A stretch of 64,000 nucleotides of DNA. It comes from Coniochaeta sp. PMI_546 (Eukaryota > Ascomycota > Sordariomycetes > Coniochaetales > Coniochaetaceae). The notes under the pieces are model-generated. The model was not told the DNA's origin. It did not search any database and saw only the letters and a program-made list of their open reading frames with translations. A program made the position numbers and the translations under genes. Where the stretch lies: positions 930,001 through 994,000 of the forward strand of contig MU271146.1 of the NCBI GenBank assembly GCA_021432605.1, in the 5' to 3' direction. This document shows, one piece after another, positions 1-64,000 of this stretch; the first letter of the stretch is position 1; each line of letters begins with the position of its first letter.

Positions 1-625
1 TGAACCTTCGGTCCCTTGGTAAGGGCGGCCTCGGCGAACTTGAGCGCGCGGTCGAAGCCGGTCAGGTCACGCTTGCCCACGGAAGGGGCATTGACCTCGG
101 TGTCGCGGGGAGCGATCTCCTTGCCCATGCCTTGAAGGGCAGCAATCTGCGAGGCCTTTTACGCGAAGCAGGTGAGTTAGCGATTGCTCAAGTTCAGCCA
201 TAGGCAGTATATAGACATACTTGTTCGGAGAGACCTGTGTCACCGGTAGCCGCGGCAGCGACTGCCTCGGGTTGTGCTGCAGGGGCAGCTGCAGCCGCCT
301 CGGTAGCAGGGGCGGCGGCGGGAGCGGCGGCAGCACCGGCTGTGGCTCCTGCTGCGGCATTAACCGCAGCACCTTCCAGAGCGTTGATCAAATTCGACAC
401 ATCTGTCCTACCTCCAAAGCTGATTTCACCATCACCTGTTTGGTAGAGTAAGCATTGTGTCTCTGTCTTCAGTCCCGGGTGGCCTAGACCATCCACTGCC
501 GGGGTATTGGAGGCTGGGGGTCCAAACTAACCAACTACCAAGGCTGGAGAGTAGGCACCAAGGTTGATATTAAGGGGAAGTGCAGCGGCCAAGCCGGCGA
601 AGACCACAAATCGATAGCTGACCAT
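1..625 (-). CDS. Ala-rich secreted protein, 3' end outside the window
   Basis: Three exons can be read: 625-532, 435-221 and 155-1, running off the left edge. The start at 625 gives a signal peptide (MVSYRFVVFAGLAAALP). The first intron (531-436) splits a Gly codon and joins SPALVV to GDGEISFGG, giving a coherent reading. The second intron (220-156) has a GTATGT donor. The middle exon holds an Ala/Pro-rich stretch of about 50 residues, followed by a normal-composition segment ending near TGFDRALKFAEAALTKG. I recognise the pattern as a fungal extracellular or cell-wall protein of unknown function, but cannot name a family. The Ala-rich part also leaves the opposite strand open, which explains a spurious plus-strand frame here. 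Confidence 0.6.
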
Positions 626-3551
626 CTTGGCTGTTTGATATGCTCAGTGGATTTCGCGGTATGGGGTTGATGTTCTTGTTTCTTGGCGAATAATAGAAAG
701 AAGGCTTGTTGTACAAAAGGCGACCAGCGACGTCCAGCGATAGAAGCGAAGAGAAACAAGAAAGATGAAACAGAAAACGGAGAAGGGACAGATGTGTACA
801 ATGAGCGCAGCTGATCAGAAGAGAAGAAAGTGGTTCGATGCGAGGGCCATGGCAGGACTCATATACCTGCCATGCCCTGGCAAAGGCTTGAGTGTTGCTT
901 AGGGCACGGGGGTGTCTTGAGGGAGTCTGCCAAGGGCCAAGAAAAGCCAAGATAGAGTCAAGTTGGAAGTGTGAAGCATCAGATCAGCGACTGTCTGGAC
1001 CTTTCTCGATCGGTGGGCAAGTGGATATCGCCGCCGGCGAGGTATCACCAAGTCTATCGCTGATTCACTCATTCTGCTGGGGAGCACCCAATCACAGGGC
1101 ATAGAAGCGTGCTACCGCCAAGAGAGAGAAAACAATGCCAGTTGTTCATGAAACGCGGTTGACACTGGTCGACAGCGACAGGTTCTGTATAGATAGGAGG
1201 CTGGATAGGACACAGTTCCCATCGAGGTGGAGAACCGCCTGGACCGCCGCGGTGAGCTTGGGGGAGAGACCCCAGGGCCAAGGGTATCGAATGCTGAAGC
1301 AATGAGGAGGTGTAAATAGAGGCTTGGCTGAGGAAGCCAAGAAGGGTCAAGACGGCAGCCAGATCGCCCCCAATGCAGTCTCAATGCTTGCTCCCTGGCA
1401 GAGGTCGTCGTCAGAGTGGGTCAGTCACACTTGAGACCTTGCCAAGAGCCTCAAAGCGTGCCAAGAGCACGAGCGTCGGGGAGGTTGAACAAATGCCGGC
1501 AGCTCCACCTCCACCACGCCGCCCGACTCAAGCTTTGGACGACCAGCATCGAAGTTGGAGATACCCAATAGAGAGACTGGGACAGTTTGTTAGCATAGCT
1601 CAAGGGTCGGTGACTGCCAAGTGCCAAGGTGATGGAAAGTGGTTGGAGACGCCTCAGCTTCGGGGGCCATGTGTAGTATGTTAGATGATCAGACAGCGCA
1701 ACGAGTCGAACACGGTGCAGAATGTACAGGTGGAGAGGCTAGTTGATCACTGCTGCCATCGGATCTTGGAATTGATGCAGCGAAGCTTCTGACATCTTTT
1801 GGTGATTGCTTGGCTGACCAATGCAGGCAGAACCGCGACGCTGGAACCGGTATTGGCAGACCTCTTCGACATGCAGTGAGAAGCTTGTCAGAAATCCAAG
1901 ACAAGACTACCTAACCTGTTTTAGTGACCATCAAAATGATTCTTGTTAGGAGCGATAGCATTCTGTGACAGGCTTCACTCATGTAAGGAAGAGAGACGAG
2001 AGGTTGAAACACGATGCTGAGCGCGGGTGTTTCCTCGTGTTTGTGTCTCCACATTTTCTCCCTCCTGGACCTCGTCGGCCGCTCGTTCCTGAGTTAGGGC
2101 ACTCGGCCAAAAAGATCACAAGAATCCGAATTAGAACTTAGAATCAATACTATGTATGTCATATTGAGATGGACATTGTGTCAGCACTTGCTCTCAACTA
2201 ATTACCTCCACAGAGACATAGAACAGGTTCCTGACTTTCCTCTTAGAGCAAGCTGTCTCTTAATCCGTGGCATAGTATGTCCGATCGATTCAAGCTGTCT
2301 CGTCTTCGTCAGCTAGTGATTATTGGCTGAATTGAATGCGGTGGAAGCATCAACATCGTCTTGTCTCTCTTCGCAGGCTATAACTGAATGATATATCTGC
2401 CGTATCACTAGCTGCATCGTCACGTCTGGTTTCCTCTTATCTAACACTCTGGCCTTCGATGCCACTCGTCGACTCAACATATCTTCTCACGTTATCCTAT
2501 GCTCGCGTCTGACAATTTCCTCACCTAAATCCTCTACAATGCCGCTAGCACTAAGAAGGTGAGCAGGTACTCTCCTAATGTTATTCCATCTGGCGAGCAG
2601 GAGTTGGAGATCAGTCTTCGGATTTCAGGCAAGAAAACTGTGTCCATACCACTCTTGGGCTATAGGCTAGAAGTCTACAAGGTCGCTGTCACCGCTGGGT
2701 CCCGTTGCTAGAGGTAGTCGGGCTACTTGTCTAGCTTCACTCTTCCTCTCACAATCTTTCCACAAGTTTCAATTCTGCTCACTCGATTCTAACCATTCGG
2801 GAATGCTCCTTCAAGTTCAGCGTTGATCTATTCACTTCATTCCTCAATTTTTGGGCGAAGTAAGATTTTGGGGCTAGAAAGTGTTGTTCAGCTGTGACAT
2901 CTCAAGTCTCGTCGAGGGTATCGAGACAGTGACAGAGAGCTGAACAAGTTGCTTGGGCCGCTCCTCTGTCCGAACTATGAATGTTGCTCGATAGCCAAGC
3001 GTCAAGCTAGACTCGAGATAACCTAGCAGCCTCACCAACGCAGGCGGAGGGTGAATGAGAAGTAGGCATCTTGGTTTCTAAAGAGCGCTGATTACACTCC
3101 GGTTGCCTCGTCGTAGAAGAAACTTGCTCACACTTTCTCAGGCACAGGTAGCGCTTGCCCCGAATACTCTTCGTTGGCCGTATCAATAACCGGCTAGTCT
3201 ACAAGAGGACTATTGGCACATCGCGAAGGTGAGCAAGTTCTGGAGCGACCACGGCGACCATACACCCAGTATTTCATGTGGCTCCACAGCTGGGCGTCAA
3301 TATGCACAAAATATGACAGTGTTCCCAAAGTAGAGCAAAATGCTCAAACCCGCTCATGACGAGTAATTCTAGATGTACACCTTGCACAGTCGGTAGAGAC
3401 AGCCGACCTCCAAGTCCTTTCCCTAGGACAGGTTGTGCACAAAGTGAGTAGACGGAATGCCTGAATCCATGGATAAATCACAGGCTCGCGTACTTTCTTC
3501 AACCCATTCCCCTTGACACAATGCATTACAATCCAGGCATCGGTCATCAAG
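626..3551. other. Intergenic stretch without a supported gene
   Basis: Nothing over 105 codons is open here, and no open frame shows a recognisable motif or splice partner. The part next to 625 should hold the promoter of the secreted protein, and the last few hundred bases the promoter of the ferric reductase. Composition is even, with no obvious repeat and no AT-rich RIP-like block. The size (2.9 kb) is large for this gene-dense window. Confidence 0.5.
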
Positions 3552-5710
3552 ATGCGGATTTTCTCGATTGTCAGGACAGTCTGTCTTCTGGCGTCCACCA
3601 CCCTCGGTGATGGCGAGCCCAATGGGTTTCCTGCAAATCCCTACGACCCATACTGCGCGATGTCGTGTCTCCGGTCTCTATCATCGCTGACTCTTGAATG
3701 TTCCTCGGGTGGCAACATGTTAGGCATGATGCAAATGACGACCTCGTCAGAGTGCTGGGCGAACAATACCCCCTACCTCACAAGTTTGGCCTGGTGTATG
3801 AAAACGAAGTGCCACGGCTTCGGCATACCCGTCTCTAAGCTCGAACGCTTCTGGGAGACAGATGCCACCGGTCAAGTCTCAGCCGGTGCCGAAGTCGTGC
3901 CCGCCAAATGGTCCTACACCGAAACTCTCACTCACATTGACAAGCCACCAACGGTGCGGCTCAGTGCCACAGCCCATGACCTCAACCAAACATCGCTTGT
4001 CAACGAGCAAGTCTACTTGATGCAGTGGAATGTTCTGAGCAGCGTCCAGGAAGAAACGACGAGAGAGAACGCCATGGGGTAAGATTCATAGGGTCTTTGT
4101 TCCCCTGACCGTCCCAAGAACAACATGCAAACTGACCCGCAAACCGCAGCATTGCGATGCTCGTCGCTGGGTTTGGTACGCCCATTGTGCTAACTGTCCT
4201 CGGCCACGCACCCCTCATCTCAACCATTATTGGAAGGCTCAAGCCTTACCTTGTGTGGCCAAGCACGATAGGAAATTATCAAGTTCGCCCCCTTCCATAT
4301 ATGCTTGGAAACGCCCCTACCGTCGGACAGAGCCTCTATATTGCCATGTTCGTGATCTTGAACGTCATCTTGACCTCAGTCGACTACGTATCAAAGCAGC
4401 CCAATGCCTGGTATGCGACCCAGCGCCGTGAGATCATGGCCTACATCCTGTACCGTACTGGTGCGTTTGCCTATATCATGGCCCCGCTCATCTTCCTCTT
4501 CGCCACCCGCAACAACATTCTGCTCTGGCTGACCAACTGGTCGCACTCAACATTCCTCCTCCTCCACCGCTGGGTGGCCCGCGTCTTCGCGCTGCAGGCC
4601 ATCCTCCACTCCGTCATAGCCGTCATAGCCTACGAAGAAGACGGCTCCTACGACATGCAGGTAACCATGCCCTACTGGACTTGGGGCATCGTCGCGACAG
4701 TTGCAACGGTCATCCTGACCTTTGGAAGCGGGCTCTTCATCCGCAACTACGCCTACGAATTCTTTCTCATCAAACACACCGTCCTAAGCGTGATTCTCAT
4801 AGTCGCGTGTTGGTACCATGCCTACGATCTGTATAAGTTTCTCGGGGGCTATCAGATATGGATCTATTGCATGTGCGCTATCTGGTTCTCCGATCGTCTG
4901 GGACGCGTCGCTCGCATCGCCATGATTGGACCCCGCCGAGCCCAGGTCACTGATCTGGGCCACGACTATGTCCGTGTTGACATCCCCGGGGTGCGTTGGG
5001 GCTCCCTTCCCGGGAAGCACGTCTATGTTTACTTTCCGACACTGCATCTATTTCGACCGTGGGAGAACCATCCGTTTTCGATCCTGCCAACACACCTATT
5101 GCAGCCGCTGGCCTGTCACGTTCGCCCCGACTCCCAGAGTCAGGCCTCCGCCCACCACCCGCATGAGCAATTAGACGTCGAGAAGAACGAGCTGAGCAAG
5201 TGCCGGATCAGGACAGTTCAAGCCAGTCATCTATCAGCAGGTCTGACGCTCTACATACGAAAGTCAGCAGGGGCCACCCGACTACTACGCGCAGGCGACA
5301 ACCTGCTCGTCTTCATCGAAGGCCCATACCCAAATACCTCTACCGCGGAAATCCTCAAATGCGATCGTCTGCTGCTCATCAGCGGCGGTATTGGGATCAC
5401 CGCTCTGCTCCCTTTTGCCAACAGCCACGGGAACGTCAAGCTCGCCTGGAGCGTCAAGGAGTCGGCCTACTGCCTTGTCGATGACATGACAGCGCCCCTA
5501 AGTGCAATCTTCCACAAGGACGTGAGGATAGGGAGGCGGCTTGACGTCAGGCAGCTGTTGGCTGAGGAGGTGGAGGCAGGGTGGGAGAAGGTCGGTGTGC
5601 TTGTATCCGGCCCGGGGGGCCTTTGTGACGATGTCCGCGCGGCAGTTGTCCGGGCCAGCAGGGCAGGGAGGGTCAAGTTTGAACTTCACGTGGAGGCATA
5701 TTCGTGGTAG
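3552..5710 (+). CDS. Ferric/cupric reductase transmembrane component (FRE family)
   Basis: Two exons, 3552-4078 and 4150-5710, give 695 residues. The intron is bounded by GTAAG and GCAG and joins in phase as ATG GG|C ATT. The enzyme would move electrons from NADPH through FAD and two haems across the plasma membrane to reduce Fe(III) or Cu(II) before uptake. Visible parts in order: a signal peptide (MRIFSIVRTVCLLAS), a Cys-rich extracellular domain, about seven membrane segments from residue 179, and two His pairs each spaced HX13H (about H315/H329 and H385/H399), the bis-haem signature. An FAD motif HPFSIL follows near 483, then GPYPN and GGIGITALLPF near 588-598 for NADPH binding. Length is normal for the family. 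A more upstream in-frame TTG at 3513 was not used because 3552 starts the signal peptide. The actual metal preference cannot be read from sequence. Confidence 0.93.
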
Positions 5711-6567
5711 GGCTAGGGTAAGACTTACGTTGTTGTAACTCGTGATCTTCTTTGCTTTTGAATTAACAATGAGTGTGTATGCCGGTCTATACTTTGACAC
5801 CTTGAGTTCTTTCTTCTTTGTCGCTAATTATTGCCTCTGATTATCTTTCCTACATATTCATACTGGAGGATACTTATAATCACCCCTCCCCGGTGAGAAT
5901 GGCGAATAATGTCCTATGAAGCAGACCAGAGTCTACAGTCTTAACGTGCCGCTCGAGGGCGGCCCTTGTCTTTGAAGATATTCCAGATCTTTCATTTCTG
6001 CGAGGCGTTTCCTATCCATATCAGGCAGACCTAGATGTAGCAGGCGCGAAGACAAAGTAAAAGAATGAATGCCGATATCCTACACCTTTTGGTAGGTTTC
6101 TTATGCAGCCCTAACAACGAGTCCTCAAGATCTATAAGACAGGAGCACAGGGCATACGAAACAACACATGAGAACTATTCTGCGGATAAGGTGAAGCTGG
6201 CGGACTGAGACTCTTACTCATGGATGCAATAAGTGCCATGTCCTCTACGTTGATTCCGACTCATGTGCCCAGAGCCTCTCAAATACAGTGTGCCTTCCAT
6301 AAACCCTCATAGTCTCCCTTCCATAACCTCGATCGCAGTCTCCCTTCCATAACCTCGATCACAGTCTCCCTTCCATAGCCCTCGATCACAGTCTCTTTCC
6401 ATACCCTCAGATCCTCAGCCTCCAGCCCAAACGTTCTTCTTCCAACTCCCCAAGAGCAACTCCCCAAAAGGCACAGCAATGGCTGAAGACCCTCCTAACG
6501 AAAGCTCGCCGTCCTTCACTCTCAGATGGCTCTTTCCCTCACCAAAGCACAAGGCAAAGGTCGAGAT
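5711..6567. other. Convergent 3' region between reductase and BTB gene
   Basis: Both neighbouring genes end here. It contains a short tandem repeat (separate entry) and a 31-codon plus-strand frame (6479-6571) whose stop overlaps the BTB stop codon. No other coding signal is seen. Confidence 0.6.
6293..6418. repeat. Tandem repeat, about 26-bp unit, four copies plus a partial
   Basis: The unit reads TCTCCCTTCCATAACCTCGA followed by TCACAG. Copies lie at 6313-6338, 6339-6364, 6365-6391 and a diverged one at 6392-6418, preceded by a partial copy from 6293. The first two full copies differ by one base. It lies in the shared 3' region of two convergent genes and is not coding. Confidence 0.9.
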
Positions 6568-6571
6568 CTAG
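6479..6571 (+). CDS. Possible 30-residue small ORF
   Basis: An ATG in good context (GCAATGG) opens 30 codons, starting MAEDPPNESS and ending KHKAKVEI. It directly follows the tandem repeat and its TAG overlaps the BTB gene's stop on the other strand. There is no family and no splice signal. It could be chance, and the only support is the start context and composition. Confidence 0.12.
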   Translation: MAEDPPNESSPSFTLRWLFPSPKHKAKVEI

Positions 6572-7744
6572 TCCATATCTTGAACCAGCTCGACACCAGT
6601 CATCTTCCTGCGGCGCTCCAGGTGGGCCTTGTGCTCATCGGTGATGTGAACAAGGGGCCGGTTTAACCAGATCTCCTCAATGCGTTCCATCGTCGGCTGA
6701 ATCACGTGAAGCTTGTAATAGTTGGCCTCAGGGTTGTATGCCGCGTCCTCAAGGAATAGTGCCTGGACATGCTTGACGAAGCAAAATAGCTGGCCGACAG
6801 ATCCTTTGTAGTCAGCTATGGTGAAGCTTCTCCCGGGGAAATGTGGCTGTTTGATCTTTTCAAGCTTGCAGACAAGCGCTGTGTGCTGGACCAGGGTCGT
6901 CACGAACATGGCCCTATCCGCCAGTGACACGCCCGGCATCTCCCTGTCAGGATCTGAGTAGAAGGACTTTAGAATCCCAAGGATATCTTGAACAAGACGT
7001 GCTCGTGTGTTGAAGATCATCTCTGTTTGTTCTGGTGGTTAGCACGGCTCGGACCGAACTTGCAGCAGTTCTTGAACGACGTGGCGTCAAGACATGTCAC
7101 GTACCGGAGAACCCCTCCCGGTCTAGAATCTCATTCGGGCCCTCGGGCATGGCGCCAAGTCGAAATTCGCGGCTCCGGTGGTTTCGAACCCAGCCTCTTC
7201 CTTTGTAAGCCACGCCTCTGAATCTCATGGAAATGGCGGCCTTGTCCAGCTGCCCAACTAGGAGAGTCTCGTCTCCAACGATCCAGGCGGCAGCAATGAT
7301 CTCTCCCATCCACCCATCGTTTTCTCGACGTCCATATGCTCTCCAAGGCGCCAGCCATGGATTCACCCATGGTCGTAGTAGTGGAAGCAAGCAATATTTG
7401 TCGGCCATTGTCACCACGTCATAAAGAAGCGTAGCCGCGCAGTCGGGGGGAGGTTGCGCAAGGTGGAGGTCCATGGGTACTCGATCAGAGCGCCCGTGAA
7501 TAATGTCCAGTAGGATGGCAAAAGCCCTAGGATCGTCTTCTGGTAGGCGGACAATCCACTCCCCAACCTTGGGCTTGGCCTCGGTGAAGGGGCCGTAGAG
7601 CATGACTTTAAAGGCTGGCGATGACCGTGCCATTGCCTTTGAGCATACCAAGAATGCAGTGGACTGTTCTCCGACTTCCAGTCTCAGGTCGCTATACTCA
7701 TCGTAGCTGATCGTCAACTTGGTCAACATCTCTGCTAACGCCAT
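6568..7744 (-). CDS. BTB/POZ domain protein
   Basis: Two exons, 7744-7105 and 7022-6568, encode 364 residues. The intron (7104-7023) has a GTACGTG donor, a GCTAAC branch site and an ACAG acceptor, and joins FS to EMIFNTRAR in phase. Residues roughly 15-120 look like a fungal BTB/POZ fold: SDLRLEVG, then FLVCSKAMARSSPAFKVML, then WIVRLPEDDPRAFAILLDIIHG. The rest matches the usual C-terminal half of these proteins, where MADKYCLLPLLRPWV is the conserved continuation. BTB domains mediate dimerisation and, in some proteins, binding to cullin-3. Members like this are numerous in Pezizomycotina and mostly uncharacterised, so no specific role is assigned. Confidence 0.85.
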
Positions 7745-8954
7745 GATCTGAGCGCTTGCAGGATATCGATGTGAGACGAGGTTTGAGCAGAAAAGGTTCG
7801 GTAGGGTGAAGTGTACTCAGCATGAAGGAACAGATTTGGAGAGGGTCTATGAGCGACAGAGGGGACGACGGAGGAAGGAAAGATTAGTGGAACGCGTGAA
7901 CCAGGTAACAAGTCAAAGGGCGAAGTTGTTGAGCACACGTGTGATCAAGTGAAGTGTGGAAGGGTTGAAGGCACAGATTTGGCGATAAGTCTATCGCGAT
8001 AACGCGTCTGACCCAGAGCTTCACCTAGCGCGAAGGAGGTACGAAGTTGTTGATTTGAAGGTACGAGGAGTGTTCTGCTGTGTAGTTCGGCGCTTGCATG
8101 ACACTGCCCTATGCTCATTTATCGTTTCTTTCCCAACCGCTTTTCTGTATGAGATTATTGGCAGAAGCATATGTCTTGACTCAACTTGCTTGAAGTGTTA
8201 TCGTCTGCTCATCCATCGTTCTCATCATGCTTCCGAGCTTATAATCGATGGTGTTCTGACCAAGACTCCATGACTCCTATCTGTGCCCTCAACGGTCGCA
8301 GTAGAAGCTGTCTCCCGTTGAAGTGCATCCATAAAAAGCCAGAGCTTACCTCGGCTACAACCTCCTACGTGTCAGCTGTGCTTCGTGCTTCGCTGTGAGC
8401 TGACCGGAGTACTCGTCTCCCAGGGGCTGACGTTGGTGTTTGTTGACTTTAGTTGTCGGGGTCGTCGTAACTTGGCTGCCCGGCAAGCATTGTGAATAAT
8501 AGTCAATGTCCTCGAATATTTCTCTTTCAATACAGTATAGCAAGTCAAACCCTTGTGCGAATGTCCCTTCAGAGGATATCCACGAAATGGCCTGAACCGG
8601 ACGGAATTTGGTACATGGATGGACTGTCGCCGCCCGTCAGGGCAGCTAGATATGTGGTTCCGTGTTCTACTGACTAATTAGCTGCAGAACTAATGCGGAG
8701 TGTCGCAGTTGCCTGGGCGAACTATCTTACCAGATAAAAGATTGCGACATCTATATAACATCATCGCTGTAGGAAGTCAAGACACTTGTAGAATATCACG
8801 AATAGACGAAAGAGGGTCGTGAGTTCCATGGCTCGGAAGATAAATGCATTGCAGCCGGCTCAACAGCAAACCTATGGGTATCATACTCATGCCTCTGAAC
8901 TCCTGGGGATAACGACCGACACTTTTGGACAGGGGGTTGAATTGAAGACCATCC
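7745..8954. other. Intergenic region between BTB gene and MED6
   Basis: It should hold the BTB gene's promoter (side of 7745) and the 3' region of MED6 (side of 8954). Short frames only, none with recognisable content, and no repeat is seen. Confidence 0.55.
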
Positions 8955-9977
8955 TCAAGAAGGCGTTGAAGTGTTGGGAGTAGAAGTGGTAGGAGTGTTG
9001 GTGCCTCCTTTACTCTTGCGTCTCTTGGGCTTCGGCGCACCCGACCTTGGACTCTTGGTATCCTTGCCTGGCCGAGCAAGAGGATTCTCAGTAGCGACCT
9101 TCGTATTCAAAAGCGGCAGAGGTGTATCCTTCAATGAAAGCGGCGCACCCTTAGTGCCGATTGGCACAGATAGTTTGTCTTTGCGTCCTGTCGATGATAG
9201 ATGGAAGCTGCCCGGGTGGCCTGTGATTGGGTTCTCATCCATGTACTCCTCTCCAAACTTCAGGTAAATTGCCAGAGACTCTTCTGCAAGCCTTGAATCT
9301 AGAGCGGTCCTGTTGACCTCCTTTTGCGGAGCAGCCGCGGTCGCACCGGGTAAGGGCGTGGCCTCCTTGGACTCCGAGCCTTTAGGACGACCAGAAGGTA
9401 GTGGGGGAGCGTTGTGATACACACGTCCCCGTGAAGGTGACCACTTCTGGACATTGTCTGCAGCTGTGACTGCCTTGCTGACTGCGCATGATATTGCAGC
9501 CTAGAATTTGTTAGCCTTTGTTCATGCGTGATTAGGTGCAGACAGCCTTACAATTCTGGCGTTCATGAGATCGGCCATGGAAGGTGCCATGTAGATATGC
9601 TCTCCGACTACATAGTAGCATGCAAGGACGGTAATCTCGTCTTCCATGCCATGTCGCTTCCGGCGGTTTTGCTTGTTGATAACCCAGACACCTGTGCCGG
9701 TGTGAGGAGCCATCTCAGAGGGCTCTTGGGCGACGATGAACTCCACGCCGTTCATGGTTTTAAGGTGGCCCTCGAAGGCTTCCCGGGTCTGAACGAGGTG
9801 ATACATGTTTGCGTTGTTGATCGCTTGCCCCCACAGGACGCCATTGTTGGATGTTGCATCGAAGAAGGGAGAGGCTTGGAAGTACGGCAAGATTGAGTTG
9901 GAGTGGATGGACTGGATGTGTAATGCTTGCAGATCGGCCTGCCAAACTGTCTCGTCGAGAGGAGCCTGTTGGGCCAT
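8955..9977 (-). CDS. MED6: Mediator complex subunit 6
   Basis: Exons 9977-9552 and 9500-8955 encode 323 residues. The 51-base intron has a GTAAGG donor, a GCTAAC branch site and a TCTAG acceptor, joining NARI to AAISCAVSKAV in phase. MED6 is a head-module subunit of Mediator, which bridges transcription factors and RNA polymerase II in the nucleus. The first 140 residues show the conserved MED6 domain: ILPYFQASPFFD, then GVEFIVAQE, then VLACYYVVGEHIYMAPSMADLMNARI. The C-terminal half is low-complexity and ends in a Lys/Arg patch (PKPKRRKSKGG) plus a Thr/Ser/Pro tail, as in other fungal MED6 proteins. It faces an MMtag-domain gene across a 402-base divergent promoter. Confidence 0.95.
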
Positions 9978-10379
9978 TGTGAATGAGTCCTGCTCTAGCC
10001 TTTATAAGGACATGATCCGAAGATGCTGTGTTGCAAGATAGGTGCTATACTTAAGCGGTAGTGTAGTTTGGGCTCAGGTTTGTATGATGGGATTCAGCAT
10101 GAAATGGAGAGAGGAAACACCGAGAGGACCACGCTGCAATTGGTGAACAAGGTGGGTCACTTTGACGGAACAGTGTGGGGTCCCTGTTGCGTCCACGCTA
10201 GCAGGGATCTTTCAGTGTGCTTGCTGCAACCTCCACTTCAGCCTCATCATCATCGAAGACCACTTTATTCTCAACGTTCAGACGTCTACTCTTCCTTATT
10301 TTGGCCATTCAACTTATCAAGGCAACCCTAGCTACATACCAGGCACACCTGATTTACCCTCGCAACACCACTTCCGAGT
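9978..10379. promoter_or_regulatory. Divergent promoter, MED6 / MMtag gene
   Basis: 402 bases separate the two start codons, so both 5' leaders and both promoters lie here. No TATA box is obvious in either direction, as is common for housekeeping genes. I see no further element I can name. Confidence 0.6.
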
Positions 10380-11192
10380 ATGGACTTGCTCTCCACAGTC
10401 CGAAAGCAGGGTTCTCGTGGCGGAGTCAACTTTAGTTGGGACGAAGTCGCCACATCTGCCCATCGCGAAAACTACCTCGGCCACAGTCTCAAAGCCCCTG
10501 TCGGAAGATGGGCTCAAGGTCGTGATCTGACGTGGTATGCCAAGGCTGATGCCAAGAGCACCGACCTCAACGAAACAGAAGACGAACGCATTGCGCGTGA
10601 ACGGCGCGAAGAGATTCGCAAAATCAAGGAAGCTGAGGAAGATGCAATCGCCAAGGCTCTCGGGCTACCGGTAAAAGAACGAAACACCACCGGCGCAAAT
10701 GCTATCGGGATACCGGAAAGGAAGGTGGTGGACGCCAAAGAAGAGGAACTTGCGAAAGCGGCACGGTTTCTGCGACGAGAAGGCGGTGGCAAAGACGAAC
10801 GGACGGAGCATTCCGACCGAAAACATCGAGATTCGGAGAGGCACCACAGAAGACATAGGAGCCGGAGCCGTGATCGAGAGCCATACAGGAAGCACGGCGG
10901 GGAGCGGAGCAGGGAGAGGAGCAGGGAGAGAGAGACGAGACGAGACAGATCACGAGAGAGGAGACGTCGGCACGACAAAGATGGAGATATAAGAAGGCGC
11001 GGGAGTAGGGGCTCGGAAGAAGATGAACACAGACGCGAGAGGAGGAACAGACCAGAGATGGAAAGGACCAGGAGCCGTAGCAGGGACCGCGACCGGCCCA
11101 GGGACGGACATAGGCATCGCGACGGAGGCCGAAGGCATGACCGTCCAAGATCACGGACACCACCAAGACGACGAAGCCGTAGCCCAGTCTAA
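10380..11192 (+). CDS. MMtag-domain (MMTAG2-like) RS-rich nuclear protein
   Basis: A single exon encodes 270 residues. The first 60 match the MMtag domain of human MMTAG2 (C1orf35): SRGGVNFSWDEV, then HRENYLGHSLKAPVGRW, then GRDLTWYAK. A charged helix follows (DERIARERREEIRKIKEAE), then a region around ALGLPVKERN, typical of the family. The last 130 residues are a long Arg/Ser/Asp/Glu-rich (RS/RD-like) tail ending RTPPRRRSRSPV. RS tails mark splicing-associated nuclear proteins, so a role in RNA processing is plausible but not shown. It shares a divergent promoter with MED6. Confidence 0.88.
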   Translation: MDLLSTVRKQGSRGGVNFSWDEVATSAHRENYLGHSLKAPVGRWAQGRDLTWYAKADAKSTDLNETEDERIARERREEIRKIKEAEEDAIAKALGLPVKERNTTGANAIGIPERKVVDAKEEELAKAARFLRREGGGKDERTEHSDRKHRDSERHHRRHRSRSRDREPYRKHGGERSRERSRERETRRDRSRERRRRHDKDGDIRRRGSRGSEEDEHRRERRNRPEMERTRSRSRDRDRPRDGHRHRDGGRRHDRPRSRTPPRRRSRSPV

Positions 11193-11973
11193 TTCAGCCC
11201 TAAAAGTAGTCTCCGCAGGGGTCACATGAGGACTAGGGTTTTATCGCTGTAGCACTGTGATCGCTCAAAACAATGGCCTGGATCATGACAACTTTCATAA
11301 ACTGCCACCTTCACGTCACAGTATTTGTTGGAGTAGTCCTACCTTGAAAAGCCGTATATAAGCCTGAAATGATTGCACATGAATAGACGTGTATCAGTGT
11401 ACCAGTGTACCCGTAGGCTTCATAAGCTCGAAGCTCGAGGAGTCATTCAAAGTGGCAAGTGGCGCAATGTGACCCCGGATTTTAGCGGGTTTAGCGGTAA
11501 GGCTGCTCTAAATTGTTCCAGGTTCCCCCTGCTGAGAAGCGGGACGTCCCCTCCCATTGGGTCATATCGACAACATGCCGCTGAAACACCGCCCCGGAAT
11601 TGTTGATGATGCCGCTGGGCACTACTGACATTCTAAGTTTCCCTTGTCAACGTCACAGCTGCAGCCTCGAGCCCTTCTCTCGCCTTCCACCTTCAGACAT
11701 CTTTCCCGCCAAAACTCTCTCCGAAACCGTTTCCCCCAGGGTTTCCTCGCCTCCCAGACGACCGACAATATATCTCTGTCTTCTATTCGACCTTATTACT
11801 CCTCTCAACCCCTTTCGTTTGTCGTAATCCGGAACGCTCCTCGAAGCTCGATCAGTTCAACGTCCCACAAAATTGCCGAGTCTGACGGTTCACATTCTCC
11901 TGTTGCACGGAACTTCTCAGCACTGCAAGATATCGTGCTTGCCGGTCGACGACAGGACTGCATTGGACCGACC
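11193..11973. other. Intergenic region and 5' leader of the sacsin-like gene
   Basis: The 3' end of the MMtag gene is followed by a GC-average spacer, then a pyrimidine-rich leader from about 11640. The reading frame of the downstream gene stays open upstream to 11644, but without an ATG before 11974, so I treat this as 5' untranslated. Confidence 0.6.
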
Positions 11974-14900
11974 ATGGACTACTCTCGTCTACGGGCGGCC
12001 GCTCTGAGAGATGGAGAGGATGAGGAAGCTGTCACAGTCGATACACGGGCCCTAATAGACAAAGTCCTTGCTCGCTATTCCGGAGAATGGACCACTTTGC
12101 GAGAGCTGATACAGAATGCCGCGGATGCTCAAGCAACGACCGTCCAGATCAAATTCGAGACGCTGCCGTCGACCCAAGTGCCACTGCCACAGACCACAAG
12201 TCGCTCGGAACTCCTGAAACACACAATCACACACCACACCCTCCGGAGGCTGGTTGTGCAGAACAATGGCCAACCCTTTACAAAGACAGACTGGGGAAGG
12301 TTAAAAAGGATCGCCGAGGGCAACCCGGACGAGACCAAGATTGGTGCTTTTGGTGTTGGGTTCTACAGCGTGTTTGCAGACTGCGAGGAGCCCTTTGTCA
12401 GCTCAGGCAACGAGGCTATGGCATTCTACTGGAAGGGTAATGCGTTATTTACAAGGAAGCTGCAGCTACCCGAAGGTCAGGGGAATGGCGATACGACCTT
12501 TGTGCTCGATTATCGGAACACAACTACGCCCATCCCAAATCTTCTCTCGGTCGGCCAGTTCCTCGCCACCAGCCTTACATTTGTAGCACTGCAGAGCATC
12601 GAGTTCTGGATAGACGACTACAAGATCTTGGCTTTGCGCAAGAAATCTTCTCCCAACGTCGAAATCGCCATACCTCGAGATATTGAGACAAAGACAAAGG
12701 AAGGTCTGATGAAGCTCTCGACCGCAGAGCGGACGAGTACGCAGATTGACGCTACTTTCATGAGCGCTATCGGATGGAAGCCACAAGCCACCAGTTCTGC
12801 GAATAAGAGCCAGGACGGCTACTACTCCGCTTCCACATCAGCAGAGATGCCATCGCTACGAAACTTCTTCTCGAGGCTGACGTCCCATAACTCACAGGCT
12901 GGGCTCCGTACTACAAGAGCAAAGGAGGAGATCGCTGCTCAAGAAGCGATAGCTGAGGATCTCACGGCCACCTCAACGTCGAGCATCTTCCTGAGGACCA
13001 CCACCGGAGTTGTACGTACTAACGTTGCGGCTGCTTTCGCGGCTGAGCTGGAGAGAGCGACCAAGAAACCCCCACCCAAAACCACCAAACTTGCCATCTT
13101 GACGTCCTCTTATGATGATACCAAGGCCTCTACATCTTCGTCCACATCAAGCCACATCGCCAAAGTTGCAGATGTTTTCTCGACCGTCTTGCCGAGCAAG
13201 AAGCCCGGAGGAAGAATATTCATCGGTTTTCCGACAACCCAGACAACTGGAGCCGGCATGCATATCTCCGCCCCGTCTGTGATACCCACAGTAGAGCGAG
13301 AAGCAATCGACTTGAACGCAAGATGGGTTAAGACGTGGAACATTGAAATGCTTCGCGTTGCGGGAATCATGACTCGGCTTGCATTCTCCAACGAGATGTT
13401 GGATCTGGGAGACAGGGTCCAGAGGGAGCTGGAGCCGGTCAAGACCGACTCTGCTGCTTACCAGGCCGTGATCCGAAAGTTCATCCCAGAAGCTCTTCAT
13501 ATTCTAAACACTTACTCCTTTGGTGACTCAACACCAAGCGGTCATGTGGGACAGATTCTCGAAGAGGCCTTCTGGACGACTTACAAGAAGGCTTTCATCG
13601 AAATATTCTCTTCTCGCGGAGTACTGTCGACCTTGAAAGTTCGCGTTGGGTCTGAAGAGCTCTCCAGGTTCATCGATGGTACCCCTGTTATATTACCGGA
13701 GATGAAGGATGCGCCATTTGTTCGAAAGGTAACCGACTTTGGTCTCGTCAGGGAGATCACAGTGGACGACGTCTGCGAAGAGTTGTCTGCGAAGGCCCTC
13801 ACCAAGGACCAGCTGCAACACTTTATTGCCTGGGCTGGAAAGAGTGCCGCATCTGGAGAGCTTGACCCTCCTAGCAAGGAACGTGTCCTGGATGTTGCCG
13901 TTGCGACTGTCACGAATGGCGATCAAGGAGAACTGATCGTGCTCGGAAGCATCAGGAACTACCTCGCTACAAACAAGATTCCGGCCAACATGCCTATCCC
14001 ACCTACTACAATTCCGGTCACATTCACTGCCTCGGTGCCTGTCCATCAATTACAGGCTTTGGGATGGGAACCGTTAGAGATTGTGCCCTGGTTGCGTTTT
14101 CTGATTGAAACAGCATCTAGCCAGGACGAAGAGCACAACATCACAAAATCTTCCAAATTTGCCGCGCAGGTTCTCATGATACTTTCCAAGAATTGGGAGC
14201 AGCTGAGCCAAAGCTCAAAAAGTTCTGTGGTCTCGGCACTGCAGAATGTCACGGTGATCCCTACGAGACTGGGCATGAGAAAGCCAGCCGAGTCCTACTT
14301 CCCTACCGTGAAGCTCTTTGACGACTTGCCAATCATCCAAGGATGCCAAGGGATCAAGGACAAGCTACTCTCGGCTCTCGGTGTCAGGAAGACGATAGAC
14401 CTCGAGACTATCTTTACGAGATTGCTCAACCCTTCCCCGGCGAGTGGAGAAAGCAGCGAGAAGAAATGGAGCCATGTTGAACTTATCAAGTACCTGGCTT
14501 CTGTCAAGAACGATATTCCCGCGGAAGACATGAAGAAACTAAAGCAATCTCGGTTGTGTCCAGCAGAGCTCCCTCGGAAGGGTTCAGAGCCGGCCAAGCC
14601 AACAACCGAGCTGTACAGGGTTTCCGAGCTCTTTGAGCCCAAAGACTCTCTGCGTACCTTGAACATCCCCATACTCCAATGGCCAATGGCGTTCAGGACC
14701 ACGTCTCCAGAAGCCCGATTCTTGTCTCAGCTGGGGTTACGCCCCTATCCATCTGTGCCAGAGCTTGTGGATATGATGGCTTCGCCCGATGCTAGCTTGA
14801 GGAGCAACGCAATGACCTACTTCCTAGGCAACTATGGGTATAATGGATATGCTTCGTTCGATTTGGCGAGCACTAATAAGGCCATCTTGCCAGTCCAGGG

Positions 14901-17416
14901 TAACGACAAACAGTTGGTGCCTCCCTCGGCGTGCTACACCAATGAAGCGGCTGCAGTACTTGGGTACAACATCCTGAAAAGGGAACTTCATCAGGATGCA
15001 CTCAAGTTTGGAGTCGCACGGGATCCGCCCATCACCGGATGCGTTGACAGACTGCTTTCAAAGCCCCCCAAGGACTTTAACGCCGCAGTAACACTGTTCA
15101 ACTACTTTAGCACCCGCCTTGGGGATCTCGGAAGCAATCACCTGGCCAAGCTCCAGAATGCACCCATTGTGCCCGTCATGAGGAAGGACCCGCGGGCTAC
15201 CGAGAAGTCGGCCAGTACGCTTGTGTACCTCCGCCCTCAGCAGTGCTACCTAGGCAGCGCGTCCACTTACGGGGACATATTCGATTTTGTAGATTTCGGT
15301 GGCACTGCGAATGCCTTTCTCTTCAAGTGCGGAGCAAAGACAGAGCCTACTAAGATAGAGTTGGCGAACATGGCTTGCGCAGAGCCTGCGCGGCTTCTCA
15401 GTGTCCTGCAAAGTCCTGAGAAGTACCTTAACCTTCTAAGGAACCTCGCTGAGGATCTGCCGACACTGAAGAAGGATAAGGAGCTATTCAAGCGGATGAA
15501 GACTTCAGCTTTCCTGCTTGGATCGAGAGAGATAACCTCTAACAACGGCCGCTCATCAGATTCATATGAGGAGGAGGAGGCCCCTATCAAGCAGTGGCAA
15601 CTTGCTGCGCCAGGTCAAATTGTGGTTCTTGACGACTACATCAGCTATCGGCTGTTCAAGGACTCCCTCATATGTGCACCGGAGGAGGACGTCCTCGAGG
15701 CATTTTACATGGCGCTGGGCTCTCAGACCCTCGGCAGCCTTGTACAAGAAGACCTCAAAATCGGCCCGCACATGGAGAAGCAGGACGGTGCTGTGTGGCT
15801 ACGCAAGCACGTGCTCGAGAGGTCCAAGCTCTTCATGTACGAGTACACGAAGCATAAGCCTGACTCGGTCAGGCATGACGTGAAATGGCTCGAAAAGCAC
15901 TTGACAGTGGAGGTCGTCCGCTCCGTCGCTCTGCGCAGGTCGCTGCGCGGGCAAAACCAATCCCACACAGAGAAACGATCGGCGGCGAGCAGGCGCACAA
16001 ACAGTGGCTACGTCTTGTATGTTAGCTCGGAGGGACGGCCGGACATGTACCAGGTTGGACAGGCCGTCTGCCAGTTGCTTCTGACACGGCCAAGTCAGCA
16101 AGCATACTTCTTCTTCGAGCCGTTCTTGAAGCTAGACCTTTTGGACCTACGTGCCCGCGGTTACAACGTCGATCGTATATTGCGTGCGAAGGCAGCAGAA
16201 GCCAGGATCGCGGAGGAGGAGAGACGGAAGGCCCTGGAGGCTGAACAGCAGAAAATCCAACAGCGCGAGCGGGAGTGGGCGCAGCAGCACCAGCCGGTTG
16301 AGGCTGCCGCTAGGGAGGCCGCAAAGACACCCAAGACCAATCGCATGCCCGGCGGCTTTGCGGATTCTCCCGAGGACGACCACTCACCCGTACCACAGCA
16401 ACAGCGTAAAAACCGTGGCCTCTTCTCCAATATCTCCCGCCGTCTCGGCTTCGACGTCGACGACGAGCAGCAGCGGGCCAACAACGATGATGCCCAGCGC
16501 CAGCTCGAGAACTTCCTCCCCGAGCCACAGGGCATCCCGCAAGGGCGAACACCCACACCAACCCCTCACGTAGAAGGTAACCGCCCCAATGATGACGGCC
16601 GCGTTACGAACCCGGCCGTGATCCAGCGCAACCTCCTCAACGCCATCAACTCCACCCGCCCACACGACTCGTCCGAGCTCTTTTCTCCTCCCAACCAAGC
16701 CACGGTCAAAGAGCAGGCAACTTACTGCGACGACACGCCAAGTCACAACATAAACTTCGTCGCCGAAGCCCCTCAGGGGATGCGCGTGTTCGTGTCCAAG
16801 GACCTGTCCGTCTCGCCGCAGGAGTTCCTGATGAACCAGCTCTCCAACATCGGGCAATTCGAAGGTCTACTGAAGGATATAGCTTCGATCTACGGCCTCG
16901 CGCCGAATGCGATCCATATCTTCTATGACGAGCACGGGGGCACCATCGCGTTCAACAAGGGAGGAAGCATCTTCTGCAACCTGCGCTTTTTCGTGCAGCT
17001 GCATGCCCCGAAGTTCGGTCGGTCGCCGGAGGCGAGGGTCGAGGCTACGACTTGGTGGTGGGTTGTCGCTGCGCACGAGCTGGCGCATAATCTGGTTGCG
17101 CCGCATAACTCGGATCATAGCTATTACACGTGAGTTTTCTTCTCTACTTCTTTATCCTCCCTCATCATCTGCGGGAGAAACACATTACTGACGTTTTTGG
17201 TGCAGGGAATCTTTCATCCAGCAGTACTTCCCCAAGATGATGGCAAGGGCTGTGCAGTTGGGTGCTGCGCCTGCCACGCCGGTGTCTCGAGAGCTGCCAT
17301 CGACGAGCGATGCGAGCGATGGCCAGTTCCCCGGTAGACCGATTCCGCCGCCGCCTGCCTATGAGACTCTGTCGAGGAACAGCGGGGCTTATGGGTATCG
17401 GAGCTTGCTTGATTGA
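11974..17416 (+). CDS. Giant sacsin-like GHKL ATPase with C-terminal HExxH motif
   Basis: Exons 11974-17129 and 17206-17416 give 1788 residues. The first in-frame ATG (11974, ACCATGG) starts the conserved N-terminus MDYSRLRAAALRDGEDEE. A GHKL (HSP90/sacsin-type) ATP-binding domain follows directly: LRELIQNAADAQ at about 42-53 is the N box, and GAFGVGFYSVF the ATP-lid glycine motif. The central 1300 residues carry the helical region I associate with DUF3684-type fungal proteins. A charged coiled coil (about 1400-1480, EERRKALEAEQQK) and a Gln/Asp-rich linker come next. The end holds IAFNKGGSIFCNLRFF and WWWVVAAHELAHNLVAPHN, with H1701, E1702, H1705 and H1711. Sacsin-type ATPases are chaperone-like. 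Fungal members are widespread but, to my knowledge, uncharacterised. The last intron falls right after this motif. Confidence 0.85.
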
Positions 17417-19292
17417 CGGAGCATTATAACTGGTGTTTGGCGTACAGAAGGGATCTTCAAGCAAGCATTTGTATTTCTGTATGGCGTTCCATGGTTAGAC
17501 CAGCATAGACGGTCTTGTCTGCTCTCATCCCGGTTTTTGCTTATTTGAAGAGGTTGATAGACTGCGCGTGTCAAGAGTTGATGTTGCTAGAGTATAATCC
17601 TCATTGTCAAGCTCCTCTCATAGCTTTGGTTTATGCGACGGCACTCTAGAATACATGGACGAGAGCGATCTGCGGGCTGTCGACAGGAACGATTGCTAGC
17701 CAAAGAGGTCCTCACCTCAGGCAAGGTGCTCACATCGGCATCGGAATGCACAATTGCATCCTGCTAACATTGGCTTTCAGTCTAGACGCTCCTAGCTCCA
17801 GGGTGTGCATGTCTAGCTCCTACTCCGCAGTCAGTCCGAACGGAGCAACGCCGATGCTTGTGTACTCGCACTCTCCGAGATATCGACGACGGTTTAGATG
17901 TCTTACGGACATTGGTCTCCAGCTACCTAGGAGTGAGAATGGTTGATGTCAGAGAAACCCGCGCCCCCAAGACTACGAGTTACCATCAAATGTAACGGAA
18001 ATGTCGGCCGTTGAACCAGTGTGGGAGCTCGCAACCCCGAGCAGCACACCCACCTCTCCGTACAATATGCGGAAAGAGGAGAGGCACGTAAGATCAACAC
18101 ATTGAGCATGCAGTTAGCCTCCGAAAGGCCAAAGGCTGTGCTGTATTGCGGCGATATGGTGGTGTCGACCCCGCAAATGTGGCCTTGTGGTGACGGGAAT
18201 ATCAAAGTCCCCTAGCTCGTATGGACTCGGCAGGGCGGGGTATTGCTCTTTCCAGTACAGTTGTGTCCGCTGGAAGCTATCGATACTCCTAGGGGAGCCT
18301 GTTAGTGGAGACTCCGAGCCAACACCGAGCCATGCCCGGGAGGTATGCTGCGTTTCGTAGCTGTCACCGTTGAAGAACACGGTGAAATAATCATCCATAA
18401 CCCATAATCCACAGATGATGGAGAACTCCCGTCGGTTGTGTCCCGAGACTTGACACAAAAGATGGAGCGTATTGAGGACGTAGGCAGTGGCAGATTGGTA
18501 ATATAGGGACCTTCCGAGTCATGGCGTCCACGTCATTGCCGTTTTGCTGGAGAAACAACAGGCGAAGAGACAAGGCGAGAGAGTGAGGGGCTCTAATAGG
18601 GTCCGACTGCACGAATAGGAGGCTAAAAAGGACACGACAGCTCTAAACATACCGAGATGATGATACAACACTGGCTTATGTCGGTGTTTGGTGAGCCGGA
18701 GAGGTGGATGTAAGACGATGATGCGGGTCCCTTTTTGGCTGAAAGGCGAAAGCCAACAGCGATCGTTGGAGAAGAGACGCTCCTTCCTTCGTCGGCATTG
18801 TGTAGCAGCCACTCACAGCCGTTCCCGCGTGTGCTGGACCGGTGGACACTTGTAACGTCCGGCGCGGCTTGGATGGCTGGATCATCTGGGATCCCAGCTG
18901 TTTGCTCGAGAGGGGACGATGCACCATCGAACTATTGATGGTGTGTACTGGCATTGGCATTGGCATTGGCATACTAGTATAGGAGAAAGAGGGGACTCGA
19001 GCTTGTCGAGCACGAAGGAACCATAAATAAGTCGCTCCGTCCTCTTCTAGATCATCTCGATTCTCACGGAGCTTTCTTTCCTTTTGACATATCCATTCAT
19101 CTACCGAGATAGTGGTAGTGACATCTGCAAGGCACAGAAGTATCAACGTCAGTATTCCTATCTGCCCCCCCTGGTCAACGAGGGCATCAAGCTGAATTAG
19201 CGTGACCAGTCTCTTCCGAACATATAACTCCCTCCTGCCACTCATCCCTCCATCTCGAGTTCGACAACTCATCCAAACACAAATCTTTCAAA
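17417..19292. other. Intergenic region, promoter of formate dehydrogenase
   Basis: Only scattered short frames. A 198-codon minus-strand frame (18676-19272) has no recognisable content and covers the expected FDH promoter, so it was not called. A hexanucleotide microsatellite lies at 18950-18972. Upstream of 19293 there is no obvious TATA box. Confidence 0.55.
18950..18972. repeat. (GGCATT)n microsatellite
   Basis: Just under four uninterrupted copies of GGCATT, about 320 bases upstream of the formate dehydrogenase start. Confidence 0.85.
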
Positions 19293-21210
19293 ATGGTACT
19301 GCTTGTTACCCGCTCCCTTCCTACCCTTCCGCGACAGGCTGGTCCCGCGGCAAGACGAGCTCTCCATGGTGTTGCTGGCAAAGGAGCAAGATGTGCCATG
19401 ACATCACGACCAGCACTAGCACAGCTCTCGAAGCAGAGTGGAGCGCCAGCCAGCTGCCTGGGACCAGCGTCGACAAGCCTGAGGGGCTCAGCAATCCGAT
19501 TGATGTCCAGCGCTAAACGTGAGAAGGTCAAAGTTCTAGCTGTCCTGTACGATGGTGGCAAGCACGCCGACGAGGTATGTCTAGTCACACACTCTCTCTC
19601 TCTCCCACATCTTGCCTACACAGTTGCAACCTCAAACATCCATCATCCGAGCCAAGCGATTGAAGCTCCACTGGCCAGATTCCACTGGAGCTTCGAAAGC
19701 TGCAAGCACTCAAAGCATCAGACATTGGCATGCGGGGTAGAGACGATCCAGATGATGGGCGCAATGAAGAGCGGGGAAGAAGGACACGCGCTCAAGTTCT
19801 TTCCCGTCTCAGCTGCAGCTCCGCAAGCAAACGGCAGTTGGCTGTGTCGGGGTCTGTTCGGCGTTAGGGCGGGATATCGGAGATCTCACCTTGCCCCTCA
19901 TTCTGACCACCCCTTGCACACCGACCCCACCGCTGCCAAGCGGCATGCCCCTCAACACCAAAGCCCCCACCTGTCATGAACCCAAATTCCCATCTGTGGA
20001 TGAGATGAGAAATTGGAGAAACACGGAGCTGACCCCGGACTTTCCCATCTGCTAGGTCCCCGGCCTTCTCGGCACCACCCAGAACGAGCTTGGCATCCGG
20101 AAGTGGCTCGAAGAGCAGGGCCACACCTTGGTGACCACCTCCGACAAGGAGGGCGAGAACTCGACCTTCGACAAGGAGCTCGTTGACGCCGAGATCATCA
20201 TCACCACTCCGTATGTTTACAGCTTCTCCACCCTCTTAAGCATTTCAAGACTCATGCATGGCATAGCTTCCACCCCGGCTACCTGACGGCCGAGCGCCTG
20301 GCCAAGGCCAAGAAGCTCAAGCTCGCCATCACAGCCGGCATCGGCTCCGACCACGTCGACCTGAACGCCGCCAACAAGACCAACGGCGGTATTACAGTTG
20401 CCGAGGTCACTGGCTCCAATGTCGTCTCCGTCGCCGAGCACGTCGTCATGACCATCCTCGTCCTCGTCCGCAACTTCGTGCCCGCTCACGAGCAGATCCA
20501 GGCCGGCGATTGGGACGTCGCCGCCGCTGCCAAGGACGAGTACGACCTTGAGGGCAAGGTCGTCGGCACCGTCGCTGTCGGCCGTATTGGCGAGCGCGTG
20601 CTGCGCCGCCTCAAGGCCTTTGACTGCAAGGAGTTGCTGTACTACGACTACCAGCCACTGTCGGCCGAGAAGGAGAAGGAGATCGGCTGCCGTCGCGTCG
20701 ACAACCTGGAGGAGATGCTTGCCCAGTGCGACGTCGTCACCATCAACTGCCCGCTGCACGAGAAGACGCGCGGTCTCTTCAACAAGGAGCTCATCTCCAA
20801 GATGAAGAAGGGTATGTCCCTCCGTTCCAAACCCGACATGCTCTCAGACTAACCAGTATTCAGGCTCATGGCTCGTCAACACCGCCCGCGGTGCCATCGT
20901 CGTCAAGGAGGACGTCGCCGAGGCCCTCAAGTCCGGCCACCTCCGCGGCTACGGCGGCGACGTCTGGTTCCCCCAGCCCGCGCCCAAGGACCACGTCCTG
21001 CGGTACGCCAAGAACCCCTTCGGCGGCGGCAACGCCATGGTCCCCCACATGTCCGGCACCTCGCTCGACGCCCAGAAGCGTTATGCTCTCGGCACCAAGA
21101 GCATCCTCGAGTCGTACCTGACCGGCAAGCACGACTACAGGCGTGAGGATCTGATTGTCCACGGTGGTGACTATGCTACCAAGGCTTATGGTGAGCGGTC
21201 GAAGAAATAG
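19293..21210 (+). CDS. fdh: NAD-dependent formate dehydrogenase with mitochondrial-type leader
   Basis: Four exons, 19293-19574, 20056-20210, 20267-20811 and 20864-21210, give 442 residues. The enzyme oxidises formate to CO2 while reducing NAD+. Visible motifs: [14 protein letters not shown] for substrate binding, the NAD motif [13 protein letters not shown] followed by YYDYQPLS, the catalytic Arg in NTARGAIV, and the catalytic His in MVPHMSGTS. Residues from M71 ([19 protein letters not shown]) onward match the Neurospora enzyme in length and sequence as I recall it. The preceding 70 residues are Arg/Ala/Ser-rich and nearly free of acidic residues, a mitochondrial presequence pattern. The first intron is 481 bases, far longer than any other in the window. 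Codon use is strongly C-ending in exons 2-4, suggesting high expression. It is convergent with the beta-glucosidase gene. Confidence 0.96.
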
Positions 21211-21617
21211 ATTCTGAAAGAGGGCTCCCAGTAAGGGCTGGTGGCATAAGATGGATGGATGGATGGACGGGTATGACACCCGGGAGGTGTCGATTTCCTC
21301 GTGTTTGCTCTATAACTGTGTCTGTTATACGAGCGAAGTGTGTATTACTGGCATGACTGAATGAAATATGCAAAGCAATGCTTACACAATTTGGCGACCT
21401 CCCCTGACAAGTGATCTGACAAGCTTCCGATGGTGCTGGCTTCATAGCATGACATAGAGCACTACCTACAACACATGAATGTTCGGTTACAATAGTCTAG
21501 AGCGTCTAAACACATTACCATATTATTATTCTCTGAACATGGGTCTATCTGCAGGCATTGCTTCCAGCCATACAATCGTCAAACCTGTCATTACCTTTCG
21601 TCTTCTCACACCCTCTC
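21211..21617. other. Convergent 3' region, FDH / beta-glucosidase
   Basis: Shared 3' untranslated region of two convergent genes. It contains an (ATGG)4 run at 21251-21266 and nothing else notable. Confidence 0.7.
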
Positions 21618-24457
21618 TCACACAGGACCCTGCACCCCTTCCTCACACGTCAAGCTATCCGAATAACAAACAACCCCCAACCGATCGCTCCCCTCCCCAA
21701 TCCAAATCTTATACCGACCCTCCGGGTCAGGAACAACCCAATTCTGGCCCACCACATCCCAGACACTAACATCCTTCCTCGTCAACTTCAACAGCACCCT
21801 CTCACTCCCACCAGGCGCCAGCGTACCCGTCTTCTCAAAGTCCCGCAGCTGAATCACGGGCGTGTCCCACGCCAACCCGTCCGGGAACTGGACGTACGCC
21901 TGCACCACGGCCTTCCCGGCGTGCTCCGTCCCGGCGTTCGCCACCGCGAGGCTGATCTCGAACGCTGCGTCCCAGAGCGCCGGGTTGCCGCCCGAGGCGC
22001 CGCCGGCCGGCGGTCCGGGGGTCTGGGCCGTGGAGTAGCCTGCTGGATACGGGTAGGTCGATTTGGTCGCCGCTGCGGCGGCGGCGGCGTCGGCGTCGGA
22101 CTTGGAGAGCCAGGAGTAGAGGTAGCGCCAGATGGGGGCGAAGCCGGTGGGGAAGTAGGCTTCTGATGCGGGCGGGATGGCGGTTGAGTAGGAGGGGGTA
22201 GGGCCTTTGGCTGGTCGCGCGGGAGGGAGGGAGGTGAGTGGTGTGACGGAGCGGATTGACGTGTTGGTCAGCGAGAAGGTGGTGTAGCTGAGACCGTGGC
22301 CGAAAGCGTAGCGCGGAGTGATGTTGTGCTTGTTTAGGTAGCGGTAGTCGATGTACAGCCCTTCCGAGTACGTGTCTTGGACCTGGCCGAAGGCGAAGCC
22401 GCGCAGGTTGGCGATGCTGTCGGGCAGGTCGGTGGCTGACTTGGTTATGGAGTAGGGGAGGTGGCCGCTGGGCGAGACGTCGCCGAAGAGGACGTTGCTC
22501 AGGGACTCGCCTGCTTCTTGACCGGGCAGGTGGGCGAAGAGCACGGCCTTGACGGAGGGAAGGGAGATCCATGATTCGAGGTTGAGAGGGCCGACGGTGT
22601 GCACGACGACTACCACGTTGCTGTATTTGGCGGCGGCTTGCTGGACTAGCTTGTCGCCGTCGTGCCAGGCTGCAAGTTTCGAAGCGTCCCGGTCGCCGTG
22701 GTTACCCTCTACTGTGAAGCTGTTCTCGCCCGAGTCGGAGGAGATGAAGACGACGGCGACATCGTCAGCTGCCGGAGTGGGTACGGAGGGAAAGGAGTCG
22801 GTTGCGTAGTACGTGACGTTGCTGGTCCGTCGCTTGATGGCGTCAATAGGCCCGTCCATGTACGGGTAGTCTGCCACTCCAGAACCCCATCCCATCCCAA
22901 GTGTACCTTTGTTGCAGGCACGGTTACCACAGGCATTTGGGCCGTCAGGGTTAACCTGCGCATCGGTGCCGAAGACGCTTAATTTACGAGATGTCGACAA
23001 CGGCAGCAGGCCGTCGTCGTTCTTCAGGAGGGTGATGGCATCCTGGGCAACCTGTCGAGCCACCTTGTAGTGGTCTGCCTGCACATTGACGTAGTAGTTG
23101 ACCACTCCTATCGGGGAGATCACTGCTGCCGGGTAGAGGAGACCTGTCCGATCGTGCGTATTGGAAGAGAAGTTGGGCGGAGGATAGTTCTTGTCTTGCC
23201 CCATTTGGTACCAAGCGGCCACGATGCGAGTTGCCATGTCGTTCAACCGGTCAACAGGGACAGATCCATTCAAGACTGAACGTGTGAGCTCGTACATCCA
23301 GTAGCTGGTACCAAAGATGATTGGGATCTGGGTGTCCCCCGGCATGTCCATATCAAGTCCAGCGAGTGCGGAGGCGACTCCCGACATGTGAGAAAGCCAA
23401 TCTGACATGACGAAGCCCTGGAAGCCCAGTTCATCCTTGAGGAGGCCGTTTAACAGATAACTGTTTTGCGAGCAGGCAGAGCCATTCACTGCGTTGTATG
23501 CCGACATTACAGACCCAACGCCTGCTCTGATTCCCTCCGCAAACGGCCAAAGGTAAAGTTCATGGAGTGTACGATCATCTTGCGAGTTAACAGTCAGCTT
23601 CTCGATCAGGGGTAAGGCTCCTGCCGTATCTGGATATGGGCGCTTACCGATGTTGGAGCTGTAGCCGTCTTGGACGGGGTTGTACATGCGGTACATCTCC
23701 TGTTCATTTGCTATAAGATGCTTTATTGTCGCAATGACCCCTTGCTCCTGTACTCCTTTGACGGTAAGAGCACCTGCAACGGCTTGAAGGACGGGGTCAG
23801 CTCCGAATCCTTCCCAGTTCCTCCCACCAAGCGGTTTACGGCCCAGCGGTCCAACGGTAGGGCCGAGGTAGATGTTGACGCCCTTGCCGCGGAACTCTTG
23901 ACCGATTGCTACCGCGCGCTGGTACATTAGAGACTTATCCCAAGTTGCGCCTGTCGTAATGCCGGCGGGAAATGCGGTGACGTTGTCTGTTGATGCCACC
24001 CCCAGAGCCGAGTCTTGGAGACATAACTGAGGGAAGCCGAGACGAGAGGCACTTCCAGTGTTGCCAACACACGGGCTGGGCCATAGTCAATATCTACCAT
24101 GCGTCTCGAGACCATAACTTGTGGACCAATGCTTACCCTGTGGCCTGTTAGCTGAAGGCTCGCCGTGAGAGTGATATATTCATCAGGCTTACCCATGTAT
24201 ATGCCGGTTCCGGCAGTGATGTTGGTTTTCTCAGCGAGTGTCATCTGCTCTACCAATGCCTTCGCTTTGCTGTAGCTGATACTCCAGTCACTTGTCCAAC
24301 CGCCATGAGGCGTAGGATAGTATCCTTTCGCCGCGTAGCCGGCCGGCACCGCATCCCGTTCACGAATGACGGAGCCTCCACGGCAGACACCAGCGAAGGC
24401 ACTTATTATAAGCAACAGAGACTGGACACTCGTACCGGCCATGATGATTTGGTACAT
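21618..24457 (-). CDS. Secreted GH3 beta-glucosidase
   Basis: Exons 24457-24193, one nucleotide at 24137, 24075-23648 and 23578-21618 give 884 residues. It would cleave terminal beta-D-glucose from cello-oligosaccharides outside the cell. A signal peptide is seen ([23 protein letters not shown]); an alternative ATG at 24442 is also in frame. Domain order: GH3 N-terminal ([26 protein letters not shown], and the nucleophile Asp near 291 in GFVMSDW), GH3 C-terminal ([34 protein letters not shown]), and a fibronectin-III-like end ([11 protein letters not shown]). The intron at 23647-23579 is in frame and could be missed; removing it restores [17 protein letters not shown]. The region 24192-24076 holds two introns separated by a single base (see findings). 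GH3 C-terminal inserts Ala-rich and Pro/Gly-rich segments. Confidence 0.93.
24076..24192 (-). other. Two adjoining introns separated by one nucleotide (stwintron-like)
   Basis: Intron A is 24192-24138 (55 bases) and intron B 24136-24076 (61 bases), with only G24137 between them. Both begin GTAAGC. A has the branch site GCTAAC and ends CACAG; B has the branch site TTGAC and ends CCCAG. The phase supports this: exon 1 ends ATG G, the next exon starts C CCG TGT GTT, and one further base is needed to read M-G-P-C-V-G-N, the sequence expected in GH3 enzymes. No single donor/acceptor pair gives that frame. Confidence 0.7.
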
Positions 24458-24613
24458 GGCTGAAGGTGATCGAAAGTGCACATGAAGAACCAACTTACTT
24501 ACCGCCAGAATGAGACAAAGAGGAACCGGCAGGTCAAACCGAGGACTCCTGGGTACTTACCGGCCAACCCATCACGAAGTAAAGCAGGTTATCAATCGAT
24601 CAACATCTTAAGG

Positions 24614-24625
24614 TGCGGGGGGTTG
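24614..24625. promoter_or_regulatory. G-rich 12-mer upstream of beta-glucosidase
   Basis: TGCGGGGGGTTG lies about 160 bases upstream of the beta-glucosidase start. It contains GCGGGG, which fits the degenerate CreA/CRE1 carbon-repressor consensus SYGGRG. An identical 12-mer occurs at 26385-26396 in the same intergenic region. Confidence 0.35.
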
Positions 24626-25124
24626 TACTATGAACCCACTGGTCCGTTAAGATCAAACTTTTACCAGCTATCTTGATCCACGAGTCCGTGTAATCGCGGC
24701 CTTGGCTGTTACTACCATGGTGGACCAAGCGAGATAATGCACCTGGATGTTCCTGATAGTGTTGTTGTTTTGTGGAAGACAAGCGTACAGCGTTGATAAC
24801 AATCGCACACCGTCGATAGCCAACCAGGCACTGACTGGACTGATGGACAGACTTCCGGATTGCAGGACATGGCAGCTGAAAAGCCAGCGCCACGGACATC
24901 AGGTCGACGTGACAAGGCCATTGCAAATTTTTGAGAGATGACCTGGACGGCAAGCCGTGGCGGTGCAGGCAAGCGAGATGGAGATCGATCGATTTCCGAT
25001 CCACACGCAGCAGAACGAAGGCCAACTTCTGTGCACTGAAGTCCAGCAGTTGCTCCTTCAGTGTCCGTCCTCTCTCTTCTCTTCCGTCGCGCCCAATGAG
25101 GCAGGTACGCACTGCATGCGCAAC

Positions 25125-25142
25125 GTGTGTGTGTGTGTGTGT
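25125..25142. repeat. (GT)9 microsatellite
   Basis: Nine uninterrupted GT units in the beta-glucosidase/lipase intergenic region. Confidence 0.9.
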
Positions 25143-26384
25143 CTGCATGACCCGTGTTGTGAGGTTGGGAGATCTTAGCTGCCCATATCTGTTCAAGCGA
25201 TTCGCCTGATTCTTGACTGTACATGTTGGCCTTGGTGAGTTGCCGCAATATCACAAGCAAAAAAAAGACAGCTTCTTTTCTCGCCGACCGAGGTCCAAGA
25301 CTCGATACATATTTATCCGCACGCAGGTACTAGTTCGACCTAAGTTGAACGTTGTAGTGCAGCCGGCAGCTTCTGCGGGATGTGGGTGGGAGGACGGCTT
25401 ACTAGGTGCTGTGGTAGGTCACAAGCCGCACTAGACGCCAAAATCTCGCTTGCCCTACAAGACTCTCCGGCAGCCCAAAGACTCGCCAAAGTGTGCGCTC
25501 GGGCTAATAGCAGAGTCACAGGGCGGCCTAAACTTCGATCCGATGTCACCCAAGACGTATTTCGTCCCCTTTTGAGACAGATATCCATCTTCGATGCCTT
25601 GGGGAAGTTGGGGTAGACAGTGCCAATTGCGGTCTAGTCTAACGGCCCGGATGCTGGTAACCTAACTGAGTCTAGTTATCTCGGCCAGTGTACACTACTG
25701 TGGTATGTGCCAGCCAGCCAGCAGCTTATGATGACACGCACACGTGGCCGGCCGTATTATCTCACCAACATCTCCATGATTCGCCGTCAAATACGATGAT
25801 AGAGTAAGGCTGGACAGGCTCCCAGGTCTGCTAAGCCTATTCCTACAGCGGCTGGGAAGAGCGTCAGCGTGCATCTCGCTTCCAGACTTACGGGCGGGAT
25901 GTGTCGACATATATAAGTAAGTCATTATGGATTCCAATCTTTCTTGATATTGCTAGACATAAAAGAACTGTTCGCCACTAAACAATTAATATACAGGATC
26001 TCACAGAAGGATCGAGCTCTGCAAGCAAAGAATGTGCCTCAAGGCAGAGATCAGAGAGGGCAGAAAAGGAAAAGCGTATCTGAATCGATAGGAAAGTCCT
26101 CGCGTTCCATGCACGTTCCTCACAACCCTGGTCCCTCCATCCAAGAAGCGGTCATTCATGTTTTCCATAGTCTTAAACATGGGGGTTCACGTGGACCATA
26201 TTCTCCACCATACTTGACATCGCAGAGCAGCATCTGCCTCCGTCAACCGAAAAGATGTGCATGTCCTGCATGCCTGCACCGGCACGCCATCCTGACTTGG
26301 GAACGTCTGCCGATCACATACCGACATCTTGATATCCGCATCGCCTAAGCACGAATCTGGGGTACGTCCGGAGAAGGAGAGGTT

Positions 26385-26396
26385 TGCGGGGGGTTG
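26385..26396. promoter_or_regulatory. G-rich 12-mer upstream of lipase
   Basis: A second, identical copy of TGCGGGGGGTTG, about 620 bases upstream of the lipase start. It contains a CreA-type SYGGRG core. Confidence 0.35.
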
Positions 26397-26892
26397 CATG
26401 CGACTACACTACTCCTCCTCTTGTCGCCATGGGCTTGGCAGGGTCGATCGATGGCAGAAAGCTTGGCGATATACTCCTCCTAAACTCAGCTATCCAGTGT
26501 ATAGCACAATCTCGGAGGAATTTTGCTGCACATACTACACACCATCCTCGACACCGCCTCGTCAGCGCGCTGGTAATATGCTCTCCTGCCAAGTCAGCTC
26601 AGCAAACCGGGCTCATAAGACTGCCCTAGCCTGTGCCGTACTCTACCCACCTCCTCTTTCAGACCATCTCCAGAAAAGCCCCCGGCCACTATTGGCGTGG
26701 TGTAGTTGACACACCATGCATCGGTCGAGCTATTCTAATGCGGGGAGAATGAGACATCAGATCTCGAGGACTTGGAGTAAGCCATCTGCACGAGTGTGCT
26801 AAGCCGTACTTGCTTCTTACTCCAAATATTCAATGTCCGTAGACGGCCTTGCGACTGACTACTGGGGACCTTGGGAGCGGGGGACAGACGAG

Positions 26893-26914
26893 TATAAGAG
26901 CTGCTCAAGCAGCT
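26893..26914 (+). promoter_or_regulatory. TATA box and adjoining perfect palindrome, lipase promoter
   Basis: TATAAGAG at 26893-26900 lies about 126 bases before the lipase ATG. It runs straight into AGCTGCT-CA-AGCAGCT (26899-26914), a perfect inverted repeat of 7-base arms with a 2-base centre. A TATA box at this distance is usual for a fungal gene with a leader of about 90 bases. The palindrome could be a dimeric-factor site or an early leader hairpin. Confidence 0.45.
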
Positions 26915-27018
26915 GCTGGAGAGCTTCATGATTCCCCTGTGCTCTCCAGTCATCCTCAGTTGCTTGGACTCGGCTTGAAAAATACAGGACACCCTCTCCC
27001 TGAAACCCCAAGCACAAG

Positions 27019-28148
27019 ATGAAGTCCTCGATCTGGTCCTGGGCCACGGCCTTGGCTGCCGTTGCGGTCACCAACGCTTCGCCCATCACGCTCTCTGATC
27101 GAGGTAAGATATACATCCGTTCCGTATTAGTATATCACGCTTGCTAATGCCCGTACAGCTAGCATTACGGACTCGGATCTCACAAAAATGAGATTCTACT
27201 CGCAATATGCCGGAGCAGCATACTGCAACTCGCAGAACTCTGTCGGCCAAGCCATCACCTGCGCCGGCAGCGCCTGCCCAACGGTGACAGCCAACGGCGC
27301 CAAGACAGCCAAAACCTTCAGTGGCATCGTAACCGACATTCAAGGCTTCATCGCAGTCGATCCAACCAGCCAGGTGATCGTAGTCAGCTTCAGGGGAAGC
27401 AAATCGGTCCGCAACTGGATATCAAAGTATGCTCTTACCTCTTTCTACCTCCCGGCGACCCATGAAGCTAATCCCCGTCGTCAGCATCGTCTTCGCCTTC
27501 TCAGACTGCTCCCTAGTCTCTGGCTGCCAGATCCACACCGGGTTCGGCGCCGCCTGGTCCGAGGTGTCCTCAGCCGTCACCTCCGGCGTGGCAGCCGCCA
27601 AGAAGGCCAACCCAAGCTACACCGTCGTAGCAACCGGCCACAGCCTCGGCGGCGCCGTCGCCACCCTGGCAGCCGCCTACCTCCGGGCTTCCGGCACGGC
27701 CGTCGACCTGTACACCTACGGCAGCCCGCGTGTCGGCAACGACGCCTTCGCCAACTTTGTGTCGGCCCAATCCGGCCTGGAGATCCGCGTCACGCATCTC
27801 GACGACCCGGTCCCCAGACTCCCGCCCCTCCTTTTCAGCTACAGGCATACCTCGCCCGAGTACTGGCTTTCCAATGGAGGCGCGACCACGACCGCCTACG
27901 GCGTGTCGGACGTCAAGGTCTGCACTGGAAGCGCCAATACCGACTGTAACGCCGGGACCGGCGGACTGGATATCGACGCGCACCTGTACTACCTCGGCCC
28001 CATCACTGGTTGCTCGAGCGGATTCGACTTCAAGAAGAGGGCCGACGCTGCGCCCTTGACTGACGCTCAGCTCGAGGACAGGCTGAACATGTTCACTGCG
28101 CTCGACATCCAGTTGTCGGCTGCGATTGCCAACGGAACAGCCTCATAA
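27019..28148 (+). CDS. Secreted class 3 lipase (Rhizomucor/Thermomyces lipase type)
   Basis: Exons 27019-27103, 27159-27426 and 27485-28148 give 338 residues. It would hydrolyse ester bonds of triglycerides or related lipids outside the cell. The signal peptide is [21 protein letters not shown]. The oxyanion/lid region [15 protein letters not shown] is followed, across an intron, by NIVFAFSDC and [13 protein letters not shown]. The nucleophile elbow is GHSLGG (Ser171), the catalytic Asp lies in [11 protein letters not shown], and the catalytic His in [15 protein letters not shown]. Cys residues sit at the usual disulphide positions. The two introns join at R|G-A and S-N in phase. The C-terminus extends about 45 residues beyond the catalytic His, somewhat longer than typical. 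Feruloyl esterases of the same fold are an alternative activity. Confidence 0.95.
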
Positions 28149-28747
28149 AGTGAAGCATTGGAATGAGTGAGCATGGGGTGCTTGACAGGCGGCAGGGTAC
28201 AAGCACCCAAGATTTTATGTATATATCTGATTCGGTGTACATACTTACACGCATTCCGCATATCTCAAAAGGGGTCACGGAGGAGCTGGGGAACTTTCAA
28301 CCACGACGATTGGTGGTAGCACAGATGTCTTACAATGCACGACGGAGGACCAGAGACGACTTATGGTTGAATGAAATGTTTAGCTCCCTGCTCAAATGTT
28401 TGAGCTTGCTGAGCAACCATGACAACGCCGTTTGCCTATGGCACCTCGTGACGTTCTCGTGCTGTGCCGGACCCATTTCCACAATCCATATCGTTTCTCA
28501 TCAGGATCCCTAAAAGCATCGCAGGCATATCGCGTCAAGCCAGAACAGGTTTGCTCAGCGTCGTGACCCAGCACATTTTAGGCTGAACACCCCTTGAATA
28601 GCAAAATGAAGAGCAGAGAAACATCCATCAACGCCACACGTCGTGCTTTAGCAGGGAACTCCCTGCCGAAGCATTTGCTTGCATCGCACCAAGCATGATA
28701 GCCCTCTCACTTCCTAGGGACATTACCTCACCGTCAGTCAGTCACCA
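28149..28747. other. Convergent 3' region, lipase / RAD7
   Basis: Shared 3' untranslated sequence of two convergent genes. No gene or repeat is seen. Confidence 0.65.
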
Positions 28748-30742
28748 TCAAACAGAAACCCCTTGGTCACCATCAATGACCATCCCCAGCGCATTGGGCA
28801 CTCCCACCAGGATCCGTCCCCGCGGGACCTTCACATCCTTCACCTTCATGCACCCAAAGACATTCATCTTCCTCAGGTTCGGACAGCTCCGAAACGCGCT
28901 GCCGACGATGAAGTCGTTGACCTCCTCGCAGAAACTGATCTCCAGCTCCGTCAGGTTAGGATACACCTTGTCGGGCCCAAAGACATCCTCGAACGCCTCG
29001 CGTGAGATGTGTCGGCAGGCGTGGACGTTGAGGTGCTCCAGCGTCTTGCCCGAGTGCTCCATCAGCGCCCGGAAGCCGTTGGAGCAGAGCCCGATGTTGT
29101 CCGGGTTCTCGCGGGGCCGGACAGAGTCCAGTTGGCGGCACTTGGAGAGGTCGAGGAAGCGGAGGCCCGGGTTGGCCCAGTTTGTGAAGAGGCGGACGAA
29201 GCCCTCGTCCGTCATGACCTCGCTGTCGTTGATGCGGAGTTTCTGGAGGGCGCGACACTTGGCGTGAAGGGCGTCGAGGATGGTGTTGTCTGCTGTCATA
29301 GCCATTTCGATGGAGAAGGTGCGTAGGTTGGCGCCGATCTCGTTGATGACGTGCACGTATATGTCTGGGTGCACGGCGTGATGCAGTTGCAGTCCAATGT
29401 GCTCGAGGGACTTGACTTTGGCGAGCGCCTTGACGCCTGCTCCGGTGACGTTTTGGACATGACGGACCTTGATGCGCTTAAGGGAAGGGCAGTGCTTAGA
29501 GAGCAGGGCCAGGGTGCTGTCGCCAAAATAGCGGTCGGTGAAGTAAACTTGGAAGGATTTCAGGAATGTTCCCTTTTCCTTGAGGTAGTGGTTCCACATC
29601 TCTTCTGAGAGTAAGTTGGCTCCGAGCAGGTATAAACTCTCGAGCTGGATATCTCGGTCAAGAAGGTATGCCATGACTTCGTCCTTGAACTGGATAGCGT
29701 TCTTGATCTTTAGATGTTTAAGGTTGGGCACTTGCTGGAAAATCCGAAGCAAATCATTGCTAGTAAGCTTCGCTGCGTCGTAGATCTTGACCTCGTCAGT
29801 GGATGGCTGTAGGAACAAGTCCAGAGTACGGGAGTCAACGAGGCGAAGCTTGGACATCTCTCGGCCAATCTTGTCGACTACTCTTGGCGGCAGGTCACCT
29901 AGCTCGTCTGCAAGGTCGATGTTCTTGACCAGAGTTTTGATACAGAGAGTCATCAGACTCTTGGCACCAAGCGTGTACGTGCCATCCAGGATCCGGCTCT
30001 GGACAGTGCGGCGTCTACCGGCCGGGCCACCGGTCGCCCTCTTGGCAGCCTTCTTTTTGGGAGCATCCTTCTCCAGCTCCTTGCCGCAGGGGTTACAAAG
30101 GAGACCACCATTAGGGCCGGCCCGTGAGTATGGTGTTACGGTGAAACGTTTGCTGCAGATTTCGCAATTCTCCATCTGCCCGGGTAGTGGCGCAGCTTTT
30201 ACAGCCTCAAAAAGGCTCGTCAACGGGTCGTCGTCGTCGTCCGAGTCGGCTTTAGCCTTCTTGCTCTTCTTACGAGCCTTTATCTTGTCTATAGCCTTTT
30301 CTTGGTCCTTCTTGCGCTTCGCTGCCTGTGCAGATGTCTCATTGCTGCGGGCACTGCGGGTTGGAGGTGGTGCAGGGCTCTCGGCGTCCGCCATGGGAGT
30401 ATCAGCGTCGGCTTCAGCTGCTGGTGTGCCGCCATTCGCTTGATCAGCATGTTCCTCCTGGCTGGCCTCTGCTGCCCGACGTCGCGCTTCGGCATCTTGT
30501 CGGATTCTATTCGCCGAGATGTTATGGGAGGCCAGGAAGTCCGTCAGCGCTGACTGACTGCGGATGAAGTTTAGTCTCTTGAATTACAGCAGAGTATAAG
30601 GTTTCCAGACTGCACTCACGGCCCAACAATATTGCGGCGCCCAGTAGGCCGGTCCGGTTGATTTCGACGACTCCTGCCACGGAAGATTAGCTGATTAACT
30701 CTGTCAAGTGTCCATCAAGATAGAAGCGTTGTTAACAAACAT
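28748..30742 (-). CDS. RAD7: DNA repair protein RAD7
   Basis: Exons 30742-30741 (AT of the start codon), 30673-30620 and 30557-28748 give 621 residues. RAD7 works with RAD16 and ABF1 in global-genome nucleotide excision repair in yeast, and with RAD16 forms a ubiquitin ligase and DNA translocase complex. The N-terminus SRRNQPDRPTGRRNIVG continues into PQSALTDFLASHNISANRIR, the conserved start of fungal RAD7. An acidic/basic linker follows. A C4 zinc-binding motif (CEICSKRF, then LLCNPCG) lies near 135-165. From about 200 to the end there are leucine-rich repeats (LKHLKIKN, LRFLDLSKCRQL, LTELEISFCEEV). The first intron (30740-30674, GTTTGT donor) splits the start codon AT|G; this rests on phase and the expected N-terminus. 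It lies head to head with RAD16. Confidence 0.93.
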
Positions 30743-32133
30743 TCTATTGTGTATTATTCCGAGATTGAATAGCTAAGAACATCAGGTGTTGTTGTAAAGG
30801 CCGGACACTGTTATGAAGTCGATACGGAGGGTTTGCACAATCTTTGGGGAGGTGAGGTATGGGTTGGGACGGTCCGGGCGGAGTAAAGCCCGAGGAATTC
30901 CAGGTTCTTGCGCCTACCTTGGATAAAAAGTTGAGTGAGAGAGACGCGACGAGGGGCGAATTCAATTAACGAGGTACGTACCTCTGAGCGCCAACTCACG
31001 TGGGTGGATCTAGTGAGGTACACTAAAAAGGGCTTTCAGTTTGAGGCGAATCTGGAACTCCCCGTTGCCGCTAAACGAGCCTCGGCCGGGTTGAGCTGCT
31101 TACCAATAATCTCAAAAAAAGGAAAACAGAACTTAGTGAGTACTAAGTCCTTCGAGGTCAAAGGAACGGAGACGCGAGTAATGTAGGTCACGAAGCTGGA
31201 ACGTCGCAAGATGGATATGCTAGGGGTTGCAAAGATTCGTTTGGCCGGGCATCATCGAAGCAAGGCACCGGTAAGTTGCCTAAGGTACCCTTTGATCCTG
31301 CGTTCAATCGGAGGTGAACGTGCACCGTGTTGTCTTACTCGCCTCACACCGTGTGCTCGGAGTTCGAGTAGAAAAAGAAAGCAATTGTCGATTTGTCTTT
31401 TAGAGGCGATGGGACATGGCAAGCAAGAGTGTCCTAACTTTCAGGAGTACCTGCCTTAGTTGATGGTACCTTCTGTTTAAGCTTCCTTCTGTTTCGAGCC
31501 GAACTTCTGGGGATGAGGTGGATGGGATTCCAGGCGTTTCCTAACGGGATACAGTGTAGTTCCGGAACCCGAGCAAATGCGCACCGTAGAACTTCACCCA
31601 AATCCTTAGGGAAGGTACCTTAATGGCTATTAAAGTTAGCACGTGCCTTCGCGTGCCAGTCCAACGCGAGATCCGGGCGCCTTATCGCCACCTCCTGGAT
31701 TGTCTTCTCATCTCGACAAAAGTCTGTTTTTGCCTTCTCGATTTCATCCCTAGATTCGAGGCAGATCGTCATACTTCGTCGGGTCTGTTACAGCCTACCT
31801 GACTACATCAGACGCCTCATTCATCTGCGTTACGAAGCTGGACTTCCCGCTCTCTCGTCTTATCCGGACTTCCACCACCTCATTAGCCTCATCAGCCGTA
31901 AGACGCTGACTGCGCGGTCGTTCTCAGAGATTGACGACCATTCTTTGTTTTGTCACTCTCTGCAAAGCAATCCGCGCCACGGCTTCACTTCCGCCCGATC
32001 TTTACTATTTCCCTAATTGAGGAGCATTGACCTCTCAGAACACGATTTTGCGTTCATCACACCCTCCTTCCTCGCACATCTCACCTCGAAAGCTTTAATA
32101 CGCTTGGTTTCTTAATTTGGTACACCCGCGAAG
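30743..32133. promoter_or_regulatory. Divergent intergenic region, RAD7 / RAD16
   Basis: 1391 bases lie between the two start codons. The RAD16 side (31680-32133) is a pyrimidine-rich leader. The RAD7 side is mixed-composition. There is no gene in between; the few short frames have no recognisable content. Confidence 0.65.
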
Positions 32134-35100
32134 ATGCGTCGCACGAGGAGCTCTGCTCGCCTCGCGAGTAACCTGGATGGTGACTCAGCTAGCATGGCTA
32201 TGAGTTCCACTGCAAAGTCGGCTCAACCCGAGCAGCCCTGTAAGTACCATCAATCTCAGTGTTACCAATTTCTCTATTACCATGTGTCGATCAGAAGTTG
32301 GAGTGACAGTACTACTAAATTTTGCGTTCAATGCACCTCGGAAGTGACTGAGGAAGCGCGAGAATCAATGCTACTACCAGGCCACTGTTCGCTAACAATG
32401 ATGCAGCACCGAGCCTGAACGGCATAGATGACAGCGATACTGTTTTTTCCAAGCCAGCTCGCGGTCGGCCAGGCAAAATGTTTAGGGCCGCTAGTCGCGA
32501 GTCCACATCTTCAGCGTCAACACCTGTGACCAACTACTCCTCTGGTAGCGGTTATGCTACTCCTTTGACAAGCTATGTCGCAACACCCGCCGCTGGAATC
32601 CAGTCGGTAGAGCCCAAGCGCACCGGCAGGATTGAGGTTGTCCTGAAGAAGGCGACATCTAAACCCGCTCCCGATAGCCATCGCGCGCTTCAATCGAGTA
32701 TCTATTCCATGAAGTCCAAGCGCAAGAGAGACCAGGTCGGGGATAGTGAAGACGAGTTTGACTCCGACACTTCTCCAGATGCAAAGCTTGCTCGTAAGCT
32801 GCAAGATGAAGAGGATTCCGTTGCATTCAAACCCTCTACCTCGATCAGAAGCCGTCCTGCCCTGCGTCGCAGCAACCGTTCTGCCCAGTCGTCTGGCCCT
32901 TCTCTCTTTGATGACGAGGATGTTGACGACGATGAAGATTTCGAGATTGCTGCCGTCCCGAAGAAGCGCACCTCAGTCTTGAAGGACAAGAGATCTGCAG
33001 TTCTCTCTTCTGCGACTCGGCGAACTCGCAATGCCGGTTCTACCATCGGCCCAAGTGGCATTGACGATGACAGCGCGGATACAGGGGTACCAGTCAACTT
33101 TAAGCCCCAGAAGAAGACGCGGGCTAGCCTCGGAAGCGTGAGTAAGCCCGCATCCGGTAAATCTACAGCCGTCACCCCAGCTGCCTCTCCTGCACCTCCT
33201 ACAACTGCTGCCGACCTGGATGACATCCTCGGCGATCGTGGTACATCCGACGAAGCTGAGGAATCTGATGACTTCTTGTCAGACTTGTCCATATCCGATC
33301 CTGAGCTTGACGATGCCGATAGCGACGACACGTCTGCTCCAGTGGCTAATCCTGCTACCCTGCGAAGAGTGGCTGAGAACCGTCGGGCCTACCGAGCTCC
33401 ACGCAGTGGCAAGCGTGCAAGAGGTGATCGCGCCCGTCTTGAGTCCCATCACCCTGAGCTCCTGACCATGTGGAAAGATCTGGAGAAAATGCCTGTCTTG
33501 AAGGCTGGCAAGGCTGATCAGCCGAAGTCCATCTCCCGCCATCTCAAGCCATTCCAACTGGAAGGGCTGGCGTGGATGACAGAAATGGAGAAGACGGCCT
33601 GGAAGGGCGGTTTGCTTGGCGACGAAATGGGACTTGGCAAGACCATCCAAGCTGTCTCCCTGATCATGTCCGACTGGCCAGCTAAGCAGCCATCTCTCGT
33701 TCTCGCTCCACCCGTCGCACTCATGCAGTGGATGTCCGAGATTGATTCATACACCGATGGCACTCTCAAGACGCTCCTCGTTCATGGTACGAACGCCAAG
33801 TCCAAGAACATGACTGTCAAAGACATCAAGAAATACGACGTCATCATCATGTCGTACAACAGCCTGGAGTCCATGTACCGAAAGCAGGAAAAGGGTTTCA
33901 AGCGTGGAGAAGGGCTCTACAAGGAACAGAGTGTCATTCATCAAACTCATTTCCACAGAGTCATCCTGGATGAGGCTCATTCTATCAAGACCAGGACGAC
34001 CATGACAGCCAAGGCTTGTTTTGCGCTCAAAGTCGACTATCGTTGGTGTCTCTCTGGCACGCCGCTTCAGAATCGTATCGGCGAGTTCTTCTCCTTGATC
34101 CGCTTCCTCAACGTCCAGCCATTCTCCTGCTATCTCTGCAAGCAGTGCCCATGCAAGACCCTCGAGTGGTCGATGAATGATGACAACCGATGTACTTCGT
34201 GTAACCACGGTGGTATGCAGCATGTGTCTGTGTTCAACCAGGAACTTCTCAATCCAATACAGAAATTCGGCAACCGGGGTAAGGGCTCGGAAGCGTTCAA
34301 AAAGCTGAGAATCCTGACGGACCGTATCATGCTACGTCGCCTGAAGAAGGACCACACCAACTCCATGGAGCTACCCGTCAAGGAGATCTTTGTCAATCGT
34401 CAGTTCTTTGGTGAAGAAGAAAACGACTTTGCGGGCAGTATCATGACGAGCGGCCAGCGACGCTTCGACACTTATGTTGCCCAGGGTGTGCTGCTCAACA
34501 ACTACGCCAATATCTTCGGCCTCATCATGCAGATGCGTCAAGTCGCGGACCACCCGGATCTGATCCTCAAGAAAAACAGTGCTGGTGGTCAGAACGTCCT
34601 GGTCTGCTGCATATGCGACGAACCTGCTGAAGAGGCGATTCGGTCCAAGTGCAAGCATGACTTCTGCCGCACCTGTGCCAAAAGTTATCTCCTGTCTTCC
34701 GAGCAACCTGATTGTCCTCGATGCCATATTCCTCTCTCCATTGACTTGGAGCAGCCGGAGATCGAGCAAGACGAGGACCAGGTCAAGAAATCGTCCATCA
34801 TCAACCGCATCAAGATGGAAAACTGGACGTCTTCTTCCAAGATCGAGCTGCTTGTGCACGAGCTCCACAAACTGCGTTCCGATAATGCGACGCACAAGTC
34901 CATCATCTTCTCACAGTTTACGACCATGCTGCAGCTCATTGAGTGGCGCCTCCGCCGAGCTGGAATCACCACCGTCATGCTGGACGGCAGCATGACTCCC
35001 GCGCAACGTCAGGCCTCCATCGAGCATTTCATGAAGAATGTCAATGTTGAGTGCTTCCTCGTCTCATTGAAAGCTGGAGGCGTCGCCTTGAATCTTACCG

Positions 35101-35421
35101 AGGCCTCACGAGTGTTCATTGTTGATCCGTAAGTTCACCTTCTACACGTAGCTCAGGAAAAAGATATATAAGTACTGACCCTGACTTGTTAGATGGTGGA
35201 ACCCTGCAGCTGAGTGGCAGTCCGCAGATCGATGTCACCGTATCGGTCAAACCCGCCCTTGCATCATCACCCGTCTTTGCATCGAGGACTCAGTGGAGAG
35301 TCGAATGGTCCTTTTGCAGGAGAAGAAGACGAACATGATCAACTCAACGATCAACTCGGATGACGCCGCTATGGAGTCGTTGACTCCTGAGGATCTCCAG
35401 TTCCTTTTCCGCGGCAACTAA
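32134..35421 (+). CDS. RAD16: DNA repair protein RAD16 (SNF2 translocase with RING finger)
   Basis: Exons 32134-32239, 32407-35128 and 35193-35421 give 1018 residues. RAD16 is a SNF2-family ATPase and RING E3 that acts with RAD7 to find and open damaged chromatin in global-genome repair. The N-terminal 370 residues are acidic and low-complexity. The ATPase domain then shows GDEMGLGKT near 440-448 and DEAH near 557-560. A zinc insert CYLCKQCPC with [11 protein letters not shown] sits between the helicase lobes. The RING finger CCICDE with CKHDFCRTC and CPRCH lies near 769-809. Helicase motifs V-VI follow: [13 protein letters not shown], then [22 protein letters not shown] across the last intron. 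This domain order (RING within the SNF2 domain) is diagnostic of RAD16. Intron 1 is 167 bases. Confidence 0.97.
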
Positions 35422-36498
35422 GTTACGTCTCGGTGGCCTAGTGACTTCGGAGAGACCCGTGCTATAGATACATAGCGTGCCTGGACGTCTCTTATTCCAC
35501 TTTTGCCCTTTTGCGATGTTTATGCTTTACTCTGAGCTGTGTCGCCTGTGATACATGGGGAGCCAGGCGATCGAGTTGCTTTTATCGAGGAGTACCAGAC
35601 ACGTGGACGAGAAGGGCAACCGCGGTGGTTCGTACGGGCTGCGTTTCTGCGGAAAGTGTTTGTGCAGCTGTCACACTACCTATTTGGGGCCATCGATATT
35701 TTTATCAAGAGTGACGAGCACCTATGAGGTATGGTACCTTAGGTATGTTGAGCATGTCTAGGCAATGGTCGTTTAGAGACGGGAGAGCCCCCCGCGTGGT
35801 TGAGGTGCATGAAAGACCTAGTGTATCCTAGGCAAACATCGAGACCATAAACCTCAAGTACTTCATTATTCAGGTTCTTAGAGCTTCATCTGAAGAAGTC
35901 CTTCCCGTCGATGCCATCCATGATTGACGTTGAGCAGCAGCGGAGACTTGTGGTGGGGATGGGGTGGAGGCAACTGTGGGGTAGCTTCCTCCACCTCCAT
36001 CCCCGCCGTAGCCGGCCCCAAGCGATTGGCTACGGTGCCTTGGCAGACCAAGCATGTGCCTGCAGATGTGGTGCGGAATGGAGCGCATGATCACCAGGTT
36101 TGCGGGGGAAACGCTGATGCTGCGCACGCTGCGGTCACTGCTGTCATCGCTGTCATGTCATCGTACAGCTCCTCCGACTGGGTTGATCTATTTCAGTTTG
36201 TTTCAAGTCTTTCTATCCTCCATCCCCAGCTCTGTGACTGGTTCTGTGCTTTCTTTCGATCATTTCTCGAACACAACGTCCAGCACGTTTTGTCGTAGAC
36301 TCGACTGTTGCATTCTCTGTTTGCTTCATTATTCCTCTCTGTTCAGTCGCTGCTCGGTGAAAGGCTTGTGTATATTTCGCTTTTTGGATACTTCAGTCCC
36401 TTTGCTCTAAGTAACTTGAACCTCGTGCGTCCATGGGTGCCGTTGCGCGGGTACCCTGTGATTGTTGATATATCAAAACCGCTCAAACGCTGTCCAAG
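35422..36498. other. Intergenic region, RAD16 / glutaminase
   Basis: Contains a strong inverted repeat (35955-36004) and, from about 36200, the pyrimidine-rich promoter/leader of the glutaminase gene. No gene is seen. Confidence 0.6.
35955..36004. repeat. Near-perfect inverted repeat (hairpin)
   Basis: Arm GGGGATGGGGTGGAGG at 35955-35970 pairs with CCTCCACCTCCATCCCC at 35988-36004 with a single one-base bulge, around a 17-base loop. It lies about 530 bases downstream of RAD16 and 495 upstream of the glutaminase start. No coding context and no terminal duplication were noticed. Confidence 0.75.
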
Positions 36499-39112
36499 AT
36501 GCGGCTCTACTTCCTTGCGCTGGTCGCTCTGGCGAGCGCATCAACGCTGACTCCGCCTGTTCTTCCTCTGATCGTCCGCAATCCGTACCTGAGCACGTGG
36601 CTTGGCAATGCACGAAATGCGCCCTGGGAGGAGTGGCCGATGTTCTGGACTGGTGCCCACGTAAGTCCAGCCTGGATAGGGACATCCTGCAAAGCCATGC
36701 CTCGGTAGAGAGTCTAATAAGGAAGTAGGTCGGGTTCTCCGTCATGGCAGCAGTCCGTGAGACGGGTGCTGTGTATCCTCTGCTTGGACGTCCGCAAGAC
36801 TCCATCCCGCACTCGTCCTCCAACTTCAACGTGTCGTACCCAACATACCTCGGTGCCACCTTCGATGCCTCGACCACGAACCTGAGCTACGCTATCAACA
36901 GCCCCTCAGCCGGAGGTGACCAGCTGACGCTTACGCTGTCGTTCTTGTCGCCAATTACACCCTCATCGACCCTGAGACAGTCCATACCTGCAGCGTATAT
37001 GACTGTTCTCGTCGAAGGGACCACTGACATTGACCTCTATGTCGACGTCAACGGCGAGTGGGTCAGTGGGAACCGAGGGAATACAATTAGGTGGGACTTG
37101 ACCGAGCCGGACCGCAAGAAAGGTGCCATCTTTGATGAAGCAACACAGCTCAAGACTTGGAAGGTCAGACGGAGCAATGAGGAGCTTCTTACTGAGTTCA
37201 ATGACCGAAGTGAATGGGGGACCTTGCACTTCTCCGGACCAGCCGATGTCCACCACCAGGCCGGAACATCAGCCATTCTTCGCCAGCATTTTTCAGAGAA
37301 AGGAACGTTGAAGAACGAGATCGACACCAGTTTCCGACCTATCATGGACGAAGAGCCTGTATTTGCCTTCTCCAAGTCGTTCAAGCTTGGCCCAAGGGGC
37401 AGCAGCAAGGCTACGTCGAAGAAGGACAGCGTGGTGTTTACCTTCGCCCTGGTCCAGGACCCCGTCGTTCAATTCGCCTCTGCCAGGGGGCTAACCTTCA
37501 TGAAGCCTTTGTGGGCGTCCTACTTTGCGTCTGCCGACGAGCTTATAAGTTATCACTACGACGACTTCAACACGGCCTCTACCTTGGCGTGGAATTATTC
37601 CGCTACTCTGGCCAAAGACGCGTTTGAGTCTGGATCACACGACTACCGGGACATCGCAGCACTCTCGGCTCGGCAGGTGCTAGGAGCAACGCAGTTTTCC
37701 GGAACTCCAGATAACCCCATCCTCTTTCTGAAGGAAATCTCTTCTAACGGCAATTTCCAAACGGTGGATGTCATTTTCCCGGCCTTCCCTTTCTTCCTGT
37801 ACACCAACCCACAATGGCTGGCCTACTTGCTGGAGCCGCTCCTCGAGCACCAACTCAGCGGTCAATATCCGAACGATTACAGTATGCACGATCTCGGCGC
37901 CCATTTCCCCAATGCCACTGGCCACAGTGACGGTAGAGACGAGTACATGCCAGTTGAAGAGTGCGGCAACATGTTAATCATGGGCCTTGCCTTGGTAAAC
38001 GCCTTCAAGTACGACACTGAGCCTGCCTTCACAGCCGCGGTAGCGGACGCTACAGCAACCAAGGAGATCCAATTCCCCAAGATCTGGTCCAATATCGTCG
38101 ACAAGTACGGCGTAGACCTACCACAAGACCTCCAGGCCACCGGGGCCAAAAAGGCCGAGAAATGGGCAGGCCGCTCTTACAAGCTCTGGAAGCAGTGGAC
38201 GGGGTACCTCGTCCGCGAGTCTCTGATCCCGCACAACCAACTGTGTACCGACGACTTCGCTGGCTGGCTGGCCAACCAGACCAACCTCGCCCTCAAGGGC
38301 ATCATCGGTATCAAGGCCATGAGTGAGATAGCGGACCTGGTTGGAGAGAAAGAGGACGCGAAGTACTACCGCCAGACAGCGGATGAGTACATCGAGAAGT
38401 GGCAGGACTACGGCATCTCGCGCGACAAAACGCATGCAAAGCTGGCGTACACCTGGTACGGGTCGTGGACGACCATCTATAACCTGTACGCTGACGCGCT
38501 GCTGTGCTTTCATATTCCCGGGGAGAGTAAGAGCGAGAAGACGGCTGGGTGGTTTGATGGGTTGTTCGGGCAGAAGCCGCTAGACGGGACAAAGACGGAG
38601 ACATTCATACCGGACGAGGTGTACAAGATGCAGAGCGACTGGTACCATGCTGTGCTGCAGCACTACGGGCTTCCGTTGGACTCCAGGCATCTGTATACCA
38701 AGAGCGACTGGGAGTTCTTTGCTGCTGCTGTGACGAGCAAGAAGACGAGGGGGGAGATGTTGGAGCGGATTGCTGTGTGGGTGAATGAAACGAATACCGG
38801 TAAGTCCTAAAGTCATGAGCTGTTGTTCTCGAGGATGTGGGTGCTAACTGTGCTGTGGTAGACCGGCCGTTGACGGATCTTTATGATACGGAAGGCGAGG
38901 GAGGGTTTCCGGGCCCGAACTTCTTCGCTAGACCTGTTGTCGGAGGGCATTTTGCGTTTCTGGCGCTGGAGAGGGCGTGTGGGGGGAAGGCGGCGGAGGC
39001 GTTGCGGTTCTTGGATGAGACGCCGCGGGTTGAGGTCAATGTTGAAAAGGCATTGATGGCTGATGTGTTGTTGTCCGAGGATGGATATGATACAATGGAA
39101 GAGGATCTTTAG
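36499..39112 (+). CDS. Secreted GtaA-type glutaminase
   Basis: Exons 36499-36660, 36729-38799 and 38862-39112 give 827 residues. GtaA-type enzymes hydrolyse glutamine to glutamate and ammonia extracellularly (Aspergillus GtaA is the named example). A signal peptide (MRLYFLALVALASASTL) is followed by the conserved opening PLIVRNPYLSTWL. The fungal glutaminase body (DUF5127, DUF4965 and DUF1793 regions) shows WTGAHVGFSV, then DVIFPAFPFFLYTNP, YSMHDLGAHFPNATGH, EECGNMLIM, and LIPHNQLCTDDFAG. The end shows SDWEFFAAA, then GPNFFARPVVGGHF. Both introns fall in phase within conserved segments. Length is typical. Expression is probably nitrogen- or salt-responsive in relatives, but nothing in the promoter shows it. 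Confidence 0.93.
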
Positions 39113-40149
39113 GCAGAGGACTGGCTTGGATATGCTGCATGAGGTGTTCGAAGACAGATGCATCCCTCATGACGTGTCGATGGACTCTAGAAAGTCGATG
39201 TGGCATAGATGACTGAGGTCCTCCCATATTGCATTGCTCATTTGGCAAAGGTTACAGTGAATAAAAAAATCGGTGCATGAGCGTAACAGCGCCGTGTGAT
39301 GATCGTAGTGACTACGGCCTTTCTAAAGAATCGGCGCGCATCTGGCCATCATCGCCTGTGCCACCTCCAAAACAATCAACTCTTTTGGTTGTGATGCCGA
39401 TTTCTGCATCCCGCTACGCCGCATCCTTTTTTGAGATATCAACTTAACAAGTCTTTAGCTGTGAAGTGTTAGCAGGCAGGCAGGTCAGTCTCTAGATCAC
39501 TCTTTTTTTTCTTCTTTTTTTTTTTTTGGTCAAGTTCCCCAGATTCTGCCTTATTTTGGACCCCCGGTCTCCCGGTGTGCTTCCAGAGCTATCTCAAGAA
39601 GGTTTAGCTCCACGTCAGCTGCCAGCACTGCCCGAGGTACCGCAGTACATTCTCCATCATGCTGCCTTGCAAATCTCCGCAAGCGCAAGCAAACGATTGT
39701 TTTGGACCCGCCAAGCCAGATTGCCGGGAAGGCAGAAAGGACATCTATGTTCTTTGTTGCCGCCTTGTTTGAGCAGAAAATTCGCCTTTCAACTCCATTT
39801 CCACAAAATCTATCGTCACTTCAGTTCGCCCTTCACTCCTCCACCTCCACTCTCTCAACCTAAGCCCAATTCTGTCGTCACTTTCCTTTCACTCTCGAGG
39901 TCCGTGTCGAATAGAAAAAAAGTACGCGATTACCCCATCCTAAAACCAAAGACCCGCTTAAAGCGTGGCAGGTTGTGCTTTCTCCATCCTCCAACCTCCA
40001 ACGACACATCATCCTCATCTCCCTCTCCACGTCGTCGAACGCACAATTCGATCGACTTCTGCTTACTGCCATCAACAGTCTTATCTCCTCCCATTACACT
40101 TCCTGCTTACTGGTTGCCTTGAGCCTCCAGTTGCACCGTTCTAGTCAAA
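39113..40149. other. Intergenic region and long pyrimidine-rich leader of the RRM gene
   Basis: The first 350 bases are the glutaminase 3' region. From about 39500 a strongly pyrimidine-rich tract (with long T runs at 39503-39529) leads to the start at 40150, as for many highly expressed fungal RNA-binding protein genes. A 198-codon open frame in this tract is of low complexity and has no recognisable content. Confidence 0.6.
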
Positions 40150-41408
40150 ATGGCTACCACCGCAATGGATTACGAGAACGCCGGAGGCGATCGCTTTGAG
40201 GGTGAGTCTAAACCATCCCTAGAATACTGCAACATCTGTGACATTGAAGCTTAACGCCAATCACTCACTTAGAGGATGCTCCTCGATACGACCGCGACCG
40301 CAGCGCGTCTCCTCGCCGCGATGACGGCCACGAGTCATCCCGTCGTCGCTCGCCTTCACCCACCAATGATCGGTACGTTTCAGCCTCGTCTATCAAGATC
40401 CCTTCCATCCTGCTGGAATATTTGATTTAACACGGCGTCGCAGTGCTGCCAAGGGCGACTCCGAGATGCGCGATGACCGTGGTGACGATGGTGCCATCAA
40501 CCCTGGATCCAACCTTTTCGTCACTGGTATCCACCCCAAGCTGACCGAGGCCGAGGTCACGCGCCTCTTCGAGAAATACGGCGAGGTCGAGAAATGCCAG
40601 ATCATGCGTGATCCTCACAGCAAGGAGTCCCGTGGCTTTGGATTCGTCAAGATGGTTACTTCGGATATGGCCGATGCTGCCAAAGAGGGTCTCCAGGGTG
40701 AGGTCATCGAGGGTCGCACCTTGAGCATCGAGAAGGCCCGCCGTGCCCGTCCCCGTACCCCCACTCCGGGCAAGTACTTCGGACCTCCTAAGCGTGGTGA
40801 GTTTGACTCCTTCCCCCGATCTGTCGTTCTCACTAACTGACCGACCAGAAGATGCACGCCCCGGTGGTGGTGGTCGTTTCAATGATCGGTTTGACGACCG
40901 CCGCCGCGGTGGTGGTTACGGAGGTGGTGGCGGCTATGGCCGCGATGATCCTTACCGCTACCGTGGTTATGGTGGCGAGGACCGTCGCGGTGGCTACGAC
41001 CGTGGTGGCGGCTACGACCGCGGTTACCGTGAGGACCGTGGGTATGACCGTGGATACCGCGGTGAGGACCGTGGCTACGAGCGTGGCGGCGGTCGCGACC
41101 GTGACGGCGGAGACAGCTACAGCAGCGGCAGCCGCATCGACCGTTACGCCGGTGGACGTGAGGAGCGTGGAGCCGGCGAACGCTACGGTGGTCGTGGTGG
41201 TGGTGAGGAGCGCCGCGGTGGTGGCGGCGGCTACAACGATCGTGAGCGCTATGACCGTGGCGCCGATCGCGCCGAGCGACCTGCACGCGATGCTGCGCCT
41301 CCTGCCGGCGGATATGGCGACTCGGGTGCCCGCACTGAGGGCCGCGAGCATTACGGCGGTATGCCTCGAACTTCACAGCCGCCTCAAAATCAACTGACGC
41401 AGAGCTAG
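40150..41408 (+). CDS. Tra2-like RNA-binding protein, one RRM and an RGG-rich tail
   Basis: Exons 40150-40201, 40273-40372, 40444-40796 and 40849-41408 give 354 residues. It is likely a nuclear splicing or mRNA-binding factor. The N-terminal 50 residues are Arg/Ser-rich (YDRDRSASPRRD, SSRRRSPSP). The RRM lies at about 74-150: RNP2 is LFVTGI and RNP1 SRGFGFVKM. A linker RRARPRTPTPGKYFGPPKR follows, a Tra2-like hallmark. The last 185 residues are a Gly/Arg/Tyr/Asp-rich tail of the RGG type. All four exons join in phase and the introns cluster at the 5' half, as in many fungal RNA-binding genes. The Gly/Arg tail leaves other frames open, giving misleading Ala/Val-rich shadows. Confidence 0.93.
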
Positions 41409-43230
41409 GATCTCGTTGATTTCGACTGATTTCACATACCGACGTATGCAACGCGCGATCTCGGAAGTCGCATTCTTCGGTAGCACGGTTGTAGGCTCCT
41501 CTCGGCGGTCTTTTCTATGTCGTTTTTTTCTCTGGGCACAAAACAAAATCGGATACCAAAATGCGTCGTCGGCTGGAGTTACGGCATCTAGGGAGGATTT
41601 GCGGATGAACACCACATTCGGCGGCAGCTAGCTGGAGGACATGCGTCCAACACTCGATGTTGTCGACTTTCTCGGTAGGCAGACGGGATTCATCCTATCT
41701 TACGACAGCAGTCGACATCATGGCACCCCATCATCTCTCCTTTGGATCGTCAAGTCAGTACACACGAGTGGCAAGAGATCCACAGGTCCTCACAGCATTT
41801 CCTCGCTTGTACGATTATTAGTTTCTTTTGCACGCCTTCACATCCGTCATCCCGGCAGGTATCTTGACGACCGTGGCATCTTTTCTCGACTGGTGCACTA
41901 TTCCGTAGCGGCATGATACGATAACAGATCAACTACACGCAACTTTGACTCCGTGAACAGCAAAATGCACTCTCGAATTAACGCAGCAGAGTAATCCTGG
42001 TGCAACAAGAACGGTAACGACAGACTCAGTAACTACTTGGACGGAAATGTGTTCTCGGTGCCTTTCACTACGCCTAATCTCGCCATGCCTCGCCCGTTGT
42101 GCCAATCTCGAATCGCCCCCGTGTACAGTTTACCTCGATGACGCCTTGGCTTTATCACGATGTTTTCGAAATGCTTCGTCCATCTCGTCCGTGACCGAAC
42201 TGATTGGCTAAGTCTGAAGTGTCCCTGTTGCATCAGAGGACAAAGGTAAGCCCTCCGTAACAGAATCGGCATAGCACTGACTCTTTGTTCGTCATGCAGG
42301 CGTCGCCCAACAGCAATCTAAGCTTTATCCGGACATCCTCCACCGCTCGTTGCCAGAGCTTTCGCGATCGACAGGTCTGCCTGTTGTTACCCCCCGCTTT
42401 GCCCAGGTCGCCACGGTTTAACGACTTCCTGCGAGTCATTTTGCGATAGTATGCATGGAGGGTGCTGCCCGCGAGTGCAAACAAGAGAAGTCTGTCCGCG
42501 GTGCTACTTTCGATGTGGTAGCATAAGCAACGTGCGCAATGTGGACAGTATCAGCAGGTAGGGTGTTGTATGTCCCGCTTCTCCCCTGCTTAGCTTTCAC
42601 GCGATCGTTCTAGACATTTGCTCTTATCTTTTGAAGCGAGGTAGTGGAATCTAGTAAGAAGTTGAATGACTCCGGTTATTGCATGACAGACATTCAGTTA
42701 CTGGTCAGAAACACTATGTCGCTCTGCTGCTAAGCATATGTGATCCCTCTTTTGTTCCTGAAACGCCTTGTGTAAAGCTAAGATGTACCCAGTCCAATGA
42801 TACAGAAGTAGGTCTTATTCAGTAGAGATTCAACCTCAACCTTCCGTTTGCGTTTTGTCGTTGTTTGGCTAGACCATTTCGAGGGGCTTGCTTCTCAGCT
42901 TGTTTTCTTTCATGCCATACCATACATCCGGTGGCTGTTGGAGTGATAAGGGACCATTGAGCGAGGGCCAGACAAAGGGCGCTCCGTCCGGCATGCTGGA
43001 TGCACTAGGGTTCCTTTCCTGTGTGAAACATCATCGATATGATGATCTATAGATGAATCCTCCCGGTTGGGATTCACGATATCAGGACTCGCCACTCCGG
43101 TATGCTTCTTCGTGTTCTGATACCTATTCTACTCGTTTGTGATTGACTGTCCCTTTTTTTTGTGAGCCAATGTCCACCTATCAACCCTATTCTCTCTGAA
43201 CTTGAAACTTGTCACATAAGGTACTTAAAC
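41409..43230. other. Intergenic region
   Basis: 1.8 kb between the RRM gene and the next plus-strand gene. It holds the RRM gene's 3' untranslated part and the next promoter. Short frames only, and I see no domain, repeat or splice-linked coding signal. Confidence 0.55.
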
Positions 43231-44934
43231 ATGGCGCCCCGAAGAAAAAAGAGGACACCAGCAGCCAAGGACACGGCAAAGGGGCGCTCGCTCGCTCCGC
43301 CGCTACCGGCCAAGTCTCGCGTATCCAAACCAAAATCGAAGCGAGCTCCCCGCAGGAGTGAGTTGGAGCTGCTCCTCGAGGAATCGAAGAAATGGGGCGC
43401 CGAATCACTAACAGACGATGTCCCTGTCGCCGATCACGTCAATGCCGCCGCGCAGACACCTGCGACGGGCAAGAAGAAAGCTGCTCCCAAGAAACCTGCC
43501 AAGCAGAAGAGAGAGCATAAGGACGAGGACGAGGGAAATGCTCAAGTTGAGGACGGCGAGAGAGAAGAGGGGTCCGAGGTGGATGATGATCTTGAAGCGC
43601 CTCCTCCTCCTCCTCCGAAAAAGCCTACGCAGAGAAAGACTCCAGAAAAGAAGCAACGGACCGCTAAGAAGAAGGCTACTAAGAGGGACGAGGAAGTGGC
43701 ATCCGTCGATGAGAATCACGCCGAAGACAAGCCCATCGAAGAGAAGCTTGCGGAAGATAGCCCTAATCAAGGAAACCATGTCGCTGCAGACGAGAATGCC
43801 GCAACACCAGCTTCGGACCCCGTCAAGGCCAGAAAGCCCGCTCCAAAGCGCACCTCCGCCGGGAAGACACAGTCCGCCAAGCGCAAGTGGCCGGTGGAGG
43901 GCAGAGGAGAGACCGACGTCGATGCGGGCAATGCTCTCGCTTCCTCGGTTCCCGTAACTGAAGAAGGTCTGAACGATCTCGACGACGGAGAGCTCGACGA
44001 TTTGATATTCGGTAAGACACCGCTTAGCCCTGTCAAGCCTAAGGCTGGAAATGGCAGGAAGCGGAGAGCTCCGCAACCGGTGCCTGTGAAGAGATCTGGG
44101 AAGATTGCGACTAGGCTAGCCGAGAAAGAAACTGGGGAAACTGAGACGGAAGAAGAGGCCGAGACTGAGACGGGTAAGCTGGAGCCCAAGCCTATGCCTG
44201 AGCCGGGGGAAGGAAAGAACGCTGAGGCTGTTAGAAGTGAGGAGCAGGACGGAGATGGCCACCCGTCCGCCAAAGATGAGCCGGACGATAACCAGCCGCA
44301 TAGACACATAGCGCCTAGCGGAGACGACATTACAAACGACAACCATGGTCAAGCCGACAAACCGTATGGACTAGACGATCCCGACCTCACCTCCCGCCAG
44401 CTCCCACCGGCCTGCCCGACGTTCGGGCCTCTGTCCTGCAGTGAGATGTGGCGCCCGGACGGATCACAAAACGTCGACGTTGCGGGGCCACGTTTGAAAG
44501 CTCGTCTGGAGGACTGGATCAAGCGGTATACAATGGCTATGATACAAAGCTCAGAGCTCGCGGTCAAGACGAAGGATGCTAATCTCAAGACGGCATACAG
44601 AGCTGATCAGGTCCTGTTCAGCACTTTGGCGGACGCGGCTAGGGCTTGGGCTAATGAGGTTGACGCTGGGCAATGGGTCGACGATCCGCATATGGGGAGT
44701 GACGAGAGGGATGGTTTGATGTTTCAGATGAGAAGCTATCAGGAGGAGTACAAAAAAACTGTTGGGGGTTTAGATGGGAAGGTGGAAGTGGCAAGAAGGG
44801 CGTGGGAAGCGGTCAAGGATGGGCAGGGTTCAATGACCACGGGAAGTCTAGGCGTTGGAGAGAGCATAAGCATCGTGAAGAAGGGATGGCTGAGTGGCGG
44901 AGACGAACTGCCGAAAAATGATTCGAGTGATTGA
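43231..44934 (+). CDS. Unrecognised Lys/Glu-rich, probably nuclear protein
   Basis: A single exon encodes 567 residues from the first ATG (43231, AACATGG). I do not recognise the family. Residues 1-400 are low-complexity and highly charged. They start with a basic patch (MAPRRKKRTPAAKD), hold repeated Lys/Pro/Ala blocks reminiscent of histone H1-like or AT-hook regions (KKKAAPKKPAKQKR, KRKWPVEGRG), a seven-Pro run and acidic blocks. A conserved-looking C-terminal domain of about 160 residues begins near CPTFGPLSCSEMWRPDG and is predicted helical (LEDWIKRYTMAMIQSSELAVK, ADAARAWANEVDAGQWV). The composition suggests a chromatin-associated protein; this is inference only. Confidence 0.75.
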   Translation: MAPRRKKRTPAAKDTAKGRSLAPPLPAKSRVSKPKSKRAPRRSELELLLEESKKWGAESLTDDVPVADHVNAAAQTPATGKKKAAPKKPAKQKREHKDEDEGNAQVEDGEREEGSEVDDDLEAPPPPPPKKPTQRKTPEKKQRTAKKKATKRDEEVASVDENHAEDKPIEEKLAEDSPNQGNHVAADENAATPASDPVKARKPAPKRTSAGKTQSAKRKWPVEGRGETDVDAGNALASSVPVTEEGLNDLDDGELDDLIFGKTPLSPVKPKAGNGRKRRAPQPVPVKRSGKIATRLAEKETGETETEEEAETETGKLEPKPMPEPGEGKNAEAVRSEEQDGDGHPSAKDEPDDNQPHRHIAPSGDDITNDNHGQADKPYGLDDPDLTSRQLPPACPTFGPLSCSEMWRPDGSQNVDVAGPRLKARLEDWIKRYTMAMIQSSELAVKTKDANLKTAYRADQVLFSTLADAARAWANEVDAGQWVDDPHMGSDERDGLMFQMRSYQEEYKKTVGGLDGKVEVARRAWEAVKDGQGSMTTGSLGVGESISIVKKGWLSGGDELPKNDSSD

Positions 44935-45422
44935 TGAGAAGGATAAGGCACCTGGCCCTTCTGCGCGAGAGTATTCAGAGGGTGGTCAAGAACCCCTGGC
45001 AATATCGGGTCAAGGATATTTTCTGAACCCGTGAGGAAGGTCCTGAAACTATGGAGACTGATAACCATTGGGCCGACTATATAACTGCAGCGCAGATGGT
45101 GTGCTTTCTAGTGTTAACGTACATGGAGTGTGGGCAAGATGCGGCAGAAAAGGAGAAGGTCAAGGATGCTCCTAGTTTAGAGCAGTGTATAGACAACCAC
45201 ATCGAGGGGGTAACTGCCTGTACCAGATAATATCACTCGGACTCCGGAAATCAAGCTTCATACCTCTATACTATATTACAAGTTCAAGTACTGGAACTTC
45301 CAGACCACGCCTGTGTGCGAAATTTAGTCCAGCCTCGATGACTGACGACTCTGCAAGTGGACCACTTTCTTGAAGGTGATGATGTGGCGTCGACGAGGAA
45401 AACTCAAAATTGGCCGTCGGGA
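44935..45422. other. Convergent 3' region
   Basis: 488 bases between the ends of the Lys/Glu-rich gene and the small CxxC gene. Nothing notable. Confidence 0.6.
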
Positions 45423-45710
45423 CTACATCAGCATGCACCGAGAGCCCCTGAACAGAAAGAAAGAGTTAGTTAACTTGTGGAAGGGCATAGATAGGAGGAC
45501 TTACCTGCCAAGGCCCCATCGTCTTCTTACTTCTCGTCGCGCCTTGCAGTCTGGACACTTCTTCCAGAGGCTCATAGTGGTGATACGACGTGCTGACTCA
45601 CAAGGAGTAGAGTTATTCGGGGCCAGCGAACAGACGTCGACATGCAAGCTTATATATCTAGTTCTATTGCAATGCTTGCAGTCCCATCGTTCCTGCTGAA
45701 CGGTACACAT
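45423..45710 (-). CDS. Small CxxC (zinc-ribbon-like) protein, 76 residues
   Basis: Exons 45710-45505 and 45447-45423. The first exon runs from MCTVQQERWDC to RRRWGLG and stops only two bases into what is a consensus donor (CAG|GTAAGT). The following intron (45504-45448, 57 bases) has TTAACTAAC and a pyrimidine tract before TTCAG, about as strong a fungal intron as can be read by eye. The second exon adds RGSRCMLM and a stop. Cys spacing is C11-x2-C14 and C53-x2-C56 with further Cys at 2, 27 and 37, which suggests metal binding. I recall small fungal proteins with a similar W-x-C-x2-C start but cannot name a family. There is no signal peptide. Confidence 0.5.
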
Positions 45711-46561
45711 AGTCAAACTCCAGTGACCAGTGGGCCGAAGGTCATGTAAGTTTGACGATCCAGCTGTATTTGGCCTGTAGCAATGTATGCTCATATGTGC
45801 TACCTTTACGGCTCTGCGTGCCCAAGAGAGCACAGCTATATATGCAAGACATGAGGCGCTGAATCCCTGGGGTGGACATCGTGAATTTAGATCTCCCAGC
45901 GCCACCGAATCGTACAATTATATCGTCGCACCACGGTATTACACCGGTGGAAGTCACTCATCCGCAAAGGTTACAGACAATGTTTTCTCGTGAGATATCA
46001 CTCATGTCGCCCGCTAGATCTTTCAAAGCATTGCGGTTAAAGTAGGAGCAGTCATGGAGGCTGCGAGTCTCCTAATGGTAGACTTTCCTTTCGATCATTA
46101 TGCCATCATTCCACAGAGTCAAGTTTGAAGATATGTTTGAATGTACGTTAACAATGCTGGCAGGAAATCTCTGGGTGAGATCTTTTCTTTGGCGTGCCTA
46201 CGCGAAACCCTCCACGAAGACTACCTCTAGCTAAGGTGGCACTTGGTTCGCTTTCTCTGTTGTCAGATGAGGTTACTGTGTACTTCAGAGTATGCCTGCA
46301 GTGTGAAGCAGGAAGCTGAAGTTCAAGGTTGCGTACACGTGACCGCGCATGGACCACAGGATTCGGCTTGAAAGGTGTTCAGGTCCGTGCACATTGAAGA
46401 TGGATTGGTTTCCGAAATTTTGCGGCCCCAAATTTTCCCTTCGAACCCGGAGCTTCGAGTCGTGAAGGAGGCATCTGTGAGAAGCCGTCGTCTTATTCCT
46501 ACCTCTCCGCTCATTTATCCTTTTCCTCTCTGTCTCTAGTATTTGTGTCATTTTGTCGGCC
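45711..46561. promoter_or_regulatory. Divergent region, small CxxC gene / mitochondrial EF-Tu
   Basis: Holds the promoter of the EF-Tu gene, including a 19-base element shared with the S29 promoter (46407-46425), and a pyrimidine-rich leader from 46490. No further gene is seen. Confidence 0.55.
46407..46425. promoter_or_regulatory. Shared promoter element, EF-Tu copy
   Basis: GGTTTCCGAAATTTTGCGG ends 137 bases before the EF-Tu start. It matches the S29 promoter copy (49259-49277) at 18 of 19 positions. Confidence 0.5.
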
Positions 46562-47961
46562 ATGTCTTCCTTCAGAACCATTGCCCCGTTTCTACGGACG
46601 GCACGCTTCGCCCTGACGCGGCAGAGCAACCCTCTTATCGCGCTCCAGCGCCAGCAGACCACATCTCCAGTCCTCAACCTCGCAAGGACGTATGCCGTCT
46701 TTGAGCGGACAAAGCCTCACGTCAACATCGGAACCATCGGTCACGTCGATCACGGCAAGGTGCGTACCTATTCTGTCTGCCGGCTCAAACACTTGGCCCA
46801 TACTAACTCGTCTCCTTTTTCCATCAGACCACCCTTTCAGCAGCTATCACCAAGAGGCAAGCCGACAAGGGCCTGGCAAGCTTCCTCGACTATGGCTCTA
46901 TCGACAAGGCCCCCGAGGAGCGGAAACGTGGTATCACCATCGCAACAGCACACATCGAGTACTCGACAGACAACCGCCACTACTCCCACGTCGACTGTCC
47001 CGGTCACGCCGATTACATCAAGAACATGATCACCGGAGCCGCCAACATGGACGGCGCCATCATTGTCGTCGCTGCCTCGGACGGTCAGATGCCCCAGACC
47101 CGTGAGCACTTGCTCCTCGCCCGCCAAATCGGTATCGAGCGCATTGTCGTCTTCGTCAACAAGGTCGACGCCCTCGAGGACCCCGAGATGTTGGAGCTTG
47201 TTGAGATGGAGATGCGTGAGCTGCTCAGCTCTTACGGCTTTGCTGGCGACGAGACGCCCGTCATCATGGGCTCTGCCCTGTGCGCCCTCGAAGGCAAGCG
47301 CCCCGAGATTGGCGAGCAGAAGATTGACGAGCTTCTCAAGGCGGTCGACGAGTGGATCCCTACCCCCAAGCGCGACCTCGACAAACCCTTCCTCATGTCC
47401 ATCGAGGATGTCTTCTCCATCTCCGGTCGCGGAACCGTCGCCTCGGGCCGTGTCGAGCGTGGTATCCTGAAGAAGGACTCCGAAGTCGAGCTCCTGGGCA
47501 AGGGCACCGAGATCATCAAGACCAAGGTGACCGACATCGAGACCTTCAACAAGTCCTGCGACGAGTCGCGCGCCGGTGACAACTCCGGTCTCCTCCTCCG
47601 CGGTGTCCGCCGCGAGGATGTCAAGCGCGGCATGGTGCTCGTCAAGCCCGGCTCCGTCCAGGCCCACAGCCAGTTCATGGTCTCGCTTTACGTCCTTACG
47701 AAGGAGGAAGGTGGCCGCCACACCGGCTTCCACGAGAACTACCGCCCCCAGATGTACATCCGCACTGCTGACGAGTCGTGCGCGCTCTTCTTCCCCGATG
47801 AGGTCGAGGACAAGCACTCCAAGATGGTCATGCCCGGCGACAACGTCGAGATGGTCGCCCACCTGCACAACCCGCACGCCGTCGAGGTCGGACAGCGGAT
47901 CAACGTCCGCGAGGGCGGTCGTACCGTCGCCACCGGTATCATTACTCGCATTATCAAGTAA
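46562..47961 (+). CDS. TUF1: Mitochondrial translation elongation factor Tu
   Basis: Exons 46562-46759 and 46828-47961 give 443 residues. It delivers aminoacyl-tRNA to the mitochondrial ribosome using GTP. The N-terminus ([20 protein letters not shown]) is a typical mitochondrial presequence, and the mature protein begins near [23 protein letters not shown] motifs: G1 GHVDHGKTT at 60-68, the switch I sequence ERKRGITI, G3 DCPGHADY, and G4 seen as NKVD. Domains 2 and 3 follow ([21 protein letters not shown]; then GHVEMV-type end [26 protein letters not shown]). The intron cuts exactly after the Lys codon of the G1 loop. C-ending codon bias is strong. A 418-codon frame on the opposite strand is a shadow of that bias. 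Confidence 0.98.
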
Positions 47962-48758
47962 ACGAGTCAATGACACTGGGGGTAGTTCGACATCTGAACA
48001 TGGTTGGTTGAGCCTTGGAGAAACATGCACTTTGGGGGGGCCTAAGTCTACGGGGTACGGAGTTTTGAGTTCACCAAAAAAAGCCCTGTACATTTGATGG
48101 TGTTGTACGATGGATATGCTGCATACTGGACTCTCCCACTGGCTTCGGGCACCTGTACACTTTTAGACTACGGCTCCTTTATCTCCGCTCTTCTTCTAGC
48201 TTTGTCTTTGATATGTAGTATAGACAGACTGGAAGTGTAATAGAGGCTCACGAAGCTGATTTCTCAAGGCAGACTATATTGTGTCAGCTTTGTGAAGAGA
48301 CGCTGCGTCATTTCATATTCAGTTGTCGATAGATTTGCATTGGGTACATGATCAAATTCCAACCCTAAGTCGGTTTGAAAGGACACATGGGCCGAGCCCA
48401 GGCATGATAGTATTTAGTTGACGTTGGGCGTGCACTCGGATTCAACATTTCAGGTTCGCCAAATGTGACAGGAAGGTTGTATCGACCGCGTAGGCGCAAA
48501 GAGGCATATGAGTGACCAGAATAGCAACGGTCTATTCGCTCGAGACTGATCTGGTTTATCCACCACACAGCACTCTCTTCCCCCCCCTTTTCACTGTTTT
48601 CGCAGCAAGTCCAGGTCCAAAACCGAAGTCAACCGTGTAAACTCCATTATGCCGTACGATAGTCCCAGCAATGCCTCGACAGAAACCGGGTGTGAAATCC
48701 TCAAGCCTTCCACCGTCACTTCATGCCAACCGTTCCTCATCCCCGTCGACAAATGCAT
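47962..48758. other. Convergent 3' region, EF-Tu / S29
   Basis: Shared 3' sequence of two convergent translation genes. No gene or repeat is seen. Confidence 0.65.
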
Positions 48759-49175
48759 TTAACGGAACTGAAAAAAGAGAACCAACGTTAGTCCGGGTCT
48801 TCGGTAGAGCCGTATCTGCGATGCGGCATGATTGTGCCCGTCCGCGGATTGACCGATCGTGGGGGGGGATTCGTACCTTGGTGAAGCCGATATCAGTCGA
48901 CTTCTCGCGGAAGCACTGACGGCAGATGTTGAGTCCGTACTTGCGGATCAGACCGGCCTGGTGAGAGCAGACGCGGCTGCGAATTTTGTGTCAATCGTTA
49001 GCCATCCAATCCATCCATCCATCCATAACCCCTTCCTCTCACACTTCCATCACCCAACACACAGAGTCCCTCCCTCCGCTGGATCGTAACCGGGTTGGAG
49101 TTTGGTTGCTTACCAGGCGCGGGAGCCCTTGCCGTACGTCTTAGGGCGGGAGTTCCAGACGGTATCGTGAGACAT
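48759..49175 (-). CDS. RPS29: 40S ribosomal protein S29 (uS14)
   Basis: Exons 49175-49114, 48976-48877 and 48767-48759 give 56 residues, the exact family length. It is a zinc-binding protein of the small-subunit head. The sequence starts [20 protein letters not shown] and continues through [23 protein letters not shown], so all four zinc Cys are present (CxxC and CxxC), and ends IGFTK-FR. The last exon is only nine bases (Phe-Arg-stop), preceded by CTAACG and a T-rich tract ending TTTCAG; yeast S29 also ends in KFR, which supports it. The first intron contains an (ATCC)n run. None of these exons is long enough to stand out as an open frame. Confidence 0.93.
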
Positions 49176-50200
49176 GATTGCGGTTTTGTCGGTGCTGACT
49201 GGTAAGAGTAGCTGAAGGTGTTTCTCGTGGACGATGGCTGGCTTGATCTGGGGGGACGGGTTTCCGAAATTTCGCGGTCGAGGGTTGAATTCGCTTGCTT
49301 GGGTTAAATTTTTGTGTGGGCTGAGTGGGCTGGTCGCTTGGTGGACTGGGGTTGGACTGAGCCCCAATGTGGCTAGTAGAATCCTCAGGATGTGGCTGGT
49401 GAAAGTGGGTCTGACGAGCAGAAACGAGCATGTACCCTCGTATATACTAGAGGTAGGTACTCTGAATCTCACCTACATCAAGCACATCGCAAGTCCTAAA
49501 ATTCTTTTCTATATGAACTGAAACAGCCGACTCCCCTGGATGCTAGATGGACGTAATCACCATTTCTCTCCTTCAAGAAACAACCTTGCTGTGCAATCTA
49601 CCTACTGTGTTCCACTACTGAGAGGAGATGGAGGCTCAAATGGCCCTCTTCTCTCGACTGGGAGTAGAAGACGTCGATGCCGACATATCCTCTCCTCACG
49701 AGACACTTATTATTCTCTGCTTTCTCTTTGACGGGGCCAAAGAAGTCGCACATATGTCGAAAGAGAGCAGCAGTCATAACTCACGGAATCGACGACGAGA
49801 TAAGAAGTGTCTCAACTGTCGAGTATCACCAAATGTGTAGAGGGTCAGCTCAGCCTGTCAAGTATCGAGATCATAACAAAAATAATCTCTTCATTGCCGA
49901 AACAGCCCTCAGATGGCAGGCTAACACACCAGGTCATCCGTTCCATCCACCACGAAGAGTCCATGCTCAGACGATGCTCAACCAGCGTGGAGGCAGCAGC
50001 AAGAATAAAACTCAAAGCGTGTGTTCGACACCTATGGGTGTGGTGATCCCCCTCCTCTTTATATTGTCCTTCTCTAAACGCCAGAAAGTCTTCTCAAATC
50101 TATCCCATCCAGCCGCTATGACGACACTTTACATCAAAAGATATCTCAATAAATCATTCAACAGCACGGTACTCCTTGCTGCAAGGAGAAGGCGCCCACC
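49176..50200. other. S29 promoter and 3' region of the coiled-coil gene
   Basis: The S29 promoter lies next to 49176 and contains the shared element at 49259-49277. The rest is the downstream region of the minus-strand gene ending at 50201. Open frames here lack recognisable content. Confidence 0.55.
49259..49277. promoter_or_regulatory. Shared promoter element, S29 copy
   Basis: GGTTTCCGAAATTTCGCGG begins 84 bases upstream of the S29 start, in inverted orientation relative to the gene. It contains the palindrome CGAAATTTCG. One base differs from the EF-Tu promoter copy. Confidence 0.5.
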
Positions 50201-51748
50201 TCACGCTGTCCCGACGCCTGGCCTCCTGAGGTCAACAATCGTATTCGCCTTGGCTGGCAACGGACAGGTTCGCTTTGCCCTTGGCAGGACACCCTCAACG
50301 GCAGGCGTCGCCGCCGTCGCAGACCCAAAACTGCTCGACCGGTGCATCTCGCTCGCGGTTCGCTTCAGCGACGGCAAGGTTGGAACTATGTCACCCGCCG
50401 CCGGCCGATTATCGTCATCCACGGCAATATCGTCGTCGTCGTAAGGGTCATTATCTAGCAGTGGGTCAAACTCCCAACTCTCCTCCAGTCCTTCGGTGAA
50501 GATCGGTGCGCGGCGCACGGCGTGCCAGGACAGAGCATGTGGCTCTCGCATCGTGATGTACAGCGATTCCATCATGCCGTTGGCATCGCAGACGGCGCAG
50601 TTCTTCCGCAGGAACTCGGCGTCGTACTGCTCGTCAATGAGATGCGGCTCAAGCTGCCGGAGCATCGGGAGGCCCTGAAGCTGCTCTGCGTTGCACAGCT
50701 CGGCCTGGAGAGGCATCCACGGCCGACCTCTCAGGAGACTGCCGAAGGCTTTGTTGACGGCGGCGCAGAATGCTTCGGCGGAAGGTCCTCGGATGGGCAC
50801 CACCTGGTGGAGTCCGCGCGAGAGACATCGCTGGTACGCGTTCGTGTTCCTCTCGAATGGCATAGGGATGGTGGCGTGGGGCAGAAGCGATATGTGCACG
50901 GTCCAGATGCCCGATGCGGCGGAGACGGAGCCGGTCCGAGTGGGCTGAGGCGTAGGCACGGGTTGATCGAGGGTTGAAGCGTCGCTGTGGTCCGGGTTCG
51001 CTGATGACGGACTCGGACCGAGAGTTTCCCCTAAAGGGCGATCCAAAGCACCTAAAGGGTGGTTCAGGCCGTTTGGGGTCCGCGCCCCGGACATTGATCT
51101 ACCGCGCGGTCGAGGATCCCGTCCCCTGGTATGTGGTTTCTCGCTCTCATCTAGGGTCTCCTGGATATATTCGATTCTCTCTTCCAGATAAGTATCCGCA
51201 TCTTGCAGCTCAAGTTGCCTGTCGTCCAGGCGTTGCAAGACAGCGTCGACGCCAGCCAGACGATTCAACACGTGGTTCATCTGCAACTCCTGCCCTTCGA
51301 CCTTCCTTTGCACATGCTGAAAAGAGTTCCAAGCTAGTGTCGAGTTCGAGAATGCTCGCTTGATCTCCTGGCTGAACTCTTCCCTGCTCCTCTCAACCTC
51401 CTCCTCCAGTCCGCTCACCCTTGCCAAGATGGCTTGGCTTGCATCATCGTCCCTATCTCTTGCGGTCGCATCCTGTCCAGAATACCTCTCCTCCAGTTCC
51501 TTGATCCTTTGCTTCAGCAGATCCATTTCGGAGGGCTCGGCCTCTTTGTTGTGGAAGCACGCAAGATGTCCACAATCGCATGTCGCTCCGGGTAGTCCTC
51601 GGTTTAGGGTGAAGTTGACGCAAGCACAGCGCTGGCCCTTGATCTCCGGTAGCAAGAGTATGTACCGACAATGACCCTGTGGAAGCGACGACTCATCCAC
51701 TTGGGTGACAGGTCCCTGTGGCGGTGAAGGTGTCGACTTGGCCGACAT
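50201..51748 (-). CDS. Unrecognised coiled-coil protein with an N-terminal Cys-rich motif
   Basis: A single exon of 515 residues from the ATG at 51748; the frame is open further upstream but without ATG. I do not recognise a named family. Residues about 30-75 hold CRYILLLPEIKGQRCACV and LPGATCDCGHLACFH, a CxC..CxCxH arrangement suggesting metal binding. A long heptad-like helix follows (about 85-220: MDLLKQRIKELEERY, ARVSGLEEEVERSREEF), then a Ser/Pro/Arg-rich linker. A compact C-terminal part (IWTVHISLLPHATIPMPFERNTNAYQRC) has a CAVCDANGMMESLY segment and ends with a basic patch (RAKRTCPLPAK). The layout suits a nuclear or cytoplasmic scaffold or regulator, which is inference only. Confidence 0.75.
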   Translation of the reverse strand: MSAKSTPSPPQGPVTQVDESSLPQGHCRYILLLPEIKGQRCACVNFTLNRGLPGATCDCGHLACFHNKEAEPSEMDLLKQRIKELEERYSGQDATARDRDDDASQAILARVSGLEEEVERSREEFSQEIKRAFSNSTLAWNSFQHVQRKVEGQELQMNHVLNRLAGVDAVLQRLDDRQLELQDADTYLEERIEYIQETLDESEKPHTRGRDPRPRGRSMSGARTPNGLNHPLGALDRPLGETLGPSPSSANPDHSDASTLDQPVPTPQPTRTGSVSAASGIWTVHISLLPHATIPMPFERNTNAYQRCLSRGLHQVVPIRGPSAEAFCAAVNKAFGSLLRGRPWMPLQAELCNAEQLQGLPMLRQLEPHLIDEQYDAEFLRKNCAVCDANGMMESLYITMREPHALSWHAVRRAPIFTEGLEESWEFDPLLDNDPYDDDDIAVDDDNRPAAGDIVPTLPSLKRTASEMHRSSSFGSATAATPAVEGVLPRAKRTCPLPAKANTIVDLRRPGVGTA

Positions 51749-54700
51749 GGTGGCCGACCGTTTCCCAGGGAAACTAAGATGCACTTCGCGAATAATCCTT
51801 GGTGACTGGTTATCGAGAGGAGGGACCCTATGGGACGGCGAGAGGCTGGCAAAGGGGGGATGACAGAAGATTATGTTCGACAGCAGGGGATGGTTTTGAA
51901 GGTCACGAGCCAACACAGATAGTGCTATCGGACCTTACACATAGCAGACAAGACTCTTGAAACGGGTTCTTGGAAGTCGTCCATGGGTCAGGTCTGGACC
52001 TGTGGTAGTTCAAATAGATGGCAGTGAGGCCAATACCATCTAGGTGAAGTCGTGCAAAGGGAGAGTGGATATTGCAAGGCGAGAAGATGTGGAACGAGGT
52101 TATCCTGGAGCGGCGGCTCTTTGCATGTATGTATAAATTATGAGGTGAGCAAAGACTCAGCAAAGTTGCTGGGTTAGGGGGCACGGAATCGGGCTCAGAT
52201 AGACGCCCATATGCCACGATGCGAGACAGGGCAGGAGCAGGGGTTTCAGGAACCAGAAGTGGCAGAGAGATAAAAGAAAAAGACAGTGCTTTGATAGGGA
52301 CGGAAGGTCTCTCGGTGGTATGCTGGCGCAATGTCTGAGCCAGATGGTAAATGGTGGAGCAGGCAGCGTCTGACTTGATAGGTAGGTGTCGCAAAGATAT
52401 CCCGGGTATCGATGGAATGGATGCCAGCAGCGTCTGATACCGGGAGGTTGCAGACTCAGCAAACGTCTGTTTTGTTTTGCGGCCAAGCAGTTTGGCTGCG
52501 GCCCCGGCGCAAGATAAGTTAAAATAGGTCAAGGTGCAGCGCCAGTGGGAAGATGGCCGAGATAACAGGGGATTATCGGACAAGCGCCCTGTTTGACTGA
52601 GGGAGAGTAACAGTCGATGTACGTGTATTTTCGTAGCCCAGAAATGACGTTCTGTCAGCGATGATCCTGAGCTGTACTTTTCTAAGTGACGGTGAGACCA
52701 CCTGGCAGCCAAGGCGTGATCCTCTTGTATGGAAGAGTCAAGGTCGCGGCCGGGTAGTGAATCCTAGGGGGCCCTGGGGGGATGGGTGGAAAAGACGGAC
52801 TTCAGTTGAGGGGCGACGTGATCCTTGGAGGTTGTTGGACAAAGAGATAGGGCCGGCTACGAAGATTTGACGGAGATAAATTAGCATGGGGGGATGTGGC
52901 AGCTCATGTCTCGACAGGCGGCAATTGGGGTTGTTATTCAAAAAGCAGGGTACCCCTTGAGCGACTTAACCCCACCATGGGCGCGGGAGGTTCCCCGGTA
53001 TGAACAGGTACCGGCCCGGATGGGGTACAGAGTTGGAGGTACCCAACTTTTTCTTGAGCCTGGAGTGGTGATACGGGGGGACGCACGACGGGTACGGGTA
53101 GATACAGGTGCTGTGAGACCTCGAAAGCATTACACTTACACGTAGAGTGCGCAGGCCGGAGTGAAAGAGATTGTCGTACACTAGAATAACGGCGTCTGGA
53201 TCGACGGAACAGCATCGAGCTGGTGTTTGAGGACACCTTGCAGGTCAAGAGTTACGGCATCAATGACTGATCAAACTTGTAGCAACCTTACCCACGCACA
53301 CACCACCACCACGCGCATCAGCGGGCTCCCGCTGTCTGATTTTTTGACCGCATTGAAAGCGCCGCGGTCAAGCCTGGGCTTGATGGCACGGCGAGACCAA
53401 CAAACCTTCGGTTAGAAGTCATACCTAACAAGAATGCCCCGGGGGAACGGCTTTGTGCACGGAAGTGTGGGCCTTGGATCGCGACTTGTTCACTCCGGTG
53501 GTAACGTACGCGTGGGCAGCCGTCGAGGTTCTCGCAAGTTCAAAGAGGTTGTTGGAATTTTCATGCGCAGCACTTGCAGATTTCAAAAACGTCAAGCTCT
53601 GAAGCCACCCACGCTTGCTCCACTTTTAGCCTTCTTACCGGAATTGCACCCTTGAATCCGATATTGCTGCTAAGTCTGGTACGTACACATACATAGTAGA
53701 GGTACCTTGGCCTTCGTCGGATCATGTCGACATCAACGGTGCTTCATCCGATCGCAACGAGACCCTTGCACCGAGAAGACAGACGGGAAAGAGGACACGC
53801 CGGCAACAATTCTCATCCCGTTTTGAATGTATCACATGCATCATGCTCACCTGTACTGTACCATAGACCGCACAAAAGTCTGGGTTGGCAAACATTCGTC
53901 ACCCTGTTGTCCTGCGCTGTACTGCGGGTCGCGCCTTTTCGCCGTTACGGACAGATGCGACTTTATCAATGAGGGACACGGCGCGAACAGTGGGACTGGA
54001 CCTGCTACAGGGGTCCAGAAGCGCACGGCCAAGATGCCACATGGATGACGATGGCCACCAGTGGGGGGTTACAAAGATAAGAATGTCGCCCCAAGCTTCT
54101 GGTCACCCTCGTGATTCGTTACATCTTCTGTACAACGTTTCCCGTTTACGATAACACACCGCTAACACCTCTTCTCCCCTCGCTTGACTTTGCTACGTGT
54201 ATATCGTGTTAGAGGAATCAAACATGAAAGGCAAAACGTGGATCTCAAAGACGGAAAGTCACAAACATCCAACGTGTTGGTACTTGGGATAGCATACAAG
54301 AGCCAGCAATGAAACAACTGGCCAATGGACCCTGTCGGCATTTCATCCCAAGGCTGGCACAACCAGCCGCCCAAGAAAGATCGCGATACTGTGGAATCAA
54401 TCCCATTCGGTCGTCGTTGATCAGCCCGAATCCAGAACAATCGCGCGCCTCTGCACATAACTTGGGAGGCTTCGGGCTCACCATCCCCATATAAGGCCAG
54501 ATACGAATCCCTATCTTCGACTTGTTCAGCGACGAGCTGGTGCTTCCTGATAAGCTCTTTGGTTACTTTCTCGCAGGAAGAGTATACCTTTCATGTGATA
54601 GTAGCAAATGCATGTTGCCCAGAATCTGCCTGCCACAACGGTGGGTGACACAACAGGGCATTGCGCTTTTCCAACCGACATATCGTTCGATCCAAAGATC

Positions 54701-56937
54701 TGGTCTCAAGCCAGCAGAAAAAACAAAGGCCAAAAAAATAACATATCAAAGAATCTCCCAAAAGCAATGTCTCTCGTATCCTCCATACTGTTGGGCATAG
54801 TCACACAGCCAGTTCGGTTTTTTGTCCGTACCGATGGTTCGGTTGTTATCGTCGACGTTTCGCATCCCTTCCATCATGCCCCCACATCCGTTGTCAGCCC
54901 ATGCTGTTCGGGAATGGCGAGCGCAGATTTGAGCTCGACACACAAAAGCGTTATGGTCATTGTGCACCTGAGGTAGCCTGCCGAAGTGCAATACCGTAAC
55001 CCAAGGCTATCAGCGTCCGGCAGACTCCAAGTGGCACAGCACCCAGGCTGAGGGCGCAAGCCCGCTGTCTCAGCGCCTGAACTCCGGGCTGGATGACTGG
55101 CCCGATCGAGCCCGTGAACAAACAAAGCGGCGGACGAATGCAGGGGCAATGGCGTGGTACAAGTTCGTGATTTCAGCACTCACAGTCGCCATACCGCCCA
55201 TATGGCGAGCAGTCGATCCGCTATATCGTCATCCCTGGACCCCTTTTTCGGCACTGTAAATGTACAAAGGACCTTCTAATCAGCAGTACCAAGGTCGAAG
55301 ATCATGCTATTGTGACAGGATGACAACCAACGGGAGGGAAATAGATTGCAGATATTCTCACCGAGTCTTGCAAGTATCCACTCGGTGAGTTTTCGATCCA
55401 GGCCGTTGCAGGCTCTCAGACTCTTCTCGACGGTTTTTTTCTCTCCTACACTACTCCCCTGTTCCCCTGTGGCCGATCCGGATCTGCACCATGTGCGGCT
55501 TGCCCTTGCGTTTGCCGCATCGAGCAGGACCGAGCCGTTAAGATAACAAGATGGCCAATGCTCACTGCTTGCGGCTCCCTACGTGTAAGTCCCAACCTGG
55601 ACGTCATTGCACCGCTCGCTCCTGTTTGGTCGATAAACGGCAAAAGTACAGCTAAACACGTCTGGCGGCGTGGGTGTCGATGTCTTGAAGTCCTCTTGCA
55701 TTAATCGAGACGATCTCCTTGATAAAGGGTCGCAAGATAATTGGCGGTACAGCCAGCTATTTGGTGGCACACAGCCGATTCAGTGTCGCAGATTGAGCTT
55801 ACAGCTTGCTGCATCGCCACCGTCAGTGGCTCGTTGAATAACTCAGAAGATTCGAAGACAGGTGAATGCAAGACTCGGCGCGTTCTTTCGTATCGTTGTC
55901 TGTTGGCGCTTTCAGATCAAGCTTGCGCACCGCGATATGTGGCAATCACAGTACAACAGTTCATATGCCGTGCATAATTATCCGGCAGGGTATGCAAGAG
56001 CAGATGGCAACAGCAGCCTTGAGGACACACACATTTCTACCGCATCGGACCGAAGGCCATTAGGTAATGAAACCCATTCCCGTTCAGTGAACATCACGGA
56101 GTTCGAACTCAGAAGGGAGAAAAGTGACAACTCACATGCTGCGCTTTATCGAAGGCAGACAGCGGGACACTTCTTCCGTCAGGACCGTCAAAAGAATTAA
56201 CTTACGGTGGATTACGGCTGCCAGGACGTCGTGTTCGAGCCGCGCTTCGTAGCATGCGGCGACCTCACCTGGTCAGAAGGAGCAAGGCAAGAGCGGAAGC
56301 TAAAGAGGCATCGCAAGTAAATCTCTCAGTCAAATGCATGCTCTCGGTTACCGGATGCCATCCGCGGACGGCAGTGGGAGGATCCCGTGAGACATGGCTT
56401 GCTGAATGACTGTACCGATCAGATAAGAAAACACGGGAACGTGGCATGCGCGGGACTGTCGAGCAGAGCGGGATGCTCACAGGTTGTCTCAGCTGACCAG
56501 ACTGGACGTCTCGGGACGTGCCCGACGCCATGCAACCGCAGAGCCGAATGAACCATAACACGGTACCACGCAGCCGATGATTATTAGTAACAGTCTCGAT
56601 GCCTCCCAAGCTGTGCAAGCCAAAGCTACTGCAAGTGATGGCAGACAGGTCTGGTACTAACAGCGATTCGCTTGTCGTATGATATGTTACGCCCCAGGCA
56701 TGGACGGTGTCCATTCGCTGTCAGGGCGGCTAGATTGCCGCCGCCCGGTCTAGCCCCGCACTGCGGCGATGGCACCTCCAGCTCCAGCTCTTGTTAGACA
56801 GCGTGAGGGGTGAGATAGCTGCAAGACCTTGTAGGTATCAATAGACATAGACTGAGGGCGACTGCTAAACGCTGACGATACTGATGCCCGGGCAGCTCAT
56901 TCCTCGTGAGATCCTTACACAAGGATCCTCGTCGAAG
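51749..56937. other. 5.2 kb stretch without a convincing gene
   Basis: The part next to 51749 is probably a long 5' leader of the coiled-coil gene: the frame 51903-52712 on the minus strand is open for 270 codons but low-complexity Ser/Leu/Arg/His-rich and without a family. Beyond it the sequence to 56937 holds only short frames. Composition is even, with no long repeat, no terminal repeats and no AT-rich RIP-like decay. Confidence 0.45.
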
Positions 56938-57978
56938 ATGGCGTTCGGTAGCAGCGTTGACACGCTCATTGAGGTTTACTCCAACTGCATCTCTCTTCTG
57001 AAAGCGTTCAAGCGCAGAGGCGAGGGCGCAACTTCCCGCCGTAATGAACACGACCGCAAGCAGGTTCAGCTGCGCAAATATCTTAAGTCGGACAGGGCAC
57101 GGGTCCAGCGTGCGTACTCATCCGCCGTATCAGAGGCTGGAAGCCGGTTTGAAAGGGGCGACGGTAAGAAGATGACAAGAACACAGTGGCTCTCTTTCTA
57201 TGACCAAAAGCTAACGTCAGAACTTTATGGGCGGAAAGACCGTGCGAGATCGGCTCTGAGCCGTGTACTCAAGAAGCTGAAGGCGGCTATCACCAATATC
57301 TTGCGTTCAGCAAGTAAGCATCCGCAACCGGTGCTAGACTATGAGTCTCTCATGTTACTGTCCAATGCGTCACGGTCAGAGACGCTCAGGACGTTTGATC
57401 AGCTATCTCGCCGCTTGGGGAGCTCATCCTCTCGGCTTACTGTTGTGACAACTTCCACTGATCCCAAGCGAAGGAGCGGCCACTCGTCTTCGAGCTCGAC
57501 AAGCTCCTCAAAGGGTAGCAACAGCGGTAAGAAGGACGGCCCATCAACGAGGAAGACGAATAGGTCCAACCAAGATGTAAGAGAGCGCAAGGGTACAGGT
57601 AGCCATGAAGCAAGGAAGGAGAAGAGGTCGAAGCCAACGTCTACACCACCATCACAACAAAAACCACTCTCAGGGAAAAAGAGGTCGAGCACAGTGGAAA
57701 CCCTACCTCCGCTCCGCAGCCAGACACCAGCCCGGCGATCACCGATTCAAACAGCAGTGCCGAATAGGTTGTCGCTGGCATCCATCGCGACTGACAGCAC
57801 TAAGCTGGGCGAGATTCCGGAGAGAAAGTGGACGTCGAGGCATATCAGGCCACGAAATTCTGGTTCGTCTCTCGATGACTTTGAGTACTACAACGTGGAT
57901 CCTATCTTCCCCTTAAAACCATATGAGAGTCCTGTCAAGGAGAGGAGGTTTCTCGGGTTATTTCGGCGCAGGTCATGA
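56938..57978 (+). CDS. Unrecognised fungal protein with basic helical N-half
   Basis: A single exon. I place the start at 56938 (AAGATGG, MAFGSSVDTLIEVYSNC), giving 346 residues; an in-frame ATG at 56884 would add 18 poorly composed residues. The first 180 residues are helical and basic (CISLLKAFKRRGEG, RKYLKSDRARVQRAYSSAVSEAG, ALSRVLKKLKAAITNILRSA). I recall similar N-termini in uncharacterised Pezizomycotina proteins. The second half is Ser/Lys/Pro-rich low complexity with a short conserved-looking end (SSLDDFEYYNVDPIFPLKPY, RRFLGLFRRRS). No catalytic motif is visible. Confidence 0.7.
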   Translation: MAFGSSVDTLIEVYSNCISLLKAFKRRGEGATSRRNEHDRKQVQLRKYLKSDRARVQRAYSSAVSEAGSRFERGDGKKMTRTQWLSFYDQKLTSELYGRKDRARSALSRVLKKLKAAITNILRSASKHPQPVLDYESLMLLSNASRSETLRTFDQLSRRLGSSSSRLTVVTTSTDPKRRSGHSSSSSTSSSKGSNSGKKDGPSTRKTNRSNQDVRERKGTGSHEARKEKRSKPTSTPPSQQKPLSGKKRSSTVETLPPLRSQTPARRSPIQTAVPNRLSLASIATDSTKLGEIPERKWTSRHIRPRNSGSSLDDFEYYNVDPIFPLKPYESPVKERRFLGLFRRRS

Positions 57979-58792
57979 CGCAGGTCTGCGTTTCAGAAAA
58001 CACTCGTTGATCATGATGTGGTCATACGTGGAATTCGAGCTTGCATCCCTCCATACCCAGGATCCTAAGGCAGGATAGCATCACCGTTTGTACATCGTGT
58101 TATTCAGTACTGTAGCCCTTGTTATACACGACATCTTCGTCTGAAAAGAACACGCGGTAAGGTCGGGCGCGAGCGTACTAGCCTCGGGTTGGACATGGTC
58201 GGCCAATGACGCCCTTGTGTTCTGGCTGTCGACCTGTGTTGCGTTCTTTTAGTCCGTTCAAGTCTTGCCTCGTGAACACGGATGAAGAAAATCTTCAGTT
58301 TGCTCAACACTGCGATCACCCACTCACCAGGCCGGTCAATTCTGGCGGGGGACGGAGGAGGCTGCTGAGCAGGTAGATTGAGGTTCCCCTGGCATACATA
58401 GGAGTATACTTTTCAAAGAGTGACTTCACGCACCCCATGACACCGCAAAAGCTGCCTATTTCTCTGCTACTCAAGTGGGCGTTGGTGGCATAGCTGCGGT
58501 TTGGGTCTCAAGCTTGCAACAACTCGACAACTATAGGGTGTACCTTAGGGCGACCTGGGTCTTAGGAGAAGTGGGCAAGTATGCCTTTCCTCTCGTCTTA
58601 CACTAGGTACATCAGCACGGAGTTTCGAAAATATAATAATGTCGTAGAATTAGCACATACCTTAGAGTAAAGTGTATTCTAGAGTAGTAAATTCGGTAAC
58701 CTAGCACTTTACGTGATAGGGTGGAGTTTTAGGCAAAGGTTATGCATATCTATATGGTATATCTTAAGAGCGAACTGAATATCAAGCAACCA
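57979..58792. other. Intergenic, AT-richer before the tRNA gene
   Basis: The 3' region of the upstream gene, then from about 58610 to 58790 a clearly AT-richer block leading up to the tRNA. No repeat ends or coding remnants are seen. Confidence 0.5.
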
Positions 58793-58864
58793 GGTCTTGT
58801 GGCTCAATGGCAGAGCGTCTGACTACGAATCAGGAGGTTGCAGGTTCGACCCCTGCCAAGATCA
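58793..58864 (+). tRNA. tRNA-Arg (anticodon ACG)
   Basis: The cloverleaf folds by eye. The acceptor stem GGTCTTG pairs with CAAGATC (one G-T), followed by discriminator A58864. A D arm follows at TGGCTCAATGGCAGAGC. The anticodon loop CTACGAA sits on a 5-bp stem, so the anticodon is ACG (read as ICG, arginine CGN codons). The T arm is GCAGG-TTCGACC-CCTGC. There is no intron. Internal A and B box sequences (TGGCTCAATGG, GGTTCGACCCC) fit RNA polymerase III use. Confidence 0.97.
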
Positions 58865-59194
58865 TTATGTTTTTGAGTTATCTGTGACACTTTTTTTTTT
58901 TTTTGGATTTTCTTTTTTGTTGCTCTCCCCCTTCAATCAGTCTCCGAATCTCTGACATTCGAACAATTTTCCACATGCGAGTTGTATTCATGGCATGTCT
59001 GTTATCAAACATTTAGATGCCAGTCCTGTGGGAGGTTTCCAGTCGAGATCTTCGGCCGGATAAACTTCGCACCCAAAGCGGCCCCACCCAAACTTCAAGC
59101 TCCAGCAACCACTTGAGCTGCATCGCCAAAGACATCGCGACGGCAACACATTCTCTCCCACCACGCCCTCAGTTCCTCCTCACGTACCGACAAG
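58865..59194. other. tRNA 3' flank and SmD3 promoter
   Basis: Contains the Pol III terminator tracts and then the short promoter/leader of SmD3. Nothing else is seen. Confidence 0.6.
58870..58904 (+). terminator. RNA polymerase III terminator T runs
   Basis: A T5 run (58870-58874) six bases after the tRNA end, backed up by a T14 run at 58891-58904. Confidence 0.75.
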
Positions 59195-59696
59195 ATGACG
59201 TCGACAATCGGCATACCGATCAAGCTCCTCAACGAGGCCCAGGGCCACATCGTCACTCTCGAGATCACCTCTGGCCAGACGTATCGCGGAAAACTGATTG
59301 AGGGTATGTTAACCCCAGAAACGAGGCGAGATAGATGGCTTTGAGGGACAGGAGCTAATCTGCTGTGTGTGCTAGCCGAGGATAACATGAACGTCCAGCT
59401 CAAGGACATCACGGTCACGGCGCGCGACGGTCGAGTCAGCCATCTGGAGCAGGTTTACATCCGTGGCAGTCATGTGCGGTTCTTCATCGTGCCGGATATG
59501 TTGAGGTAAGGGAAACACCTCGCAAATTCACACAAGCGCTTTCATCTGCGGATACGGTAGCTAACACTGGATCTCATGCAGGAATGCCCCCATGTTCCGG
59601 AGTCGCAACGTCCGCGGCAGAGGTGTCGGTCTGGCTCGCGGCAGGGCGACGGTCAGCAGAGCGCGCGCTGGTGGTCGGGGTGGCCCTCCGAGGTAG
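59195..59696 (+). CDS. SMD3: Small nuclear ribonucleoprotein SmD3
   Basis: Exons 59195-59303, 59376-59505 and 59582-59696 give 117 residues. SmD3 is one of the seven Sm proteins that form the ring on spliceosomal snRNAs in the nucleus. Sm1 motif: [29 protein letters not shown] (the intron follows KLIE). Sm2: [18 protein letters not shown]. The tail after the last intron is RGG-like ([14 protein letters not shown], ending GGRGGPPR), the part that is dimethylated in relatives. All introns join in phase and the length is typical. Confidence 0.97.
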
Positions 59697-60070
59697 AGAA
59701 GCTGAGCTCTGGTGGTGTTCATGAGATTGTGTTGCACGGTTTCGGTCTAGGCGTTCAGGTCATAAGAGGAAAACGGGGCAGGATTTTGAAGCGTCGAAAT
59801 ACTGCGATAGACGGAAATGTCATGGTAAAAGCTGGGAGACGTATACCCAGCAGATGGCCATACGGCTCATACGACAATGCACGCCCAATCTGTTGTGGCA
59901 AATTATGCGTGCTGGTCTTGGGCGGGCGCATGTGTACAGATCCCTCAATGAACGCCGTATATGCTGTATACCAGTAAATGATGGCGCTCAACTCACATCC
60001 AGAGTTTGACCCGATCCACCGCCAAAGTCTATGTATAATACTACAATGATATACAGCGAAAGCGCAGTAC
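59697..60070. other. Convergent 3' region, SmD3 / Mmc1-like gene
   Basis: 374 bases of shared 3' sequence with nothing notable. Confidence 0.65.
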
Positions 60071-62029
60071 CTACTTCAGCCTCTGGAGCGCATCCTCAGC
60101 CTCCTCAACCATAGCCCTAACCTTTCTGACTTCCTCTAATACATCCTTCCCCTCCTGCGCTTCCCTCCTCTTCGCCCGCTCGAACACCTCTCCCACACTC
60201 GCCTCCGTGGCCCTGACAGCCTTGCGTCCCTCCTCTCTCACCTCGCCCTCCCAGTAAGCCCTGGCCGCCTCCCACTTCTTCTGCAGCCTCCTCATGCTCC
60301 ACACGATCCCGAGTGCCGCCACGGCACCGGCTTCGTACGCGCCCGCGCCCCAGATCTGCGAGACGTAAGTCAGTCCCGCCAGCGAGGACATGGCAGCCGA
60401 CGTGCCGAGACTCTGCCCGACCAGCTTCTGCGCCAGCGCCTGGAGGGCAGGTATCGTCCTCTCCAGCAGATACGCCCTCGTGTACGGGATATGCGTAGGC
60501 CACTTGCCCTCCAGCTCCGGCGTCGGCCTGTCTAAATTCTCGTCGCTGTTGCCTTCGGTGGCAGAAACGACCAGCGGACCGGGATAGGTCGGGTCGGTGT
60601 CGTGCTCTTCCACCAGGCCGGCCTCCTTGATCCGGCCGGCGAGGTAGATGATACCGCGCTCTGCCTCGGGGAGGAAGCGCTGCGAGAGCATGTCGGAGGA
60701 TAGCATGCCTACGTCGTCCACGCGCCAGAAGAGCTTCCACCACCCCAGCTTGCGCCAGCGGCGGCCGGTGAAGGCTAGGTCGAGCTGGGACTGGAGCTCG
60801 GAGTGGGCGGACTCGGACCAATCTGATAGTGCTCGGTCGAGGGTTGCGACTGCGGTGGGGGAGAGCTTGGATGACAGTGCGGCGGAGAGAAGACGCGCTT
60901 CTTCTGCTTGGATGGCGGCGGACGTGTTGCGTAGTATGGACGTTATGAGAGCGCGGACGGGTGGTTTGGTTGTACCCGGTGAGGAGGAGAGGACGCCGGT
61001 CTTCAGCCAGCATGTAATGGATGGCAGGTTGGACTCGAACCAGAGGTTCTCGTAGGCGCCTGCGTTGGAGACGGAGGCACGGAAGAGGGAGAGGGCCTTG
61101 CTGGCTGTCGGGAGGGAGATGACGGTGAATGGGTAAGGGGTGGAATCCTCGGCCGGGTCATGGTTTGGAAAGTTGACGACGGCCGAAATCATGCCGTCCT
61201 CTTGGAGGAGAGGGGAGGATACAAGGGAGGCGGCACCTAGGATGCCGTCGCCTACCACCAAGGCGCGGTGAACGGGGGTAGAGATCGGGGTGTAGCGGCC
61301 TGTGTTGGAGGGGATATCTATTGTTGGGACTAGGACCGCTTCGTCTGTAGTCTCGAGAATAGCACCGTCGCCGTTATCAAAGGGGTTGGTTTCCATGAGT
61401 AGGAGCTCCAGGTTATTCCCGTCCAGAGCTGGGGATGATACGTTGATCTCGGGTAGTAGCTCATCTCTCCTCTTTGCGAAGGACAGGTGTGGATGCTGTT
61501 GCTCTTCCTGTTCGCTGCCAACGTGAAGAATGAGCGGCTGCGCCGCGTCGGCGGACGTAAGCTGTTGCTCCCATTTCTGCTCTGATTGTAGGGGGTCGGC
61601 TAGCAGCAGACGGAGGAGCTCCTTCGCTGTCGCATGCGAGGAGTTGGTGCCGGTGGTCATGCCCAGGATGGCGACGCGGATGGACTCTTCACCTGGCGGT
61701 TGGGAGAGGTTTCGCAGGGCGAGCTGTATGCGTGACAGATTGACATAGTTTGGAGCGTGTCGTTGGAGATTCTGAAGGGCGGTTTGGAGTTCAGTCCGGG
61801 CTGATTCTGAAGGGTGCTCATGGATTGCAGGAGAGTCAATGGTAGACTGCGCCCGGCGTGTCGTCGTCGGCCATGGCGAGGAGGACAGCGGTTTCCGTCG
61901 CGATTTGTTGGGTCTCGTGAGGGAGCAGAAGAGACATATTTCCTGCGACCTATAGAGAGATCTAGACACCAATGGACCAGAGCTGCGACTTGCGCTGGCA
62001 GCTGATCGCAGGCTCAGTCGAGGTGCCAT
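60071..62029 (-). CDS. Mitochondrial protein resembling the fungal Mmc1 family
   Basis: A single exon of 652 residues from the first ATG (62029). The N-terminus (MAPRLSLRSAASASRSSGPLVSRSLYRS) is a strong mitochondrial presequence. Near residue 120 a segment RVAILGMTTGTNSSHATAKELLRLLL looks like a P-loop in which the GK(S/T) is lost. A Ser/Thr-rich middle follows, then a conserved-looking core (RWRKLGWWKLFWRVDDVGML). Two hydrophobic segments near the end (MSSLAGLTYVSQIWG, AGAVAALGIVWSM) precede a basic/acidic coiled-coil tail (EVFERAKRREAQEGKDVLEEVRKV). From memory this fits the fungal-specific Mmc1 proteins of the mitochondrial inner membrane, which have a dynamin-like ancestry; that assignment is not certain. 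Confidence 0.6.
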   Translation of the reverse strand: MAPRLSLRSAASASRSSGPLVSRSLYRSQEICLFCSLTRPNKSRRKPLSSSPWPTTTRRAQSTIDSPAIHEHPSESARTELQTALQNLQRHAPNYVNLSRIQLALRNLSQPPGEESIRVAILGMTTGTNSSHATAKELLRLLLADPLQSEQKWEQQLTSADAAQPLILHVGSEQEEQQHPHLSFAKRRDELLPEINVSSPALDGNNLELLLMETNPFDNGDGAILETTDEAVLVPTIDIPSNTGRYTPISTPVHRALVVGDGILGAASLVSSPLLQEDGMISAVVNFPNHDPAEDSTPYPFTVISLPTASKALSLFRASVSNAGAYENLWFESNLPSITCWLKTGVLSSSPGTTKPPVRALITSILRNTSAAIQAEEARLLSAALSSKLSPTAVATLDRALSDWSESAHSELQSQLDLAFTGRRWRKLGWWKLFWRVDDVGMLSSDMLSQRFLPEAERGIIYLAGRIKEAGLVEEHDTDPTYPGPLVVSATEGNSDENLDRPTPELEGKWPTHIPYTRAYLLERTIPALQALAQKLVGQSLGTSAAMSSLAGLTYVSQIWGAGAYEAGAVAALGIVWSMRRLQKKWEAARAYWEGEVREEGRKAVRATEASVGEVFERAKRREAQEGKDVLEEVRKVRAMVEEAEDALQRLK

Positions 62030-62368
62030 GGCGCTCAATGTCACGACATGTCGTTCATCCGAGCACAAGAACTCGAATCAACGACGATCGTACCTTAGCT
62101 TGAAGCGTTGCTTGACGGAAGCTTGGCCGGACCCACAGCGGCTTCCCGAATCCCTGGACCCCACCACCGTCATCCGGACCCTTCCGCTTCTGCATCGCCA
62201 TTGTTCAAACCACCGTCCGTGAAGCCACCGTTACCACATCATCCTCACTTAGATACCTACCTTACATATTCGTCCCCAAATATCTGAGTCTTCATCTTCC
62301 ATACAGCTACCTGCCTTGGCAAATTATACAAGATACTCTCACACAAATAGCCTCAGTATCGACGGAAC
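62030..62368. promoter_or_regulatory. Divergent promoter, Mmc1-like gene / E2 gene
   Basis: 339 bases between two start codons. No TATA box or named element is seen. Confidence 0.6.
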
Positions 62369-62958
62369 ATGTCCCAATCAACAGCCCACCGCCGGCTCCT
62401 CCAGGAGTACCGCGCCCTGACCAACAACCCGCCAGAAGGCATCACCGCCGGCCCTGTCTCCGAGGACGACCTTCTCCACTGGGAGGCCCTGATCCAAGGA
62501 CCCGAAGGCACACCCTTTGAAGGCGGCGTCTTCCCTGCCGAGTTGCGCTTCCCCAAGGACTATCCGCTAGCACCACCGACGATGAAGTTCCTCGGCGAGG
62601 TGTGGCATCCCAATGGTATGTTTCCACTCCAACCCCTACCTACCTAACCGTCTTACCTTGCCTGTCCCCGCTGTCTGTTGATTGCTAAAGAGAGGAAAAC
62701 ACAGTATACCCAAGCGGTCTAGTCTGCATCTCCATCCTGCACGCCCCGGGCGACGATCCGAACCACTACGAGCACGCGTCCGAACGCTGGTCGCCCATCC
62801 AATCGGTCGAGAAGATCCTCATCTCCGTCATGAGCATGCTGGCTGAGCCCAACGACGAGAGTCCCGCCAACGTCGAGGCCGCGAAGCAGTGGCGCGAGCG
62901 GAGGGACGAGTACGAGGCCAAGGTCCGCGACGGTGTGAGGCGCATGCTGGGACTTTGA
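62369..62958 (+). CDS. UBC7: Ubiquitin-conjugating enzyme E2, Ubc7 type
   Basis: Exons 62369-62615 and 62705-62958 give 166 residues, the usual Ubc7 length. It transfers ubiquitin in ER-associated degradation, working with Cue1 and the Hrd1/Doa10 ligases in yeast. The E2 core is intact: [16 protein letters not shown], then [19 protein letters not shown], and the active-site Cys near 90 in [10 protein letters not shown]. The acidic insertion [17 protein letters not shown] directly after the catalytic Cys is diagnostic of Ubc7/UBE2G. The intron splits the Val codon after HPN and the join is in phase. Confidence 0.96.
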
Positions 62959-63218
62959 TAGCAAGTATTCCGATGGAAGAAGAAGAAAAAGGTTCGGCAA
63001 CGTAGAATATTGGAATTACACATAGCATGGAGTTCTGGTTCTGGTACTGGTTGTCATACTTATACATATCCTGGTGCGAGAGGCAGTTGACCGCAGCGAG
63101 ATTTTTAGAGTTCAAAGTTTATGACATTATCTGCTCATCTTGCCACGTCTTCTCTAATGTGAATATGCTTGATCTAGCCACTTGCAAATTGCCGGTCCAG
63201 ACAGGACTCGACAGTCAT

Positions 63219-64000
63219 CTAAAGCCCATTCTCAGCCTTGAACTTGTCCCACGCCTCATTTAGCGTGCTAAACACCGTCCCTGCAATCATCCTCACCTCC
63301 GTACTCGCGTCTTGTGGCAGCTGTCATTCGTAATGTTAGTCGCACCGCTCTCGACCCATCACCAATCAGGGGCTGGATACACATACCTTGTCAGGATGCG
63401 TCTTAGCAATAGCCTTCATGTACACCACCTTGACCTTATTAGCCATGACAAGCTCGTGCAGCCCGACCTTCTTCCACCCGCTGCCCTCCCATAGCACCCC
63501 GTCCAAACTCCCCAGCAGAGCTCGCAGGTTATCCCTCTTGCCCTCCCTCCACGCCGCGATCCGCGCGTCTACCTTGTCTACTAGCGCGAATTTCTCGCCG
63601 TCCTCTCTCTCGGCCGCCTTATTTGCCGCCCTCAGTCGCTCGACGGCGTCGGAATCTTTGTTTTGCGATGCCGGGGCGGGGCGAGGCCTAGCAGCAGGAG
63701 CAGCAGGTCTGGGTGTCACAGCCGGCTTCGGCGCAAGAGCCTTCTGGCACCGCTGCCGGCCTGCGATAGCCGTTGGCCCGCCGACCCCGGACTCGACGCA
63801 TGTCTGCCACACCGCGCCGGCGTCGGCCCACTTCTCCATCTGCTCGAGTGCCTCGGCCTTGCGGGTTAGCGCCTTGCCATACAGCTCTCGCATGTCGCGC
63901 TTCTCGTTGCCGTCCAAGTCGACAGATTCGCCTTCGCCCTTGCCCGGACCGATGAGCTCGAGCGCTGTGTCGGCGTCCGAGACGGCTTGGCGTGGTTCGC
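63219..64000 (-). CDS. SWA2: Auxilin/SWA2-type J-domain protein, 5' end outside the window
   Basis: The last two exons are seen: 64000-63387 (continuing beyond the right edge) and 63320-63219, 238 codons plus stop. SWA2 (auxilin) uses its J domain to recruit Hsp70 and strip clathrin from vesicles. The visible part begins within TPR repeats (ALELIGPGKGEGE, LYGKALTRKAEALEQMEKWADA). An Ala/Pro-rich linker follows, then the C-terminal J domain: ALLGSLDGVLWEGSGWKKV, then VKVVYMKAIAKTHPDK with the HPD tripeptide, and across the intron LPQDASTEVRMIAGTVFSTLNEAWDKF. The J domain at the extreme C-terminus after TPRs is the SWA2 layout. The N-terminal clathrin- and ubiquitin-binding parts should lie outside the window. 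Confidence 0.9.

Follow-up and report, generated by a model that had tools for sequence, protein, structure and literature searches.

Single-nucleotide exons in fungi and plants

Exons of a single nucleotide have been described in only a handful of genes, and gene-finding programs readily overlook them. In the portions of the open literature surveyed, the nuclear gene families found to contain them were APC11 and VPS55 in plants and CYP621A in Fusarium. The closest precedent for the locus described here, which lies in a gene for a beta-glucosidase of family GH3, is Fusarium CYP621A. In the available excerpts of the report by Nelson and Syed (2026), the authors call their case the first in a fungal gene and draw upon a set of 20 orthologues within Fusarium, a relative without introns and RNA evidence from 18 reads (PMC12940212). 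In their model, the loss of one exon base was compensated when a cryptic AGGGT within the intron came to be used for splicing (PMC12940212).

As far as those excerpts describe it, CYP621A resembles the present locus in several respects (PMC12940212). Both are ascomycete nuclear genes in which an exon consisting of one G is set in AG/G/GT (slashes mark splice boundaries), is entered in phase 1 and is left in phase 2. In each, the G occupies the second position of a Gly codon that lies in a conserved motif. The interruption is approximately double the usual length (139 nt in CYP621A), and both cases were found through a mismatch of reading frame. In contrast, CYP621A encodes a P450 (PMC12940212), whereas the present gene belongs to the GH3 family and is known from the sequence of one locus. 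The GH3 locus appears to fit the one-base-loss model proposed for CYP621A.

APC11 and VPS55 likewise possess a single-nucleotide nuclear exon between two complete introns, but the excerpts of these reports concern plants, in which splicing was shown experimentally, and the exon of APC11 is an A (A333) (PMC4674806, PMC8831610). For Arabidopsis APC11, Guo and Liu (2015) suggested, in the part of their report available, that the introns are removed sequentially by intron definition (PMC4674806). Among fungi, a single exon base also separates two introns in a mitochondrial case from Ophiostoma, described in the excerpt as resembling one from Ceratocystis; these are group II introns of mitochondria, where no spliceosome takes part (PMC12308204). 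A placozoan mitochondrial cox1 case is also among the literature matches listed for such exons.

Spliceosomal twin introns (stwintrons) are, by the definition in the excerpts available, pairs in which an internal intron lies within an external one and interrupts one of its consensus elements, namely the donor, the branch site or the acceptor (PMC12403724, PMC9024468). Those of types [D1,2], [A2,3] and [D5,6] resemble the present case in comprising adjacent ascomycete U2-type introns removed in two consecutive reactions. They differ in that the internal intron splits an element and must be removed first, whereas here the mRNA would gain a base (PMC9024468, PMC12403724, PMC6616335). No stwintron or micro-exon of a beta-glucosidase or other GH3 gene was found among the open-literature matches listed, as judged by titles and term counts.

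Structure and reading frame of the GH3 gene

The window, that is, the whole stretch of 64,000 nt that was analysed, carries on its minus strand a gene for a GH3 beta-glucosidase with a coding sequence from 24457 to 21618, the stop codon ending at 21618, and a predicted product of 884 aa (Table 1). Pfam scores of this protein were 125.2 for the GH3 N-terminal domain, 170.2 for the GH3 C-terminal domain and 68.1 for the Fn3-like domain, all of which exceed the cut-off. A total of 77 distinct PDB sequences matched the protein at E ≤0.001, the best being 4iib (E = 2.3e-217). The start of exon 1 is signal-peptide-like when judged by eye. Exon 1 also encodes the beginning of the GH3 region; homology to the PDB GH3 chains begins at residue 44-46 in the best 8 matches. 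A search of viral contigs using the first 375 aa of the protein gave no relative.

Table 1. Predicted exons and introns of the GH3 gene, with other features located in the window
Feature	Position	Strand	Length	Remarks
Exon 1	24193..24457	-	265 nt	Ends in phase 1; protein ...TAGTGIYM + G; last bases ATGG (24193)
Intron 1	24138..24192	-	55 nt	GTAAGC...CTAAC...CCACAG
Exon 2	24137	-	1 nt	Single nucleotide G; middle base of Gly codon G/G/C; assigned from frame and ungapped GH3 alignment
Intron 2	24076..24136	-	61 nt	GTAAGC...TTGAC...GCCCAG
Exon 3	23648..24075	-	428 nt	From C/CCG TGT GTT GGC (P-C-V-G-N-T-G)
Intron 3	23579..23647	-	69 nt	GTAAGC...CGCAAG; stop-free, length a multiple of three
Last exon	21618..23578	-		Through stop; GH3 C-terminal and Fn3-like domains
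DUF3684/sacsin-domain ORF	11644-17130	+		Family match
Glutaminase A ORF	36744-38807	+		Family match
Elongation factor Tu ORF	47026-47958	+		Family match
Mmc1 ORF	60074-62068	-		Family match
tRNA-Arg	58793-58864			One copy

An earlier note on this DNA had described two complete GT-AG introns separated by the single base G24137, and its coordinates proved exact on the minus strand. Each intron possesses a branch-like site of its own, as that note had also held; in these sites, CTAAC and TTGAC, the A precedes the end of the intron by 10 and 11 nt, respectively. The phases agree as well: the 265 nt of exon 1 leave it in phase 1, and the exon downstream of intron 2, which reads CCCGTGTGTTGG from 24075, needs one extra base. 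That base is supplied by G24137, which together with the last base of exon 1 and the C downstream makes up one Gly codon, after which the frame is open to the stop. The predicted mature join is ...ATATACATGG/G/CCCGTGTG....

If G24137 is left out, a stop is reached after 137 aa. Retention of intron 1 leads to a stop after 153 aa, of intron 2 after 89 aa and of both after 176 aa. The premature stops arising from skipping of the base, from retention of either intron or from retention of both lie 279 to 485 nt upstream of the last exon junction.

A 94-aa fragment spanning the join matched 15 distinct PDB sequences (E ≤1e-10), and all five of the PDB alignments displayed for this fragment cross the join without a gap. 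The Gly itself is not conserved among the displayed PDB chains, its place being taken by E in 4iib and by D in 5ju6; homology thus fixes the number of bases at the join, not the identity of the base.

Splice sites were scored using a matrix built on the window's 11 other introns, those outside this gene, which were predicted by the gene finder and not derived from transcripts. Both GTAAGC donors scored 5.62, placing them in the top 1.15% of all GT in the window. The acceptors were ordinary, with scores of 1.55 and 2.02 that are reached by 41% and 30% of all AG, respectively, and the branch site of intron 2, TTGAC, is off-consensus. Summed scores of 12.8 for intron 1 and 11.9 for intron 2 fall under those of all 11 other predicted introns (13.0-17.5), as does the 12.0 of intron 3. 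The lengths of 55 and 61 nt lie within the range of 50-76 nt covered by the 11 other predicted introns, and 117 nt lies outside it.

The ab initio gene finder was built for this analysis and self-trained on 13 introns that included introns 1 and 2. With the matrix that included this gene, it selected introns 1 and 2 together with the one-base exon and read through intron 3, yielding a product of 907 aa; the 13 gene models to which it gave a score of more than 30 contained no other one-base exon. With the matrix from which this gene was left out (11 introns), exon 1 was dropped and the start placed at the ATG at 23927 under all seven of the micro-exon penalty settings applied. Exon 1 has a weak coding signal, which is nevertheless strongest in the correct frame. 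Since the gene finder misses exon 1 when this gene is left out, support for the one-base exon comes from protein homology and phase and not from ab initio prediction.

Intron 3 is read straight through by ORF calling, and a transcript retaining it would encode 23 additional aa in the same frame. In four PDB alignments, SSNVDD, SSNIDD and SANADD align to the SSNIDD of the spliced product without the extra residues of intron 3.

In exon 3 (24075-23648, minus strand), the residue after LGV is Ala, where five displayed PDB alignments have Arg (LGVR/LGIR). The Arg at this position binds the glucose unit in GH3 enzymes, and with Ala in its place the activity of the enzyme may be altered.

Alternative splice models

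On the evidence of the sequence, G24137 is very probably a constitutive single-nucleotide exon located between two independent spliceosomal introns that are removed one after the other. Models of the region were enumerated from splice sites within about 24300-24010, allowing GT-AG and GC-AG introns and taking intron 3 as removed. The minimum intron was 30 nt for single-intron models, 40 nt for two-intron models and for the internal intron of nested models, and 35 nt for the external intron. A model was passed if one frame contained both TAGTGIYM and the CVGNTG...LGV block.

Among 273 models with one intron, 5730 with two and 7954 with nested introns, only the pair 24192-24138 and 24136-24076 yields MGPCVGN, which upholds the earlier claim that G24137 is needed for this motif and for the GH3 frame. 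Passing models numbered two of the single-intron set, both with GC donors, and 12 of the two-intron set, three of which are GT-AG twice. Of the nested models, 13 passed; all of them rely on at least one GC donor, and none gives MGPCVGN. The other passing double GT-AG models contain micro-exons of 25 nt and 13 nt, which add 8 and 4 residues, and were rejected; they use poor sites (a GTCCAC donor; a GGTAAG acceptor with a GTTATG donor). The second passing single-intron model, of 77 nt with the donor TCA/GCTAAC, was likewise rejected, as more than 10 residues would be added.

The best placed of the alternatives, although an improbable one, is a single intron of 117 nt (24192-24076) with one base missing at the exon join, either through assembly error or as a real frameshift, the AG/G/GT within it being coincidental. 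A single added base would give a protein of the same length, with M-A-P or similar replacing M-G-P. The downstream exon opens in a CCC run, and the locus is known from an assembled sequence. Against this, both sides of the join match GH3 closely, so that the missing base would have to be confined to the few nucleotides around it. Outside the join, the 884-aa frame has no break, and the long uninterrupted ORFs nearby (1829, 884 and 688 aa) argue against a general indel problem. Such an intron would also be longer than all 11 of the other predicted introns.

The coincidence that a 117-nt intron entails was assessed using 20,000 dinucleotide shuffles of its interior, the ends being kept. An equally good pair of introns arose in none of the shuffles and a loosely acceptable pair in 55, while an AGNGT with both halves of at least 45 nt was present in 1864. 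The two strands of the window hold 436 AGNGT sites, and at this site alone do both flanking introns (45-90 nt) reach the scores found here; relaxing the threshold by 1, 2 and 3 units allowed 1, 2 and 7 sites to qualify. The window contains 11 instances of the motif YAGNGTRNGY and a single YAGGGTRAGY, the one at this junction.

A single GC-AG intron of 113 nt (24188-24076), giving M-G-N-P-C-V-G-N with one extra residue, is very unlikely. The whole frame and both conserved blocks would be kept, and the product scores 1.5 bits higher with PDB 6sz6, but the extra Asn cuts the bit score with 14 of the 15 PDB sequences. GC donors usually need a strong context. The donor required, TAA/GCCTGA, has no such context and scores -4.15 versus 5.62 for the overlapping GTAAGC, and the length is again beyond the local range.

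The stwintron-like reading of the earlier note is scarcely tenable. In a stwintron, the inner intron would interrupt a splice site of the outer one, either its donor or its acceptor, and so force the order of removal. Adjacent ascomycete-type introns necessarily removed in two steps would be common to both arrangements, as would a splicing intermediate that lacks just one of the introns, so that such an intermediate would not tell them apart. Both introns here, however, are whole, with donor, acceptor and branch site all uninterrupted; [D1,2] requires AG to be followed directly by TRNGY and [A2,3] an A directly before GT where the junction reads CACAG/G/GTAAGC; and none of the nested models that keep the protein is GT-AG throughout.

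The same note had taken the common donor hexamer as a sign of duplication, a suggestion that the comparison of the two introns did not sustain. Their global alignment score of 3.5 is that of shuffled sequences (mean 3.4 in 2000 shuffles, p = 0.49), and GTAAGC is the donor of intron 3 too and occurs 25 times in the window. Tandem intron duplication was accordingly rejected, as introns 1 and 2 have no likeness beyond this hexamer.

Predicted splicing, possible recurrence and neighbouring genes

Splice sites of ascomycetes are described, in the excerpt available, as pairing across introns (PMC12403724). For the constitutive one-base exon favoured here, the 117-nt interruption would consist of two independent introns of ordinary size, each recognised by intron definition. 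Pairing of U1 snRNA at a donor covers positions -3 to +6. At the second donor this stretch includes the AG of intron 1, and both introns could therefore hardly be engaged simultaneously; introns 1 and 2 would be excised sequentially and not together.

Intron 1 would probably be removed first, because it is transcribed earlier and has the better branch site, leaving ATGG/G/GTAAGC with the second donor intact. Since each intron is complete, either order of removal should yield the correct mRNA, in which the join codon G-G-C would encode the Gly of MGPCVGN. A direct join of the first donor to the second acceptor, or failure to remove intron 1 or intron 2, would be expected to result in a frameshift or an early stop and hence in mRNA decay, given how far upstream of the last junction the stops lie (279 to 485 nt). 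The analysis shows the sequence, the frame, the homology and the splice-site scores, whereas splicing itself, the order of removal and the fate of mis-spliced RNA are inferred.

The GH3 exon would add an independent new example to a known but very rare class, and a second, unrelated fungal gene with an anatomy like that of CYP621A would suggest recurrence. The consensus of both donors and of the acceptor prefers a G on the exon side, and a one-base exon in phase 1 with consensus sites consequently spells GG/N, which always encodes Gly. The Gly common to CYP621A and the GH3 exon thus needs no common descent.

A wider proposal, which must be regarded as speculative and rather unlikely, is that the one-base exon represents a recurrent, rule-bound solution in fungi, arising independently as a rescue of one-base loss, with splicing one intron at a time serving as a control point. 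The last of these roles is suggested because each failed route examined ends in an early stop and probably in mRNA decay. Further candidates could be sought by a simple rule, namely out-of-phase exons flanking AG/G/GTRAGY where the interruption is roughly double a normal intron in length. The case also bears on annotation: a pipeline may truncate this gene and lose exon 1 together with the probable secretion signal, as the gene finder did when this gene was left out.

Elsewhere in the window, family matches were obtained for four ORFs and one copy of a tRNA gene was located (Table 1). The families matched by these ORFs suggest a filamentous ascomycete. A 418-aa ORF model (46837-48093, minus strand) lies antisense to the elongation factor Tu gene model (46562-47961, plus strand) and is probably a by-product of codon bias.
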